This document shows positions 1-64,000 of a stretch of 64,000 nt of DNA, one piece after another. Each line of letters begins with the position of its first letter. Within the stretch, counting starts at the first letter, position 1. Position numbers and translations under genes: made by a program. The notes under the pieces are model-generated. The model was not told the origin of the DNA, did not search any database, and saw only the letters and a program-made list of their open reading frames with translations. The DNA comes from Microbacterium invictum (lineage in GTDB: Bacteria > Actinomycetota > Actinomycetes > Actinomycetales > Microbacteriaceae): contig NZ_JACIFH010000001.1 in NCBI RefSeq assembly GCF_014197265.1, forward strand, positions 1,736,001 through 1,800,000, read 5' to 3'.

Positions 1-454
1 CCATCAGCACCGCGCCGCCCCACTCACCGCCGGCCGAGATACCCTGCAGGATGCGCAGCAGCACGAGCAGGATCGGCGCCGCGATGCCGATCGCCTCGTA
101 GGTCGGCAGCACGCCGATCAGCGCGGTGGCCGCGCCCATCAGGATCAGCGTCCACATGAGCACGACCTTGCGCCCGAACTTGTCGCCGAAGTGGCCGGCG
201 AGGAAGGCGCCGAGCGGGCGGAACAGGAAGCTCACGCCGACCGTGGCGAATCCGATGATGGCGCTGTTGGCGCCCAGCGGGGCGAAGAACAGCTGACCGA
301 ACACGAGGCCGACGGCCGTCGCGTAGATGAAGAAGTCGTACCACTCGACGGTGGTGCCGACGACCGTGGCGAAGACGACGCGGCGCCTGTCCACGGTGCT
401 GGCGATCGTTCCGGTGGGGGTGAACCCCTCGGGGGTGGGCTGCGTTGCGCTCAT
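1..454 (-). CDS. MFS transporter, metabolite:H+ symporter (MHS) type, partial
   Basis: A proton-coupled uptake permease, cut by the left window edge. The first 151 codons are visible, reading leftward from an ATG at 454-452. The N-terminus has the MHS-family signature EWYDFFIYA (about residues 37-45), the cytoplasmic loop GDKFGRK (about 90-96), and RILQGISAGGEWGGA (about 134-148). These match the shikimate/citrate/aromatic-acid branch of the major facilitator superfamily. It is divergent from the homoprotocatechuate operon across a 139-bp spacer. Uptake of 4-hydroxyphenylacetate, homoprotocatechuate or a related acid is therefore the natural inference, but the substrate cannot be read from sequence. 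Family confidence is high, substrate low. Confidence 0.9.
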   Translation of the reverse strand, partial: MSATQPTPEGFTPTGTIASTVDRRRVVFATVVGTTVEWYDFFIYATAVGLVFGQLFFAPLGANSAIIGFATVGVSFLFRPLGAFLAGHFGDKFGRKVVLMWTLILMGAATALIGVLPTYEAIGIAAPILLVLLRILQGISAGGEWGGAVLM

Positions 455-593
455 TCTGAAGACTCCCATGTCGTGCGACTCCGCTGTCTGGATTGTTCCG
501 GCACACGTCCTGAGGGGATCGCTTGCCGGATGGGACCCGATCATATACGATTTGAGATACGACACAAGAGTGGATGCCAGGGCGAGGGAGCTC
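455..593. promoter_or_regulatory. Divergent promoter region of the hpa operon
   Basis: This 139-bp spacer separates the divergent transporter and FAH/RraA genes. It contains the only AT-rich patch nearby (about 541-566), with the hexamer ATACGA repeated directly at 545-550 and 557-562, a 12-bp step. Such a patch is a reasonable binding site for the GntR-type regulator encoded two genes downstream, or a promoter core. No clear -35/-10 pair can be assigned. Inference only. Confidence 0.4.
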
Positions 594-2108
594 ATGACCG
601 AGAACATCACGCAGACGGATGCCGCGGATCGGCGCTTCTCGGGACTCCCGGGACGCCCCGGCAAGATCATCGCCGTCCACCTGAGCTATCGGTCCCGCGC
701 CGACCAGCGCGGGAGGACACCGGCCGCTCCGTCGTACTTCTTCAAGGCCTCCAGTTCCGTGGCCGCCTCCGGCGGAACCGTCGAGCGCCCGGCCGGCACC
801 GAGCTGCTCGCCTTCGAAGGCGAGATCGCGCTCGTGATCGGCACCGCCGCCCGCCACGTCCCCCTTGCCGACGCATGGGACCACGTCGGTTGGGTCACGG
901 CGTCGAACGATCTCGGGCTCTACGACCTGCGCCAGGGCGACAAGGGCTCCAACGTCCGCTCGAAGGGCGGCGACGGCTTCACCCCGATCGGCCCGCACCT
1001 GATCGACGCGCGGGCTGTCGACCCCGCGGCGCTGCGAGTGCGCACGTGGGTCAACGGCACGCGTGCCCAGGACGACGACACCTCCGGGCTCATCTTTCCG
1101 CTCGCGCAGTTCGTCGCCGACCTGTCGCAGCACTTCACGCTCGAACCCGGCGATGTCATCCTCACCGGCACCCCGGCCGGATCATCGGTCATCGTGCCGG
1201 GCGACGTCGTCGAGGTCGAGGTCGACTCCCCTGCCACCGGCGCCACCTCGGGCCGGCTGGTCACGACTGTCGTGCAGGGCGAGGGCCCGGCGTTCGACGA
1301 CACGGTCGGCTCGCTGCCGGCCGTCGACGACACGCAGCGCGAAGAGGCGTGGGGCTCACGCGAGGCGGCCGGGCTTCCGGCTTCGACGACCGAGGCGCCG
1401 GCGGCGCCGGCATCCATCCTCTCGCCCGACCTTCGGGCGAAGCTCGCCGAGGCTCCCGTCGCGGGCCTGTCGGCCCAGCTGCGCAAGCGCGGCCTGAACA
1501 ACGTGACGATCGACGGCGTCCGCTCGAATCATCCCGACCGCAAGATCGTCGGCACCGCGAAGACCCTGCGCTTCGTCCCGAATCGGGAAGACCTGTTCAC
1601 CAGCCACGGCGGCGGCTACAACGCGCAGAAGCGCGCATTCGATGCGGTCGGCGAGGGCGAGATCATCGTGATCGAGGCCCGCAGCGAGACCGGCTCGGGC
1701 ACGCTCGGCGACATCCTCGCCATCCGCGCCCACGCGAACCGCGCCGCCGGCATCGTCACTGACGGCGGCGTCCGCGACGCCGATGCGGTGGCGGCCGTGG
1801 GCATCCCGGTGTACTCGTCCGGCGCGCACCCGGCCGTCCTCGGCCGCAAGCACGTGCCGTGGGATGCCGATGTCACCATCGCCTGCGGCGGCACCACGGT
1901 GCAGCCGGGCGATGTCATCGTCGGCGACGCCGACGGGGTCATCGTCATCCCTCCGGCCCTTGTCGAGGAGGTCGTCGACGCGGCCCTCGCGCAGGAAGAG
2001 GAGGACGGCTGGATCGCCGAGCGCGTCGCCGAGGGCCATCCGGTCGACGGGCTGTTCCCGATGAACACGCAGTGGCGTGCCCGGTATGAGGCGGAGAAGA
2101 CCCGATGA
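594..2108 (+). CDS. Fused fumarylacetoacetate-hydrolase-family / RraA-family enzyme (HpaG-like isomerase-decarboxylase)
   Basis: A 504-residue two-domain enzyme opening the homoprotocatechuate operon. Residues about 15-245 are a FAH-family domain: FEGEIALVIG supplies the metal-binding E-x-E pair, ASNDLGLYD the aspartate, and LTGTPAGSS-x3-PGD the conserved loop. Residues about 280-500 are an RraA-like domain with the metal-site motif G-D-x20-R-D (LGDILAI to GGVRD), which in this superfamily marks Mg-dependent oxaloacetate decarboxylase and hydroxy-oxoacid aldolase activity. By position it should do the isomerisation and decarboxylation steps performed in E. coli by two-domain HpaG, where both halves are FAH domains. 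Which half does which step is not evident. The ATG at 594 follows GAGGGAG; reading further upstream would run into the divergent gene. Its stop overlaps the next start by 4 bp. Confidence 0.85.
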   Translation: MTENITQTDAADRRFSGLPGRPGKIIAVHLSYRSRADQRGRTPAAPSYFFKASSSVAASGGTVERPAGTELLAFEGEIALVIGTAARHVPLADAWDHVGWVTASNDLGLYDLRQGDKGSNVRSKGGDGFTPIGPHLIDARAVDPAALRVRTWVNGTRAQDDDTSGLIFPLAQFVADLSQHFTLEPGDVILTGTPAGSSVIVPGDVVEVEVDSPATGATSGRLVTTVVQGEGPAFDDTVGSLPAVDDTQREEAWGSREAAGLPASTTEAPAAPASILSPDLRAKLAEAPVAGLSAQLRKRGLNNVTIDGVRSNHPDRKIVGTAKTLRFVPNREDLFTSHGGGYNAQKRAFDAVGEGEIIVIEARSETGSGTLGDILAIRAHANRAAGIVTDGGVRDADAVAAVGIPVYSSGAHPAVLGRKHVPWDADVTIACGGTTVQPGDVIVGDADGVIVIPPALVEEVVDAALAQEEEDGWIAERVAEGHPVDGLFPMNTQWRARYEAEKTR

Positions 2109-2779
2109 GCACCGTGGAGACGGCAGGCAGCAAGTCGCAGCACGCCTACACCTGGATCCGCGATCGCATCCAGGGGCACGCATACAGCCCGGGGTACCGG
2201 CTCGTGCTCGGCTCGATCGCCGACGAGCTCGGCATGAGCGTCGTGCCGGTGCGCGAAGCCATCCGCCGGCTCGAGGCGGAGGGACTGGTCACCTTCGAGC
2301 GCAACGTCGGCGCCCGGGTCTCGGTCGTGGACGAAGACCAGTACGTCTTCACGATGCAGACGCTGAGTCTCGTCGAGGGCTACGCCACGTCACTCGCGGC
2401 CCCGGTGCTGACGGCGGCCGACCTCGATCACGCCGCCCAGATCAACGACCGCATGGACCGCATGATCGAGCATTTCGACGCGCACGCGTTCACGCAGCTC
2501 AACCAGCAGTTCCACCAGGTGCTCTACGCGCCGTGCCCGAACCCGCACATCCTCGAGCTCGTCGACCGGTCCTGGTCGCGGCTGTCTGGCCTGCGCGACA
2601 CCTCGTTCGCCCAGATCCCCGACCGGCCGCGCCATTCGGTCCAGGAGCACGCCCAGATCCTCGAACTCATCCGTACGCGCGCCGATCCCACCGAGATCGA
2701 ACTGGCCACCCGTACCCACCGCCTGCGCACCCTGGACGCGTTCCTGGCCGCGCGGCACCCCGACGCTTCTCACCACTGA
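2105..2779 (+). CDS. GntR-family transcriptional regulator (FCD/FadR-like)
   Basis: A 224-residue one-component regulator. Residues about 12-70 form the winged helix: YTWIRDRIQ, SIADELGMSVVPVREAIRRLEAEGLV, and a wing near ERNVGARVS. The rest is an all-helical effector domain with histidines in the pattern expected for FCD metal/carboxylate binding (for example QQFHQVLY and the late HRLRTL). It is translationally coupled to the upstream enzyme (ATGA overlap) and lies 12 bp before hpaE, so it sits inside the operon it probably controls. The likely effector is a pathway acid. The most likely binding site is the AT-rich patch at 541-566. Family assignment is firm; target and effector are inferred. 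Confidence 0.9.
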   Translation: MSTVETAGSKSQHAYTWIRDRIQGHAYSPGYRLVLGSIADELGMSVVPVREAIRRLEAEGLVTFERNVGARVSVVDEDQYVFTMQTLSLVEGYATSLAAPVLTAADLDHAAQINDRMDRMIEHFDAHAFTQLNQQFHQVLYAPCPNPHILELVDRSWSRLSGLRDTSFAQIPDRPRHSVQEHAQILELIRTRADPTEIELATRTHRLRTLDAFLAARHPDASHH

Positions 2780-2791
2780 CGGAGGAAGAAC

Positions 2792-4315
2792 ATGACCGGC
2801 ACCACCCCCGCACTCGACCGGCGCCACGTCCCGGCCGACCTGCCCACCCGCATCCAGCACTACATCGACGGCGCCTTCGTCGACTCGGTCGACGGCGACA
2901 CCTTCGACGTCCTCGAACCCGTCTCGAACGAGGTGTACGTGCAGGCCGCCGCCGGCAAGAAGGCCGACATCGACCTCGCCGTCGCCGCCGCGACCCGTGC
3001 CTTCACCGAGGGCCCGTGGCCCAAGATGCTGCCGCGCGAGCGCTCGCGCGTGCTGCACAAGATCGCCGACATCGTCGAGTCGCGCGACAAGCGGCTCGCC
3101 GAACTGGAGAGCTTCGACTCGGGCCTGCCCATCAGCCAGGCGCTCGGCCAGGCCCGCCGCGCCGCCGAGAACTTCCGCTTCTTCGCCGACCTGATCGTCG
3201 CGCAGGCCGACGACACCTTCAAGGTGCCCGGCCGCCAGATCAACTACGTCAACCGCAAGCCGATCGGCGTCGCGGGACTCATCACCCCCTGGAACACGCC
3301 GTTCATGCTCGAGTCGTGGAAGCTCGGACCCGCCCTGGCCACCGGCAACACCGTCGTGCTCAAGCCCGCCGAGTTCACTCCGCTGTCGGCCTCGCTGTGG
3401 GCGGGCATCTTCGAAGAGGCGGGCCTGCCGGCGGGCGTGTTCAACCTCGTCAACGGCCTGGGTGAGGATGCCGGGGACGCCCTCGTCAAGCACCCCGATG
3501 TGCCCCTGATCTCGTTCACCGGCGAGAGCTCGACGGGGCAGCTGATCTTCGGCAACGCGGCCCCGTATCTGAAGGGCCTCTCGATGGAACTCGGCGGCAA
3601 ATCGCCCGCCGTCGTGTTCGCCGACGCCGATCTGGATGCCGCGATCGACGCCACCATCTTCGGTGTGTTCTCGCTGAACGGCGAGCGCTGCACCGCCGGC
3701 AGCCGCATTCTCGTGCAGCGGGACGTCTACGACGAGTTCGTCCAGAAGTATGCCGCTCAGGCGAAGCGCGTGAAGGTCGGCTACCCGCACGACCCGGCCA
3801 CCGAGGTCGGTGCGCTCGTGCACCCCGAGCACTACGACAAGGTCATGAGCTACGTAGAGATCGGCAAGACCGAAGGTCGCCTCGTTGCCGGCGGCGGGCA
3901 GCCCTCAGGCTTCGAGTTCGGCAACTTCGTCGCTCCGACCGTCTTCGCCGATGTGGCGCCCGAGGCCCGCATCTTCCAGGAGGAGATCTTCGGCCCGGTG
4001 GTGGCCATCACGCCCTTCAACACCGACGAAGAGGCCCTCGCCCTGGCCAACAACACGAAATACGGCCTGGCCGCGTACATCTGGACCAACGACCTCAAGC
4101 GGGCGCACAACTTCTCGCAAGCCGTCGAGGCCGGCATGGTCTGGCTCAACTCGAACAACGTGCGGGACCTGCGCACTCCGTTCGGCGGGGTGAAGGCCTC
4201 GGGCCTCGGCCACGAGGGCGGCTATCGCTCGATCGACTTCTACACCGACCAGCAGGCCGTGCACATCACGCTCGGCGCGGTCCACAACCCCACCTTCGGC
4301 AAGCAAGGACGCTGA
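2792..4315 (+). CDS. hpaE: 5-carboxymethyl-2-hydroxymuconate semialdehyde dehydrogenase
   Basis: A 507-residue NAD(P)-dependent aldehyde dehydrogenase that should oxidise the ring-cleavage semialdehyde to 5-carboxymethyl-2-hydroxymuconate. Catalytic residues are intact: Cys300 in NGERCTAGS, Glu266 in MELGGKSPAV, Asn167 in TPWNTP and Lys191 in VVLKPAEFTP. Length is normal for the family. A good Shine-Dalgarno site (GGAGGAAG) precedes the ATG. The specific assignment rests on context: it is flanked by the extradiol dioxygenase, hydratase and aldolase of the same pathway. The next gene starts one base after its stop, indicating tight coupling. Confidence 0.9.
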   Translation: MTGTTPALDRRHVPADLPTRIQHYIDGAFVDSVDGDTFDVLEPVSNEVYVQAAAGKKADIDLAVAAATRAFTEGPWPKMLPRERSRVLHKIADIVESRDKRLAELESFDSGLPISQALGQARRAAENFRFFADLIVAQADDTFKVPGRQINYVNRKPIGVAGLITPWNTPFMLESWKLGPALATGNTVVLKPAEFTPLSASLWAGIFEEAGLPAGVFNLVNGLGEDAGDALVKHPDVPLISFTGESSTGQLIFGNAAPYLKGLSMELGGKSPAVVFADADLDAAIDATIFGVFSLNGERCTAGSRILVQRDVYDEFVQKYAAQAKRVKVGYPHDPATEVGALVHPEHYDKVMSYVEIGKTEGRLVAGGGQPSGFEFGNFVAPTVFADVAPEARIFQEEIFGPVVAITPFNTDEEALALANNTKYGLAAYIWTNDLKRAHNFSQAVEAGMVWLNSNNVRDLRTPFGGVKASGLGHEGGYRSIDFYTDQQAVHITLGAVHNPTFGKQGR

Positions 4316-4316
4316 C

Positions 4317-5483
4317 ATGACCAACCGTGAAGAAATGACCAAGACCTCGTCGGGCTTCTTCGTCTCGCAGGAGGCGCCGATCCACTCCGACAACGCCGTG
4401 GCGACGCCCGCCGCGCCCGCGCCCGACATCTTGCGTTGCGCGTACATGGAACTCGTCGTCACCGACCTGCAGCGCTCGCGCGCGTTCTACGTCGACGTGC
4501 TGGGACTGACCGTGACCGAAGAGGACGACACCACCGTCTACCTGCGCTCGCTCGAGGAGTTCATCCACCACAACCTCGTGCTGCGCCAGGGACCGGTCGC
4601 CGCCGTGGCCGCGTTCTCGTACCGCGTCCGCAGTCCCGAAGACCTCGACAGAGCCGAGGCCTTCTATGCCGAGCTCGGCTGCGACGTGCGCCGCAACCGG
4701 GACGGCTTCACGAAGGGCATCGGCGACTCCGTGCGCGTGGTCGACCCCCTCGGCTTCCCGTACGAGTTCTTCTACGAGACCGAGCACGTCGAGCGGCTGG
4801 CATGGCGCTACGACCTGTACACCCCGGGAGCCCTGGTGCGCCTCGACCACTTCAACCAGGTCACCCCGGACGTACCCCGCGCCGTCCGCCACTACCAGGA
4901 CCTCGGGTTCCGGGTGACCGAAGACATCCAGGACGAAGACGGCACCGTCTACGCCGCCTGGATGCGCCGCAAGCCCACCGTGCACGACACCGCCACGACC
5001 GGCGGCGACGGGCCTCGCATGCACCACGTGGCCTTCGCGACGCACGAGAAGCACAACATCCTCGCGATCTGCGACAAGCTCGGCGCCCTCCGCCAGTCTG
5101 ACCGGATCGAGCGCGGCCCCGGTCGCCACGGCGTGAGCAACGCGTTCTATCTGTACCTGCGCGACCCCGATGGCCACCGCGTCGAGATCTACACGCAGGA
5201 CTATTACACCGGCGACCCCGACAACCCCGTCGTCACCTGGGACGTCCACGACAACCAGCGCCGCGATTGGTGGGGCACCCCGGTCGTGCCGTCCTGGTAC
5301 ACCGACGCCTCGCTCGTGCTCGACCTCGACGGCAACCCGCAGCCGGTCGTGGCCCGTACCGACACTTCTGAGATGGCCGTCACGATCGGCGCCGACGGAT
5401 TCTCGTACACCCGACCCGAGGAGGGCGAAGAGTCGATGCCGGAGTGGAAGCAGGGCGAGTACAAGCTCGGGCACCAGCTGTAG
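4317..5483 (+). CDS. hpaD: 3,4-dihydroxyphenylacetate 2,3-dioxygenase (homoprotocatechuate 2,3-dioxygenase)
   Basis: A 388-residue type I extradiol dioxygenase of the vicinal-oxygen-chelate fold. It opens homoprotocatechuate between C2 and C3. The metal triad is visible as His178 (VRLDHFNQ), His237 (RMHHVAFA) and Glu290 (HRVEIYTQD). Second-shell His223 (TVHDTA) and Tyr280 are also present. These align with H155, H214, E267, H200 and Y257 of the Brevibacterium enzyme with one constant offset of 23, and the surrounding sequence is very close to the Arthrobacter/Brevibacterium enzymes. The metal (Fe or Mn) cannot be read. The N-terminus is about 20 residues longer than those relatives; the first ATG has AAGGA upstream, but a second in-frame ATG at 4335 is possible. 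Confidence 0.96.
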   Translation: MTNREEMTKTSSGFFVSQEAPIHSDNAVATPAAPAPDILRCAYMELVVTDLQRSRAFYVDVLGLTVTEEDDTTVYLRSLEEFIHHNLVLRQGPVAAVAAFSYRVRSPEDLDRAEAFYAELGCDVRRNRDGFTKGIGDSVRVVDPLGFPYEFFYETEHVERLAWRYDLYTPGALVRLDHFNQVTPDVPRAVRHYQDLGFRVTEDIQDEDGTVYAAWMRRKPTVHDTATTGGDGPRMHHVAFATHEKHNILAICDKLGALRQSDRIERGPGRHGVSNAFYLYLRDPDGHRVEIYTQDYYTGDPDNPVVTWDVHDNQRRDWWGTPVVPSWYTDASLVLDLDGNPQPVVARTDTSEMAVTIGADGFSYTRPEEGEESMPEWKQGEYKLGHQL

Positions 5484-5504
5484 ATCTTGGTCGGGGCGGG
5501 CTCC

Positions 5505-5568
5505 GGGTTCGCCCGTTCGGGACAAGAGCGGGGACCCCTGCACCCCGATTGTCCGAACGGGCGAACCC
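5505..5568 (+). other. Long inverted repeat (stem-loop) between hpaD and hpaH
   Basis: The left arm 5505-5525 (GGGTTCGCCCGTTCGG then GACAA) pairs with the right arm 5549-5568. It gives 20 paired bases with one bulged G and a 23-nt loop. It lies inside the 150-bp gap between hpaD and hpaH, the only large gap in an otherwise tight operon. It lacks a T run, so an mRNA-stability, processing or partial-attenuation element is more likely than a full terminator. Confidence 0.75.
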
Positions 5569-5633
5569 TCCGCCCTCACGTAGAGGTGGGGCTCCGTTGC
5601 ACGATCGCAGAAGAGACGAAGAGAGGTTCGGAC

Positions 5634-6419
5634 ATGCTGGATGCTGAGACCATCGGGCGAATCGCGGAGGAGCTCGCGGAGGCGGGCCGGACGCACGGGG
5701 TGATCCCACGGATCACGGCGCGGTATCCGGATGCCACGATCGAGGACTCCTACGCGATTCAAGGAATCTGGCGCGACAAGATGCTGGCTTCGGGGCGACG
5801 TCTGGTCGGCCGCAAGATCGGCCTCACCTCGAAGGCGATGCAGCAGGCGACCGGCATCAGCGAGCCCGACTACGGGGTCATGTTCGACGACACCGTGTAC
5901 CCGTCGGGCGCCGAGATCCCCGTCGACCACTTCTCGAACGTGCGCATCGAGGTCGAGCTCGCGTTCGTCCTCAAGACGCCGCTGGAGGGCCCGGACTGCA
6001 CGCTCGAGGACGCCCTCGCGGCGACCGACTATGTCATCCCCGCGCTCGAGGTGCTCAACTCCCACATCGAGCTCGAGGGACGCACGATCGTCGACACGAT
6101 CAGCGACAATGCCGCCTACGGTGCCATGGTGCTGGGCGAGGTCCGCAAGCGCCCCGACGAGATCGACCTGCGCTGGGTGCCGGGTCTGCTGTTCAAGAAC
6201 GGCGAGATCGAGGAGACCGGCGTCGCCGCGGGCGTGCTGAACCACCCGGCCACCGGCGTCGCCTGGCTCGCGAACAAGTTCCACCAGCACGGTGCGCGGC
6301 TCGAGGCCGGCGAGATCATCCTGGCGGGGTCGTTCACGCGGCCCATGTGGGTGCACCGCGGCGACGAGGTACTGTGCGACTACGGACCGATGGGAACGAT
6401 CACATGCCGCTTCGTCTGA
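5634..6419 (+). CDS. hpaH: 2-oxo-hept-3-ene-1,7-dioate hydratase
   Basis: A 261-residue hydratase of the FAH/MhpD superfamily. It should add water to 2-oxohept-3-enedioate, making 4-hydroxy-2-oxoheptanedioate for HpaI. Visible features are the GRKIGLTSKAMQQ block near residue 60, the metal-binding E-x-E in RIEVELAFVL (about 105), and SDNAAYGAMVLG (about 155). Length matches E. coli HpaH (about 267). The ATG at 5634 is preferred because reading further upstream would pass through the 5505-5568 hairpin and give an unrelated extension. Its 3' end overlaps hpaI by 16 bp. Confidence 0.93.
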   Translation: MLDAETIGRIAEELAEAGRTHGVIPRITARYPDATIEDSYAIQGIWRDKMLASGRRLVGRKIGLTSKAMQQATGISEPDYGVMFDDTVYPSGAEIPVDHFSNVRIEVELAFVLKTPLEGPDCTLEDALAATDYVIPALEVLNSHIELEGRTIVDTISDNAAYGAMVLGEVRKRPDEIDLRWVPGLLFKNGEIEETGVAAGVLNHPATGVAWLANKFHQHGARLEAGEIILAGSFTRPMWVHRGDEVLCDYGPMGTITCRFV

Positions 6420-7201
6420 CCTTCCGCGACGACCTCGCCGCGGCATCCCGCCCCCTCGCCGGCATCTGGGCGTGCTCCGGGTCGCCGCTGGTGGCCGAGA
6501 TCATGGCCGGTGCCGGCATGGACTGGATGCTCATCGACATGGAGCACTCCCCCAACTCTCTCGAGTCGGTCCTCGCGCAGCTGCAGGCCGTGGCCGCCCA
6601 CCCGGTCGCGCCCGTCGTGCGGGTGCCGATCGGTGACGTCGTCACGATCAAGCAGGTGCTCGACCTCGGCGCGCAGAACATCCTCGTGCCGATGATCTCG
6701 TCCGCCGACGAGGCGCGCGAGGTCGTCGAGGCGGTCCGCTACCCCCCGCGCGGCAGGCGCGGGGTCGGGTCTGCCCTCGCCCGGTCGGCGCGCTGGAACC
6801 GCGTCGACGACTACCTGCAGGACACGGACCGGTACGTGTCGCTGTTCGTGCAGGTGGAGACGATGGCGGGGGTGGATGCCGCGGGCGAGATCGCCGCGGT
6901 CGACGGAGTCGACGGGGTGTTCGTCGGCCCGTCCGACCTCGCCGCATCGATGGGCCTCATCGGCCAGCAGACCCACCCCGAGGTGACCGCAGCGGTGCTG
7001 CGCGCCTTCGACGACATCGGGGTCACCGGCACGCCGTTCGGCGTCAACGCGTTCGACCCCGCCGTCGCACAGTCGTATGCGGATGCCGGCGCCTCGTTCC
7101 TGCTGGTCGGCGCCGACGTCGCGCTGCTCGCGCGCGGATCGGAAGCACTCGCGGCCCGCTGGATCCCGGCATCCGATCAGGCGAAGCGCGCGTCGTACTG
7201 A
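6404..7201 (+). CDS. hpaI: 4-hydroxy-2-oxoheptanedioate (HHED) aldolase
   Basis: A 265-residue class II pyruvate aldolase that splits 4-hydroxy-2-oxoheptanedioate to pyruvate and succinate semialdehyde, the last pathway step in the window. Residues matching the E. coli HpaI active site are present: His48 (DMEHSP), Arg73 (VVRVP), and the metal ligands Glu152 (QVETM) and Asp178 (GPSDLA), with a constant offset of 3. The ATG at 6404 lies within the hpaH 3' end, a typical coupled start. The gene is followed at once by a strong hairpin (7202-7235), which should end the operon. Confidence 0.95.
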   Translation: MPLRLTFRDDLAAASRPLAGIWACSGSPLVAEIMAGAGMDWMLIDMEHSPNSLESVLAQLQAVAAHPVAPVVRVPIGDVVTIKQVLDLGAQNILVPMISSADEAREVVEAVRYPPRGRRGVGSALARSARWNRVDDYLQDTDRYVSLFVQVETMAGVDAAGEIAAVDGVDGVFVGPSDLAASMGLIGQQTHPEVTAAVLRAFDDIGVTGTPFGVNAFDPAVAQSYADAGASFLLVGADVALLARGSEALAARWIPASDQAKRASY

Positions 7202-7235
7202 CGGGATGCCGGGGACGCACGCCCCCGGCATCCCG
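7202..7235. terminator. Terminator-like hairpin between hpaI and the MFS exporter
   Basis: CGGGATGCCGGGG at 7202-7214 pairs perfectly with 7223-7235 (13 bp) across an 8-nt loop. It starts directly at the hpaI stop and lies just beyond the stop of the convergent MFS gene, so it can serve both. There is no T tract, as is usual for high-GC actinobacteria. The stem is built on the GGATGCC/GGCATCC word seen throughout the window. Confidence 0.7.
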
Positions 7236-7244
7236 ACCCCCGGT

Positions 7245-8714
7245 TCAGGTGTACGCGAGGTCGGCGACCTCATCCTCGGCGAGCGCCTCGGCGGCCTCGT
7301 CCGAGACGGCCGGCGCCGCACCGGCGCGCGGGCCACGGACCAGCACGAAGGCGATCACGGCGGCGGCGACCATGCCGATGGCCGCTGCCACGAAGATCGC
7401 GCCGTAGGCCGCAGTCATCACCGCGGGCGAGGGGTGACCTTCCACGCCGCCGATACCCGCGACGTACACTGCCGTGAACACCGACAGTCCGATCGATCCG
7501 CCGATCTGCATCGCAGAGTTCGCCGTCGCTGAGGCGGCACCCGCGTCATGCGGCGCGACGCCGGCCAGCGCCAGGTTCTGCAAGGGCACGAAGACGAACG
7601 ACATGCCCGCACCCATGACGATCAGTGCGGGCAGGACCTCGACCGCGTACGCGCCGGTCGGGGTGATGCGCGAGAGGTAGAGCAGCGCCGCGGCCACGAC
7701 GAGCGGGCCGGCGATCAGCAGGGGTCGCCCGCCGAACCGGGACAACAGCGCTGTCGACACCGGAGCGAGGAGCATGGTCGCCAGCGGAATCGGGAGGCTC
7801 GCCAGCCCCGCCCACAGCGCCGGCATGCCCAGCACGATCTGCAGGTGGAACGTCAGGTACAGCGTCGCACCGATCATGACGCTGCCGGCGACGGCCTGGA
7901 TCAGAAACGCCCCGCCGCGCACGCGGTCGGTGATCACGCGCAACGGCAGCAGGGGCTGCGTCACCCGCGATTCGATCCACACGAACGCCGCCAGCAGGAT
8001 GACCCCGGCGGCCAGGAAGCCGATCGTCCATGGGCTGCCCCAGCCGAACTCGGCGAGACTGAAGCCGTAGACCAGTGCGCCCAGGCCCAGAGTCACCGTG
8101 ACCGCGCCCGGCCAGTCGTACCTGTTCTCGCCGCCCGCCTTGCTCTCGGTGAGGAACAGGAGCGCGCCGATCACGCCGATGATGACGAAGAAGATGTTGA
8201 CCAGCAGGCACCAGCGCCAGTCGAAGAACTCGGTGAGCACTCCGCCGAGCACGAGGCCCACCGCCGCACCGGCACCGGCCACCGTTCCGAACACGGCGAA
8301 GGCGACGTTGCGGTCGCGGCCCGACGGAAATGAGACGGTGAGCAGCGCCAGGGCCGCCGGCGCGAGCAGGGCCGCGAACACACCCTGCAGGCCGCGGGCG
8401 ATGATGAGATCGGTGCCGGTCGCGGCGATTCCACCGTAGACGGATGCCGCGCCGAAGCCGACCATTCCGACGAGGTAGGTCCGCTTGCGCCCCCAATAGT
8501 CGGCGATCCGTCCGCCCAGCAGCAGCAGCGCGCCGAAGGTGAGGGCGTAGGCCGTGACGACCCACTGGCGCTGGCCATCCGTGAGGCCGAGTTCGACCTG
8601 CGCCTGGGGCAGGGCCACATTGACGATGGTGCCGTCGAGGACGACGACCAGCTGAGTGAGAGCGAGGACGCCCAGCGCCCACCAGCGCTTGTTCGCGGAC
8701 ATGACTGTAGACAT
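7245..8714 (-). CDS. MFS drug-efflux transporter, DHA2 (14-TM, EmrB/QacA) type
   Basis: A 489-residue proton antiporter of the inner membrane. TM1 carries LVVVLDGTIVNVALPQ, the motif D1 region typical of DHA2 exporters. It is followed by RQWVVTAYALTFGALLLLGGRIADYWGRKR (TM2 and motif A) and a motif C-like glycine-rich TM5 (GTVAGAGAAVGLVLGG). Fourteen hydrophobic segments can be traced. The ATG at 8714 has GGAGG eight bases upstream; a second Met at residue 5 is also possible. It is convergent with hpaI and not part of that pathway. The exported compound is unknown. Confidence 0.9.
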   Translation of the reverse strand: MSTVMSANKRWWALGVLALTQLVVVLDGTIVNVALPQAQVELGLTDGQRQWVVTAYALTFGALLLLGGRIADYWGRKRTYLVGMVGFGAASVYGGIAATGTDLIIARGLQGVFAALLAPAALALLTVSFPSGRDRNVAFAVFGTVAGAGAAVGLVLGGVLTEFFDWRWCLLVNIFFVIIGVIGALLFLTESKAGGENRYDWPGAVTVTLGLGALVYGFSLAEFGWGSPWTIGFLAAGVILLAAFVWIESRVTQPLLPLRVITDRVRGGAFLIQAVAGSVMIGATLYLTFHLQIVLGMPALWAGLASLPIPLATMLLAPVSTALLSRFGGRPLLIAGPLVVAAALLYLSRITPTGAYAVEVLPALIVMGAGMSFVFVPLQNLALAGVAPHDAGAASATANSAMQIGGSIGLSVFTAVYVAGIGGVEGHPSPAVMTAAYGAIFVAAAIGMVAAAVIAFVLVRGPRAGAAPAVSDEAAEALAEDEVADLAYT

Positions 8715-8896
8715 AGAAAAGACCTCCGGTGTCTGGTGAAGGATGCCGGAGGTTTCGAGCCTCGGACCGACGGAGCGAGCCGTCGACCACCTCGGACAGG
8801 AGCCGAGCGAACGTCAATCATACCGCGCGCATGCGGGCGAAACGGCATCCGGGCGCGTCTGTGGCGACCGCGAACCGCGCATGACACCCTGGAAGC

Positions 8897-9436
8897 ATGA
8901 AGTCCTGGATCGTGCGCTTCGGCTCGCTGTACGTGTTCAACATCGTGGTGCTGCTGCTCATCGGCGTGCTGCCCAGCGTGCGCGTGGGGTGGGCCGTACT
9001 GTGGGCCGCGCTCGTGCTCGCCCTCGCGACGATCTGGCTCAAGCCCCTCATCACGAAGCTGTTCACCGGCTCGGCCGCGAAGTCGGCCGGTGATCGCACG
9101 AAGGCCGGTGAGAAGGTTGTGCAGTACGGCATCGTGTTCGTCGTCGAACTCATCATCTGGATCCTCGTCGTGCTCCTGTCCGGCGTGAACGTGTCGGGCT
9201 TCTTCTGGGGGTGGGCGCTGCCGCCCGTCTTCCTGCTGATCGCCTGGATCATCTACGACCAGATCGACGACAAGGTCGAGACGCGAGCCGGCGCGCTGTA
9301 CGACAGGGCCACCGGCGGGCGCGCCGCCAGTGTGGATGCCGCGGCCCCCGCGTCACCGGCCGCGCAGACCGGCCGCGAGGAGCTCAAGGACGGTCTCACC
9401 CCCGAGCAGCGCAAGATGCTCGACGATCTCGGCTGA
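8897..9436 (+). CDS. Small integral membrane protein of unknown function
   Basis: A 179-residue protein I do not recognise beyond its general type. It has hydrophobic segments at about 10-28, 32-50, 76-96 and 100-118. A soluble Ala-rich tail ends in EELKDGLTPEQRKMLDDLG. It stands alone between the MFS exporter and the amino-acid ABC operon. The ATG at 8897 is the first in a clear coding frame. No function is assigned. Confidence 0.75.
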   Translation: MKSWIVRFGSLYVFNIVVLLLIGVLPSVRVGWAVLWAALVLALATIWLKPLITKLFTGSAAKSAGDRTKAGEKVVQYGIVFVVELIIWILVVLLSGVNVSGFFWGWALPPVFLLIAWIIYDQIDDKVETRAGALYDRATGGRAASVDAAAPASPAAQTGREELKDGLTPEQRKMLDDLG

Positions 9437-9604
9437 CCCGCGAGCACACGCCGGTCAGATGACGGGCGCGTAACAAAGCGTCGCCGCGCGCGCCGGGTGG
9501 CACCTCGGCGCGGGATGATGGATGCCACGGCATCCGCTCGTCGGCTGCCCCGGCATCCACTCACCCCACTCGGAGCCGGCCACCCCGCACCCGGAGGATT
9601 TCCC

Positions 9605-10429
9605 ATGTCGCGTTCTGTGCGCACTGTTCTGGCCGTCTCGGTCGCAGCCGCCGCCCTCATCATCACCGGGTGCGCGTCCGGCACCGACGACGCCGACAAG
9701 GGCTACGTCACGCCCGGCAAGCTCACGATCGGCACCGGCGAACCGGCCTACTACCCCTACGTGATCGACAACGAGCCCGAATCGGGCGAGGGGTTCGAGG
9801 CCGCCGTGGCGTACGCGGTCGCCGAAGAGCTCGGCTTCGCCGCTGAAGACGTGGTCTGGGTGCGCACCACCTTCGAGTCCGCCATCGCCCCGGGGCCGAA
9901 GGACTTCGACTTCAACATCCAGCAGTACACGATCACCGACGAACGCAAGCAGGCCGTCGACTTCTCGTCGCCGTACTACGCGGCCAGCCAGGCGGTCGTC
10001 TCCATCGAAGGCGGCGCGGCCGACGGCGTCGACTCGATCGAAGGACTGAAGGACCTGACCCTCGGCGCGATGGCGGGGTCGACCAGCGCCACCACGATCG
10101 AAGAGGCCGTGCAGCCGAACGTCGAGCCGCGCCTGTACAACTCGAACGAAGACGCCAAGGCGGCGCTCGAGGCGAACCAGATCGATGGACTCGTGCTCGA
10201 CCTGCCCACCGCGTACTACGCGACCGGCGTGTACATCGAGAACTCGTTCATCGTCGGTGAGCTGCCCGCCGCGGGCGTTCCCGACGAGTGGGGCCTGCTC
10301 CTGGGCAAGGACTCGCCGCTGACCGAGCGCGTGACCGCTGCGCTGGACACCCTGCGCGACAACGGCACGCTCGAGGAGATCACCGACGAGTGGCTCGGCT
10401 CGGGCCAGGGCGTCACGCTGCTGCAGTGA
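9605..10429 (+). CDS. Amino-acid ABC transporter substrate-binding lipoprotein
   Basis: A 274-residue family 3 (GlnH/ArtJ-like) binding protein. It has an N-terminal signal with lipobox ITGC, so Cys near residue 21 should be lipidated. The mature domain shows the family pattern GKLTIGTGEPAYYPY, GFEAAVAYAVAEELGF and DFNIQQYTITDERKQAVDFSSPYY. GGAGG lies upstream of the ATG. Permease and ATPase genes follow directly. The ligand is probably a polar or aromatic amino acid but is not determinable. The 168-bp upstream gap holds a GGATGCC-AC-GGCATCC palindrome at 9520-9535 and another GGCATCC at 9552-9558; no promoter could be fixed. Confidence 0.92.
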   Translation: MSRSVRTVLAVSVAAAALIITGCASGTDDADKGYVTPGKLTIGTGEPAYYPYVIDNEPESGEGFEAAVAYAVAEELGFAAEDVVWVRTTFESAIAPGPKDFDFNIQQYTITDERKQAVDFSSPYYAASQAVVSIEGGAADGVDSIEGLKDLTLGAMAGSTSATTIEEAVQPNVEPRLYNSNEDAKAALEANQIDGLVLDLPTAYYATGVYIENSFIVGELPAAGVPDEWGLLLGKDSPLTERVTAALDTLRDNGTLEEITDEWLGSGQGVTLLQ

Positions 10430-10471
10430 TGCGGGTGCGGTGACCGGCATCCCCTCGACTAGCGTCATTCC

Positions 10472-11317
10472 GTGACCACTCATCAGCCCAGCGCGCTCGA
10501 GCTCGATCGGCGCGCGTACCGGCAAGGCCGCTCACGGCAGTCGGTCCTCGTCGCGATCGGGTCGACGCTCGCGTTCGCCGTGATCGTGTGGGTCACGATC
10601 ATCAACACGCCGGGCTGGGCATCGGTGCAGCAGATGTTCTTCGACCCGGAGGTCGCGCTGCAGGCGCTGCCGCGCGTGTGGGACGGGTTCCTGCTCAACC
10701 TGCAGGTGCTCGGCCTGTCGGTGATCACCGTCGCCCTGTTCGCGCTGCTGCTGGCGACCCTGCGCACACTGCCCGGGCCGGTCTTCTTCCCGCTGCGGGT
10801 GCTGGCGGCCGCCTACACCGACCTGTTCCGCGGCCTGCCGTTCATCATCGTCCTGTACGTGTTCGGGTTCGGCATCCCGGCCCTGACGAATACCCGCATC
10901 CCGCTGTGGGTGCTGGGCGTCGTGTGCGTCACGCTCACGTACTCGGCGTATGTCGCCGAGGTCATCCGCGCAGGCATCGATGCCGTGCACCCCTCGCAGC
11001 GTCTCGCGGCGCGGGCACTGGGGCTGAACTACGGGCAGAGTCTGCGCCGGGTCGTCCTGCCCCAGGCGGTGCGCAAGGTGACGCCGCCGCTGATGAACGA
11101 CTTCGTCGCGATGCAGAAGGACGTCGGGCTGATCTCGATCCTCGGCGCCGTCGACGCCGTGCGGGCGGCGCAGATCGAGACCAACCTCATCTACAACTTC
11201 ACCCCGTATGTGGTGGCCGGGGTGCTGTTCGTGCTGCTGGCGATTCCCACGATCCGGCTCACGGATTGGTACACCGCGCGTGTGCGCGAGCGCGAGCAGG
11301 CGGGGGCGATCCTGTGA
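10472..11317 (+). CDS. Amino-acid ABC transporter permease
   Basis: A 281-residue membrane component of the polar amino-acid uptake family. Hydrophobic segments and the cytoplasmic EAA loop are visible (QRLAARALGLNYGQSLRRVVLPQAVRKVTPPLMNDF, given here only to locate the loop near residues 175-210). Confidence 0.5.
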   Translation: MTTHQPSALELDRRAYRQGRSRQSVLVAIGSTLAFAVIVWVTIINTPGWASVQQMFFDPEVALQALPRVWDGFLLNLQVLGLSVITVALFALLLATLRTLPGPVFFPLRVLAAAYTDLFRGLPFIIVLYVFGFGIPALTNTRIPLWVLGVVCVTLTYSAYVAEVIRAGIDAVHPSQRLAARALGLNYGQSLRRVVLPQAVRKVTPPLMNDFVAMQKDVGLISILGAVDAVRAAQIETNLIYNFTPYVVAGVLFVLLAIPTIRLTDWYTARVREREQAGAIL

Positions 11318-12066
11318 CCCGTATCGCCTCCTCGACCGCGCTCCTGCGCGCCACCGGAGTGTGGAAGTCGTTCGGCGACCGCGAGGTGCTGCGCGGCGTC
11401 GATCTGTCGCTCGCAACCCACGAGGTGGTGGCCCTGATCGGTGCGAGCGGATCGGGCAAGTCGACGCTGCTGCGCTGCCTCGGACTGCTCGAGCCGATCG
11501 ACGACGGTCAGATCTTCCTGGGCGATGCCGACATCTCTGATCCGCGAGTGGATGCCAACAGCGTGCGCGCCCGGTTCGGCGCCGTGTTCCAGAGCTTCAA
11601 CCTGTTCCCGCACCTGTCGGTGCTCGACAACGTGACGCTCGCTTCGCGCGTCGTACGGCGGATGCCGCGGCGTGCGGCCGAGGAACGGGCGCTCGCGCTG
11701 CTCGACCGCGTCGGCCTGGCCGACAAGGCCAAAGACCATCCCGACCGGCTGTCGGGCGGACAGCAGCAGCGCGTCGCGATCGCGCGGGCGATCGCCACCG
11801 ACCCCGAAGTGCTGCTGCTCGACGAGATCACCTCGGCGCTGGATCCGCTGCTGGTGGGTGAGGTGCTGGAGCTCGTGCGTCAGCTGGCCTCGGACGGGGC
11901 CACGATCCTGATGGCCACGCACGAGATGGCATTCGCCCGCGACGTCGCCCACCGGGTCGTGTTCCTGGATGAGGGCCGGGTGCTGGAGGAAGGCACGCCT
12001 GCCGAGGTACTCGCCGCCCCGCGCGAGGCGCGCACGCGCGAGTTCCTGGCGCGCTTCACCGCCTGA
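11314..12066 (+). CDS. Amino-acid ABC transporter ATP-binding protein (GlnQ-type)
   Basis: A 250-residue ATPase that powers the uptake system encoded just upstream. Walker A is GASGSGKST, the Q-loop lies in FGAVFQSFNLF, the signature is LSGGQQQRVAIARA, and Walker B is VLLLDEITSALD followed by the switch histidine in MATHEMAFA. The GTG start overlaps the permease stop by 4 bp (GTGA). Length is normal. No further gene follows on this strand; a small hairpin lies at 12121-12145. Confidence 0.95.
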   Translation: MTRIASSTALLRATGVWKSFGDREVLRGVDLSLATHEVVALIGASGSGKSTLLRCLGLLEPIDDGQIFLGDADISDPRVDANSVRARFGAVFQSFNLFPHLSVLDNVTLASRVVRRMPRRAAEERALALLDRVGLADKAKDHPDRLSGGQQQRVAIARAIATDPEVLLLDEITSALDPLLVGEVLELVRQLASDGATILMATHEMAFARDVAHRVVFLDEGRVLEEGTPAEVLAAPREARTREFLARFTA

Positions 12067-12120
12067 GCGGTGCGCCGTTCGGCGGCGTCGCTCGGGGCCG
12101 CTGGTCGCCTGACCCGAAGC

Positions 12121-12145
12121 GCGGGTGTTCCGCTCACGCACCCGC
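12121..12145 (+). terminator. Weak hairpin after the amino-acid ABC operon
   Basis: GCGGGTG at 12121-12127 pairs with CACCCGC at 12139-12145 (7 bp, 11-nt loop). It lies in the 98-bp gap between the convergent ATPase gene and folD. It is a plausible but unremarkable termination structure. Confidence 0.4.
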
Positions 12146-12164
12146 AATTCGCGTCAGGGCAACA

Positions 12165-13046
12165 TCAACGTGCGGCGCGCTCCGCGGCCTCGACCACGTT
12201 CGTCAGCAGCAGCGCGACCGTCATGGGGCCCACTCCCCCGGGGTTCGGCGAGAGGTACCCGGCGACGCCGGCGACATCGGGGTGGATGTCGCCGAACACC
12301 GCAGACTTCCCGGTATCCGGGTCGGTCTCACGCGTCACGCCGACGTCGAGCACGGCGGCGCCGGGCTTCACGTCCTCGGCGCGCACCAGGTGCTTGACGC
12401 CCGCGGCGCCCACGATCACGTCGGCTTCGCGCAGATACCGCGGCAGGTCGACGGTGCCCGTGTGAGTGAGCGTGACGGTGGCGTTGAGCTCACGGCGGGT
12501 CAGCAGCAGCCCGATCGAGCGGCCGATCGTGACACCGCGGCCGACCACGACGACATGCTTGCCCTTCAGGTCGTAGTCGTTGCGCAGCAGCAGTTCGATG
12601 ACCCCGCGCGGCGTGCACGGCAGCGGCGTGTCGATCGGCCCGTTGACGTTCAGCACCAGGCGCCCCAGGTTGGTGGGGTGCAGGCCATCGGCATCCTTGG
12701 CCGGGTCGATCCGCTCGAGGATCGCGTCGGTGTCGAGGTGCTTGGGCAGCGGCAGCTGCACGATGTAGCCGTGGCACGCCGGGTCGGCGTTGAGCTCGTC
12801 GATCAGCGCCTCGACCTGGTCCTGTGTGGCGTCGGCGGGAAGCTCGCGCTGGATGGAGTTCATCCCGAGCTCTTCCGACTGCCGGTGCTTCATCCCGACA
12901 TAGAGCTGGGATGCCGGATCGGCGCCGACCAGCACGGTCGCGATTCCGGGGACGACGCCGTCCGCCTTCAGCGCGGCGATGCGTTCGCGCAGTTCGTCCT
13001 TGATGGCGGCCGAGGTCGCCTTGCCGTCGAGTCGGATCGCAGTCAC
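12165..13046 (-). CDS. folD: Methylenetetrahydrofolate dehydrogenase / methenyltetrahydrofolate cyclohydrolase
   Basis: A 293-residue bifunctional one-carbon enzyme linking 5,10-methylene-, methenyl- and 10-formyl-tetrahydrofolate. Family motifs include [16 protein letters not shown] (Tyr and Lys region of the cyclohydrolase site), [21 protein letters not shown] and the NADP loop [17 protein letters not shown]. The C-terminal [17 protein letters not shown] is diagnostic. The canonical Ser after VVGRG is replaced by Val. I place the start at the GTG 13046, with AAAGGA just upstream; an in-frame ATG at 13094 would add 16 untypical residues. It lies downstream of glyA in the same direction, separated by the repeat at 13165-13229. 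Confidence 0.95.
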
Positions 13047-13164
13047 GTGAGGAGTCCTTTCGGGTGGGAGAACCGGAGCTGACTTGAGAACCATGCCACA
13101 AGCGGGCCGCTCGCGCGGTCTCCGGTTCCTTCTATCGGAAGTCGATCGGCCTCGCCCCGTCGGT

Positions 13165-13229
13165 GAGAGAACAACCGGCCGCCGAGAGAACGGGGTTCAC
13201 CCGTTCTCTCGGCGCCGCACTGTTCTCTC
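13165..13229. repeat. GAGAGAAC 19-bp-period inverting repeat, copy 1
   Basis: Two GAGAGAAC cores start at 13165 and 13184, and two inverted cores (GTTCTCTC) start at 13203 and 13222. Every step is exactly 19 bp, including the one across the inversion. The centre folds as a perfect 14-bp stem (13181-13194 with 13200-13213) and a 5-nt loop. It lies in the glyA-folD gap, about 50-110 bp past the glyA stop. The same element with seven cores occurs at 41006-41127. Just before glyA (13237-13275) the word GGTGGATGCCGGGG is also repeated in tandem. Confidence 0.85.
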
Positions 13230-13277
13230 GCGGCTGGGGGTGGATGCCGGGGGGTGGGGGGGGTGGATGCCGGGGGG

Positions 13278-14552
13278 CTATTGCTGCAGGTCGGGGTACA
13301 GGGGGAACGCGGCCGTCAGGGCCGCGACGCGGGCGCGCAGGGCCTCGACGTCGGCATCGCCCTTCAGCGCGAGGGCGATGATGTCGGCGACCTCGGTGAA
13401 CTCCGCGTCGCCGAAGCCGCGGGTAGCCAGCGCGGGCGTGCCGATGCGCAGACCCGACGTGACCATCGGCGGCCGCGGGTCGTTGGGCACCGCGTTGCGG
13501 TTGACCGTGATGTGGATCTCGTGCAGCAGGTCTTCGGCCTGCTTGCCGTCGATCGCCGCATTACGCAGGTCGACGAGAACGAGGTGCACGTCGGTGCCGC
13601 CCGAGCGGATCGAGATGCCGGCATCCATCACGTCCTGCTGCGACAGTCGCTCCGCCAGCAGAGCCGCACCGCGCAGGGTGCGCTCCTGGCGCTCCTTGAA
13701 CGCCGGCGTCGCGGCGAGCTTGAACGCCGTCGCCTTCGCGGCGATCACGTGCATGAGCGGTCCGCCCTGCTGACCGGGGAACACCGCGGTGTTGATCTTC
13801 TTGGCGATGTCGGGATCGTTGCTGAGGATGAAGCCCGAACGGGGCCCGCCGATCGTCTTGTGCACCGTCGATGAGACGACGTGCGCGTGCGGGACCGGGT
13901 TGGGGTGCAGACCCGCGGCGACGAGCCCGGCGAAGTGGGCCATGTCGACCCACAGCAGCGCGCCGACCTCATCGGCGATGGCACGGAAGGCGGCGAAGTC
14001 GAGCTGGCGCGGGTATGCCGACCAGCCCGCGATGATGACCTTGGGCTTGTGCTCCTGCGCGAGTCGTCGGACCTCGGCCATGTCGATGACGCTGGTCTCG
14101 GGGTCGACGCCGTAGGCGACGATGTTGTAGAGGCGGCCCGAGAAGTTGATCTTCATGCCGTGCGTGAGGTGGCCGCCCTGGTCGAGCGAGAGGCCGAGCA
14201 GCGTGTCGCCGGGGCGGGCGATCGCGTGCAGGACGGCGGCGTTGGCCGAGGCACCGGAGTGCGGCTGGACGTTCGCGAACTCGGCACCGAACAGCGCCTT
14301 CGCGCGCTCGATCGCGAGCTCCTCGGCGACGTCGACCTCTTCGCAGCCGCCGTAGTAGCGGCGCCCGGGGTAGCCCTCGGCATACTTGTTGGTGAGCACC
14401 GAGCCCTGCGACTGCAGGACCGAGACGGGGACGAAGTTCTCCGAGGCGATCATCTCGAGGTATCCGCGCTGGCGGTCGAGCTCACGCTCGAGCACCTGTG
14501 CGATCTCGGGGTCGACCTCGGACAGCGGGGCATTGAAGACGGAATCGGTCAT
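13278..14552 (-). CDS. glyA: Serine hydroxymethyltransferase
   Basis: A 424-residue PLP enzyme interconverting serine plus tetrahydrofolate with glycine plus methylene-tetrahydrofolate. It supplies one-carbon units to FolD, encoded next. Motifs are [15 protein letters not shown] near the N-terminus, [13 protein letters not shown] (about 60-72), [24 protein letters not shown], and the PLP lysine in [13 protein letters not shown]. Length is standard. A GGAGAT site precedes the ATG. A ZTP riboswitch lies in the leader at 14624-14699, so expression should respond to purine/folate status. Confidence 0.97.
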
Positions 14553-14623
14553 GACGATCTCCTACGGCTGGACGTGATGCGGGTGTCGAAGGACCGCCGC
14601 GGGCGCGACGGTTTATCGTGACC

Positions 14624-14699
14624 CGGCCCAGGCGTGCGGTCGAATGCCATACGGTCGCTCCCCGGTGGTTGCCCACCTCAACGCCAGTCGCGACGATCC
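14624..14699 (-). promoter_or_regulatory. ZTP (pfl) riboswitch in the glyA leader
   Basis: Read on the minus strand, the leader shows the pfl-motif core in order. First comes GTCGCGACTGGCG, then a hairpin GGTGG-GCAA-CCACC followed by GGGGAGCGAC. After a variable linker comes CGCCTGGGC at 14634-14626. These are the conserved ZTP-riboswitch elements, and the class is known to control glyA, folD and purine genes. Downstream at 14612-14593 a GC-rich 8-9 bp hairpin with a tiny loop could be the expression platform. No U run follows it, so control may be partly translational. The expected ligand is ZMP/ZTP (AICAR nucleotides). Confidence 0.93.
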
Positions 14700-14742
14700 G
14701 AGCATAACGGATGCGGCGCTGATAAGCTGGCGCACAACTATT

Positions 14743-14759
14743 TGTAAGGACTCCTTACA
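14743..14759. promoter_or_regulatory. Palindromic operator over the hexosaminidase ribosome-binding site
   Basis: TGTAAGGACTCCTTACA is a perfect 17-bp palindrome around a central C, and its last base is the A of the ATG at 14759. AAGGA inside the left half is also the Shine-Dalgarno sequence. A closely related site lies at the start of the ROK repressor gene (35368-35396). That makes this the likely binding site for that ROK repressor. Confidence 0.75.
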
Positions 14760-16432
14760 TGGCTGGTCGACGCCGACCCACGGCCGCCCCGCTGCGGGCG
14801 CTCGCACTGGTCGTCGCGCTGACGGCCGCGACCTTGGCGGGATGCGTTCCAGCCGACCAGAATGGAGCCACCGTGTCTGCACCCGCCGTCGTCCCCGCCC
14901 CCACCGCGCTGTCCGCGGTCGACGGGCCCCCGTTCCGGCTCACCGATGAGGTCATCGTGTCCGGAGAAGCGGATGCCGTCGCCGCGCTGCAGCAGCTCGT
15001 GACCACGCGTACGGGGGCAGAGCTTCGTCGGTTCGGCGGCGAGTCCGGTTCCGCCCCAGGGCGACGCAGCGACCGAGAAGCGGCGGCGCCATCGATCCGG
15101 CTGACGCTGACCGCCGGCGGCCCCGCCGAGTCGTACCGGCTCACCGTCACCGAGGACGTGGTCGCAATCAACGGTGCCGACGCGGCCGGCCTGTTCTACG
15201 GCGTGCAGACCCTCGGACAGCTGATCGCGCGTGACGGCGAGCGTTGGGTCGTCCCGGTGACCGAGATCGACGACGTCCCGCGGTTCGCGTACCGCGGTGT
15301 CATGCTCGACGTGGCCCGCCACTTCCACGGCGTTGACACGGTCAAGGCCTACATCGACCGCGCGGCGAGCCTCAAGTTCAACCATCTGCACCTGCACCTG
15401 ACCGACGACCAGGGGTGGCGCCTCGAGATCGCCTCGCGCCGGCTGCTGACGGAGCTCTCGTCGGACTCGGCGGTGGGCGGCGACCCGGGGGGATTCTTCA
15501 CGCAGGCCGACTACCGTGACATCGTCGCCTACGCGGCGAGCCGGCACATGACCGTCGTCCCCGAGATCGACATGCCCGGCCACACGCACGCCGTGTCGCT
15601 GGCCTACCCCGAGCTGTCGGAAGAGCCCGTGATCAGCGAGCACATCCGTGAGATCGCGCGCGACTACGGTGGCGAGCTGCCGGTGAACGGCGTCGACTAC
15701 GACGGCATGGCGGTGGGGTTCTCGTCGCTGAAGATCAACGACGAGGCCACCTACGAGTTCCTGGCGGACGTGCTCGGCGAGGTCGCCGCACTCAACCCCG
15801 GCCCGTATCTGCATGTGGGCGGCGACGAGGCGCTGGGCACCGCGCCCGAGGATTTCGCCGTGTTCATGGCGCGTGCCACCGAGATCGTCGCAGGTCTCGG
15901 CAAGACGCCGATCACGTGGCATGAGGCCGGCGCCGCGACCGGCCTGGCCCCGACGACCGTCGGCCAGTACTGGGGGTTCGTCACTCCGACCGACGGCATG
16001 GACGAGAAGACCCGCACCTTCGTCCGCAACGGCGCGCGGGTGATCATGTCGCCCGCCGATGCGATCTACCTCGACATGAAGTTCGACGCAGACTCGTCAC
16101 TCGGCCTCACCTGGGCGCGCGGCGTCACCTCGGCGCAGCGCGCGTACGAGTGGGACCCGGCCGAGGTGATCGACGGGGTCGGCGAGGCCGACATCCTCGG
16201 CGTGGAGGCACCTCTGTGGACCGAGACGGTCCGCACCCTCGACGACATCGACGCGCTGGCCTTCCCGCGCATCGCGGCCGCCGCAGAGGCGGCCTGGTCG
16301 CCGGCGCTCGGCTCGACCGAGCAGCGCAGCTGGGAGTCGTTCCGCCACCGTGTCGGCGCACTCGGACCACTGTGGTCCAGCATGGGTATCGGGTACACCC
16401 CGCTGGCGGGCATCGAATGGAGCACCGGATGA
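14759..16432 (+). CDS. Beta-N-acetylhexosaminidase, GH20, secreted lipoprotein
   Basis: A 557-residue exo-glycosidase that should release terminal GlcNAc (or GalNAc) from chito-oligosaccharides or peptidoglycan/glycan fragments outside the membrane. The N-terminal 30 residues are a signal with lipobox LAGC (Cys about 29). Residues about 70-170 are the GH20b-like domain. The TIM barrel follows, with RGVMLDVARHFH, HLHLTDDQGWRLEI, the catalytic Asp-Glu pair in HVGGDEALG, and the substrate-stacking Trp motif ITWHEAG. nagA overlaps its stop by 4 bp. The operator described at 14743-14759 covers its start region. Confidence 0.95.
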   Translation: MAGRRRPTAAPLRALALVVALTAATLAGCVPADQNGATVSAPAVVPAPTALSAVDGPPFRLTDEVIVSGEADAVAALQQLVTTRTGAELRRFGGESGSAPGRRSDREAAAPSIRLTLTAGGPAESYRLTVTEDVVAINGADAAGLFYGVQTLGQLIARDGERWVVPVTEIDDVPRFAYRGVMLDVARHFHGVDTVKAYIDRAASLKFNHLHLHLTDDQGWRLEIASRRLLTELSSDSAVGGDPGGFFTQADYRDIVAYAASRHMTVVPEIDMPGHTHAVSLAYPELSEEPVISEHIREIARDYGGELPVNGVDYDGMAVGFSSLKINDEATYEFLADVLGEVAALNPGPYLHVGGDEALGTAPEDFAVFMARATEIVAGLGKTPITWHEAGAATGLAPTTVGQYWGFVTPTDGMDEKTRTFVRNGARVIMSPADAIYLDMKFDADSSLGLTWARGVTSAQRAYEWDPAEVIDGVGEADILGVEAPLWTETVRTLDDIDALAFPRIAAAAEAAWSPALGSTEQRSWESFRHRVGALGPLWSSMGIGYTPLAGIEWSTG

Positions 16433-17574
16433 CGACCATCCTGCACGGCGGCCGCCTCGTCGATGGCGGTCTCGTGACCGACGACGCCTGGGCCGGGTTC
16501 GCCGATGGGCTCGTGGCGGCGACCGGCACCGGCGACGCCTGGCGTGCCGACGCGGCCTACGCGGGTGCCGACGCCGTCGACCTGGCGGGTGCCTATCTGA
16601 CCCCGGGGTTCATCGACCTGCACGGGCACGGCGGCGGCGGCGTGGCCTTCGACGACGGCCCCGATGCGATCGCGACGGCTCGCGCCGTGCACCTCGCACA
16701 CGGCACCACCCGCGCGGTGCTGTCGCTGGTGACCGCGTCGATCGATGACCTCGCGCGCCGCGTGGGCGTCATCGCCGACCTCACCGAGGCAGATCCCACC
16801 ATTCTCGGCTCGCATCTGGAAGGGCCGTTCCTGGATGCCGGTCACAAGGGCGCACACACCGAGAGCCTGCTGCGCGCCCCCGAACCGGAGGCCGTCGAGC
16901 GACTGCTCACCGCCGGCCGCGGCACGATCCGTCAGGTGACGCTGGCCCCCGAGCTGCCCGGCGGGCTCGATGCGTTGGGCCGCTTCGTCGATGCCGGTGT
17001 CGCAGTCGCCGTCGGACACACGGCCGCGACTCACGCCCAATCGCAGGCGGCGTTCGACGCCGGTGCGACCCTGCTCACGCATGCCTTCAACGCGATGCCC
17101 GGCATCCACCACCGCGCCCCCGGTCCGATCGTCGCCGCGATGCGCGATGAGCGTGTGACCCTCGAGCTGATCGCCGACGGCATCCACGTGCACCCGGATG
17201 TCATCGCGCTCGCCTTCGCGGGCGCGCCCGGACGGATCGCGCTCATCACCGATGCGATGGCCGCCGCGGGCGTCGGCGACGGCCGCTACGTACTGGGCGG
17301 TCTGGCCGTGACCGTCGCCGACGGCACCGCCCGGCTCGACAGCGACGGCGCGATCGCGGGCTCGACCCTCACGCAGGATGCGGCGCTGCGCACGGCGGTC
17401 GCCGCTTGCATCGCGCTGCCTGACGCCGTCGCCGCGCTGAGCTCTGTGCCGGCCCGCGCACTGGGGCTGGGCGACCGGTACGGGTCACTGCGGCCGGGCG
17501 CCGCCGCCGACGCCGTCGTGTTCGATGCCGGCCTCACGGTCATCGACGTGTGGATCGACGGCAGCCGCATCTGA
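16429..17574 (+). CDS. nagA: N-acetylglucosamine-6-phosphate deacetylase
   Basis: A 381-residue amidohydrolase turning GlcNAc-6-P into glucosamine-6-P and acetate. Features: PGFIDLHGHGGGG (metal-site HxH, about 62-74), GSHLEGPFLDAGHKGAH (catalytic Glu/His region), VGHTAATHAQ, THAFNAMPGIHHRAPG, the late LITDAMAAAG (catalytic Asp), and GSTLTQDAALR. The start ATG overlaps the hexosaminidase stop (ATGA), so the two are co-translated. It supplies the step between the ROK kinase and NagB, which are encoded at 29161-30865. A strong hairpin follows at 17581-17614. Confidence 0.95.
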   Translation: MTTILHGGRLVDGGLVTDDAWAGFADGLVAATGTGDAWRADAAYAGADAVDLAGAYLTPGFIDLHGHGGGGVAFDDGPDAIATARAVHLAHGTTRAVLSLVTASIDDLARRVGVIADLTEADPTILGSHLEGPFLDAGHKGAHTESLLRAPEPEAVERLLTAGRGTIRQVTLAPELPGGLDALGRFVDAGVAVAVGHTAATHAQSQAAFDAGATLLTHAFNAMPGIHHRAPGPIVAAMRDERVTLELIADGIHVHPDVIALAFAGAPGRIALITDAMAAAGVGDGRYVLGGLAVTVADGTARLDSDGAIAGSTLTQDAALRTAVAACIALPDAVAALSSVPARALGLGDRYGSLRPGAAADAVVFDAGLTVIDVWIDGSRI

Positions 17575-17580
17575 TGTGGC

Positions 17581-17614
17581 GGCGGGGCGACCGTCCCCCC
17601 GAACGATCGCCCCG
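17581..17614 (+). terminator. Terminator hairpin after nagA
   Basis: GCGGGGCGA at 17581-17589 pairs with TCGCCCCGC at 17606-17614 (9 bp, 16-nt loop), starting 7 bp after the nagA stop. Confidence 0.65.
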
Positions 17615-17938
17615 CGCTGTCCCCATAACGGGATGCCGCGTCTCCCCAGGCGCAGCGTCCCGATCCCGATGGCTCGGATGACGAGATCCGGCCCCAGTTG
17701 CCATCGCGCGCCGACGGTTCCCTCCGTGCGCCGACGTATCGGATCCACCCATACAGATGCGGTCCCCGCCGTTCTATGACGCGACTCCGGCAAGAAGTCC
17801 CACGAACCGGTGCACGTCGCTCCCGTCGCGGCGGATTCAGAGAGAATAGGACGACCCGCGTCATGATCGCGCGCTCTGCGCGTCTCACAGAAGGGCGCGC
17901 GATCGCGCCGCGCGAACCCGACGGCAAAAGGAGCCGAA
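17615..17938. other. Non-coding stretch upstream of the sigma-factor gene
   Basis: These 324 bp hold no convincing gene; the open frames here are low-complexity high-GC artefacts. The region presumably contains the promoter of the tethered sigma factor, but I could not fix -35/-10 elements. A reasonable ribosome-binding site (AAAGGAG) lies just before the ATG at 17939. Confidence 0.5.
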
Positions 17939-20044
17939 ATGACCACGGACGACGACGCGGCCGAGATCGCCGATGTCGATCTCGTGCTTCGGGTGCGATC
18001 GGGTGATCGAGACGCCTTCGCAGAGCTGTGGCGACGGCACTATCGCTCGGGCATATCGGTGGCGCGCGCGGTCACCTCTTCGCTCGACCCGGATGATCTC
18101 GTGCAAGAGGCCTACACTCGCATCTTCCATGCGATCCAGAAGGGTGGCGGGCCGACAGGAGCCTTTCGCGCCTACCTGTTCACGAGCATCCGCAACACCG
18201 CAGCAGGATGGGGGCGCGCGCGTCGCGAAACGGCGATCGACATCCTCGATGGAGTTGCCGATCCCGCCGCCGAGGCGCACGCCACCGACGACGCCCTCGA
18301 CCGAAGTCTGACCCATCAGGCCTTCCGCACTCTGCCCACGCGGTGGCAGGAGGTGCTCTGGTACACCGAGATCGAGCAGATGAAGCCGGCCGAGATCGCG
18401 CCGTTACTCGGCATGAAGGCCACGGCGGTGGCGCAACTCGCGTTCCGCGCCAGGGAGGGGCTGCGCGCGGCGTGGATCCAGGCACACCTGCGCTCGGTCG
18501 CCGATGGATCGCCGTGCCAATGGACGATCGAGCGCCTCGGCGTGCACGCCCGCGGCACCCTCGGCAAGCGCGACACGGCAAAGGTCGACACCCATATCGC
18601 CGAATGCGCCAGGTGCGCCATCATCGCCTCCGAGGCCGAAGCGGTCTCGCACCGACTCCCGATCGTGATCCTTCCGCTCACGATCGGCGCAGGTGCTGCG
18701 ACCGCCTATCTGGCAAGCCTGCAGCACGGAGCGCTCTCGGCCGTCGCGATGGCCGCCGACGCGTCTCCCGTCATCCCGGACGCGATCGTGCTGACGGATG
18801 CGGCGGCGGCCACGGCCGGCCCCGGCATCGTGGGTGGCGGTGCGGGTGCGGCCTCCGCCGGATCGCTGACCATCTCCTTCGCGGGCGTCCTGGCGGCTGC
18901 CGTCGTGATCGGCGGCACCCTGGCCGTCGTGGTGCCGCTCGTCTCCCAGGCCACGCCGACGTCGATCGTCGGCGGCTCGACACTGATCCCGGAGGCCGCG
19001 TCGGCCTCGCCTGCACCTGCACCCGCGCCCGCGCCCAGCGGCCTCACAGCTCCGGCTACGTCGGTCCCGCTCCCCGGCGGCCTCGCCCCGGCGCGGGCTC
19101 CGGCCACGGTCGCGCCCGAGGCGCCCGCACCGCGCCCGGTCGCGCCGACGCCGACGCCGACGCCTGGCCCGATACCGACCCCCGCTCCGAGTCTCGAACC
19201 CACGCCGCACCCGGCACCCACGCGGGAGCCGTCCCTCGAGCCGACGCCGGCATCTGGCCCGACACCGACGCCCGGGCCTGATCCGACAGCGACGCCCGCG
19301 CCCGGGCCGACACCCGACCCGACTGCCTCACCACAACCGACACCCACGCCTACGGCCGAGCCCACGCCTACGCCTACGCCCGAGCTCACGCCCACGCCCA
19401 ACCCGACACCCACGCCCGAGCCTGATCCGACGCCCGAGCCCACGCCCGCGCCCACGCCCGAGCCCACGCCCGAGCCCACGCCCGAGCCGACGCCGACGCC
19501 CACGCCCAACCCGACACCCACGCCCTCGCCTGATCCGACGCCCGCGCCCGAGCCCACGCCTACGCCTACGCCTACGCCCGAGCCGACGCCCACGCCCGAG
19601 CCGACGCCCGAGCCGACGCCCACGCCTGATCCGACGCCCGCGCCCGAGCCCACGCCTACGCCTACGCCCGAGCCGACGCCCACGCCCGAGCCGACGCCCG
19701 AGCCGACGCCCGAGCCGACGCCCGAGCCCGAGCCCGAGCCCGAGCCGACGCTGACCCTCCCGGAGGGTCAGCCGACGCTCGGCGGTTCGGTTACCTGGAT
19801 CGACGACGATTTCCGGACCCACGTCGAGGTGGCCGTCGACGGCACGCCCGGCGCGACGGTGCAACTGTGGCTGAGCGGTGACAGCCGCCGCTATGAAGCA
19901 ACGCTGAACGACGCCGGCGGCGCCACCCTCGTCTTCCGGCCGACATTGTCCCAGCTCGTGCGGGACGTCGACGTGTTGCTGGCCTACGTCTCGGGAGACG
20001 AGCGGGGGCCGGCGACGACCGTCCGCCTCAGCGACCTGCTCTGA
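17939..20044 (+). CDS. Membrane-tethered ECF sigma factor fused to zinc-finger, TM and Thr-Pro stalk
   Basis: A 701-residue protein with a modular order. Region sigma-2 (about 15-90) contains DPDDLVQEAYTRIFHAI. Region sigma-4 (about 125-180) contains LPTRWQEVLWYTEIEQMKPAEIAPLLGMKATAV. A zf-HC2 anti-sigma-like motif follows (Cys193, then His219-x3-Cys223-x2-Cys226). One weak and one strong hydrophobic segment come next (about 239-262 and 308-336). Then a 200-residue Thr-Pro/Glu-Pro stalk runs from about 400 to 602, and a folded C-terminal domain of about 98 residues with a beta-rich look (SVTWIDDDFRTHVEVAVDG) ends the protein. This places a sigma factor in the cytoplasm on the same chain as a surface-exposed sensor. 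Release by proteolysis is a natural model but unproved. Actinobacterial ECF groups with fused C-terminal extensions are known; this stalked form is worth attention. Confidence 0.88.
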   Translation: MTTDDDAAEIADVDLVLRVRSGDRDAFAELWRRHYRSGISVARAVTSSLDPDDLVQEAYTRIFHAIQKGGGPTGAFRAYLFTSIRNTAAGWGRARRETAIDILDGVADPAAEAHATDDALDRSLTHQAFRTLPTRWQEVLWYTEIEQMKPAEIAPLLGMKATAVAQLAFRAREGLRAAWIQAHLRSVADGSPCQWTIERLGVHARGTLGKRDTAKVDTHIAECARCAIIASEAEAVSHRLPIVILPLTIGAGAATAYLASLQHGALSAVAMAADASPVIPDAIVLTDAAAATAGPGIVGGGAGAASAGSLTISFAGVLAAAVVIGGTLAVVVPLVSQATPTSIVGGSTLIPEAASASPAPAPAPAPSGLTAPATSVPLPGGLAPARAPATVAPEAPAPRPVAPTPTPTPGPIPTPAPSLEPTPHPAPTREPSLEPTPASGPTPTPGPDPTATPAPGPTPDPTASPQPTPTPTAEPTPTPTPELTPTPNPTPTPEPDPTPEPTPAPTPEPTPEPTPEPTPTPTPNPTPTPSPDPTPAPEPTPTPTPTPEPTPTPEPTPEPTPTPDPTPAPEPTPTPTPEPTPTPEPTPEPTPEPTPEPEPEPEPTLTLPEGQPTLGGSVTWIDDDFRTHVEVAVDGTPGATVQLWLSGDSRRYEATLNDAGGATLVFRPTLSQLVRDVDVLLAYVSGDERGPATTVRLSDLL
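19150..19745 (+). repeat. Low-complexity Thr-Pro/Glu-Pro coding repeat
   Basis: About 600 bp of CCGACGCC / CCCACGCCC / CCCGAGCC hexamer-like units encode (T/E)-P dipeptides of the sigma-factor stalk. Longer internal duplications are visible, for example PDPTPAPEPTPTPTPEPTPTPEP occurring in near-identical blocks around 19530-19610 and 19625-19700. Such DNA is prone to slippage, so stalk length probably varies between strains. Confidence 0.9.
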
Positions 20045-20074
20045 CACCTGGCCGGTGCGCGTAAACTGGACCCC

Positions 20075-20467
20075 ATGGCCGAACTCCCTCACGTGCGCCC
20101 CGAGAAGCCGGCCGAGCCCGCCGCCGGGACCCGACCTGCGCTCACCGCGATCGACGTTCTCGCCTTCCTGTGCGAGCTGTTCGCGTTCGGGACTCTTGCA
20201 TTCTGGGGCTTCACCGCCTGGCCGTTCCCGTGGAACATCGTCGCCGGCATCGCCGCGCCCGTGGCCGCCATCCTGCTGTGGGCGCTGTTCGTCTCGCCGC
20301 GTGCGGTGATCCGCGTGCACCCGTTCGTGCGGGCGCTCGTCGAACTGCTCGTCTACGCCGCGGCCACCGTCGCGTGGTGGAGTGCCGGGTACGCCTGGAT
20401 CGGCCTCGCCTTCGGCGTCATCGCGGTCGCCGTCGGCCTCATCGCGGGCCGTCGCCGATTGGCCTGA
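20075..20467 (+). CDS. YrdB-like (DUF2568) small membrane protein
   Basis: A 130-residue protein with four hydrophobic segments after a 25-residue soluble start. The pattern LCELFAFGTLAFWGF, PWNIVAGIAAPVAAILLWALFVSPRA and ALVELLVYAAATVAWW fits the DUF2568/YrdB family, whose function is unknown. It lies 30 bp after the sigma-factor gene and 12 bp before the FAD oxidoreductase, so it may be co-transcribed with the latter. Confidence 0.8.
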   Translation: MAELPHVRPEKPAEPAAGTRPALTAIDVLAFLCELFAFGTLAFWGFTAWPFPWNIVAGIAAPVAAILLWALFVSPRAVIRVHPFVRALVELLVYAAATVAWWSAGYAWIGLAFGVIAVAVGLIAGRRRLA

Positions 20468-20479
20468 CGGCACCTGCCC

Positions 20480-21898
20480 ATGAGCGCGGACGACCGCATG
20501 CGCACCCCCGAGAGGGCCCCGAGGCGCGACACGACCGTCCCGGACGTCCTCGCCCTGCTGCGCGCCGAACTCGGCGAGCGCGTCGACGTCTCCCCCGCGA
20601 GCCTCGAAGCAGCGCGGGCCGACAAATCCGGTCATGCCTCGCCGGGTCGTCCCCTCGCGGTCGTCCATGCCGCCTCGGTCGCCGACGTGCAGGCGACGAT
20701 GCGCATCGCGCATGCGACCGGCACGCCCGTGGTCACCCGCGGTGCCGGCACCGGCCTGGCCGGCGGCGCGAACACCGGCGCCGGTGAGATCGCCCTGTCG
20801 GTGCGGGGCATGGATCGCATCCTCGAGGTCCGCCCCGACGACCTGCTCGCCGTCGTCGAGCCCGGCATCCTCAACGCCGACCTGGGCGACGCCCTCGCCG
20901 CGCACGGCCTGTGGTGGGCGCCCGATCCGGCCAGCCGCGCCATCTCGACCGTCGGCGGCAACATCGCCACCGGCGCCGGCGGCCTGTTGTGTGCCAAGTA
21001 CGGGGTCGTCCGCGATGCCGTACTGGGCGTCGACCTGGTGCTCGCCGACGGCCGGCTGCTTCACCTCGGCCATCGCAGCGTCAAGGGTGTGACGGGCCTC
21101 GACCTGACTTCGCTCGTCATCGGCTCCGAAGGCACACTCGGCGTCATCGTCGGCGCGACTCTCAAGCTGCGCCGCCTCGTGCCCGGCGCGGTCTGCACCA
21201 TCGCGGCCACGTTCCCCGATGTGCGCACCGCCGCGGTGGCATCCGCCGCGGTCACCGCCTCCGGCATCCAGCCCGCCATCATGGAGCTCATGGACGCGAG
21301 CTGCCTCTCGGCCGTCCACGCCCTCCTCGCCCTCGCACCGCCGGCTCCCGGGCAGGCGCAGCTCACGCTGCAGACCGACGGGCCCGCCGCGATCGTCGAG
21401 GCCGACGCCATAGCCGCCGTGCTCCGGGACGCCGGCGGCACCGTCGCCGTCTCACACGACCGCGCCGAAGGGGAGCGGCTGCTGGCGATCCGCCGCTCCA
21501 TGCACCCCGCCATGGAGACCCTCGGCACCACGCTCATCGAAGACGTGTCGGTGCCACGCAGCGCGCTGCCGGCGATGTTCGACGAGATCGCGCGCATCGA
21601 GCGCGATCGGAGCATCAGCATCCCGACGGTCTGCCACGCCGGCGACGGAAACCTGCACCCGAACTTCATCTTCGACGGTCCCGATGTGCCACCCGAGATC
21701 TGGGATGCCGCGGACGACCTCTTCCGCGCCGCACTGCGCCTGGGCGGCACGCTGACCGGCGAGCACGGCATCGGCGTGCTCAAGCGGCGCTGGCTGGCCG
21801 ACGAACTGGGCGAAGACCAGTGGGAGCTCCAGCGTCAGATCACCGCCGTCTTCGACCCCACCGGCATTCTGAACCCGGGCAAGGTCTTCACACCCTGA
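20480..21898 (+). CDS. FAD-binding oxidase, GlcD/D-lactate dehydrogenase type
   Basis: A 472-residue flavoprotein oxidising a 2-hydroxy acid (D-lactate, glycolate or D-2-hydroxyglutarate type). The N-terminal FAD_binding_4 domain shows VTRGAGTGLAGGANT (about 90-104), PDPASRAISTVGGNIATGAGG and KGVTGLDLTSLVIGSEGTLG. The C-terminal FAD-oxidase domain has VCHAGDGNLHPNF (metal/substrate His) and LTGEHGIGVLKRRWL. Length is typical of the single-subunit type. The exact substrate is not readable. It is convergent with the AraC gene; no obvious terminator separates them. Confidence 0.9.
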   Translation: MSADDRMRTPERAPRRDTTVPDVLALLRAELGERVDVSPASLEAARADKSGHASPGRPLAVVHAASVADVQATMRIAHATGTPVVTRGAGTGLAGGANTGAGEIALSVRGMDRILEVRPDDLLAVVEPGILNADLGDALAAHGLWWAPDPASRAISTVGGNIATGAGGLLCAKYGVVRDAVLGVDLVLADGRLLHLGHRSVKGVTGLDLTSLVIGSEGTLGVIVGATLKLRRLVPGAVCTIAATFPDVRTAAVASAAVTASGIQPAIMELMDASCLSAVHALLALAPPAPGQAQLTLQTDGPAAIVEADAIAAVLRDAGGTVAVSHDRAEGERLLAIRRSMHPAMETLGTTLIEDVSVPRSALPAMFDEIARIERDRSISIPTVCHAGDGNLHPNFIFDGPDVPPEIWDAADDLFRAALRLGGTLTGEHGIGVLKRRWLADELGEDQWELQRQITAVFDPTGILNPGKVFTP

Positions 21899-21931
21899 CC
21901 CGGACGCGGCCACGCCGCGGCAGCGACCGCG

Positions 21932-22876
21932 TCAGCCGGTGCGCAGCGATGCCGTCGCGCGCCACTCGCGCGGCGTGCAGCCGTACTGCCGGCGGAACGC
22001 CCGCGTGAAGGTCGTCAGGTCACGGAACCCGGCCTCGTACGCGATCCACTCGATCGTGCGGAACGGCTCTTCGCGCAGCAGCCGCGCGGCCACCCGCAGG
22101 CGCTCGGTGCGCAGGAAGAACGCAGGCGAGCCGCCGTCCTCCTCGAACACCTGATAGAGCCGGCGCCGCGAGACGAAGTGGGCGCGGGCGACCTCGTCCA
22201 TGTCGAGCCCCGGGCGCACCGCGTTGCGGCGCAGATACTCCTGCACGGCGTGGCGCAGGCCCCCGGAGGTGCGCGGAATGCCGCTGCCCTCGCCGAACGA
22301 CGAGCGGATCATGACCGCGGCGAGGTCGCGCAGCACGCCGGCTGTCTTGACCTTGTCGCCGCCCTTGCCGCCCTTGTCGCCAACGGGCAGGCCGGCCGCA
22401 TACGAGAACAGGTTGCGCGCGGCCGGCGACCGCACGCCGTCGGGCATGGCCAGCCGGTGCATGGTGTCTTCGAGCATCGCCGTCGGCAGCCCGAGCGACG
22501 TGCGTGAGACCTGCACGATGAGCTGCTGCTGGTCGGTCCGCGAGTAATCGAGGTAGTACGGGCGGTCGGTCGCGTAGATCGTGATCGCGCCGGGCCGCAC
22601 CGATGCCGACCCGCCGCCGGCGGTCACCACACCCGTCGACGAGCGCTGCAGCGACAGGTGGACGTCGTCGCTGTCGGCGGAGTGCGCGAGCCGCTCGGTG
22701 CGGTCGGCGCTCGTGCCGCAGGTGGTCACCAGCGACACCGATATGCGCTCGTCCAGCCCGACGTGTTCCATACGTCCGGTGAAATCGCGTTCGAACCCCG
22801 CGCATCGCAGGGGAACGAAGCACCCGCTGACGACCGTCTCCCAGTCGTCGGCGCTCTCAGCCTCGAGAACTACCAA
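21932..22876 (-). CDS. AraC-family transcriptional regulator (AraC-binding-like N-terminal domain)
   Basis: A 314-residue regulator. Residues about 1-190 form a cupin-like effector domain of the type found in regulators of aromatic and small-molecule catabolism (FTGRMEHVGLDERISVSLV, RPGAITIYATDRPYYLDY). Residues about 205-310 hold the two-helix-turn-helix DNA-binding domain (MDEVARAHFVSRRRLYQVFEE and FRTIEWIAYEAGFRDLTTFTRAFRRQYG). The best start is a TTG at 22876 with GGAGG seven bases upstream. A frame open further upstream runs into the divergent promoter and is not credible. It is divergent from the aldehyde dehydrogenase, and the paired sites at 22947-22982 are its likely target. Confidence 0.9.
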   Translation of the reverse strand: MVVLEAESADDWETVVSGCFVPLRCAGFERDFTGRMEHVGLDERISVSLVTTCGTSADRTERLAHSADSDDVHLSLQRSSTGVVTAGGGSASVRPGAITIYATDRPYYLDYSRTDQQQLIVQVSRTSLGLPTAMLEDTMHRLAMPDGVRSPAARNLFSYAAGLPVGDKGGKGGDKVKTAGVLRDLAAVMIRSSFGEGSGIPRTSGGLRHAVQEYLRRNAVRPGLDMDEVARAHFVSRRRLYQVFEEDGGSPAFFLRTERLRVAARLLREEPFRTIEWIAYEAGFRDLTTFTRAFRRQYGCTPREWRATASLRTG

Positions 22877-22946
22877 CGTGAGCCTCCTACGTTGATGAGC
22901 GAGTTTACGCGCCCGGGCGCCGCCCGGGGACCGACGGGTGCACGAC

Positions 22947-22982
22947 TGCACAAAACGCCGATCCGGCGTGCACAAAACGCCG
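22947..22982 (+). promoter_or_regulatory. Paired direct-repeat operator for the AraC regulator
   Basis: TGCACAAAACGCCG occurs identically at 22947-22960 and 22969-22982. The 22-bp step is two helical turns, the geometry expected for an AraC-family protein binding one DNA face. The repeats sit in the 167-bp spacer between the AraC gene and the divergent dehydrogenase operon. Confidence 0.75.
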
Positions 22983-23043
22983 GGTCGGGCCCGCCTTCTG
23001 CCTGCCAATGTTGCCTTCACCGACATCGAGGACGGGAGAGACG

Positions 23044-24498
23044 ATGACGTTCTTCGCACAAGAGACGTGGAACGGCCGAGGGTTCGCCGGCGGCTGGGTC
23101 CACTTCGAAGACGAGGCGACGGCGACGTCGCCGTCGACCGGCGCCGAACTGGGCAGCTTCGGCGTCGGCAGCCCTCACGACATGGCGCATGCCATCGAAC
23201 GTGCCGATGCCGCGCAGCGGGACTGGGCGGCACGCCCGGCCCCCGAGCGGGCCGCGGTGATGCGCCGCGCCGCGTCCGTGCTCGAAGACCACGCCGACGT
23301 CCTGTCGCAGTGGCTGATCCACGAGGCCGGATCGGCCCAGGGCAAGGCGGCATTCGAGGTGGGGCTGGTCGCCGGCGAACTGCACCAGGCGGCCGCGACC
23401 GCCGAGATGCCGTACGGGCAGCTGCTGACCTCGACGCACCCGCGCCTGAGCATGGCGCGCCGGCGCCCGGTCGGCGTGGTCGGCGTGATCTCGCCGTTCA
23501 ATTTCCCGGCCATCCTCGCGGCCCGGTCGGTGTTCCCGGCCCTCGCGCTCGGCAACGGCGTCATCCTCAAGCCCGATCCGCGCACCGCCATCTCGGGCGG
23601 CCTCGTGCTGGCGGCGGTGCTCGAAGAGGCCGGTCTTCCCGAAGGCCTGTTCGCGGTCGTCCCGGGCGGCATCGAGACGGCGAGCGCGCTCATCGACCAC
23701 CCGGCCGTGCCGGTCATCTCCTTCACCGGCTCGACGCAGGCCGGCCGTGCCATCGGCGAGCGCGCCGGGCGCCTGCTCAAGCGTGCACACCTCGAGCTGG
23801 GCGGCAACAACGCCATGATCGTGATGCCCGACGTCGACGTCGCCGCCGCGGCATCCGCCGGCGCCTGGGGATCTTTCCTCCACCAGGGGCAGATCTGCAT
23901 GACCACTGGCCGCCATCTCGTGCACGCCGACATCTACGACGAGTACGTGACGGTCCTGGCCGAGAAGGCGCAGGCGCTCATCGCCGCCGACCCGGCCACC
24001 GGCGCCCCGCTGGGCCCGATCATCGATGCCAAGCAGCGCGACAGCATCCACTCGATCGTGACCGAGACGGTGGATGCCGGTGCTTCGCTGCGCGCGGGCG
24101 GCAGTTACGACCAGCTGTTCTACCAGCCCACCGTCCTGGCCGACGTCCAGCCCGACCACCGGGCGTTCACGACCGAGATCTTCGGCCCGGTCGCCCCGGT
24201 CCTCCGCTTCGAGGACCCGGACGAAGCCGTCGACCTGGTCAATGCGAGCGACTATGGCCTGTCGGTCGCGATCCTCTCAGGCGATGCGTTCCGGGCTCTC
24301 GAGTTCGGCGACCAGATCTCCACCGGCATCCTGCACATCAACGACCAGACGGTCGATGACGAGGCGCAGGCGCCGTTCGGAGGCACGGGATACTCCGGCA
24401 CCGGTGCCCGCTTCGGCGGGCACGAGGCCAACATCGAGGCCTTCACCGACACGCAGTGGGTGACCGTCCAGTCCCGAATCCAGCAATACCCGTTCTGA
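23044..24498 (+). CDS. Aldehyde dehydrogenase (benzaldehyde/vanillin dehydrogenase-like)
   Basis: A 484-residue NAD(P)-dependent dehydrogenase with intact catalytic residues: Cys285 (HQGQICMTTGR), Glu251 (HLELGGNNAM) and Asn153 (SPFNFPA). The GQICM context and LELGGNNAM resemble aromatic-aldehyde dehydrogenases, but the substrate is unproved. The ATG at 23044 follows GGGAGAG. It is the first gene after the AraC-type operator and is followed within 21 bp by a sugar-type ABC system. The operon may therefore import and oxidise one compound. Confidence 0.88.
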   Translation: MTFFAQETWNGRGFAGGWVHFEDEATATSPSTGAELGSFGVGSPHDMAHAIERADAAQRDWAARPAPERAAVMRRAASVLEDHADVLSQWLIHEAGSAQGKAAFEVGLVAGELHQAAATAEMPYGQLLTSTHPRLSMARRRPVGVVGVISPFNFPAILAARSVFPALALGNGVILKPDPRTAISGGLVLAAVLEEAGLPEGLFAVVPGGIETASALIDHPAVPVISFTGSTQAGRAIGERAGRLLKRAHLELGGNNAMIVMPDVDVAAAASAGAWGSFLHQGQICMTTGRHLVHADIYDEYVTVLAEKAQALIAADPATGAPLGPIIDAKQRDSIHSIVTETVDAGASLRAGGSYDQLFYQPTVLADVQPDHRAFTTEIFGPVAPVLRFEDPDEAVDLVNASDYGLSVAILSGDAFRALEFGDQISTGILHINDQTVDDEAQAPFGGTGYSGTGARFGGHEANIEAFTDTQWVTVQSRIQQYPF

Positions 24499-24519
24499 CG
24501 CACGAAGGAAGGAAGTGCA

Positions 24520-25671
24520 ATGATGCATTCTCGATCGAACATCCGCACCCGGGGCGCGGCGATCCTCGCGGTGGGCGTCCTGCTGCTAACCGCCTGCTCC
24601 AGCAGCGAACCCGAGGAGCCCGACGACACTGCGGCAGACCCGGGCGGCACGTCCGACGCCGTCGCCGCCGCCGAGGCGTTCCTCGGCCCGTGGCTGGGCG
24701 AGGGCGACAAGAACCTGCTCATCGACGAGCCGCTCGACGCGCCCGTCGAGCCGGGCACCCACGTGGTCTACCTCGACGTGGGCACGCCGGTCAGCGCCGT
24801 GATGTGGGGCAACCTGCAGGCGCCGGCCGAGCTGCTGGGCCTGAAGCTCGAGCGGATCGAGGTGGGCCGCGATGCGCAGAGCATCAACTCGGCTATGAAC
24901 ACCGTCGTCGAGCTCGAGCCCGACGGCATCATCAACATCACCCTCGACCCGATCTTCTTCGAGTCGCAGATCGATCAGCTCGAAGAGCTGGGCATTCCGA
25001 TGGCTTCCGGCTCGGTGATGAACACCGTCGAGTTCGGGCTGCCCGAGGCGTTCAACGGTCCCGACTGGATGATCGCGAACGGCGAGGCGCTCGGCGCAGC
25101 GGCGATCCAGCGTTCCGGCGGCGCCGAGGAGATCGTGTTCTACAACGTCCCGGAGTTCCCGTTCTCGTCGTATGAGCTCGAGGGCGTCGAGTCCAAGATC
25201 GGCGACCTGTGTCCCGACTGCACACTGCGGGTCGTGGACATTCCGATCGCCGAGCTCGGCTCGACTGCGTCGGACCGCGTCGTCAGCGACCTGCAGGCCA
25301 ATCCCCAGACCGAGTACTTCATCGCGGCCGTCGACGAGGTGCAGATCGGCTTGCCGCCCAAGCTCGACCTGGCCGGCATCGAGGTTCCGGGCATCGGCAT
25401 GTGGACCGCCCCGCCGAACTACGAGCAGATCGGCGCCGGCGACCAAGACGCGACCCTCTCGGTCGACCTCGCCCTCATGATGTGGACCGTGCTCGACCAG
25501 CTCCTGCGAGAGATGGGCGACCAGGACTACGAGTGGCCCGATGTGGCCACCCGCGCCTCGACGCTGACCCGCATCACCGAACAGGCCAACGTGCCCGAAG
25601 ACCCGGTGGTCGGCTACATCGCGATCCCCGACTACCAGGACCGCTTCGCCGCCAACTGGCTCGTCGAGTGA
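24520..25671 (+). CDS. Sugar-type ABC transporter substrate-binding lipoprotein
   Basis: A 383-residue periplasmic-binding-protein-1 (ribose/xylose-type) lipoprotein. The signal ends in the lipobox LTAC (Cys about 27) followed by an acidic linker. The body shows the family's repeating alpha/beta pattern (HVVYLDVGTPVSAVMWGNLQAPAELLG; QSINSAMNTVVELEPDGIINI; PIFFESQIDQLEELGIPMA). GAAGGAAGGAAG precedes the ATG. ATPase and permease follow after a strong hairpin. The ligand is unknown; the neighbouring aldehyde dehydrogenase argues for something other than a common pentose. Confidence 0.9.
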   Translation: MMHSRSNIRTRGAAILAVGVLLLTACSSSEPEEPDDTAADPGGTSDAVAAAEAFLGPWLGEGDKNLLIDEPLDAPVEPGTHVVYLDVGTPVSAVMWGNLQAPAELLGLKLERIEVGRDAQSINSAMNTVVELEPDGIINITLDPIFFESQIDQLEELGIPMASGSVMNTVEFGLPEAFNGPDWMIANGEALGAAAIQRSGGAEEIVFYNVPEFPFSSYELEGVESKIGDLCPDCTLRVVDIPIAELGSTASDRVVSDLQANPQTEYFIAAVDEVQIGLPPKLDLAGIEVPGIGMWTAPPNYEQIGAGDQDATLSVDLALMMWTVLDQLLREMGDQDYEWPDVATRASTLTRITEQANVPEDPVVGYIAIPDYQDRFAANWLVE

Positions 25672-25676
25672 TCGAT

Positions 25677-25724
25677 GGATGCCGGGGAGGCGCCGTGCCC
25701 GATCGCTGCGCCTCCCCGGCATCC
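25677..25724 (+). terminator. Intercistronic hairpin after the binding-protein gene
   Basis: GGATGCCGGGGAGGCGC at 25677-25693 pairs perfectly with 25708-25724 (17 bp, 14-nt loop). It starts 5 bp after the binding-protein stop and ends 29 bp before the ATPase start. It is expected to halt part of the transcription or protect upstream mRNA, giving more binding protein than transporter. Confidence 0.8.
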
Positions 25725-25753
25725 GCCCCCCTCAACCACACCGAGAGGAACCC

Positions 25754-27229
25754 GTGGACACTCCCCTGCTGCGCATCACGGACCTGGTGAAGGCGTTCCC
25801 CGGGCTGACCGCGCTCGACCGCGTCAACCTCGACGTGCACGCCGGGGAGATCGTCTCGGTCGTCGGGCACAACGGGTCGGGCAAGTCGACGCTTGTGAAG
25901 ATCCTCGCGGGCGTCTACACGTCCGACGGCGGGTCGGTCGATCTCGCCCGCGGCACCGGGGTGCACTTCATCCATCAGGACCTCGCGCTGATCGACGAGC
26001 TGACCGCCGCCGAGAACCTCACCCTCATGCAGGGCGACGGGGCTGCCGCTCTGCGGCCGTACCGCGGCCGCGCCAAGAGCGCCCACGCCCGCAAGTCGAT
26101 CTCACGCTTCGGGCCGCCGTTCGACGTCGACGTGCCGATCCGCCGGCTGACCCCGGCGCAGCGTGCGGTCGTCGCCATCAGCCGGGCGCTCGAGGGCTGG
26201 GAGCATTCGGCGAACGTGCTGGTGCTCGACGAGCCGACCGAGTCACTGCACCGCAGCGAGGTCGAGGTGCTGTTCGAGGCCGTGCGGCGCCTGGCCGCGG
26301 GCGGCACCGGCATCATCTTCGTCTCGCACCGGCTCGACGAGGTGCTGAGCCTGTCGGACCGCATCGTCGTGCTGCGCGACGGCCGCAAGGTGGCCGACGA
26401 CCCCGTCGCAGACGTCGACGAGTCGCGGCTGATCACGCTCATCACCGGCAGCGAAGCCCTGGCGGCACGCACCCGGCGCGGCGCCGATCACGCGGCATCC
26501 GCCACCCCCGTCGTCCGCATCCGCGGGCTGCGCGGCGGCAGTGTCGAGCACCTCGACCTCGACCTGCATCCCGGTGAGATCGTCGGCATCGCCGGTGTCC
26601 TCGGCTCGGGCCGCGAAGCGGTGCCCTCGCTGCTGTACGGCGCGAGCGCCGGCACCGCCGACGAGTTCACCGTCTCGGGCGAACCCTACGAGTCGCGATC
26701 ACCCGCCCGCAGCCTGGCGCGCGGCCTCGCCTTCGTCCCCGGCGACCGCGGTCGGGTCGGCATCGTCCGCGAGATGACCGCGCGCGAGAACCTCACCCTG
26801 CCGCAGCTGAAGACCCTGCGCGGACCGGCCGGGTCGCTCTCGACGCGCCGCGAGCGAACCGAGAGCGCGCAGCTGCTGGCCGAGTACGACGTGCGCCCCC
26901 CGCGCACCGAACAGCGGATCGCCCTGTTCAGCGGCGGCAACCAGCAGAAGATCGTCATGGCCCGCGCCCTCCGCGACAAGCCGGTCGTGCTGCTGCTCGA
27001 CGAACCCACCCAGGGCGTCGACATCGGCGCGAAGGCCACCCTGTACGCCGCGATCGAGCAGGGCGCCGCAGCCGGCGCCGCCGTGGTGGTCAGCTCGTCC
27101 GATGCCAAAGAGCTGCTCACCGTCTGCGACCGCGTCGTCGTGATGCGCGAAGGCCGCGTCGCGGCCGTGCTGAGCGGCGCCGACCTGACCGAGCATCGCC
27201 TCGTCGCCGAAGGCTACGGCCTGCCATGA
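25754..27229 (+). CDS. Sugar ABC transporter ATP-binding protein (RbsA-type, two NBDs)
   Basis: A 491-residue double ATPase. The first domain has Walker A GHNGSGKSTLVKIL, a degenerate signature (LTPAQRAVVAISRAL) and Walker B VLVLDEPTES with SHRLDEV. The second has the degenerate P-loop GVLGSGREAVPSLL typical of RbsA second halves, then ALFSGGNQQKIVMARAL and VVLLLDEPTQGVDIG. The GTG start at 25754 follows GAGAGGAA. It works with the permease at 27264 and the binding protein at 24520. Confidence 0.93.
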   Translation: MDTPLLRITDLVKAFPGLTALDRVNLDVHAGEIVSVVGHNGSGKSTLVKILAGVYTSDGGSVDLARGTGVHFIHQDLALIDELTAAENLTLMQGDGAAALRPYRGRAKSAHARKSISRFGPPFDVDVPIRRLTPAQRAVVAISRALEGWEHSANVLVLDEPTESLHRSEVEVLFEAVRRLAAGGTGIIFVSHRLDEVLSLSDRIVVLRDGRKVADDPVADVDESRLITLITGSEALAARTRRGADHAASATPVVRIRGLRGGSVEHLDLDLHPGEIVGIAGVLGSGREAVPSLLYGASAGTADEFTVSGEPYESRSPARSLARGLAFVPGDRGRVGIVREMTARENLTLPQLKTLRGPAGSLSTRRERTESAQLLAEYDVRPPRTEQRIALFSGGNQQKIVMARALRDKPVVLLLDEPTQGVDIGAKATLYAAIEQGAAAGAAVVVSSSDAKELLTVCDRVVVMREGRVAAVLSGADLTEHRLVAEGYGLP

Positions 27230-27263
27230 CCCCGTCCGTCCCCTCCCACCCGAGGAGCACCCC

Positions 27264-28313
27264 GTGAGCACTACGCGAGCCGACATCCTGCGCGCCCTGT
27301 CGTTCCGCAACATCAGCGCGATCTACATCTTCATCGTGCTGTTCGCCGTCTTCTCGATCTGGATTCCCGACAAGTTCCTGCAGGTCGGCGTCTGGCGGTC
27401 GCTGCTGGATGCCGAGGCACTCACCGGCATCGCCGCGATCGCCGCGCTCATCCCCCTGATCGCCGGATCGCTGAACCTCGCGATCGGCGCGCAGGTCGGC
27501 TTCAGCGCGATCCTGTCGGCGTGGATGCTCGGCAAGGCCGGCCTGCCGATCGCGCTGCAGTTCCCCGCGGTCCTGCTCGCCGGCGCGCTGATCGGCCTCG
27601 TGACCGCGCTGGTCATCACCCGGCTGAAGGTCGAGCCGATCATCGCGACGCTCGGCATGAGCTCGATCCTGCTGGCGGGCATGGCCTGGGTGTCGGGCAG
27701 TCAGCAGATCCTGGGCCTGGACCCCGCCTACCGCCAGATCGCGTCGGCCCAGTTCCTCGGCATCACCGTGCCCGTGTGGACCCTGCTGGCCGTCGCCCTG
27801 GTCACCTGGTACGTCCTCGAGCGCACGGCGGTGGGCCGCCGCACCTACGCGGCCGGCTTCAACCCCGAGTCGGCGCGCCTGGCGGGCATCGACGTCGAGC
27901 GGCTGCAGATCGGCACGCTCGTGGCCGGCGGCGCGCTCGCGGCCCTCGCGGGCGCACTGCTGACCAGCCGGCTCAACGCCGGCGACCCGACAGTCGGCCC
28001 CAGCTTCCTGCTGCCGGCGCTGACGGCCGTGTTCCTCGGGTCGACGCAGTTCAAGGGCGGCCGGTTCAACGTGCTCGGCACGATCGTGGCGATGTACGTG
28101 CTCGCGGTCGGCATCAAAGGCCTGCAGCTGGCGGGCTCCCCCCGCTGGGTCAACGACCTGTTCTACGGGCTCTCACTGCTGCTGGCCGTCGCCCTCTCGC
28201 AGTGGGAGAAGACCTCGCGCCGCGGGGCCGCCATCGACCGGGCGATCCGCGGCAGCCGTGCGCGCCGTGCCGCCGGCGACAACACGAACACGAACGTCAC
28301 CGTGTCGTCCTGA
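27264..28313 (+). CDS. Sugar ABC transporter permease (RbsC-type)
   Basis: A 349-residue membrane protein of the BPD_transp_2 family with about 9-10 hydrophobic segments. Family marks include IPLIAGSLNLAIGAQVGFSAILSAWML, LIGLVTALVITRLKVEPIIATLGM and the C-terminal GTIVAMYVLAVGIKGLQLAG. The ATG at 27264 has GAGGAG upstream. It is the last gene of the aldehyde-dehydrogenase/ABC operon. A hydrophilic basic tail follows the last membrane segment. Confidence 0.92.
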   Translation: MSTTRADILRALSFRNISAIYIFIVLFAVFSIWIPDKFLQVGVWRSLLDAEALTGIAAIAALIPLIAGSLNLAIGAQVGFSAILSAWMLGKAGLPIALQFPAVLLAGALIGLVTALVITRLKVEPIIATLGMSSILLAGMAWVSGSQQILGLDPAYRQIASAQFLGITVPVWTLLAVALVTWYVLERTAVGRRTYAAGFNPESARLAGIDVERLQIGTLVAGGALAALAGALLTSRLNAGDPTVGPSFLLPALTAVFLGSTQFKGGRFNVLGTIVAMYVLAVGIKGLQLAGSPRWVNDLFYGLSLLLAVALSQWEKTSRRGAAIDRAIRGSRARRAAGDNTNTNVTVSS

Positions 28314-28329
28314 GGGGTGGATGCCGGGG

Positions 28330-29025
28330 CTACGCGGCCGTGTCACCGGTCCCGGCCGTGGGCTCCGGCGCGGACGGGTAGACCTGCACGGCGCCGGCCG
28401 GGCGCGGTGTCAGGCCGAGGACGATCGCGAGGATCCCGAGCAGCACCGGCACCAGGACGGTGAGCATCGACTGCAGCTGGAAGAACACGAGCACCGGCTC
28501 CGGCCCCATCGATGCGACGGCGACGCCGACCACCTGCACGAGTGCGTACGATCCGGCGATGACCGCGAGTGCCCACGCCGGCGCCCAGCGCCACCGCCCG
28601 GGCACGACTCCCGCCCGGCCGATCGCCATGACCGACGTAAGCGCCGCGCCGAGCCACAGCACCGCGGCGACGGTCGCCCAGATGCCGTACGCCTCGAGGT
28701 CGGCGGCGGTCTGGCCCGAAGGGAGGAAGAGCGTCACGACCCCGTTGAGGAACGGCCACCCGGCCAAGGCGAACAGGGCGATCATGCCGGGCGTCCGCCG
28801 CGCGACCACCGATCCGCGACCGTGGAGTCCCAGCGCGAACACCACCAGTGCCGCCGCCAACAGCGCGACCCCCAGCCAGTAGCCGACCTGTCGCGACCCG
28901 GCGATGGCATCCATCCCCGTCATCATGACCAGCTGCAGCAGGGCGCTCGCGATCAGCAGTCCACCGCCCCATACCCACGCGGTCACGGGTCCGTCCGGCA
29001 GGGTGGGCGAAGCGGCATCCCTCAT
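28330..29025 (-). CDS. Integral membrane protein of unknown function
   Basis: A 231-residue protein that I do not recognise. Six hydrophobic segments can be traced (about 17-40, 46-65, 76-95, 108-130, 145-165, 176-200), ending in a Pro/Ala/Thr-rich tail. The start ATG at 29025 is chosen because the frame upstream lacks coding character; the ribosome-binding site is weak. It is convergent with the sugar permease and separated from it by 16 bp. Confidence 0.7.
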   Translation of the reverse strand: MRDAASPTLPDGPVTAWVWGGGLLIASALLQLVMMTGMDAIAGSRQVGYWLGVALLAAALVVFALGLHGRGSVVARRTPGMIALFALAGWPFLNGVVTLFLPSGQTAADLEAYGIWATVAAVLWLGAALTSVMAIGRAGVVPGRWRWAPAWALAVIAGSYALVQVVGVAVASMGPEPVLVFFQLQSMLTVLVPVLLGILAIVLGLTPRPAGAVQVYPSAPEPTAGTGDTAA

Positions 29026-29160
29026 GCCGGTCAGCCTATCGACGCGCTCGGCCTTCGTACCCACCCGGTGATGGATGCCGGCGCTTTCGGCAGTCGCCTG
29101 CGCACAGTCCGAGCCCCGCACACCCGCACGAAGCGACTGCTGAAGCCGGCTATGGTGGAC

Positions 29161-29940
29161 CTAAAGGCCCTGCCAGTCGGGCTTGTTCGCGAAGGCGTAG
29201 CGGTAGTAGTCGGCGTCCTGCAGCTGCGATGCCGCCGCTTCGTCCACGACCACGGTCACGTGCGGGTGCAGCTGGATCGCCGAACCGGGCAATGATGCCG
29301 TGACCGGACCCTCGACGGCACCGGCGACGGCGGCGGCCTTGTTCTCGCCGAACGCGAGCAGGAACAGGTGTCGCGCTTCGAGGATGGTGCCCAGGCCCTG
29401 CGTGATGCAGTGCATGGGGACGTCGTCGATCGAGTCGAAGAAACGCGCGTTGTCTTCACGCGTCTGCTCGATGAGCGTCTTCACGCGGGTGCGCGAGGCG
29501 AACGACGAGCCGGGCTCGTTGAAGCCGATGTGGCCCGAGGTGCCGATGCCGAGGATCTGCAGATCGATGCCGCCGGCATCCGCGATCGCACGGTCATAGT
29601 CATCGCCGGCATGCTCGATCGTCTCCAGCGAACCGTTGGGCGTGTGGATGAGGTCGGGGTTCAGTCCGAGCGGCTCGACGACCTCACGGGTGATGACGCT
29701 GCGATAGCTCTCGGGGTGGTGCGGATCGATGCCGACGTACTCGTCGAGCGCGAACCCGCGCACCCGCGACACGTCGATCCCGGTCAGGCGCGGTCGCAGC
29801 GCCTCGTACACCGGCAGCGGGGTCGATCCGGTCGCCAGGCCCAGCACGGCGTCGGGCTGACGACGGATGAGCGCGGCGATCTCGTCCGCGACCAGCACAC
29901 CGGCGGCCGCGGCCGACGGGACGATGACGACTTCAGCCAT
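29161..29940 (-). CDS. nagB: Glucosamine-6-phosphate deaminase
   Basis: A 259-residue enzyme converting glucosamine-6-P to fructose-6-P and ammonia, feeding glycolysis. Family motifs are GLATGSTPLPVYEAL, FALDEYVG (Asp66, the enolisation base), GHIGFNEPGSSFASRT (His137, Glu142) and HCITQGLGTILEA. The residue aligned with E. coli Asp141, one of the ring-opening dyad, is Ser135 (GIGTSGHIG), an unusual change. The gene overlaps the ROK kinase by 8 bp and is last in the leftward GlcNAc operon. Confidence 0.95.
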   Translation of the reverse strand: MAEVVIVPSAAAAGVLVADEIAALIRRQPDAVLGLATGSTPLPVYEALRPRLTGIDVSRVRGFALDEYVGIDPHHPESYRSVITREVVEPLGLNPDLIHTPNGSLETIEHAGDDYDRAIADAGGIDLQILGIGTSGHIGFNEPGSSFASRTRVKTLIEQTREDNARFFDSIDDVPMHCITQGLGTILEARHLFLLAFGENKAAAVAGAVEGPVTASLPGSAIQLHPHVTVVVDEAAASQLQDADYYRYAFANKPDWQGL

Positions 29941-30865
29941 GAGCGAGAGGCTCCCTTTCCTCGACGGGGTCGGCGTCGCCGATCAGAGCGGCGCCGAGCG
30001 CCGCCGCGGGCGAACCGGGCGGCAATAGCTGCACCCTATCGCCCAGGCGCAGCGAACGCATGAACGCGGATGCCGCGGCGCTGCGCTCCAGCTCGGTGAC
30101 CACCGGGGTGAGCACGCGGTCGGCCAGCGCGGTGATGCCGCCGCCGAGGACCACGGCATCCACATCCACCGTCAGCACCAGCACCCGGATGGCCGAGGCG
30201 ACGCCGTACGCGAAGCCGGCGCGCAGCGCGATCGCCTCGGCGTCGCCGGCGTCGGCGGCGTCGAACACATCGCGGACGGGCAGCGCGGTGCTGCGACCCC
30301 AGCGTCGGGCGAGCGATCCGCCGCCGCTGAACGCCTCGATGCAGCCGTGCTGGCCACACGGGCACAGCGGCCCATGGGGGTCGACCGAGATGTGCCCGAC
30401 CTCGCCGGCTGTGCCGTGCACGCCCCGCCAGATGCGGCCGTCGCGCACGAGCCCGGCGGCGATGCCCGTGCCGAGGTTGAGGTAGGCGACCGTGCCGGTG
30501 CCGCCGTGCATCGCATACCCGCCGACGGCCGCCGCCTTGACGTCGTTCTCCGCGCGCACCGGCACGCCGAAGACCGGCCCGAGCGCGGCGCTCAGATCGA
30601 GACGCTCCACTCCGAGATTCACCGCGTGGTGCACCGTCGCGGTGCCCTCGGCCACCTGCCCCGGAATGCCGATGCCGATCGACGTGACGTCGTCGGGACG
30701 GACGCCGGTGACCTCGGCCAGCTCGCGCACGGAATCGGCGATCGTGGCGACCACGGCATCCGGTCCCCATCCCGTGGTCCGGCGCACGCGTCCGACGATC
30801 ATGCCATCGGGCGCGACGGCCACTGCGTCGGTCTTGGTGCCACCGACGTCCAATCCGAACCGCAT
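29933..30865 (-). CDS. ROK-family sugar kinase (probable N-acetylglucosamine kinase)
   Basis: A 310-residue kinase that by context should phosphorylate imported GlcNAc. The ATP phosphate loop is FGLDVGGTKTDAVAV at the N-terminus. GIGIPGQV and ENDVKAAAVGGY carry the catalytic Asp region. The ROK zinc motif is GEVGHISV followed by CPCGQHGCIEAFSGGG. There is no N-terminal helix-turn-helix, unlike the ROK repressor at 34205. The ATG at 30865 overlaps the stop of the upstream permease by one base, and the 3' end overlaps nagB. Confidence 0.9.
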   Translation of the reverse strand: MRFGLDVGGTKTDAVAVAPDGMIVGRVRRTTGWGPDAVVATIADSVRELAEVTGVRPDDVTSIGIGIPGQVAEGTATVHHAVNLGVERLDLSAALGPVFGVPVRAENDVKAAAVGGYAMHGGTGTVAYLNLGTGIAAGLVRDGRIWRGVHGTAGEVGHISVDPHGPLCPCGQHGCIEAFSGGGSLARRWGRSTALPVRDVFDAADAGDAEAIALRAGFAYGVASAIRVLVLTVDVDAVVLGGGITALADRVLTPVVTELERSAAASAFMRSLRLGDRVQLLPPGSPAAALGAALIGDADPVEEREPLAHG

Positions 30866-31827
30866 CAGCCCTTCACCGCTCCCGATACCAGTCCCCCGGT
30901 CATCCGGCCCTGGACGAAGAGGAAGAAGATGACCACGGGGATCGCGATCAGCGTCGACCCCGCCATGACCGCACCCCAGTTCGTCGCCTCGGTGGCCGAC
31001 TGGAAGGAGTTGAGCCACGGCATGAGGGTCAGGTTGTAGCCCTTCATGAGCAGCAGCGCCATCGTGAATTCGTTCCACGCCTGGATGAACGCGAAGATGC
31101 CGGTGGACACCAGACCCGGCGCCAGCAGCGGGAACGTCACCCGCCAGAACGCCTGCGTCTTGGTGCAGCCGTCGATCATGGCTGCCTCTTCGAGATCGGC
31201 GGGCACGCCGGCGACGAACCCCCGCAGGGTCCAGATGGTGAACGGGATCACCGTCGCCGTGTAGACGATGCCGAGCCCCAGCAGCGTGTTCATCAGGCGC
31301 CAGTCATCGATCATGCCGTAGATCGTGAACATCATCGCCTCGCCCGGGATCATCTGCACGATGAGCACCGAGACGATGAATCCGCGTCGCCCGCCGAAGT
31401 GGAACCGAGCCACGGCGACGGATGCCAGGAACGCGAACAGCAGGGTCACGACGAGCACGCCGCCGGTCACCGTCATCGTGCTGATCAGCGCGTGCGGGAA
31501 GTCGGTCTGACCCGGCGCCGCTTCGCGGGACCACGCGGTGACGAAGTTCCGGAACGTGGCCTCGAACGGGAAGAAGCTCGGCGTACGGCTGATGATCTGG
31601 TTGCTCGGGGTGAGCGCCATGTTCACCATCCAGTACACCGGGAACACCGAGCACAGGAAGACGATGAGGGCAGCGATGTTCAGCAGCGTGCGGACGGCGA
31701 CCCGGCGCGGGGACGGGCGTCGCGACTGTGCGGAGCGGCGCCTCGGCCGGGCAGGGGTGCCGCCGTCGAGCACCTCTTCGACACCGGCGGTGCCCAGCTG
31801 CATTCCGGAGCTGACCTGGGTGCTCAC
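30865..31827 (-). CDS. Carbohydrate ABC transporter permease (MalG-type)
   Basis: A 320-residue inner-membrane permease with six hydrophobic segments after a 55-residue basic N-terminus. The EAA loop reads EEAAMIDGCTKTQAFWRVTFPLLAPGL (near residues 215-240). The GTG start at 31827 overlaps the stop of the first permease (GTGA) and has GAGGAAG upstream. No ATPase gene is in this operon, so a shared MsiK-like ATPase encoded elsewhere is likely, as in many actinobacterial sugar importers. Confidence 0.92.
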   Translation of the reverse strand: MSTQVSSGMQLGTAGVEEVLDGGTPARPRRRSAQSRRPSPRRVAVRTLLNIAALIVFLCSVFPVYWMVNMALTPSNQIISRTPSFFPFEATFRNFVTAWSREAAPGQTDFPHALISTMTVTGGVLVVTLLFAFLASVAVARFHFGGRRGFIVSVLIVQMIPGEAMMFTIYGMIDDWRLMNTLLGLGIVYTATVIPFTIWTLRGFVAGVPADLEEAAMIDGCTKTQAFWRVTFPLLAPGLVSTGIFAFIQAWNEFTMALLLMKGYNLTLMPWLNSFQSATEATNWGAVMAGSTLIAIPVVIFFLFVQGRMTGGLVSGAVKG

Positions 31828-32792
31828 AGTTCTTCCTCTTTCAGGGTGGTGCGCACGTAGCCCCACGACAGGACGAGCAACAGGACGACCATCACGACGC
31901 CGATGGCGCTGGTGATGCCGAACTCGCCGACGCCCTGACGGAACAGGTACGTGCCGAGCACGTTGGTCTCACTCGCGATGCCGCCGCGCGACTGCAGCGC
32001 ATACACCTGCGTGAAGATGCGCAGGTTCCAGATGATCTGGAGGACCAGCACGACGGTGAGGACGCTGCGCAGATAGGGGAACACCACCAGGCGGAACCGC
32101 TTGAGCCCGGTGGCACCGTCCAGCGATGAGGCTTCGAGTACTTCGCCGGGTACCTGGCCGAGGGCGGCATAGGTGGTGAAGGCGACGAACGGGATGCCCT
32201 GCCACACCACGATGATGGTGAGCACGACGAAGAACGTCCACGGGTTCTCGAGCCAGGAGTGGTTGGTGAAGTCGCTCGTGCCGGTGATCGTGTTGAGCAG
32301 GTAGTTGACCACACCGTACTTCGTGTCGAAGATCCATCCCCATACGACGGTCGCCGCCAGCGGGGGCATCGCCCAGGCGAGCAGCAGACCCACCGAGACG
32401 GTGATGCGCCAGGTGCGCGACAGACGGGTCATCAGCACGGCGATGAGGACGCCGAAGAAGACGATGAAGGCGGTCATGGCGACCATCAGCCCGAGGCTGC
32501 GGACCAGGACATCGGGGAACTGGGAGGCGGTGAACACCTCGATGTAATTGTCGAACCCGACGAAGTTCGGCCAGGTGCCCTGCACCTTGTTCTTGACGGA
32601 GTAGTCGGTGAACGATTGGTAGATCATGACGCCGGCCGGGTAGCCGACCATGACGGCGAGGATGATCACCGAGGGCGACAGCAGCGCCCAGCCGTTGCGG
32701 GCTTCGCGGCGCTGCGTGCGGCTGCGAGCCGGCGCGCTGCGGCGTGACGGGCGCGTGGGCGCGGCGTCGGGTGGTGCGATGGTGGCGGTCAT
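31824..32792 (-). CDS. Carbohydrate ABC transporter permease (MalF-type)
   Basis: A 322-residue permease pairing with the one encoded next. It has an Arg/Ala-rich N-terminus, then GWALLSPSVIILAVMVGYPAG as first membrane span and five more. The EAA-type loop is EASSLDGATGLKRFRLVVFPYL (near residues 220-240). The ATG at 32792 has AAGGAGG upstream. The 78-bp gap before it holds the 32817-32855 hairpin. Confidence 0.92.
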   Translation of the reverse strand: MTATIAPPDAAPTRPSRRSAPARSRTQRREARNGWALLSPSVIILAVMVGYPAGVMIYQSFTDYSVKNKVQGTWPNFVGFDNYIEVFTASQFPDVLVRSLGLMVAMTAFIVFFGVLIAVLMTRLSRTWRITVSVGLLLAWAMPPLAATVVWGWIFDTKYGVVNYLLNTITGTSDFTNHSWLENPWTFFVVLTIIVVWQGIPFVAFTTYAALGQVPGEVLEASSLDGATGLKRFRLVVFPYLRSVLTVVLVLQIIWNLRIFTQVYALQSRGGIASETNVLGTYLFRQGVGEFGITSAIGVVMVVLLLVLSWGYVRTTLKEEEL

Positions 32793-32816
32793 CTCGCCTC
32801 CTTCCAAGAGTGTGAC

Positions 32817-32855
32817 ATGGCGAGGGGCCCCGGGGCTGCCGGGACCCCTCGCCAT
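32817..32855 (-). terminator. Intercistronic hairpin after the GlcNAc-type binding-protein gene
   Basis: ATGGCGAGGGGCCCCGG at 32817-32833 pairs with 32839-32855 (17 bp, one mismatch, 5-nt loop). It lies between the binding-protein stop (32871) and the first permease start (32792). It should favour binding-protein mRNA over the distal genes, as in the other sugar operon at 25677. Confidence 0.8.
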
Positions 32856-32870
32856 AGGCAGCTGAACGGG

Positions 32871-34136
32871 TCAGCCGTTGAGGATGGCCTCGATCTGCTT
32901 GTCGAGCTCCTCGGCGATCGGCGCCACGTCATTGCCCTGAGCGATCTTCACAAGCGCGTCCGGGATCACGAGCGACGACTCCACCTCGGCCCAGTTCGGG
33001 CTGGCCGGCACCGACTTCGATGCCGCGGTCGCCGTGGCCGCAGCCTGGGTGATCTCGTCGTCGGGCAGGTGCGAGGCGAACGACTTGAGCGCGGGGATCA
33101 GGCCGTTCTCGGCGAGGATCGACTGGTAGCCCTCCGAGAGGATGATCTTCAGAGCGGCGGATGCCATCTCCTTCGAGTCGCTCTTCGCTGCGATCGCGAC
33201 GTTCGACCCGCCGGCGAACACCGGCGCTGCTTCACCGGCGGTCATGCCCGGCAGCGGGAAGGCGTGCAGGTCGGCGCCGTAGGTGTCGGGGCAGCCCGGG
33301 TTGTCGGCGTCGGTGGGAGCGAGGATCGACCACTTGACCCACGACGGAGCCGACAGGTAGCCGATCTCACCGGCGCAGAACGGCACCTGCGGGTCGGCCT
33401 CGTTCGAGTCGGCCGGGGCGACGTTCGCGTTGAGGTACACGTCCTGCAGCATCTCGAGTCCGGCGATCGACTCGGGGCTGGAGAACTGCGCGTCCCAGCT
33501 GTCACCGTCTTCGACGGCGACCTCGCCGCCGTTTGCCCAGACGAACGCGAGAGCGTTGTACCAGTCCTTGCCGGGGGCCCAGATACCCGAGAGCGTGTCG
33601 GTCGTCAGCGCCGTGCCGGCCGCCACGTAGTCGGTGAGCGTCGCGGGGATGTCGTCGCCGGTGATGCTCGACGAGTAGAAGACGATGCGCGAGCCGGCGT
33701 AGTACGGCACGGCGTACAGGCTGTCGCCCTCGCTGCCCAGCGTGACGAAGCTGGCGAGCATGTCGTCGCCGCCGAGCTCGTCCTTGAGGTCGGTGATGTC
33801 CTCGAACAGCCCCTGCGCGATGAAGCCCTGCGACTGGGTGTTGCCGACCTCGACGATGTCGGGGGCGTCGTTCGACGAGAGGGCGGCCACGTATGCCTCG
33901 TTCGTGTCGGCCCAGGTCTTCTCCTCGATCGTGAGGGTCCAGCCTTCGTTCTCGTCCTCGAACGTGGTCTTCAGGTAGTCGCGGGCGGCGTCAGGCGTGT
34001 CCGTGCCGACCAGCCACACGGTGAGGTCACCGGTCTCCGCAGCACCCGGGTCGGCATCATTGCCGCCGCCCGAGCAGCCGGCGAGCACGACAGCCGAAGC
34101 GCCGAGAAGCGCGAGGGCTCCGAGCTTCTTGTTCAT
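32871..34136 (-). CDS. Extracellular solute-binding lipoprotein, family 1
   Basis: A 421-residue binding protein for a sugar or oligosaccharide. The signal ends in lipobox VLAGC (Cys about 21) followed by a Ser/Gly/Asp linker. The body has the family 1 features DLTVWLVGTDTPDAARDYL, NDAPDIVEVGNTQSQGF and FAGGSNVAIAAKSDSKEMASAALKI. The ATG at 34136 follows GAAGGAAG. With two permeases, a kinase and NagB behind it, GlcNAc or chitobiose is the probable ligand. Confidence 0.92.
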   Translation of the reverse strand: MNKKLGALALLGASAVVLAGCSGGGNDADPGAAETGDLTVWLVGTDTPDAARDYLKTTFEDENEGWTLTIEEKTWADTNEAYVAALSSNDAPDIVEVGNTQSQGFIAQGLFEDITDLKDELGGDDMLASFVTLGSEGDSLYAVPYYAGSRIVFYSSSITGDDIPATLTDYVAAGTALTTDTLSGIWAPGKDWYNALAFVWANGGEVAVEDGDSWDAQFSSPESIAGLEMLQDVYLNANVAPADSNEADPQVPFCAGEIGYLSAPSWVKWSILAPTDADNPGCPDTYGADLHAFPLPGMTAGEAAPVFAGGSNVAIAAKSDSKEMASAALKIILSEGYQSILAENGLIPALKSFASHLPDDEITQAAATATAASKSVPASPNWAEVESSLVIPDALVKIAQGNDVAPIAEELDKQIEAILNG

Positions 34137-34204
34137 GGTGTCTTCCTTCTGTTCTCTTGGTTGTCTCAGGGGTCGGGTGGAACCCATCCGGGGGATGACG
34201 GGCG

Positions 34205-35368
34205 TCAGGACACCCCTAGTTGTCCTGACAGGACCATGACGGCCGCGCCGCGCAGGACGATGTCCTCGCCTTGCTCCGTCATGCGCACTCGGATGCCGTC
34301 GTGGAACTGGGCCAGCGTCCGAGTGCGGAGTGTGTCGACGGCGGCCTCCGCAAGGGGACCGTCGAGCAGTTCAGCGGGGCCGGAGAGCACGATCTCCGAC
34401 AGATCGAGGGCGCCGACGACGGGTGCCAGCGCGATGCCCAGGCGCTCACCGGCGTCGCGGAGTACCGCGTCGGCCTCGGCACCGGCATCCTGTACCCGCG
34501 CCCCCAGCGACGGGGCGGACAGCCACGCTTCGAGGCAGCCCACCTTGCCGCAGACGCACGCCGGGCCGCCGTCGGTGCCGACCGTGACGTGGCCGATCTC
34601 ACCGGCGGCGAACCGGCTGCCGCGCATCGGCTGACCGCCGGCGAGCAGGCTCGAGCCGACACCCTTGCCGACCTTGACGAGCATGATGTCGTCACCCGCG
34701 CCCCCGAAGGTGTACTCCGCGAGGATGGCGGCGTTCGCGTCGTTGGCGACCACCACGGGCGCATCGAGTGCGGCGGCCAGCGTGCCCTCGAGGTCGACAT
34801 CGGCCCAGCCGAAGTTGGGGGCGGTGAGCACCACGCCGCGGTCGTTCACGACACCGGGCGTGCCGACGCCGACGCCCAGCACCGGTGCGTGCGCGTCGGC
34901 GACGAGGGTGCGCGCGAGGTCGACGACCACCGCGAGGATGTCTGCGGTATCGGCGGGCACATCGGCGTCGTGCCGGGCGACGATCTCGCCGTCGAGCGTG
35001 AGGATCGCCCCCAGGAAGCGGTCGCTGCCGGACAGGTCGATGCCGATGATCCGGTGGCCTTCGCGGTCGAGGTCGACCAGGATGGCAGGTTTTCCGGGCC
35101 CGCTCATCTCGCGCATGCCCCGCTCGACGATGTACCCGTCCGCGATGAGTTCGGCGACGAGGTCGGAGATCGTGACCCGCGTCAGGCCGGTCTCGCGCGA
35201 CAGGTCGGCGCGGCTCATGGCACCCTGGTGGAACAGGGTCTGCAGCACGAGGGACCGGTTGTGCGCGCGGGCGTGCTCGGGCAGCACCTTGGTGGAGTGG
35301 CGCAGCACGCGGCCTGCCCCGAAGGATCGGCCAGCGGTCGCGTTGGTCTCACGGGTGCTACTCTGCAT
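34205..35368 (-). CDS. ROK-family transcriptional repressor
   Basis: A 387-residue NagC/XylR-like regulator. Residues about 38-85 are the winged helix (NRSLVLQTLFHQGAMSRADLSRETGLTRVTISDLV in parts). Residues about 105-385 are a ROK sugar-binding domain with IIGIDLSGS, GVGVGTPGVV, NDANAAILAEY, GEIGHVTV and the zinc motif CVCGKVGCLEAW. It heads the leftward GlcNAc operon. Its own start lies at the palindromic site 35368-35396, so autoregulation is likely. The ATG at 35368 has only a poor Shine-Dalgarno site, so a short leader or a slightly internal start is possible. Confidence 0.92.
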   Translation of the reverse strand: MQSSTRETNATAGRSFGAGRVLRHSTKVLPEHARAHNRSLVLQTLFHQGAMSRADLSRETGLTRVTISDLVAELIADGYIVERGMREMSGPGKPAILVDLDREGHRIIGIDLSGSDRFLGAILTLDGEIVARHDADVPADTADILAVVVDLARTLVADAHAPVLGVGVGTPGVVNDRGVVLTAPNFGWADVDLEGTLAAALDAPVVVANDANAAILAEYTFGGAGDDIMLVKVGKGVGSSLLAGGQPMRGSRFAAGEIGHVTVGTDGGPACVCGKVGCLEAWLSAPSLGARVQDAGAEADAVLRDAGERLGIALAPVVGALDLSEIVLSGPAELLDGPLAEAAVDTLRTRTLAQFHDGIRVRMTEQGEDIVLRGAAVMVLSGQLGVS

Positions 35369-35396
35369 GTTTGTTAGTAGACCTTACGAACAAACA
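35368..35396. promoter_or_regulatory. Palindromic operator at the ROK repressor start
   Basis: TGTTTGTT at 35368-35375 is the exact inverse of AACAAACA at 35389-35396. Between them, on the minus strand, lies GTAAGGTCTACTAAC, which matches 12 of 15 positions of the operator at the hexosaminidase start (GTAAGGACTCCTTAC). It is the probable autoregulatory site controlling the whole ROK-ABC-kinase-nagB operon. Confidence 0.75.
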
Positions 35397-35499
35397 TCGC
35401 GCAAGTCGTGGACGTGATTTGGTAGGCGTGTTTACAAAACTGTTACATTCCGTCGACCGCTCCCGGATCACTCCCAGCACCGCCCGCCAGGATGGAACG

Positions 35500-35925
35500 A
35501 TGACCCGCCGCCTGTCCTCCGTGCCCGTCGTCGTGGTCCTCCTGCTCGGGCTCGTCGCCTGCGACTCCCTGTCCGAACCCGCGCCCACCGCCGACTCGCA
35601 GTCTGTCGCCTCGGCGTGCGGCGAGGTGAGCGAAGCGGTCGCCGACGCCGTGGCGGCCCTGGGCCAGGTGGATCCCGCCGACCCGGCTGCCGCCGCCGAC
35701 GCGATCGCCGAGGTGGGCGAGCGTCTGCACACGGCGTCGGACTCCGTGACGAACTCGGACGTGGCCGCACTGCTGCCCGGAATGCAGGATGACCTCGCCG
35801 CGATCGGCGCGGCACTCGTAGCGATCGCCGGCGGCGACCTCTCGCAGTCGGCGGCGCTGGCCGCGCCGATCGCGAGCATGCAGAAGTCGTTCTCACGGTT
35901 CCGGGAGCTGTGCGACCCGTCGTGA
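35500..35925 (+). CDS. Small lipoprotein of unknown function
   Basis: A 141-residue secreted protein. The first 20 residues are a signal with lipobox LVAC. The mature part is Ala/Asp-rich and mostly helical, with two further cysteines (SACGEV and RELCDPS) that could form a disulfide. AGGATGG precedes the ATG at 35500. It is divergent from the ROK repressor; the 131-bp spacer also contains an AT-rich stretch near 35430-35450 that may be its promoter. No function is assigned. Confidence 0.75.
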   Translation: MTRRLSSVPVVVVLLLGLVACDSLSEPAPTADSQSVASACGEVSEAVADAVAALGQVDPADPAAAADAIAEVGERLHTASDSVTNSDVAALLPGMQDDLAAIGAALVAIAGGDLSQSAALAAPIASMQKSFSRFRELCDPS

Positions 35926-36035
35926 ACGCGCGGATCCTCCCCCGCTCCGCATGAACTCCCATCCGGGGTGGTGACTTCCGGGCCCCGCGCGGGCAGTCTG
36001 GTTCTGCCCGTCGCCGATCGTCAGGAGGACCCCTC

Positions 36036-37685
36036 GTGCAGCCACCGCTGGCCGGCCTGACGCGCAAGAACCTCGTCACCGAGCTGCTCGCGGGGGTGAC
36101 GCTCCTGGCGATCGCCATCCCGCTGAACATCGGCTACGCGCAGATCGCGGGACTCCCCGCGACGGCGGGCCTGTACGCCCTCATCGTCCCCACCGTGATC
36201 TACGCGCTCGTCGTGTCGTCACGTCAGCTGGTCGCCTCGCCCGATGCCGCGGCCGCGGCCCTGGTCGCCTCGTCGATCGGGGGTCTCGCGGCGGCCGGCA
36301 GCGCCGGCTACGCCACCATGGCGCTGGCCCAGGCCATCATCTGCGGCGTCATGTTCGTCCTACTCGCGGTGTTCAAGCTGGGATTCCTCGCGAACTTCCT
36401 CAGCAAGCCGATCCTGGTCGGGTTCGTCGGCGGGCTCGCGCTGGACATCCTGGTGTCGCAGATCGCGAAGATGCTGGGGGTGCACATCGACTCGGGTGGC
36501 GAGTTCGTCGAGAAGATCGGCGGTCTGATCACGGGGCTGCCGACTCTCAATCTCTGGTCGCTGGCCATCTCGGTCGTCGGCGTGGCGATCCTGCTGCTGG
36601 GCCGGCGCCTGCTGCCGTTCGTGCCGTGGGCGCTGGTCGTCCTGGTCCTCGCGACGGTCGTCGTGGTGGTCGCGGCGCTCGATCAGCAGGGCGTCGACGT
36701 ACTCGGCGAGGTGCCGGCCGGCGCACCCGCGGTGACCTGGCCGATGCTCGACTGGATGCAGTGGCTCGCCCTGATCCCCTCCGCGATCGCGCTGACGCTG
36801 GTGACCACGGCCGAGGGACTGCTGGTGTCGCGCTCCTACGGAGAGAAGCGGCACTACAAGACGCGCCCGAACCGCGACCTGTTCGCGTTCGGACTGTCGA
36901 ACATCGCCGCCGGCGCGCAGGGCAGTTTCGCCGTCGGCTCGTCGACGAGCCGCACCGCCGCCATGGATCAGGCGGGATCGCGCACACAGCTGCCGTCGAT
37001 CGTCCTGGCCGTGGGCACACTGCTGCTCCTGCTGTTCGGCACGGCGCTGCTCGCCGACATCCCCTCCCCCGCGATCGGCGCGATCGTGGGAGTCGCGATC
37101 CTGCCGCTGCTGGGGATCAAGGACTTCCGCCGGCTGTGGCGGATGGACCGGTTCGAGTTCGCGATCGGGGCGACCTGCTTCCTCGTGACCCTGTTCATCG
37201 GATCGATCCCGGGCATCCTCGTCGCCTTCGTGCTGGCGCTGATCAACCTGGCCAAGCGCGCCGCGAGCCCGGCGATCGACGTGCTGGCCGCCGACGACAA
37301 GCCCGGCGAGTCGCTGCTCGACGACGCACCCGCCGGTACGGTGACCGCTCCCGGCGTCATCGTCGTCCGGATGGCGGCACCGCTGTTCTTCGCGAACGGC
37401 GATGTGTTCAGCCAGGCGGTGAAAGCCGCCGTCACCTCGCCGGGTGAAGGCGTGGTCCGGCACCTCGTCGTCGACATGGAGGCCGTCACCGATGCCGACG
37501 TCACCGCGGCCGAGGCCTTCGACAGCCTGAAGGAATGGCTCGCCGACCACCACGTGTCCCTCGCGTTCAGCCGGCTGCGTCCGCAGTCGCGGGAGCGACT
37601 GCAGGCCCTCGGCATCCTCGCCGACGAGACGATCTACCCCACCAACCGCGCAGCGGTGGCAGCCCTCGCCACCGTGCGCGAGTAG
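36036..37685 (+). CDS. SulP-family anion transporter with STAS domain (first of pair)
   Basis: A 549-residue SLC26/SulP permease for an anion such as sulfate or bicarbonate. The transmembrane part (about 10-410) includes LLAIAIPLNIGYAQIAGLPATAGLYALIVPTVIYAL in the family's N-terminal signature and NIAAGAQGSFAVGSSTSRTA. The cytoplasmic STAS domain (about 440-545) begins GVIVVRMAAPLFFANGDVF. The GTG at 36036 has AGGAGG upstream. A second SulP gene follows 37 bp later. The substrate is not readable. Confidence 0.92.
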   Translation: MQPPLAGLTRKNLVTELLAGVTLLAIAIPLNIGYAQIAGLPATAGLYALIVPTVIYALVVSSRQLVASPDAAAAALVASSIGGLAAAGSAGYATMALAQAIICGVMFVLLAVFKLGFLANFLSKPILVGFVGGLALDILVSQIAKMLGVHIDSGGEFVEKIGGLITGLPTLNLWSLAISVVGVAILLLGRRLLPFVPWALVVLVLATVVVVVAALDQQGVDVLGEVPAGAPAVTWPMLDWMQWLALIPSAIALTLVTTAEGLLVSRSYGEKRHYKTRPNRDLFAFGLSNIAAGAQGSFAVGSSTSRTAAMDQAGSRTQLPSIVLAVGTLLLLLFGTALLADIPSPAIGAIVGVAILPLLGIKDFRRLWRMDRFEFAIGATCFLVTLFIGSIPGILVAFVLALINLAKRAASPAIDVLAADDKPGESLLDDAPAGTVTAPGVIVVRMAAPLFFANGDVFSQAVKAAVTSPGEGVVRHLVVDMEAVTDADVTAAEAFDSLKEWLADHHVSLAFSRLRPQSRERLQALGILADETIYPTNRAAVAALATVRE

Positions 37686-37722
37686 GCCGGCTGCGGCGAG
37701 ACGCGCTCGAAAGCGGGTTAGC

Positions 37723-39366
37723 GTGAGCGCTGTGACATCCCCCTCCGCCCGGTCTGCGCGTGCCTCCTGGCTGATGCCGACGCTCGCCGGCTACCGGCGC
37801 GCCTGGCTCGCTCCCGACATCGTCGGCGGGCTTGCCGCCGGCGCCGTCGTCGTGCCGCAGGCCATGGCGTATGCGACCATCGCCGATCTGCCCGTGCAGG
37901 TCGGGCTGTATACGTGCATCGTGCCGATGCTCGTCTACGCACTGCTGGGTGGCTCCCGCGCGATGAGCGTATCGACGACCTCGACCATCGCGACTTTGAC
38001 GGCGACCACGCTCGTGTCGGCCGGTGTCGCGGTGGGATCGGACGATGCGCTCGGCTCGCTCATGACACTCGCGCTTCTCGTCGGCGTGGTCCTGGTCATC
38101 GCTCGTCTGCTCAGGCTCGGCCCGCTCGTCGAGAACATCAGCGGTGCGACCGTGCTCGGACTCAAGATCGGCGTCGGTGCCACGGTGGCGGTCGGGCAGC
38201 TGCCCAAGCTGCTCGGCGAGACGTTCAACTTCTCCGGGCACGGGTTCATCCGCTCGCTCGTCGCCGTCGGCGAAGCGTTCGACAGCGTGAACTGGCCGAC
38301 GATCTGGCTCTCGGTCGGCTCGATTCTCGTGCTGGTACTGCTCCAGAGGTTCGCCCCGCGCATTCCCGGGTCGCTCATCGTGGTGGCCGCCGGCATCCTG
38401 CTCGTCGCGTTCACCGGCATCGATGACGCGGGCATCGAGCTCATCGCTCCCGTGCCGAGCGGCCTGCCGGTGCCCGGCCTGCCCGATTTCTCGCAGATCG
38501 GCGCACTCGTGCCGGGCGCACTCGCGATCGCCGTCATGGCGTTCCTCGAATCGGCGGCAGTGGCCCGCGGCATCCGCAAGAGCAGCGAACCGCAGATCGA
38601 CAGCGACCAGGAACTGCTCGCGACCGGCGCCGCCAACATCGCCGGGGCGTTCTTCACCACGATGCCCGCAGCCGGCGGCTTCTCGCAGAGCGCCGTGAAT
38701 CAGAGTGCCGGTGCGAAGACCCAGGTGGCGACGATCGTCACGGTCGTCCTCGCGCTGCTCGTGGCGCTGTTCCTCGGCCCGGTGCTCTCGCTGCTCCCCC
38801 AGGCCACGCTCGCCGCGATGGTCTTCGTCGCCGTCATCGGCCTCATCAACATCCCCGAACTCGTGCGCTGGGCGCGCATCAGCCCCATCGACTTCTGGAT
38901 CGCCCTCGTCGTCGCGCTGGTCGGCCTCACCGCGGGACTCCTGACGGCTGTCGCGGTCGGCGTCGCCATCACGCTGATCCTCGTTCTCCGTGAGATCAAC
39001 ATTCCCCGCCTGGACGTCATGGATCGCCGCGAAGACGCCATCGCCATCCATATCGGCCGCGGGCTCTACACCGCCAACGCGCTCGCCAACGAGCGCGCGA
39101 TCATCGCGATGGCGACGACGCCGGACGCGCCCGTCGGCACCGTCGTGCTCGATCTCGATCGCCTCGACATCGTCACCATCACCGTGCTGGACGCGCTCGA
39201 AGACCTCGACCGCGAGCTGACTGCGAAGGGCGTCACGCTCCACCTGGCCGCTCTGCCCGCCGGCGCCGCTGCCGTCGCGAGCAAGGTCGGCTGGTACGCG
39301 AACCTGCAGGATGCCGGACGCGTGCACGCCACCGTCGCGGAGGCGATGGCCGCCACGGCACGGTGA
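37723..39366 (+). CDS. SulP-family anion transporter with STAS domain (second of pair)
   Basis: A 547-residue paralogue of the preceding gene, clearly diverged in sequence. It has the signature AGAVVVPQAMAYATIADLPVQVGLYTCIVPMLVYALLGGS near residues 40-80 (only partly conserved with its neighbour). TTMPAAGGFSQSAVNQSAGAKTQ occupies the TM10 region. A C-terminal STAS-like domain covers about 430-540. It probably starts at GTG 37723. Together the two may be co-transcribed or form a mixed dimer. Confidence 0.9.
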   Translation: MSAVTSPSARSARASWLMPTLAGYRRAWLAPDIVGGLAAGAVVVPQAMAYATIADLPVQVGLYTCIVPMLVYALLGGSRAMSVSTTSTIATLTATTLVSAGVAVGSDDALGSLMTLALLVGVVLVIARLLRLGPLVENISGATVLGLKIGVGATVAVGQLPKLLGETFNFSGHGFIRSLVAVGEAFDSVNWPTIWLSVGSILVLVLLQRFAPRIPGSLIVVAAGILLVAFTGIDDAGIELIAPVPSGLPVPGLPDFSQIGALVPGALAIAVMAFLESAAVARGIRKSSEPQIDSDQELLATGAANIAGAFFTTMPAAGGFSQSAVNQSAGAKTQVATIVTVVLALLVALFLGPVLSLLPQATLAAMVFVAVIGLINIPELVRWARISPIDFWIALVVALVGLTAGLLTAVAVGVAITLILVLREINIPRLDVMDRREDAIAIHIGRGLYTANALANERAIIAMATTPDAPVGTVVLDLDRLDIVTITVLDALEDLDRELTAKGVTLHLAALPAGAAAVASKVGWYANLQDAGRVHATVAEAMAATAR

Positions 39367-39519
39367 TCGCGGCCCCGTCGCGCAGCCACCCGTCATGGGT
39401 GAGCGGACACTCCCGGCATCCTGGCCGACGCGTGCGTTCACAGCTTCGGCGGAGCGGGATCCAGACCGCGTCCCGTACCATATGAAGGCGCGGGTGCGCG
39501 AAACCGGGGGGTGTGTACC

Positions 39520-40959
39520 GTGACCGATCTGGCTACGAGAGACCAGGCCGACGAGTCGGCCGGCTCGTCGTCGACCGCTGCCGAGACCCCGGCCGTCGCG
39601 TGGGCACCGGTGGAGTCGGCCGCGAAGAAGCGTCGCCTCGGGCTCTGGATCGGCATCCCCGCGGGTCTTGCCGTGGTGGGCCTGGTCGCCGGCTCGCTCG
39701 TACTGATCGCCCCGGGCACCGCCGTTGCGGGTGCCCCCGTCGGCTTCCAGACCGCCGGCAGCGCCACCGACTCCATCCAGAACCGGCTCGCCGAGACCAC
39801 GATCACGTTCGGCGAGGGCGGACCGACCCTCACGGGCGCCGAGCTCGGTGCGAGCGTGGATGCCAGTGCCCTGGCCGCACAGGCCTATGACGAGCGCCCG
39901 ATGTGGAACGTGTCGCAGTGGTTCGGCGACCCGGTCACCGCCGACGTCTCGATCGACGCCGAGGTCGCCACCGCGGCGCTGCGTGCCGCCTCCCCCGGAC
40001 TGTTCACCGACCCGGTCGCCGCCACGATCGCGTTCGACGGCAAGGCGTACGTCGCCACTCCCGCCGAGGCGGGCGTGGGCGTCGACATCCTCGCGATCCA
40101 GTCCGCGCTGAACGACGCATTCGCCGCCGGCGAGACGAGCCTGACGCTCACGCCCACGGCATCCGTCATCGAATCCACCACCACCACCGCGAACGCCGAA
40201 GGCACCGCCAGCGCCCTCAACGCGATGCTGGCGAAGGTGGGCTTCTACGTGGGTGACGAGCGGGTGGTGCCGATTGCGGCGGCCACCGCGGTGGAGTGGC
40301 TGACGGTCGAGGCAGACGACTCCGGCCAGTTCACGATCGCCGCGGACGCCGCGAAGATCCAGCCCTTCGTCGACGCGCTGGGGGACAAGGTCGACCAAGA
40401 GCCGGTGAACGGCAGCGTCATCGTGAACTCGGCCGGCAAGGTGCTGGCCACTCCGGTCGCCGGTCAGGACGGTCGCGTGCTGGGCGACACCGACGGGGTG
40501 GCCAACGCCTTCGCCGACCAGCTCGCCTCAGGTGATCCCGCCTACCAGCTGCCGGTCGAAGTCACGCCACACTCGATGGCCGAGTCCGTGCGACTGCTCG
40601 AGGTCGACCTCAGCGAGCAGCGGCTCTACGTCAAGGAGAATGGCGCGGTCACCGACTCGTGGGCGATCTCCAGTGGCCTGGACATCTCGCCCACCATCCA
40701 AGGCCGGTACGCGATCAACTGGCACGTCCGCTCGCAGACGATGACGGCGTCGGATCCCGACAACCCGTACTGGAACTACGAGGTCGAGAACGTCGAATGG
40801 GTCATGTACTTCAACGGCGACCAGGCATTCCACGGCATCTACTGGCACAACAACTTCGGCAACCAGATGAGCCACGGCTGCGTCGGCATGCCGAACTACC
40901 GCGCGCAGCAGATCTACAACTGGGCGCCCGACGGCGTCGAGGTGTGGATCCACGCCTGA
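39520..40959 (+). CDS. L,D-transpeptidase (YkuD) with tandem peptidoglycan-binding-like domains
   Basis: A 479-residue membrane-anchored cell-wall enzyme making 3-3 peptide cross-links or attaching proteins. A cytoplasmic start and one TM (GLWIGIPAGLAVVGLVAGSLVLI, about 43-65) lead to a long extracellular part. Residues about 90-330 look like repeats of the PG_binding_4/VanW-associated type. The YkuD domain ends with the catalytic block: His438 in HGIYWHNN, then SHGC with nucleophile Cys454. GTG 39520 is chosen over GTG 39511 because GGGGGG lies eight bases upstream. A -10-like TACCAT occurs near 39476. Confidence 0.92.
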   Translation: MTDLATRDQADESAGSSSTAAETPAVAWAPVESAAKKRRLGLWIGIPAGLAVVGLVAGSLVLIAPGTAVAGAPVGFQTAGSATDSIQNRLAETTITFGEGGPTLTGAELGASVDASALAAQAYDERPMWNVSQWFGDPVTADVSIDAEVATAALRAASPGLFTDPVAATIAFDGKAYVATPAEAGVGVDILAIQSALNDAFAAGETSLTLTPTASVIESTTTTANAEGTASALNAMLAKVGFYVGDERVVPIAAATAVEWLTVEADDSGQFTIAADAAKIQPFVDALGDKVDQEPVNGSVIVNSAGKVLATPVAGQDGRVLGDTDGVANAFADQLASGDPAYQLPVEVTPHSMAESVRLLEVDLSEQRLYVKENGAVTDSWAISSGLDISPTIQGRYAINWHVRSQTMTASDPDNPYWNYEVENVEWVMYFNGDQAFHGIYWHNNFGNQMSHGCVGMPNYRAQQIYNWAPDGVEVWIHA

Positions 40960-41005
40960 CCGGGCTCCCCCCGTGCGCGCGCGTGCCCGCGCGTGTCCCG
41001 GCCGC

Positions 41006-41127
41006 GAGAGAACAACTGGCCGCCGAGAGAACAACTGGCCGCCGAGAGAACGGGTGAAGGGCGTTCTCTCGTCCGTGAGGTGTTCTCTCGTTTGTCAGGC
41101 GTTCTCTCGTCCGTGCGGTGTTCTCTC
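41006..41127. repeat. GAGAGAAC 19-bp-period inverting repeat, copy 2
   Basis: Three GAGAGAAC cores start at 41006, 41025 and 41044, and four inverted cores (GTTCTCTC) start at 41063, 41082, 41101 and 41120. All six steps are exactly 19 bp, including the step across the inversion. The 11-bp spacers between like-oriented cores are similar but not identical (AACTGGCC types on the left, GTCCGTGAGG types on the right). It lies 47-170 bp after the L,D-transpeptidase stop and before the esterase. Confidence 0.9.
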
Positions 41128-41187
41128 GTCGGTAGGTGGCGCCGGGGGGCGCGAATAACGTTTCCCAACACCCGGTAGGTTGTGTGG

Positions 41188-42156
41188 ATGCCACGTTTCG
41201 ACCTCCCGCTCGAGGAGCTCCAGTCCTACACGCCCGACGTCCGCGAACCGGCCGACTTCGATGACTTCTGGCGCGCCACGCTGGCCGAGGCGCGGGCGGC
41301 GGCGCAGGATCCGGTCGTCGAGCCGGTCACCTCGCCGCTGACCACCATCGACGTCTTCGACGTGACGTTCTCGGGGTACGCCGGCGATCCGATCAAGGCG
41401 TGGCTCACGGTGCCGCGCGGTGCCACCGAGCCGCTGCCGGCGGTCGTCGAGTTCATCGGATACAACGGCGGACGCGGCCTGCCGGTCGAGCGGATCGGCT
41501 GGGCGTCATCGGGCTACGCGCACCTCGTCATGGACACCCGCGGCCAGGGCGCGCTGTGGGGCGTCGGCGGGCACACCCCCGATCCGCACGGCAGCGGCCC
41601 TGCGACGCCGGGGTTCATGACCCGCGGCATCCTCGACCCCGCCGAGTACTTCTACCGGCGCGTGTTCACCGACGCGGTGCGCGCCGTCGACACCGTCCGG
41701 GCGCTGCCGCAGGTCGACCCCGCGCGGGTGACCGTCGCCGGGGTGAGCCAGGGCGGCGGGATCGCGCTGGCGGCTGCCGGACTGTCCGAAGGCCTCGTGG
41801 CGGTGCTGCCCGATGTGCCGTTCCTGTGCCACTTCGAGCGGTCGGTGGGCATGACAGGGCACGACCCGTACGAGGAGGTCGTCCGCTATCTGTCGGTGCA
41901 TCGCGGCCAGGATGACCGGGTCTTCGAGACGCTGTCATACTTCGACGGGGCGAACTTCGCGACCCGCGCCACCGCTCCGGGGCTGTTCTCGGTGGCGCTG
42001 CACGACATGATCTGCCCGCCGTCGACGGTGTTCGCGGCGTTCAACCGCTACGGCCAGGCCGACAAGCAGATCGAGGTCTACACGTACAACCAGCACGAAG
42101 GCGGCCAGGCCGTGCAGTGGATGGTGCAGGCGGAGTTCCTCGCCGCGCGAACGTGA
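41188..42156 (+). CDS. Acetyl-xylan / cephalosporin-C type acetyl esterase (CE7)
   Basis: A 322-residue alpha/beta hydrolase removing acetyl groups from xylo-oligosaccharides or similar small molecules; there is no signal peptide, so it should be cytoplasmic. The catalytic triad is visible: Ser187 in GVSQGG, Asp273 in ALHDMICPPST and His303 in NQHEGG. MDTRGQG (about 115-121) is the CE7 RGQ motif. Length matches the family (about 320). The ATG at 41188 follows AGG at suitable distance. It has no obvious pathway neighbours. Confidence 0.93.
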   Translation: MPRFDLPLEELQSYTPDVREPADFDDFWRATLAEARAAAQDPVVEPVTSPLTTIDVFDVTFSGYAGDPIKAWLTVPRGATEPLPAVVEFIGYNGGRGLPVERIGWASSGYAHLVMDTRGQGALWGVGGHTPDPHGSGPATPGFMTRGILDPAEYFYRRVFTDAVRAVDTVRALPQVDPARVTVAGVSQGGGIALAAAGLSEGLVAVLPDVPFLCHFERSVGMTGHDPYEEVVRYLSVHRGQDDRVFETLSYFDGANFATRATAPGLFSVALHDMICPPSTVFAAFNRYGQADKQIEVYTYNQHEGGQAVQWMVQAEFLAART

Positions 42157-42161
42157 TGGAT

Positions 42162-42192
42162 GAGTGGATGCCGGGGCCTCCGGCATCCACTC
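42162..42192. terminator. Bidirectional terminator hairpin after the CE7 esterase
   Basis: GAGTGGATGCCGG at 42162-42174 pairs perfectly with 42180-42192 (13 bp, 5-nt loop). It lies between the convergent stops of the esterase and the unknown gene at 42205. Confidence 0.75.
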
Positions 42193-42204
42193 GCCTTCGG
42201 CCGG

Positions 42205-43500
42205 TCAGTTCCGCGCGCGACGCCGGCGCAACCGGACCGTCATCAGCACGAGGTCGGCGACCGCGTCGACGATGAGGAGCACGGCGACGACGCCCGCGGC
42301 GATCACCCACCATGGCCGCGGGGCGGACGACCACACCCACGCGAGCACCGGGATGCCGACGGCCAGTTCGGGGATGACCGTCGCCAGCACCGCGAGCGGC
42401 TTGCGGATGCTCAGCGCGTGCAGGCGGCGCAGCGGGCCACGGCGGCGGGTCTGGTCGAGCGCGTCCTGATCGAACCGGCGCAGCGAGTCTCGGATCGCGG
42501 CCCACAGTCCGAGGGGCTCGACCTCGATCGCGTCGGGCAGCGCACCGCCTTCGGCGACATCGGCGGCCAGCGCCGCGACGTCGTCGGGCAGGCCGATCGC
42601 CGTGAGCACCCGGGCGAACCATTGCGCGTCGTCATCCGACTGCAGCGCCCCCGACACGGCCTGGGCGTCGACATGCGCGAACGGCGCCTCGGCGCGCAGC
42701 GCCGACAGCTGAGAGTCCGGCTGCCGGTGCGGGTCACCGAGCATCTCGAGGATCGGCACCGTCGCAGACGCCACTTCACCGGGCGCGAAGACGGGGGTCA
42801 GCGTCGCCGTCCGCGCGAGCGTCGCCTGACCGGGCAGCACGCCACGACCCACCAGCACGCTCACGTACCGGTCGCCACCGAATCCGGACAGGGCGATCAC
42901 CGGCCCCTCGCCCGCCATCCAGCCGTGCTCGTGCTGGTCGGAGTTCTCCGCCGTGAACTGGACGATGAGGTACTCACCCACCCGCGCGGCGCGCAGCGGC
43001 GATGAGACGTCGCGCGCCAGCAGTGGCAGCGCATCGGTGCCCGCACGACAGATCACCACGTCGGTCAGCGTCTGGTCGTCCGTAACGTCCACCCAGTGCA
43101 GGCCCGCTTCGGAATCATCGTCCCCGAGGGTGTCGTCCGGGGCCGCCTCATCTCCGGCGTCGTCATCACCCGATGCGTACTCCCCTGCGATGTCGGCCTC
43201 GCAGCCGGTCGCCCGGGCGAGTTCGACGACGACGTCCGCGAGCGCCGGACCGGGCGCCGGGCCGTCGGCCGTGCTGACGAGTACGCGCTGGTCGCCCGTG
43301 ACGGCGAGGCACAGCTGCACCGGCAGCTGCTCGATGGTCAGTCCGGCGGCGGCCCCGAGGGAGTCGAGCGCGTCGCGACCGACCGAGGCGAGCAGGTTCC
43401 GCGCGCGCAGGAGCGCGGCGACCTTCTCGGGCGAGCAGTCATGGGCGGCGCTGGGCCGCACTTCTCCGGGCACGTAGTCGATCACCGGTGTTGCGGTCAT
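42205..43500 (-). CDS. Protein of unknown function with C-terminal membrane hairpin
   Basis: A 431-residue protein I do not recognise. Residues about 15-80 are a helical Ala/Leu-rich segment, followed by a short acidic linker rich in Asp and Glu near 110-130. The middle (140-360) looks globular. Two hydrophobic segments at about 375-395 and 398-420 end in an Arg-rich tail, so the bulk probably faces the cytoplasm. The ATG at 43500 has no strong ribosome-binding site but begins the clearly coding part. It lies downstream of icd in the same direction, separated by a strong terminator. Confidence 0.7.
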   Translation of the reverse strand: MTATPVIDYVPGEVRPSAAHDCSPEKVAALLRARNLLASVGRDALDSLGAAAGLTIEQLPVQLCLAVTGDQRVLVSTADGPAPGPALADVVVELARATGCEADIAGEYASGDDDAGDEAAPDDTLGDDDSEAGLHWVDVTDDQTLTDVVICRAGTDALPLLARDVSSPLRAARVGEYLIVQFTAENSDQHEHGWMAGEGPVIALSGFGGDRYVSVLVGRGVLPGQATLARTATLTPVFAPGEVASATVPILEMLGDPHRQPDSQLSALRAEAPFAHVDAQAVSGALQSDDDAQWFARVLTAIGLPDDVAALAADVAEGGALPDAIEVEPLGLWAAIRDSLRRFDQDALDQTRRRGPLRRLHALSIRKPLAVLATVIPELAVGIPVLAWVWSSAPRPWWVIAAGVVAVLLIVDAVADLVLMTVRLRRRRARN

Positions 43501-43526
43501 GGCCTTGATTCTGTGCAGGGGAAACG

Positions 43527-43562
43527 GAGAGGGGGTGGATGCCGCGGCATCCACCCCCTCTC
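43527..43562 (-). terminator. Perfect 36-bp palindrome after icd
   Basis: Positions 43527-43544 (GAGAGGGGGTGGATGCCG) are the exact inverse of 43545-43562. In RNA this gives about 16 bp with a 4-nt loop, ten bases past the icd stop at 43573. It is the strongest hairpin in this part of the window and also uses the GGATGCC word. Confidence 0.8.
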
Positions 43563-43572
43563 TCACGATGAG

Positions 43573-45792
<2,220 letters not shown>

Positions 45793-45857
45793 CTGAAGCG
45801 TCTTCCGTATAGGGCGGGATCGGGGATGGTTCCAGCCTATCCCACGGGGCGAAAGTC

Positions 45858-45871
45858 TCTTGATGTCGAGA
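45858..45871. promoter_or_regulatory. Possible palindromic operator upstream of icd / GNAT gene
   Basis: TCTTGATGTCGAGA is an imperfect palindrome (one mismatch) of the TTGA-N2-TCAA type recognised by some MarR-like regulators. It lies in the spacer between divergent icd and the GNAT gene. No regulator gene is adjacent, so this is only a candidate. Confidence 0.35.
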
Positions 45872-45945
45872 TACTTCCGATGCTGTACAGAAGCATGATG
45901 CAATCCGTGGTGCCGCGTGCGCCCGGCGCCGGGTAGCCTGTTGGC

Positions 45946-46398
45946 ATGACTGAGCTCCGACTTGTAGAACTGTCGGCCACGACCATCGTGGCGGTCAACA
46001 ACATGTCCCTCAAGCCGGGCCAGGAGCAGTTCCTGGCGCCGACCAGCTACGCGGTCGCCGGCGCTGTGGTCAACCCCGCCACGTCGTGGCAGCGCGTCGT
46101 GCTCGACGGCGAGGAGGTCGTCGGGTTCGTGAGCGCGAACTTCGACGACGAGGCCCCGCAGGAGCACTTCCGCTCCGTGCTGTGGCGCATCAACGTCGAC
46201 GCCGACGATCAGGGTCGCGGTGTCGGCCGGTTCGCCGTCGAGAGCCTGCTCGAAGAGGCCCGCATTCGCGGCAAGGACCACGTCTATGTGATCTACGAGG
46301 CCGGCGAGGGCGGGCCCGAGGCGTTCTTCCGCCGCGTGGGCTTCACCCCCGTGGACGAGACCGAGTACGGCGAGGTCGTCGCCGAAGTCCGGCTCTAG
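45946..46398 (+). CDS. GNAT-family N-acetyltransferase
   Basis: A 150-residue acetyl-CoA-dependent acetyltransferase. The acetyl-CoA loop is [18 protein letters not shown] (about 86-103), followed by the typical beta-bulge and the C-terminal [13 protein letters not shown]. The N-terminal half resembles spermidine/diamine acetyltransferases ([15 protein letters not shown]), but the acceptor is unproved. It starts with an ATG at 45946 with a weak ribosome-binding site and is divergent from icd. Confidence 0.88.
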
Positions 46399-46487
46399 CG
46401 TCCCCGGCCGGCGCCGTCGCCCTGGCCGCACTGCCCCTCCAGCCGGCCACCCGGCGGTAGTGTGAGCGCACGGCGGAAGGGGTGGGG

Positions 46488-47213
46488 ATGAGCTTCTTCG
46501 AGGCACCCAGCGGCCAGATCCCGCCACCGGTGCCGCAGCGCGGACGACGCGCCAGCCGCGTCCTGTTCCTCATCAGTGCGGTGCTCGCGGTCGCGTTCCT
46601 CGGCACGTTCTATCTCGACGAGTTGCCCCTCCCGGTGCGCACCTGGGTCGCCGAGTCGGTGCCGGCCGCGCGGGGCCTCGTCGGCATCCCACCAGACCCC
46701 GAAGCGGAGGTCGCCGACCTCGCCGAGCGGATGCAGCTCACCGCCGAGGGACGCCTCATCTTCTACGACGCCGAACCGGCCATCGTCGACGGCGCCGACA
46801 TCGCGCGTATCTGCACCGACGGCGAAGAGCTGCCCGGCGGTCTCTACCACGCCGGCTGCTACCTCGGCACGGACCGCATCTTCCTGCTGCGCGAACCGCG
46901 CACGCCCGTGCTGGTGACCACGGCCGCGCACGAACTCCTCCACGCCGTCTACCGGCGCATGGACGACGCCGAACGCGCCCGCGCCGACGCCCTGGTCACG
47001 GTCGAGATGGCGCGCGTGCCGTCGAGTGACCCCGTGCACGCGCAGATCGAGGCGTCCGTCGGCGACAATTCCTCCGCCCGTCCCGACGAGCGCTTCGCCT
47101 ACCTCGGCTCGCAGATCGTGCTCGACGGCGGCTTCGCGAGCGAGCTCGAGACCCTGTACGCGCGGTACTTCGAAGACCGGACGAGTCTCGCGTCGGCGAG
47201 CAGCCGGTACTGA
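46488..47213 (+). CDS. Membrane-anchored protein with HEXXH zinc-peptidase motif
   Basis: A 241-residue protein. After a 23-residue Pro-rich start comes one membrane span (about 24-44), then a domain outside the membrane. HELLH at 148-152 is a textbook HEXXH zinc site set in a helix ([14 protein letters not shown]), and two cysteines (109 and 124) may pair. A conserved-looking Glu at 201 could be a third ligand. No known peptidase family was recognised. The ATG at 46488 is preferred to a GTG six bases earlier because GGAAGGGG precedes it. Confidence 0.78.
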
Positions 47214-47240
47214 TCTCGCGGCGGCGAGCAGCAGATGCTG

Positions 47241-47273
47241 ATGGATGCCGGGGCGCGCGGCCCCGGCATCCAT
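47241..47273. terminator. Bidirectional terminator between the HEXXH gene and the ABC exporter
   Basis: ATGGATGCCGGGG at 47241-47253 pairs with 47261-47273 (13 bp plus one inner C-G pair, small loop). It abuts the stop of the leftward ABC gene at 47274. Confidence 0.75.
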
Positions 47274-49091
47274 TCACACGAGGGACTCGCGCCAGGCTGC
47301 GTGCAGCTGGGCGAACTTGCCCGTGCCGGCGATGAGGTTGTGCGGGGTGTCGTCCTCGATGATCCGGCCGTGCTCCATCACCAGCACCCGGTCGGCGATC
47401 GCCACGGTCGACAGCCGGTGCGCGATGATGAGCGCGGTCCGGTCGGCCAGCAGCGTCTGCAGAGCATCCTGGATCTGCCGCTCGCTGGGCATGTCCAGCG
47501 ACGCGGTCGCCTCGTCGAGGATGAGCACCGCGGGGTCGGCCAGGAACGCGCGCGCGAACGAGATCAGCTGACGCTGACCGGCCGACACGCGACCGCCGCG
47601 CTTGTTCACGTCGGTGCTGTATCCGTCGGGCAGCGCCTCGATGAACTCGTGAGCGCCGACCGCGCGGGCCGCGGCCTCGATCTCGTCGAGCGTCGCCTCG
47701 GGCTTGCCGAGCGCGATGTTGTCGGCGACCGTTCCGCTGAACAGGTACGCCTCCTGGGTGACCATCACGATCGCGCGGCGCAGGTCCTTCGGGTGCAGCG
47801 ACCGCAGGTCGACCCCGTCGAGGCTGACCGTGCCGGCCGACGGGTCGTAGAACCGCGAGACGAGCTTGGCCAGCGTCGATTTGCCCGCGCCGGTGGTGCC
47901 CACCAGGGCGATCGTCTGACCGGCCGGGATGTCGAGCGAGAAGTCGGGCAGGATCATCCGGTCGCCCGAGTACCCGAACTCGACATCGCGGAACTCGACG
48001 TGGCCCTTCGAGGTCCACAGGTCCACCGGCTCGTCGGGGTCGGGCACCGTGGGCGACTCTTCGAGCACGCCCGACACCTTCTCGAGCGCCGCGTTGGCCG
48101 ACTGGTACGAGTTGAGGAACATCGCGACCTCTTCGAGCGGACCGAAGAAGTTACGCACATACAGCACGGCCGCCAGCAGGGCGCCGATCATGAACGTCCC
48201 GTCCACCACGCGCAGCGCGCCCCAGAGCAGCACGACCGCCATCGTGATGTTGGCGAGGAGAATCAGGCCGGGGTCGAGCACGCCGTAGAGCTTCACGAGC
48301 TTGAGGTTGACCTGACGGTACTCGGCCGAGATCTCGCCGAACTCCTCGTCGTTGCGCTTCTCCTTGCGGAATGCCTTGACGGCGCGGATGCCCGTCATCG
48401 TCTCGACGAACTGCACGATCAGGCGCGCGCTGACTACGCGCGAGAGCCGGAACCCCTTCTGCGACTCGTTGTAGAACCAGCGCATCAGCAGGAACAGCGG
48501 GATGCCCATGACGACCAGTACCAGGCCGCTCTGCCAATCGACCAGGAACAGCGCGACCAGGGTGAACACACCGTAGAGTGCGCCCTGGACGAGCTGGTTC
48601 AGGCCGCCGTCGAGCAGCTCGCGGATCGACTCGAGGTCACTGGTCTGCCGCGAGATGATGCGGCCCGACGTGTACTTCTCGTGGAACTCGAGGCTCAGAC
48701 GCTGGGTGTGCCGGAAGATGCGGGTGCGCAGATCCATGAGCACCGCCTGCGTCAGCCGTGCCGACAGCACGACGTACCAGCCGATCAGGCCCGCGCCGGC
48801 GACACCGGTCAGCAGGTAGACGACGGTGACGCCGATCGCCGGCATCCAATCGGCGAACTCGACGGCGCGCGGCAGGGCGGTGTCGATGCCGTACGCGATC
48901 AGTGCGGGGCCGAGCACGCGCAGGGCCGTGGAGATGACGACGGTCGCCGCGGTGAGGATCAGCAGGCCGCGCAGTGGCGAGACGAGCGACCAGAGCAGTG
49001 TGAGTGAGCGGCGGCGGATCGCCTTGCTCTCGTCCTTGGTGTAGTCGCTGCGGTCTTCACCGGCGGTTCCCTGAACGCTCGAGGGGGTCAC
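47274..49091 (-). CDS. ABC exporter half-transporter, fused permease-ATPase (second subunit)
   Basis: A 605-residue type IV exporter subunit. Six membrane spans cover about 30-330 ([21 protein letters not shown] first). The ATPase domain has Walker [16 protein letters not shown]-loop VTQEAYLF, signature [15 protein letters not shown] and Walker [13 protein letters not shown] with the switch His in IIAHRLS. It overlaps the preceding subunit by 4 bp (ATGA), so the two form a heterodimer. The signature here begins VSAGQ rather than LSGGQ, an asymmetry usual in heterodimeric exporters. Confidence 0.94.
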
Positions 49092-50899
49092 AGGTTCACC
49101 TCCATCTCTCGGTGGCGCGTATCGTCGGCCTCGAGGCTCGAGATCACGTGGCGGTAGTGGGCGCTGGAGCGCAGCAGATCGGCGTGCGTGCCGACGGCGG
49201 TCACCTTGCCGGCCTCGAGCACGGCAACCCGGTCGGCGAGCGCGACCGTCGAGGGACGGTGCGCCACGATCAGCGCCGTGGTCGTAGCGAGCACCCGGCG
49301 CAGCGCCGCCTCGACGAGCGCCTCGGTGTCGACGTCGAGCGCCGACAGCGGGTCGTCGAGCACCAGCACCGTGGGCCTGGCCGCCACGGCGCGGGCCAGC
49401 GCCAGACGCTGACGCTGTCCGCCCGACAGGCTCAGTCCCTCTTCGCCGACGGTGGTGTCGACGCCGTTCGGCAACTCGTACGCGAAGTGCGCCTGGGCGA
49501 TCTCGAGCGCCTCGGTCAGCACGGCATCGGCCTCGGGGCTGTGCGGGTCGAGCTCGTCACGGCCCAGCAGCACGTTCTCGCGCACGGTCGCCGAGAACAG
49601 CGTCGCGTCCTCGAACGCCATGGAGATGTTGCGGCGCAGGTCTGAGAGGGTCAGGTCGCGCACGTCGACGCCGTCGAGCTCGACCGCGCCGTCGGTGACG
49701 TCGTACAGCCGCGTGGGCAGGGTCGTGAGCGTGGTCTTGCCCGAACCGGTCAGGCCGACCAGGGCCATCGTCTCGCCCGGGCGGAGCACGAGATCCACGC
49801 CGTCGAGCAGGTCGCGCTCGTGCGGCGCGGCATCCTGATACCGGAAGTGCACACCGCGGAACGCGAGCTCGCCGTGCGGCTCGGCGATCGTCTTCGGCTG
49901 CGCGGGGTCGACGATGTCGTTCTCTTCGTCGAGCACGTCGAAGACACGGTCGGTCGCGGTGCGCGCGTCGACGAGGAACGAGAACAGGAACCCGAGGGAC
50001 TCCAGCGGCCAGCGCAGCGCGGTGGCCATCGCGAAGAAGCCCAGCAGCTGTCCGGAGCTCAGCTCACCCTGGGCAGTCAGGTAGATGCCGATCAGCAGGC
50101 ACAGGGCGAATGCGATCATCGGCACGACTTCGAGCCAGAACCACAGCAGGCCGACTTCACGGGCTTTGCCGAGCTCGGTCTGACGCAGCGTCTCGACCTG
50201 ACGGGCGAACTTCTGCAGCGCATGCTTGCCGCGGCCGAAGGCCTTGAGCACGCGGATGCCGTGGACGCTCTCTTCGACCGAGGTCGCCAGGTCGCCGGCC
50301 TGGTCCTGGCTCTGCCGTGCCAGCGTGCCGTACTTGCGCTCGAAGCGGTAGCCGAAGAACCACAGCGGGATCGACACCACGATGAACGTCACACCCAGGG
50401 CCCAGTGCCAGCGGAACAGCAGCACGGCGCCGATGATGATCGTCAGCACGTTGACCACGAGCAGGATCGAGCCGAACGCGAGCCAGCGGCGCAGCAGGTT
50501 GATGTCCTGCATCATGCGGCTCAGCAGCTGCCCGGACTGCCAGCGGTCGTGGAACGCGACGGGCAGGCGCTGCAGCCGGCGGTAGAACTGCTGACGGATC
50601 TCGTACTCCACACCGGTGGCCGGGGTGAGCACGAACGCGCGACGCAGGTAGACGAACAGCGCTTCGGCGACGCCGAGCGCGAGCACGCCGAGCGAGGCCC
50701 ACACGATGAGCGGGACGTCGAGGTCGGCGATCGGCCCGTCGACGACCGCCTGCAGCACGAGCGGGATCATCAGCGACACGACCGCGGCGCCGAGCGCGGC
50801 GAACAGGCCGCCGATCAGGCGCCCGAACACGGGGCGTGCGAACGGGATCAGCCGGGCGAGGGCCCGGGCAGTGGAGAGGCGTTGCGGAGGAGTGGACAT
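49088..50899 (-). CDS. ABC exporter half-transporter, fused permease-ATPase (first subunit)
   Basis: A 603-residue partner of the next gene. The membrane domain spans about 20-320 ([25 protein letters not shown] first). The ATPase shows Walker [15 protein letters not shown], signature [17 protein letters not shown] and [14 protein letters not shown], where the usual catalytic Glu after Walker B is Asp. That substitution marks the degenerate site of heterodimeric multidrug or peptide exporters. The ATG at 50899 has AAGGAT upstream. A leader ORF and hairpin lie in its 5' region (51002-51122). Confidence 0.94.
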
Positions 50900-51001
50900 G
50901 ATCCTTGGGGGGGGTCGTGACAGGCGAAGACAGTGAAGTGGAGGGGCGAATGCGGGCGCGACAGCGCGACGAAGCGTGACCCTGAGGGAGTGAACGGGGG
51001 A

Positions 51002-51021
51002 AGCGGCAGGAATATGCCGCT
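51002..51021 (-). other. Hairpin in the ABC-exporter leader
   Basis: AGCGGCA at 51002-51008 pairs with TGCCGCT at 51015-51021 (7 bp, 6-nt loop), 27 bases past the leader ORF stop. A second palindromic stretch (GCGGTACCGC) lies between. The pair could form alternative structures affected by ribosomes on the leader ORF. Confidence 0.5.
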
Positions 51022-51047
51022 CAGATGCAGCGGAGCGGTACCGCCGC

Positions 51048-51122
51048 CTATCCCGCGTCGACCCCGCGCCCAGCGACGGCCGGGAGGGCAACGGGCTTCG
51101 TGATGACGATGGCCGTGGACAT
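51048..51122 (-). CDS. 24-codon leader peptide upstream of the ABC exporter
   Basis: A short ORF begins with ATG at 51122-51120 and ends with TAG at 51050-51048. The peptide reads [20 protein letters not shown] then VDAG. It has the best Shine-Dalgarno sequence in this region (AGGAGG, 7-8 bases before the ATG), although nothing longer can be translated there. Its stop is about 150 bases ahead of the exporter start, with hairpins between. Leader peptides of this kind sense ribosome-targeting drugs or amino-acid shortage in other systems. That role here is inference. Confidence 0.6.
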
Positions 51123-51189
51123 GGCTTCCTCCTGGAGTCGATGGGCAGGTGCGTCGCGCCAGGTCACCCCGGCGCGACAGCCCTCCAGC

Positions 51190-51714
51190 CTATGCCTGAG
51201 AGTTCGCTGAGCGCAACTTCGAATGTGCGGCCTCGTGGGCCAGCAACGACTCCTTCACCTCGAGGCCCCAGGCGAAGCCGCCGAGAGAGCCGTCGTGACG
51301 CCGCACCCGGTGGCACGGGATGAACAGCGCGGGCGCGTTGAGCGCGCAGATCGACGCCGCCGCCCGCACCGCGTTCGGCTTGCCGAGTTCGGCGGCGAAC
51401 TCGGTGTAGCTGAGCGGCTCGCCGGGGGTGATGCGCCGCAGCGCCCGCCACCCCAGCTCCTGGAACGGTGTCCCCGGCTGGTGCACCGCAACGTCGTCGA
51501 TCGCGGCGAGGTCGCCCGCGTAGTACGCGCGCGCGGCTTCGGCGGCGTCGACGCGGCCCTCGGCCATGTCGGCCGGCCTGTCCTTCGGATCGAGCCGCAG
51601 CACGAGGTCGTCGATCTCGCCGGTCCAGCCGCTGGCGATCACGCGCTGCTGCGCGTCGACGAGCACGGTGAACGGCCCGTCGGGCGTGTCGATGGTCTCG
51701 TAGGTGGCGGTCAT
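51190..51714 (-). CDS. ogt: Methylated-DNA--protein-cysteine methyltransferase
   Basis: A 174-residue suicide repair protein that removes methyl groups from O6-methylguanine. The acceptor is Cys134 in FIPCHRVRR; the upstream helix [13 protein letters not shown] and the [19 protein letters not shown] wing match the family. Length is normal. The ATG at 51714 overlaps the stop of the Ada/AlkA gene by 4 bp, so both are made from one leftward mRNA as an alkylation-damage operon. Confidence 0.95.
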
Positions 51715-53243
51715 GAGGACTCCTGTGCGGGTGGTGCGGGGGAACGGGGTGTCGAAGCCGCGGACGGGGGCCCGCCGGCGGCGCGCCACAGATGGGTCAT
51801 GAGGTAGCTGCGCCACGGAGCGGTGCGCGCGGCCCACGCGGTGAAGGGGGCCACGTCGGAGGGCAGTCCCACCCGGCCGGCGCCGGTGCGCACCGCGACG
51901 TCACCGGGCAGCGCGACGTCGGGGTCGCCGAGCACGCGCATGCGCACGTAGTCGGCCGTCCATGGCCCGATACCGGGCATCGCGAGCAGTGCGGCACGCT
52001 GATCGGCGCCGTCGTCGCCCGACGTGAGAATCAGATCAGCGGATGCCAGGGCCGCGGCCGCACCGGTGATCGCGCGGATCCTCGCGCCCGGGCCGCGCAG
52101 CACTTCGTGTCCGTGCTCGGCGATGGCCGCCATCGTGGGGAACAGCCGGTCGAGGCCGGCGAACTCGGCGGCACCGGCGGTCCCGGCGACCCGCTCCCCC
52201 AGCGCGTCGGTCAGGCGTGCCAGGGCCGTCGTGGCCGCGGCGACCGAGATCTGCTGCCCGATCATCGCGCGGATCAGCATCTCGTGCGGGTCGGCGGCAC
52301 CGGGCACGCGGATTCCGGGGGTCCGCGTGACCAGCGGCGCCAGCTCGGGCTGTGCAGCCAGTGCGGTGTCGACGGCGACCGGGTCGGCGTCGAGGTCGAA
52401 CAGTCGCCGGGCGCGGCCGACGAGCACGGGCAGATCGCCCAGCGCCGTCAGTCTCGCGTGCAGGCGCAGCCGGCCACCGGCATCCATCCGCAACCCGAAC
52501 CACGCCGGTCCTCCGGGCAGTCGCAACGTTCGGGCGAACGAGTCCGCGGTGACCGTCTCGACGCCCGGGACGGCGCGGGCCGCCATCCACGCGAACAGTC
52601 CCGCCGCGTCGAACGGCTCCCGGTGGGGCAGCACCAGATCGATCGCGCCGGCCAGGTCGGCGGCCGGCGTCCCGGAGTGTGCGCGGCGGCGCGCCCGCAG
52701 GTCGCCGGGTGCCAGCGCGAACACCTCGCGGACCGTGTCGTTGAACTGCCGCACACTCGTGAATCCGGCCGAGAACGCGACGTCCGCGATGGGCAGGTCG
52801 GTGCCGACCAGCAGCATTCGCGCGGTGTGCGCCCGGTGCGCACGCGCCAGGGCGAGGGGACCTGCGCCGAGCTCGGCGGTCAGCAGCCGGGTGAGGTGCC
52901 GCGGCGAGTAGCCCAGCCGCCGGGCGAGCCCGGGCACGCCCTCACGCTCGATCACGCCGTCGGTGATGAGGCGCATCGCGCGCCCGGCGGTGTCGCCGCG
53001 GAGGTTCCACTCCGGCGACCCGGGAGCAGCCTCGGGCAGGCAGCGCTTGCAGGCCCGGTAGCCGGCCTCGTGCGCGGCGGCCGACGTCGGATAGAAGGTC
53101 ACGTTCGAGGGCTTCGGGGTGCGCGCCGGGCACGACGGCCGGCAGTAGATGCCGGTCGAGCGGACCGCCGTGACGAACTGGCCGTCGAAGCGGACGTCGC
53201 GCGCGTCGATCGCGCGGTACCGCTCGTCGAAGGTCATCGTCAT
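51711..53243 (-). CDS. Ada-type regulator fused to AlkA DNA-3-methyladenine glycosylase
   Basis: A 510-residue three-part protein. Residues 1-75 are the Ada zinc domain with Cys34, Cys38, Cys65 and Cys68 ([15 protein letters not shown]); Cys34 corresponds to the methyl-phosphotriester acceptor Cys38 of E. coli Ada. Residues about 85-195 are an AraC-type DNA-binding domain ([38 protein letters not shown]). Residues about 205-490 are an AlkA-like glycosylase with the HhH loop [18 protein letters not shown] and the expected downstream Asp ([12 protein letters not shown]). It senses and repairs methylation damage and probably activates its own operon. The start could be the ATG at 53243 or 53237. 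Confidence 0.94.
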
Positions 53244-53354
53244 GCTCACGGCATCCACTCTCGCACGATCCCCCGACGCGCACTCGCGGAAATCGGACAT
53301 CACCGTGGATACCGCGCCTGCCCCCGGACGACAGATCGGAGGTAGCGTCTCGAC

Positions 53355-54779
53355 ATGGACGAGCGCGAGTACGACCTCATCGTCATAGGAGCAGGTCCCG
53401 TGGGCGAGAACGTCGCCGACCGGGCCGTGCAGGGCGGGTTGACGGCGGTGATCGTCGAATCCGAGCTCGTCGGCGGCGAATGCTCGTACTGGGCGTGCGT
53501 GCCGTCCAAGACGCTGCTGCGCGCCGGTGCCGCGCTGCAGTCGGCGCGCGACGTGCCCGGCGCGCGGGAGGCGATCAGCGGCGATCTCGACGTCGCCGCA
53601 GTGCTGCGCCGCCGCGACGAGATGACCAGCCACTGGCGCGACGACGGACAGGTCGCGTGGCTCGACAGCGCCGGCATCGACCTTGTCCGCGGGCACGGTC
53701 GCCTCGACGGGCCGCGCCGCGTCATCGTCGAGACGATGGATGCCGGCACCGTCACCCTCACCGCGCGTCATGCGGTCGCGGTGTGCACCGGGTCGGCGGC
53801 ACTGATGCCGGGCATCCCGGGCCTGCGCGACATCGAGCCGTGGACCAGCCGGGAGGCCACCAGCGTCCAAGAGGTTCCGGCATCGCTCGCGATCGTCGGG
53901 GGCGGAGTGGTCGCCGTGGAGATGGCGACCGCGTTCGCCTCGCTGCGCACCGAGGTCACGATGATCGTCCGGCACGGGCTGCTGGGCGGTTTCGAGACGT
54001 TCGCGGGTGACGCCGTCGGCGATGCGCTGCGCGCCGCGGGTGTGCGGATCCGGGAAGGCAGCGAAGTGGCATCCGCTCGCCGTTCCGGCACGGAGACGAC
54101 CCTTGCCCTGACCGACGGCTCCGAGGTCACCGTCGCGAAGGTGCTCGTCGCGACCGGGCGCGTGCCGCGCACGGCGGACGTCGGGATCGAGACGGTCGGA
54201 CTGACGCCGGGCAACTGGCTCGACGTCGACGACACGATGCAGGTGACCGGCATCGACGGCCTGTACGCCGTGGGCGATGTGAACCACCGGGCGCTGCTGA
54301 CCCACCAGGGCAAGTATCAGGCGCGCGCGGCCGGCGACGTGATCGCGGCGCGAGCCCTGAGCGGGCCGGTGGATGCCGGTGACTGGGGCACGCATGCCGC
54401 GACGGCCGATCACGCGGCAGTCCCCCAGGTGGTGTTCACCGACCCCGAGGTGGCTGCCGTCGGGCTGACGGCCGCTGAGGCCGAGGACCGCGGCATCCGC
54501 ACCCGCGTGCTCGATGTCGACCTGTCGAGCCTCGCGGGCGCATCCACGCGGGCGAGCGACTACCGCGGCCGGGCGCGGGCGATCGTCGACACGGACCGCG
54601 AGGTGCTGGTGGGGGCGACGCTGGTGGGACCCGACGTGGCGGAGCTGCTGCAGGCGGCCACGATCGCGGTCGTGGGCGAAGTGCCGCTGGTCCGCCTGTG
54701 GCACGCGGTGCCGGCGTACCCGACGCTCAGCGAGGTCTGGCTGCGCTGGCTCGAGGCCTACGGTCGGCCGGAAGCCTGA
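53355..54779 (+). CDS. FAD-dependent pyridine nucleotide-disulfide oxidoreductase
   Basis: A 474-residue flavoenzyme of the dihydrolipoamide dehydrogenase/mercuric reductase family. FAD loop is [15 protein letters not shown] at the N-terminus, the redox disulfide is CSYWAC (about 44-49, VPSKTLLR following), the NAD(P) loop is [14 protein letters not shown], and the second FAD motif is [12 protein letters not shown]. The C-terminal dimer motif [14 protein letters not shown] differs from the usual HAHPT, so it is not a standard lipoamide dehydrogenase. The true electron acceptor is unknown. Its stop abuts the convergent gene at 54780 with no spacer. Confidence 0.88.
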
Positions 54780-55454
54780 TCACGCCGTAGCGGCGACGGC
54801 GGGCTTCCACGCCACGGTCGACACACACAGGTCGAACAGGGCCCTCATGAGCACGAAGGGCCGGTCGTCGGCGGGCGCATCGACCGGGCGGACGATCGTG
54901 GCCGTCAGCTGCAGGGCGCGCTTGTGGTCCGATCCGGGCACCGGTGTCAGGTAGACGACGTTCGTCTGGCGGAACTCGCCGTCGTCCATCTTCTGCGTCG
55001 TCTCGCGCTCGAACCGCAGGAAGCGCTTGTCGCCGAGCAGCGGGGTGGCGCCGGCTTCGCGGATCAGCGAGCGGATCAGCGGATCGAGGTTCTCCCCCGG
55101 CACCGGCGCGTGCCGCAGCGAGGCCACCAGCGATGCGGGCAGTGCGAGCGCGTCGTCATCACCGGTCTCGGGGGTGAAGAAGGCGATGACCGACTCCTTG
55201 GCCATCTTGTCGAAAGCGTCGTCGACGAGCGGCTGCACCCGAGCGAGCAGGTCGGGGCGGTGCGCCCGCATGAGACGGTCACGCATCGCGGCGCGCAGCT
55301 CCTCCCGCTGTGCACTGTTCGCGTCGCGCCGCACCCAGCCGGTGGGCAGCGTGATCTCGAACAGCGGGTCGGGGGTGCCGCCCAGCTGCTCGCGCAGCGA
55401 CAGCCGTTCGGGCTGCGGATTCAGGTCGTCGGGGCCGGGCTTCGCATCGTTCAC
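54780..55454 (-). CDS. Unknown protein, last gene of the type VII locus
   Basis: A 224-residue soluble protein that I do not recognise. It has a charged helical N-terminal half (RREELRAAMRDRLMRAHRP-like stretch about 48-70), then a mixed alpha/beta part (VIAFFTPETGDDDALALPASLV; TNVVYLTPVPGSDHKRALQLTATI). No membrane span or cysteine-rich motif is seen. It follows the preceding gene by 13 bp in a run of overlapping genes, so it probably serves the secretion system, perhaps as a chaperone or accessory factor. Confidence 0.72.
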   Translation of the reverse strand: MNDAKPGPDDLNPQPERLSLREQLGGTPDPLFEITLPTGWVRRDANSAQREELRAAMRDRLMRAHRPDLLARVQPLVDDAFDKMAKESVIAFFTPETGDDDALALPASLVASLRHAPVPGENLDPLIRSLIREAGATPLLGDKRFLRFERETTQKMDDGEFRQTNVVYLTPVPGSDHKRALQLTATIVRPVDAPADDRPFVLMRALFDLCVSTVAWKPAVAATA

Positions 55455-55467
55455 GGTGGTCCTCTCG

Positions 55468-56289
55468 TCAGTCGCTCACGCGGGACTCGCCGTCGAGCAG
55501 ATACAGGGTCCCGAGCTCTCGGGCATGTGCGCGGTCATGCTGCTCGGCGCCGAGCAGGCCGCGTTCGAGCAGCACGTCCAGCGCGGCGTTGCGGTCGGCG
55601 AGGATCGCGTTCCGCTCGTCGTAGGACAACGCGGCGACCTGTTCGCGCACCGTGGTCCGGGTGAGCGCCGCCGACGCCCGGTCGGGCGGCGCGTCGTCTT
55701 CTTCTTCGGCGGGGCGCACGCGGAAGCGGATCAGCACGGCGACGACGGTGAACACCGCGATGACCGCGCAGGCGATGACGATGCCGTGCCAGAATTCCCA
55801 CCCGATGACGCCCTGCTCTTGGGAGATCGACGGCATGGTCCAGCTCGACGACACCGCGCACAGGGCCGCGATGATCGCGAAGACGAGCAGCAGCGGCGAC
55901 CAGCGCGCACCGCCGATGGCCCAGACGATGAGGGCGACCACCAGCGCGACGGCGGCGATCGCGTAGCAGACGCCCGCGATAGGCACGGACCGCTCGGCGG
56001 GCATGACCCAGAACTGGAAGCGGTCGCCGATGAGCACGGCGTACCCGGCGATCGGCGCCAGCCCCGCGACGACCATGAGCAGGCCGAGCACGAACCGCCC
56101 CGCCCGCCGGCCGGAGCTCGGCTTCGGTGCGCCGACGGTGCCGGCGAGTGCCGCACCGTCGGCGCCGAAGTGCCGGTAGACGTCGGGGTGGTCCTGGAAG
56201 GCGACCGACTCGAGTCGCGCGAGAGACAGCGGTGCGGCCAGCGAGTGCTCTTCGGCCCACGCCTGGGCGCTGTCGTGGCGGAAGCTCAT
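55468..56289 (-). CDS. Membrane protein of unknown function in the type VII locus
   Basis: A 273-residue protein. Four hydrophobic segments are visible (about 63-85, 100-122, 126-146 and 163-185), flanked by a 55-residue N-terminal and a 75-residue C-terminal soluble part with LSYDERNAILADRNAALDVLLERGLL. It overlaps the preceding gene by 4 bp (ATGA). By analogy with other type VII loci it could be a membrane-complex or accessory subunit. No known Ecc/Ess family was recognised. Confidence 0.75.
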   Translation of the reverse strand: MSFRHDSAQAWAEEHSLAAPLSLARLESVAFQDHPDVYRHFGADGAALAGTVGAPKPSSGRRAGRFVLGLLMVVAGLAPIAGYAVLIGDRFQFWVMPAERSVPIAGVCYAIAAVALVVALIVWAIGGARWSPLLLVFAIIAALCAVSSSWTMPSISQEQGVIGWEFWHGIVIACAVIAVFTVVAVLIRFRVRPAEEEDDAPPDRASAALTRTTVREQVAALSYDERNAILADRNAALDVLLERGLLGAEQHDRAHARELGTLYLLDGESRVSD

Positions 56290-56942
56290 CGTGCAGGCAG
56301 GCTATCAGCCCAGCTCGCGTCCTCGATGAAGCCGGCCGGCGCCCGGGCGACGACGGGACGCCCATCGGGGGCGGTGAAGGTGAGTGTCTGCACGAACGCG
56401 TGGAACTGAGCGATGAGCAGGGTCAGCAGTTCGCCGATCGTGGGCTGGAAGGTGACGACGACCGCCGCTTCCGGAGTGATGAAGCTGATCTGGATGCCGA
56501 CCAGGGTGATGCCGGTGGGCTCATCGTGGACCTGCTGCACGGTCTGCACGCCGACGCCGAGCCCCTCGGCTTCGTAGAGGATCCCCTCACGCGGACCGCC
56601 GCCGGCCGGCGGCGCGCCGAAGGCGGCGTCGACGTGGGCGACCAGCGTCGCCGGCACCGGCCACAGCTGGAAGGCCAGCGCGGCGTCGGCCGGACGGGCG
56701 GCCAGGCCCGCCCGCAGGATCTCCTCGACGACAACGGACTGCTCGGGGTTCCCGTGCTCGGCCCACGCGACGCGCAGCTCCTCCGCGCGGTCGCGGACCC
56801 ACGCCTCGGGATCGTCGACCCGGGCGGGCAGCCCGAGCCACCCGGGCGCGTCGGTGTGGGCGTCGAGGCGCCACATCCCCTCGCCCCAGCCGGCCGGCGG
56901 CGCGGTCGGCACCGACGGCGCGGAGACCGCCTGCGAGGTCAC
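56286..56942 (-). CDS. Unknown protein in the type VII locus
   Basis: A 218-residue soluble protein of unknown family. A Trp-rich N-terminal part (GMWRLDAHTDAPGWLGLP; PEAWVRDRAEELRVAW) is followed by a beta-rich region (TLVGIQISFITPEAAVVVTFQPT). The GTG start at 56942 overlaps the candidate substrate gene by 4 bp, and its stop overlaps the next gene by 4 bp. Such coupling suggests a chaperone or partner for the neighbouring product. Confidence 0.72.
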   Translation of the reverse strand: MTSQAVSAPSVPTAPPAGWGEGMWRLDAHTDAPGWLGLPARVDDPEAWVRDRAEELRVAWAEHGNPEQSVVVEEILRAGLAARPADAALAFQLWPVPATLVAHVDAAFGAPPAGGGPREGILYEAEGLGVGVQTVQQVHDEPTGITLVGIQISFITPEAAVVVTFQPTIGELLTLLIAQFHAFVQTLTFTAPDGRPVVARAPAGFIEDASWADSLPAR

Positions 56943-58153
56943 AGGAACGCTCCGACCCACGGGGCCTGACTGCTGGGACCACGGTCGGCGTTGCCGGTCC
57001 ACTTGGCGATCTTGTCACCGATGCCCCACGCACCCGACACGAGCATGTAGGCGCCCTCCCACGCGGCGGCACCCCAGTTCGAGCGCGCCCACTGACCGCT
57101 GGCACCGCCGATGGACTCGGCAAGGTTGCTCAGGCTCGTGGTGTCGCGGCCGAACATGAAGCGGGTGAGGACGTCGCCGATGCTGCGGTTGTTCATGTTG
57201 ATGACGTTCCACGCGCCGTTGGCGAGATTCGGCGAGAAGTTGAGGATCGTCCGCATCTGGCCGAGCTGCCCGGCCGCCGCCGACCACGACGAGGGGCGGA
57301 ACGCGGTGAACATGTCGCCTGCGAAGTCGACGAGACCGGCCTTGCCCTGGAAGAGCTTGCCGAGCTTGCCGAACGGGACCACCCCGATGATGGCGATGAT
57401 CAGCTTGTCCATCCCTGCGTCGTCGCGCAGCACCTGGTATGCGGTCAGCAGCAGGGTGGCCACGCCGATCACGGCGCCGATGAGGGCGAACAGCGGGCCG
57501 CCGATGATGATGCCGGCGATCGCGACGATGAGACCGACCCAGCCGAGCACCTCGAGCACCACCGAGACGACGCCGTCGAGGTTGTCCCAGAAGCTGTCCT
57601 TGATCGATCCGTCGAGCACATCGCCGATGCCGCGCACGGCGGTGTCGAACGCGTCCGACCAGTCGTCGTAGAGGTTGTCGAAGGCACGCGCGTCGGCCTG
57701 CCAGTCCTCATAGAGGTCTTGCCGGGCTTCGTCCTCCGCGGCTGCCTGCTCGGCTTCGTCCGGGTCGGTCGGCGGGAACGGACGGCCGTTGCGGTTGCCG
57801 GGAGCACCGCTGTATACGGTCCAGGACTCGTGGCAGTTGTCCACCACGACCCGGATGCGCGGCTGCAGGTCTTCGACGGCGTCCCCGTAGGCGATGAGCA
57901 CCGGCCCGGTCGGCTCGTACATGTTGCCCGCCCGCCGCAGTTCGGCGTAGGTCTCGCCGACGATCTCGCGGATCTTGTCGATCGCCTTGCCCTTCTGGCC
58001 GTCCTCACCGGTGACGAGCTCTTCCAGGACGTCGGCGCTGCCGGTCATCTGCCGGCCGATCGACCGGATGCGCCGGCCATGGGTCTTGATCTCCGACGCG
58101 TTGCCGTCGAGATACTCGATCTCACGCCCGCGGGGCGAGTGCTCCATCCACAT
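56939..58153 (-). CDS. Candidate type VII secretion substrate with central hydrophobic region
   Basis: A 404-residue protein. Residues 1-110 form a helical domain resembling putative T7SS-secreted N-terminal domains (EIEYLDGNASEIKTHGRRIRSIG in part). Residues about 130-190 are acidic and helical. Residues about 193-260 are strongly hydrophobic with glycine motifs (IAGIIIGGPLFALIGAVIGVATLLL). A Trp-rich C-terminal part ends in WVGAFL. Central hydrophobic stretches of this kind occur in several secreted T7 effectors. No toxin motif is recognised at the C-terminus. A small partner gene sits just upstream (58174-58512). The first ATG is used; a second two codons later is possible. Confidence 0.75.
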   Translation of the reverse strand: MWMEHSPRGREIEYLDGNASEIKTHGRRIRSIGRQMTGSADVLEELVTGEDGQKGKAIDKIREIVGETYAELRRAGNMYEPTGPVLIAYGDAVEDLQPRIRVVVDNCHESWTVYSGAPGNRNGRPFPPTDPDEAEQAAAEDEARQDLYEDWQADARAFDNLYDDWSDAFDTAVRGIGDVLDGSIKDSFWDNLDGVVSVVLEVLGWVGLIVAIAGIIIGGPLFALIGAVIGVATLLLTAYQVLRDDAGMDKLIIAIIGVVPFGKLGKLFQGKAGLVDFAGDMFTAFRPSSWSAAAGQLGQMRTILNFSPNLANGAWNVINMNNRSIGDVLTRFMFGRDTTSLSNLAESIGGASGQWARSNWGAAAWEGAYMLVSGAWGIGDKIAKWTGNADRGPSSQAPWVGAFL

Positions 58154-58173
58154 GTCTGCGTCTGCTTTCGTCG

Positions 58174-58512
58174 TCAGGCCGGGGTCGGCCGCGTCGCGTC
58201 GCTCAAGCCCGACGCGTCGATGTCCATCTGGGAGGCCGTCTCGGTGTCCCAGCCGCTGAACCCTTCGAGCACGCCGACGACGTGCTCGTGGATCTTGGTG
58301 ATATCGCGCACCAGATCGCCTCGCCGGTCGTTCCACCGGCCCTCGAAGTCGCCGACCTTGTCGCGCAGGCTGCTGTGATCGAACGGCCGGCCGACCGCGT
58401 CCTGGAGCGCGTCGGCGAGTCCGCCCGCGTCCTCGAGCTCGTCGATGATGCGGCCCAGCCGGTTGCTCGTGCGCTCCAGAACCGAGTAGTTGACCCAGAC
58501 GACGTCGGTCAT
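58174..58512 (-). CDS. Small helical WXG/Lap-like partner protein
   Basis: A 112-residue protein, predominantly helical, with a hydrophilic turn around DFEGRWNDRRGD (about 53-64). Its size and place directly before the candidate substrate suit a targeting partner such as those described for LXG effectors. It has its own promoter-type region with the 58595-58612 palindrome, in the same relation as the WXG genes. The start is ATG 58512 with GGAGGATCG upstream. Function inferred from context only. Confidence 0.7.
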   Translation of the reverse strand: MTDVVWVNYSVLERTSNRLGRIIDELEDAGGLADALQDAVGRPFDHSSLRDKVGDFEGRWNDRRGDLVRDITKIHEHVVGVLEGFSGWDTETASQMDIDASGLSDATRPTPA

Positions 58513-58594
58513 GGCGATCCTCCTGGCTTCGAACTGGTCCGTCGCCCGGTCGGGCTGACATCACGAACCTAACGAACCCGGGCGCAGCGCCGCG

Positions 58595-58612
58595 ATGGGG
58601 AGCACTCCCCAT
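58595..58612. promoter_or_regulatory. T7 palindrome, upstream of the small partner gene
   Basis: ATGGGGAGCACTCCCCAT, perfect 8-bp arms around CA, about 91 bp upstream of the ATG at 58512. On the minus strand it is followed by GTTAGGTTCGTG, which contains a TANNNT-type -10 candidate. Confidence 0.7.
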
Positions 58613-58645
58613 GCGGCCTCCCGCGCGTATCGCGGGCACGCGAAA

Positions 58646-58670
58646 GGGCGGGCCCGATGCGGACCCGCCC
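58646..58670 (-). terminator. Terminator after the distal WXG gene
   Basis: On the minus strand GGGCGGGTCCG pairs with CGGGCCCGCCC (11 bp with one G-U) across a 3-nt loop, followed by TTT. It lies 22 bp after the WXG stop. Confidence 0.8.
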
Positions 58671-58691
58671 CTCGAAGTGCGTTCGTGCGGC

Positions 58692-58979
58692 TCAGCCGCC
58701 GGCGAGCTGCTGATCCAGATCCTGGATCGCGCGCATCATGCCCAGCAGAGCCTCGGACATGTCGTTGATGCCGTCCGTGGCGTTCTTCAGACCCGTGGTC
58801 AGCTCCTCGTAACCGTCACCGAACTTGCCCGACGCGTGCTGCGTCTTGAAGTCCTCACCCAGCAGCGTGTCCACCTGGCTCTTCAGCGTGTCCAGCTGAC
58901 CCTGAATGTCGTCACGAGCCTGCGACAGCGACGAGGCCACCTGCTCCATCTCCGAATACGATGCTCCGAAATCAGCCAT
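58692..58979 (-). CDS. WXG100-like secreted protein, copy 2
   Basis: A 95-residue ESAT-6/EsxA-like helical hairpin protein, identical to the product at 59156-59443. Two helices (about 8-44 and 56-92) flank a turn GEDFKTQHASGKFGDGYEE. That turn lacks the W-x-G triplet usual at the hairpin turn but keeps Phe and Tyr at related positions. The start ATG at 58979 has GAGGGAG upstream; a TTG six bases earlier is less likely. It should form a dimer and be exported by the ATPase encoded upstream. Confidence 0.9.
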   Translation of the reverse strand: MADFGASYSEMEQVASSLSQARDDIQGQLDTLKSQVDTLLGEDFKTQHASGKFGDGYEELTTGLKNATDGINDMSEALLGMMRAIQDLDQQLAGG

Positions 58980-59058
58980 CGTCAACTCCCTCAGTCAAAA
59001 TTCCCGACCCACTCCGGGCCGACACCACGAACCTAACAACCCCCGCCCGACACCGTCG

Positions 59059-59076
59059 ATGGGGAGCACTCCCCAT
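59059..59076. promoter_or_regulatory. T7 palindrome, upstream of WXG copy 2
   Basis: Second copy of ATGGGGAGCACTCCCCAT, about 88 bp upstream of the ATG at 58979, with the same GTTAGGTTCGTG -10-like sequence downstream on the minus strand. Confidence 0.7.
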
Positions 59077-59109
59077 GCCGCCTCCCGCGCGTATCGCGGG
59101 CACGCGAAA

Positions 59110-59134
59110 GGGCGGGCCCGATGCGGACCCGCCC
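59110..59134 (-). terminator. Terminator after the proximal WXG gene
   Basis: Exact copy of the 58646-58670 hairpin, 22 bp past the stop of WXG copy 1. Together with the promoter-side palindromes it makes each WXG gene a separate transcription unit. Confidence 0.8.
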
Positions 59135-59155
59135 CTCGAAGTGCGTTCGTGCGGC

Positions 59156-59443
59156 TCAGCCGCCGGCGAGCTGCTGATCCAGATCCTGGATCGCGCGCAT
59201 CATGCCCAGCAGAGCCTCGGACATGTCGTTGATGCCGTCCGTGGCGTTCTTCAGACCCGTGGTCAGCTCCTCGTAACCGTCACCGAACTTGCCCGACGCG
59301 TGCTGCGTCTTGAAGTCCTCACCCAGCAGCGTGTCCACCTGGCTCTTCAGCGTGTCCAGCTGACCCTGAATGTCGTCACGAGCCTGCGACAGCGACGAGG
59401 CCACCTGCTCCATCTCCGAATACGATGCTCCGAAATCAGCCAT
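59156..59443 (-). CDS. WXG100-like secreted protein, copy 1
   Basis: A 95-residue protein identical in sequence to the gene at 58692-58979, including synonymous codons. See that entry for the fold. It lies 102 bp downstream of the EssC/EccC-type ATPase gene, which is consistent with being its export substrate. Gene dosage may matter, because WXG proteins are typically the most abundant T7 substrates. Confidence 0.9.
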   Translation of the reverse strand: MADFGASYSEMEQVASSLSQARDDIQGQLDTLKSQVDTLLGEDFKTQHASGKFGDGYEELTTGLKNATDGINDMSEALLGMMRAIQDLDQQLAGG

Positions 59444-59522
59444 CGTCAACTCCCTCAGTCAAAATTCCCGACCCACTCCGGGCCGACACCACGAACCTAA
59501 CAACCCCCGCCCGACACCGTCG

Positions 59523-59540
59523 ATGGGGAGCACTCCCCAT
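59523..59540. promoter_or_regulatory. T7 palindrome, upstream of WXG copy 1
   Basis: Third copy of ATGGGGAGCACTCCCCAT, about 88 bp upstream of the ATG at 59443 and only 6 bp past the ATPase stop. Confidence 0.7.
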
Positions 59541-59545
59541 GCCTG

Positions 59546-62500
59546 TCACCCCGCGTTGGTGGTCTCGCGGAGGGGGAGCTTCGCGGCATCCACCAGCGGC
59601 ATCTGCACGGTGACCGCGCGCCCGGCCTGGACGAAGATGCCACGGCCCTCGGGGAAGTCCGAGCGCTTGACCTTCGGGAACGGCACCTTGAACACCGAGT
59701 CGCCGTCGAACGAGTCGGGACGGATGACGATGCCCTTCCGGCCGGCCTTGAAGTCGCCGACGAGGCCGAAGCCGCTGGTGACCTGGTTCACGTCGGCGTC
59801 GCCGATCAGGAAGTGGTCGCTGCGGTTGACGGCCTGGAGCAGGGCCTTCAGGGGGCGCTCGGCGGGCGAGTCCGCGAACTGCGGCAGGTCCTCCACGACG
59901 ATCATCAGCCGCATGCCGAGCGCCTCGTCTGCCACGAGCTCGGCCAGTTCGGTCGCGAGTTCCTTGGCGTCGTCGGGGGTCGTGGCGCTGCGCATCCATG
60001 GCGCGAACTCGCGCAGCTGCGAGCGACGCCCGCCGAAGTGGAACAACCGCACCTCGGGATCGAAGCGCGTCATCGACGTGATGAGCGCCTTCATCGCGTT
60101 CGTCTTGCCCGACTGCGGCGGGCCGGCCACCACGAAGGTGCCGACCGGGTCGAAGTCGCGCGCCGCGAGGGTGTCTTCGGCGACGCCCAGGACGGGGAAC
60201 TCGCCGATGCGGTCGGGCAGGTCGGCGAGCGCGAGCCGGGTGGGCAGCGATCCGATCTCGTCGACCTCGCGGGCACCGCCGGCGCGCAGCTCGGCGGCCA
60301 GCTGCTCCATGAGCTTGGTCTGCTCGGCTACGTTCGGCGTGCCGCCGAGGACGGCGATCTGCGTCTCGAAGCCGTCGATGATGGCGCGCCCGGGGGCCGA
60401 GCGCTCGTCGAGGACGTCCTTGGGCGCATTCAGCAGGGCGTACGCGTTCTCGTCCGAGAGGCGCAGCACGATGCGGCGCGAGACGTTCGCGCTGACGGCG
60501 GTGGGCACCGAGCCCGACCGGTCCGCGGTCGCGACCACGTGCACGCCGAGCGGGCGGCCCTCGCCGAGGATCCGCATGAACGCCTGGTAGAACGGCATGC
60601 GCGCGGTGGTCGACTCCCACTCCGCGCGGAACTGCGGCAGGCCGTCGAGCAGCAGGATGATGCGGGGCTCGTCGCGCCCGGTGATCTCTCGGTACTCGGC
60701 GATGCTCGACGCGTTGGCGGCGCTGAACCGCTTGCCGCGGTCGTCGAGCACGGCGCCCAGCGACCGCATGATGCGCTGGACGCGCTCGGCGTCGTCTCCG
60801 GGGATGATCGATCCGACGTGCGGCAGCGTCTCGAGGGCCTTCAGCGACCCCGAGCCGAAGTCGAGACCGTAGACGGCGACGTTCTCGGGGCGGCGGCCGA
60901 TCGCGGACGCGATCGCGATCGTGCGCAGCACGGTGGACTTTCCCGATCCGCTCGTGCCGTACACGAGCATCGAGCCGTCGCGGTCGGGCTGGAAGTACAC
61001 GGCCTCCTGCAGCTGCCGTTCGGGCACGTCGCGCTTGCCGAGCAGGATCGCCCCCGCGCGGCCTGCGGGCAGCCGGCGGATGTCGACGGTCTGCTCGAGG
61101 TCGTCGAGCCACGGGCGGCGGGGAGCGGGGATCTTGGCCTGCTCGGCGGCGGCGATGAGCGTCGCGACGATGCGCTTCTGGTCGTTGGGCCCCGGGTCGG
61201 CGTCGTGCATGTTGTCGTCGCCGGCGTCGTCGAGCTCCCACTTCTGGATCGACCCGAAGCGCAGCTCGGCGACACTCACGTCGGCGACGGGCTTCTCGTC
61301 GGTGCTCCAGCCGCCGGCGTACGCCGACTGGAAGGGCACGAGCCGTCCGGGGCCGGTCTTCGCGATGCCGCGACCGGGGATGCTGGGGTCGAAGCTGCCC
61401 GCGATCGGATCGTCCACGACGTCCTTCGAGTCGGACTCGTCGGCCATGCGCAGCGCGACGCGCAGGTTCGTGTTCGCGCGCAGGTTGTCCTTGATGACGC
61501 CGGCGGGGCGCTGAGTGGCCATGATCAGATGGATGCCGAGAGAGCGGCCGCGCTGGGCGATGTCCACGACCCCGTCGACGAACTCCGGCACTTCACCGGC
61601 GAGGGCGGCGAACTCGTCGATCACCAGCACGAGAGCGGGCGGCGTATCGGGGTCGCGGCGCTTCTCCAGCTCGAGGAGGTCCTTGGCCTTCTTGCGGTTG
61701 AACAGGTGCTCGCGGTGGTGCAGCTCGGCGCGCAGGCTCGTGAGCGCACGGCGCACGAGGTGCGGGCTCAGGTCGGTGACGAGGCCGACGCAGTGCGGCA
61801 GCTCGACGCAGTCGGCGAACGCCGACCCGCCCTTGTAGTCGACGAACAGGAAGGTCACGCGGTCGGGGCTGTGCGCGGCGGCCATGCCCAGCACCCACGC
61901 CTGAAGGAACTCGGACTTCCCGGCGCCGGTCGTGCCGCCCACGAGCGCGTGCGGCCCTTGCAGCCGCAGGTCGAGCGTCATGGCATCCGACGCCCCCTGG
62001 CCGACGATCGCACGCAGGTTGCCGGCCTTCTTGAGCCGCGGCAGGGTCGCACCCGACCGGTCGATGATGGTGTTGTTCTCGCGCCAGCGGTCGATCGCGA
62101 AGCTCGGCTCGGCGACCATCTCGGGGCCGATGAGCGAGAGGAACATCACGGAGTTGGGGATGTCGGAGGAGTCCTCGATCACGGTGCTGGAGTCGGCGAC
62201 CGGAGCCAGGCGCTTGGCGAGCATGGTCATCAGCTCGTTCGAGACGCCCTCGACCGCGGTGTCGGCGTACTCGACGCCGCTGAGCACGGTGCCGACCTGG
62301 GCGTGCTCGAGGCCGCCGGTCACGTCGAGGAAGCTGCGGCACACTGCCGGCAGCGCGTCGACGACCGGGGCGACGAACAGTCCGTAGACGCCGACGTCGG
62401 CGCCGCGTTCGAGCACCTGGGTCAGGCGGGCGCGGTCGACGGGCGCGTCGCCGGTGACGATGACGACCACGGCCGTCTGGCCGGGGAAGGTGGCTTCCTC

Positions 62501-64000
62501 CGCCGCGCGGCGCACGTCGGTGCCGTACCGCATAGGGTCCCAGTCCTCGTCGTAGGGGATGCGGGGCGAGGCGGCGGCCTTCGAACGCCGCATGACGAGT
62601 TCCTCCAGGCCCGACAGCAGTGCGGATCCGGTGGATGCCGAGTCCGACAGCGGCATGTCGCGGAACGGGCTGCGCTCGCTCGAGGTGTGCGGCAGCCACT
62701 TGAGCCACTCGAGCTCTTTGGCCCACTCCGGTTCGGTGAGGGCGACGGCGACCAGTTCGTTCGGCGAGTGCAGCCCGAACAGCTGCACCGACAGGCCGCG
62801 CAGGGCATCGGCGGCTTCGCGCATCGGGCCGGCGACGCCGATGACGCCGACGCTCTGCAACGACTCCAGCACCGGCACGCCGTCGATCCGGCGATACCGC
62901 TCGCGCAGCCGCTCGACCCGGTCGACATACTCCTGCAGAGCGTCGGGGTTCTCGCCGCTCTTGATCGTCGTGCGCGAGGGCGCCTCGCACGTGCCCAGCC
63001 GCACGGACAGGAAGTTCCAGTGCTCCGGGCGCCGCGTCCACAGCATCGGCCCCAGGCGCATGGCCTCGTCGAACACGACCGCGACCGGCGGCACCTCGGC
63101 GTTGCGGATCTCGCGCTCGCGCGGCCGTTCGCGGTAGAGCTTCTCCTCGGTCTCCTCGAAGGTCCGCTCGAACGTCTCGGCTTCCTTCCGCACGCGCTGC
63201 CCCACCTGGGTGCGCTGCGAGATGAAGTTCCCGAGCAGCATGAGCGGCGTCATGAAGATGATCACGAGCGAGCGCGGGTTGCCGTTGATGGCGAAGATCG
63301 TCGCGCCCAGGATGATCGGCGCGACGAGCATCGGCCATGGGAAGAGCCGCGTGGTCGGCTCCTTCGGCATCTTCGGCTCCGGCAGCTCTTCGCCCACGTA
63401 GCGCGGTTCGACGCGCGGGCTGCGGTTGAACAGCAGACTGCCGCCGCGCTCGAGTACGGGGTCGGGCTCATGCTGCGGCGCGAAGTCGTCGACCAGGCGC
63501 ACGACCAGCTCGGTGTCACCCAGGACGAACCGCTGCCCGGGGATGACCCGCAGCCGCGGCACGAGTCCGCCGTCGATCACGATGCCGTTCGCGGAGTTGA
63601 GATCGACGATCTCGACGGCGGCGCCCACTTCGATGCGGGCATGGCGCTTGGAGATGAGCGGATCGTCGAGCACGACGTCGTTGTCGGGCGCGCGACCGAT
63701 GGTGAAGTGGCCGCGCGGCAGCGGGAACTCGAGCCCGGCGACAGGGCCCGAAACCGCGGCGAGGACCGCGGTCGCCGGAGCGCCGGCAACCCGTGCGGGC
63801 TGGTAGTTCTCGCCGAGGTTGATGACCGAGGCGATGAATCCCGACCCGACCGGCGCATCGCTGATGAGCATGTTCGGGTCGAGCATGCTGAACTCGGTCG
63901 CCGTCGGCGGGGCGACGCTGAGGGTGAGGACGTCGTCGGCGGAGGCGACGATCTCGTGCTGCGGGTCGGCGTCGACGACCTGCCGGGCGACGTCGTGGAC
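59546..64000 (-). CDS. Type VII secretion ATPase, EssC/EccC-type with FHA domain, partial
   Basis: The motor of the secretion system, cut by the right window edge; 1484 codons are visible and the frame is still open at 64000. An FHA domain is encoded at about 63490-63720 (GHFTIGRAPDNDVVLDDP, SKRHARIEV). Two membrane spans follow (about 63220-63330). Three FtsK/SpoIIIE ATPase domains come next: Walker [11 protein letters not shown] (about 61912-61941) with Walker B LVLVIDEFAAL; GTSGSGKST (about 60931-60957) with the degenerate IILLLDGLPQF; and GPPQSGKTN (about 60099-60125) with LMIVVEDLPQF. FHA at the N-terminus is the Firmicutes EssC plan, unlike mycobacterial EccC. A Met at 63886 is internal, since coding character continues upstream. 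Confidence 0.95.
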   Translation of the reverse strand, partial: VHDVARQVVDADPQHEIVASADDVLTLSVAPPTATEFSMLDPNMLISDAPVGSGFIASVINLGENYQPARVAGAPATAVLAAVSGPVAGLEFPLPRGHFTIGRAPDNDVVLDDPLISKRHARIEVGAAVEIVDLNSANGIVIDGGLVPRLRVIPGQRFVLGDTELVVRLVDDFAPQHEPDPVLERGGSLLFNRSPRVEPRYVGEELPEPKMPKEPTTRLFPWPMLVAPIILGATIFAINGNPRSLVIIFMTPLMLLGNFISQRTQVGQRVRKEAETFERTFEETEEKLYRERPREREIRNAEVPPVAVVFDEAMRLGPMLWTRRPEHWNFLSVRLGTCEAPSRTTIKSGENPDALQEYVDRVERLRERYRRIDGVPVLESLQSVGVIGVAGPMREAADALRGLSVQLFGLHSPNELVAVALTEPEWAKELEWLKWLPHTSSERSPFRDMPLSDSASTGSALLSGLEELVMRRSKAAASPRIPYDEDWDPMRYGTDVRRAAEEATFPGQTAVVVIVTGDAPVDRARLTQVLERGADVGVYGLFVAPVVDALPAVCRSFLDVTGGLEHAQVGTVLSGVEYADTAVEGVSNELMTMLAKRLAPVADSSTVIEDSSDIPNSVMFLSLIGPEMVAEPSFAIDRWRENNTIIDRSGATLPRLKKAGNLRAIVGQGASDAMTLDLRLQGPHALVGGTTGAGKSEFLQAWVLGMAAAHSPDRVTFLFVDYKGGSAFADCVELPHCVGLVTDLSPHLVRRALTSLRAELHHREHLFNRKKAKDLLELEKRRDPDTPPALVLVIDEFAALAGEVPEFVDGVVDIAQRGRSLGIHLIMATQRPAGVIKDNLRANTNLRVALRMADESDSKDVVDDPIAGSFDPSIPGRGIAKTGPGRLVPFQSAYAGGWSTDEKPVADVSVAELRFGSIQKWELDDAGDDNMHDADPGPNDQKRIVATLIAAAEQAKIPAPRRPWLDDLEQTVDIRRLPAGRAGAILLGKRDVPERQLQEAVYFQPDRDGSMLVYGTSGSGKSTVLRTIAIASAIGRRPENVAVYGLDFGSGSLKALETLPHVGSIIPGDDAERVQRIMRSLGAVLDDRGKRFSAANASSIAEYREITGRDEPRIILLLDGLPQFRAEWESTTARMPFYQAFMRILGEGRPLGVHVVATADRSGSVPTAVSANVSRRIVLRLSDENAYALLNAPKDVLDERSAPGRAIIDGFETQIAVLGGTPNVAEQTKLMEQLAAELRAGGAREVDEIGSLPTRLALADLPDRIGEFPVLGVAEDTLAARDFDPVGTFVVAGPPQSGKTNAMKALITSMTRFDPEVRLFHFGGRRSQLREFAPWMRSATTPDDAKELATELAELVADEALGMRLMIVVEDLPQFADSPAERPLKALLQAVNRSDHFLIGDADVNQVTSGFGLVGDFKAGRKGIVIRPDSFDGDSVFKVPFPKVKRSDFPEGRGIFVQAGRAVTVQMPLVDAAKLPLRETTNAG

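Follow-up and report, generated by a model that had tools for sequence, protein, structure and literature searches.

The locus studied here lies in the chromosome of Microbacterium invictum (G000), within a window of 64,000 nucleotides (the whole stretch of DNA that was analysed), where an array of short repeated cores separates a gene for an L,D-transpeptidase from one for an acetyl xylan esterase:

39511..40959, + strand: upstream gene, L,D-transpeptidase (YkuD, PF03734), of uncertain start, the gene caller preferring 39520
41005..41128, no strand assigned: whole array, seven CGAGAGAAC cores (three forward, four inverted) in 19-bp phase
41005..41051, + strand: the three forward cores, both spacers being AACTGGCCGC
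41024..41090, no strand assigned: canonical 67-bp four-core unit within the seven-core array, CGAGAGAAC-N10-CGAGAGAAC-N11-GTTCTCTCG-N10-GTTCTCTCG
41063..41128, - strand: the four inverted cores, with the core-strand spacers ACCTCACGGA, GCCTGACAAA and ACCGCACGGA
41182..42156, + strand: downstream gene, acetyl xylan esterase (AXE1, PF05448)

The initial annotation had described seven cores, three forward and four inverted, with a constant step of 19 bp, and this is borne out by the exact starts of GAGAGAAC (41006, 41025 and 41044 on the forward strand and 41063, 41082, 41101 and 41120 on the reverse strand; six steps, each of 19 bp). The full core is CGAGAGAAC, which extends GAGAGAAC and sets the bounds of the array at 41005-41128. 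Exact matches to GAGAGAAC number 11 in the window, against 1.52 expected (maximum of 6 in 100 shuffles), and all of them are confined to two arrays, seven at 41006-41127 and four at 13165-13229. The centre of the unit at 41024..41090, GGGTGAAGGGC, is without the GGGTG...CACCC symmetry common among the copies. The seven-core array is an enlarged (3+4) version of the normal 2+2 element. It had also been claimed that the spacers vary while the cores do not; this holds for the cores, which are exact, but not for all spacers, as AACTGGCCGC occurs twice and, in the inverted half, ACCTCACGGA and ACCGCACGGA differ by a single base, a pattern that suggests the duplication of whole 19-bp units.

The second array of the window occupies the gap between glyA and folD:

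12165..13094, - strand: folD (PF00763/PF02882), downstream of the 13164 copy
13164..13230, no strand assigned: second window copy, canonical 2+2, with first core TGAGAGAAC
13278..14552, - strand: glyA, serine hydroxymethyltransferase (PF00464)

The distance of about 50 bp from a stop codon noted for both loci proved to be 45 bp for the YkuD gene (stop at 40959) and 47 bp for glyA, and the reported difference in copy number between the loci is equally real (2+2 cores at 13164, 3+4 at 41005). An assembly artefact, which would have refuted the annotation, is very unlikely, because the chromosome is a single contig and the element recurs across other assemblies. The window contains two further repeats: at 58551-59543 a 464-bp unit occurs in approximately two tandem copies (97% matching), and positions 19337-19751, within the open reading frame 17939-20044, hold a long degenerate 6/12/18-bp repeat (GCCCAC type) that probably encodes a Pro/Thr-rich linker.

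Profile and pattern searches agree on 19 copies of the element in the 3.58-Mb chromosome, where the paired-core pattern gave 33 matches and its reversed control none. Sixteen of these copies are four-core 67-bp dyads (2+2), the other three being enlarged, with five (3+2), six (4+2) and seven (3+4) cores. In every enlarged copy adjacent spacers repeat exactly or nearly so, and the extra 19-bp units therefore probably arise through tandem duplication. Identity between copies was 0.97 in the outer core, 0.95 in the inner core, 0.69 in the spacer, 0.57 in the central 7 bp and 0.38 in the far flank, and the proposal that the core is under selection or is being copied was right as an either/or. Lone GAGAGAAC words outside arrays are not over-represented (seven in 400 kb against approximately 9.5 expected, scaled from the window).

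A covariance model built from 54 copies detected the family in at least 157 of 366 Microbacterium genomes (E up to 0.001), this figure and the per-genome numbers being lower bounds with 13 candidates scored per genome; the exact inner dyad was present in three of the 366. Copies per genome were approximately 19, 8, 35, 20, 15, 27, 37 and 18 in eight carriers and zero in two genomes without a match (ten genomes, E up to 0.01, counts halved as both strands were counted). A scan of named genomes added Microbacterium sp. W1N and M. luticocti, found by a pattern fixing most outer-core bases, which predetermines part of the core identity of their copies; the scan also gave diverged copies from a Leucobacter bin and from Rathayibacter tanaceti. 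When 398 genomes of Microbacteriaceae were drawn evenly, 18 matched (E up to 0.0001), distributed over six of 85 genera and including six Microbacterium; the other genera keep the layout, one example having CGAGGGAAC cores around a centre of 12. The length also varies little, 58 of 61 places fitting the 73-column model, which favours that length, in full (two measure 72 and one 84), and the conserved word keeps a fixed helical phase that is retained in the enlarged copies.

The spelling of the core depends on the lineage and is alike in both arms, examples being CGAGAGAAC, CGAGAGTGC, CGAGACTTC and CGAGACAGC. In G114 the spelling CGAGAGTGC accounts for 16 of 20 arms (10 copies), in G374 either CGAGACTTC or CGAGACTCC for 34 of 36 arms (18 copies), and in G213 either CGAGACTCC or CGAGACTGC for all 22 arms (11 copies). 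The seven copies of G172 carry CGAGACAGC in 13 of 14 outer cores and, exactly, in six of 14 inner cores, the remaining eight being one base off. Such dialects are kept within a genome, apart from G054 and G102, which hold at least two spellings each.

To place the copies with respect to genes we relied on gene calls from a simple script that uses codon usage and had been trained on the window. Of 114 copies, 17 overlap predicted genes, one lies at an edge and 96 are extragenic with a called gene on either side (55 tandem, 36 convergent and 5 divergent). Compared with the background of gaps of at least 70 bp in the M. invictum genome (n = 181; 120 tandem, 24 convergent and 37 divergent), divergent gaps are avoided (P = 0.0007) and convergent ones favoured (P = 6e-6), copies at shared places being counted separately in both tests. 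In tandem gaps the upstream stop is the nearer one to the copy in 41 of 55 cases. The neighbours are ordinary, varied and mostly metabolic or housekeeping genes (among them glyA, folD, glycine dehydrogenase, citrate synthase, isopropylmalate synthase, dnaN-recF and ribosomal S14). We rejected the reading of the family as a regulon, the neighbours being varied and no Pfam family having more than two matches among 58 further neighbours. Beside one element of G172, at L191:1851-1924 (- strand), there is a sub-threshold match to selenocysteine tRNA (39.8 bits against a gathering score of 47).

The gap behind glyA was followed in 20 carriers and 10 genomes without a model match, one of the carriers having no glyA match. 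Within 380 bp downstream of glyA, 20 of 29 genomes had a scored tetrad, against 5.9% of shuffles, that of G077 being at chance level; the other 19 belong to 16 of 19 carriers and to three of the 10 genomes without a model match, and present 11 outer words, some of them near variants. In six of the tetrad-less genomes glyA and folD apparently abut or overlap. The core words in this gap vary by species, and this applies also to M. dauci and SCN18, which have CGAGAGAAC in their other copies.

The geometry of the element is found with unrelated cores as well. A scan blind to the core (periods 12-28) returned 31 tetrad matches in 800 kb from three Microbacterium genomes, and a single shuffle per region gave none; the shuffles of our scans permuted two-base blocks. 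Twenty-five of the matches lie mainly outside predicted genes (one with 39% gene overlap) and all of these have a period of 18-20, while the six within genes have periods of 12, 15, 18, 18, 24 and 26 (Fisher P = 0.0005 for periods 18-20 outside versus inside genes, matches treated as independent). Four of the 25 are second matches, falling either in an array already matched or in a local duplicate, and none of the 25 falls in a divergent gap. The words recovered included AGCCGCATA, GRTGGCCAC and CCCGAGGAA in M. invictum, CGCATAAAC in G073, where the inner cores loosely resemble the outer ones with that word, and TGAAGGAGT in G052. Applied to six other families of the order (340 kb), the scan gave two matches and one shuffled match. 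One of the two is a perfect period-20 tetrad, CTGAGATCG, at L301:9793, and the layout may consequently extend past Microbacteriaceae. Direct 9-mer repeats, counted at distances that are not multiples of three, stand above the neighbouring distances at 19 and 20 bp in M. invictum and at 19 bp in G073 and G052, an excess that is not clear in the other families; at multiples of three the counts are raised throughout, which codon structure would lead one to expect.

Arrays of other words were also observed. GRTGGCCAC-like arrays with a 20-bp period and up to seven consecutive units lie in intergenic regions of M. invictum at 2039713, 2117243, 2174506 and 2189124 (L248, L252, L255 and L256), and seem to form a further family of this kind. 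Two related species carry arrays of GTGCAC words at a period of 21 bp (G114 at 3390033, L340/L341; G232 at 373132, L349). A second palindromic motif, GGATGCCGC...GCGGCATCC, was seen by eye in the intergenic flanks of several species (for example at L079, L083 and L165 and in G114 near 3498750).

Several places are common to different species, and we compared the spacers of copies at such places with those of all others. Spacer likeness between species was 0.562 for same-place pairs (n = 17, hand-listed from clusters of places) and 0.615 for other pairs (n = 942), against 0.705 for pairs within species (n = 367), and the nearest neighbour by spacers belonged to the same species in 44 of 52 cases (14.4 expected). 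At short range, the sequences indicate that the element is inherited in place. Between G114 and G232 (87% identity in aligned DNA) three copies differ at one, zero and five of 67 positions: conservation of the first clearly exceeds that of its right flank (29/60 matching), the second is like its flanks (58/60 and 55/59) and the third is worse than its flanks (50/50 and 49/50). G114 has a tetrad-like palindrome, with six mismatches, that G232 lacks together with approximately 100 bp; chance matches at this setting are common (18 and 13 in 200 kb of G114 and G232, respectively, with periods of 17-21), making this a weak case of presence and absence. In 11 of the approximately 37 copies of G213 identity is 0.95 in outer cores, 0.98 in inner cores and 0.91 in spacers, and falls to 0.38 in the central 7 bp and 0.33 in the far flanks. 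Arms nearly identical around a centre near background speak for selection acting on the arms, rather than for recent copying of the whole element, in this genome. The central 7 bp show an identity of 0.42 in G374 and of 0.54-0.74, above background, in M. invictum and the remaining species.

All eight stretches tested for folding fold strongly (z from -6.2 to -13.5), and a GC-rich hairpin is present near the stop codon. Pairing between the arms of an element is nevertheless slightly lower than in shuffled combinations, both overall (79.7% versus 81.0%; equalled or exceeded in 497 of 500 shuffles) and in the spacers (0.619 versus 0.664; equalled or exceeded in 1998 of 2000), and compensatory changes between arms show no excess over shuffles. 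A general rule of selection against palindromes is contradicted by G213, in which the spacer pairs are perfect palindromes in seven of 11 copies. No T-tract terminator pattern was found at the 41005 array, the sole copy scanned, and a search of Rfam with seven loci gave nothing above threshold, its two matches both lying under the gathering scores.

We searched for a mover or carrier through two transposase families, Y1 and rve. The Y1 transposase (RAYT, PF01797) was found in none of 28 genomes, 16 of them carriers, in a search that was positive in five of 14 controls including E. coli, and a RAYT/IS200 link is rejected for these 28 genomes. The rve transposase (PF00665) is lacking in G172 despite its approximately 27 copies, and arrays of eight known words flanked none of the 13 rve loci, which were detected in four of five genomes, so that an rve link is not supported. 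All 43 direct core pairs listed for M. invictum (up to two mismatches) sit in the 19 tetrads and thus provide no full-length partner. Flanking triplets of 54 copies were identical in 18 and mirror images in 13, with no clear target duplication. Plasmid sequences matched neither of two elements (one of each of two spellings) nor two 20-bp-period arrays, a phage collection had no match for the one element tried, and viral contigs were matched by neither of two patterns. A literature search, with thin coverage of subscription journals, found no title on such repeats in Microbacterium.

Comparison with known systems helps to delimit the family. As in REPINs (PMC3116915 and PMC8049555), short inverted extragenic units with conserved ends, a variable centre and the capacity to form hairpins persist as populations within genomes, with several groups per genome; an inverted pair of a conserved word, extragenic (17 of the 114 copies overlapping predicted genes) and with a variable centre, is what we find here. 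Unlike REPINs, each half of the present element itself repeats a 9-bp core directly at a 19-bp step, no Y1 accompanies it in the 28 genomes, its copies number at most approximately 37 in the ten genomes counted and not hundreds, and the compensatory arm changes reported there as common (PMC3116915) are not in excess. The DNA uptake sequences of Neisseriaceae are likewise short words with species dialects kept within species and are often inverted pairs tied to transcriptional terminators; they occur in thousands of copies (PMC3630211), and we rejected this reading on the grounds that single GAGAGAAC words are not over-represented. Intrinsic terminators share the strong hairpin, often just past stop codons, and differ in that the 41005 array has no T-tract and in the constant core spelling and fixed 19-bp phase seen here. 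The ends of Tn7, Tn5053/Tn402 and IS21 carry direct repeats of transposase sites of approximately 19-22 bp at both ends, mutually inverted; in our case there is no gene between the ends, the centre is short and variable, and no rve transposase is linked. Mycobacteriophage stoperators are dispersed intergenic repressor sites of lineage-specific sequence that are thought to block transcription. They are single asymmetric sites in phage genomes, unlike these four-core chromosomal dyads, for which the one copy searched had no match in the phage collection.

Taking all these results together, and judging from sequence comparisons, we tentatively place the array in a dispersed family of dyad-symmetric putative binding arrays at gene 3' ends, probably acting as barriers; a REPIN-like mobile element with an unseen mover is nearly as likely. 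For each family, a cognate sequence-specific protein would recognise duplex DNA and occupy the four cores at once, a form of recognition to which the fixed phase, the loose resemblance of inner to outer cores, the dialects, the lack of covariation between arms and the use of unrelated words in a shared geometry all point. Protein specificity and sites would change together over time. The placement at gene ends suggests that the complex may form a two-sided barrier between tandem and between convergent genes, where it would insulate or terminate transcription, and the extra 19-bp units supplied by tandem duplication would be tolerated because the phase is kept. Of the roles offered in the initial annotation, partly supported as a whole, that of a protein-binding array consequently fares best. 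Against it, the presence of several families in one genome (G000, G054 and G102) would need several proteins, any tolerated insertion would likewise avoid divergent gaps, and copying explains the species-wide similarity of spacers equally well; the mixed conservation of the three copies in G114 and G232 and a centre above background outside G213 and G374 also speak against it.

In the mobile alternative, a REPIN- or MITE-like non-autonomous element, a transposase or nuclease would recognise the cores and rarely copy the 67-bp dyad, survivors would be found mainly behind genes, and the spelling would reflect the local mover. Spacers more alike within a species than at the same place across species, the near-identical arms of the copies examined in G213, the species-specific words of the glyA-folD gap and the several families per genome are as it would have them, and the palindrome present in G114 and absent from G232 adds weakly to this side. 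The places common to different species, the G213 centre, which is not common to the copies as the arms are, and the outcome of the searches for a transposase, a full-length partner, a target duplication or a plasmid, phage or viral carrier weigh against it; of the mobile or expanding repeat first suggested, the gain of units is backed by the repeated units in three of 19 copies, and the mobility found no mover, clear target duplication or full-length partner among the searches made. Plain RNA hairpins, serving as intrinsic terminators or stabilisers of mRNA 3' ends without a dedicated protein, appear improbable to us. Strong folding, a mostly 3' location and left and right outer cores that change together between lineages agree with them, and to this extent the proposed 3' RNA structure stood, but the 41005 array lacks a T-tract, the arms do not covary, and genomes in which glyA and folD abut or overlap (6/29) would have no space for a terminator. 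Inner cores that track the outer spelling are not required by a hairpin alone, which moreover explains neither the constant spelling per genome nor a 19-bp phase shared by unrelated cores. More improbable still is a functionless by-product of replication, in which slippage would duplicate 19-bp units and template switching would copy arm onto arm; it accounts for the repeated units and for the perfect spacer palindromes of G213, and leaves unexplained why the same core stands at 19 dispersed places and why cores are so much better conserved than spacers and far flanks in M. invictum.

The binding-array reading can be extended to a gene-end marking system of Microbacteriaceae, in which paralogous proteins with one four-site geometry and diversified specificity would each act on a population of dyad sites behind housekeeping genes, the places being kept and the spelling rewritten from lineage to lineage in step with the protein. 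We regard this extension, drawn from the same comparisons, as rather unlikely; if true, it would amount to a gene-end barrier in bacteria that is sequence-specific, works in both directions and has species dialects. REP/RAYT biology is often invoked for short extragenic palindromes, and the present family combines a rigid phase, dialects and shared places with the absence of such a transposase from the genomes tested. Should a protein read the element, the many natural dialects of Microbacterium would allow the joint change of protein and site to be watched, and the element would be a candidate for gene separation in GC-rich actinobacteria, which to our knowledge are often without T-tract terminators. 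Should the element be mobile instead, it would point to an unrecognised way of moving short palindromes.
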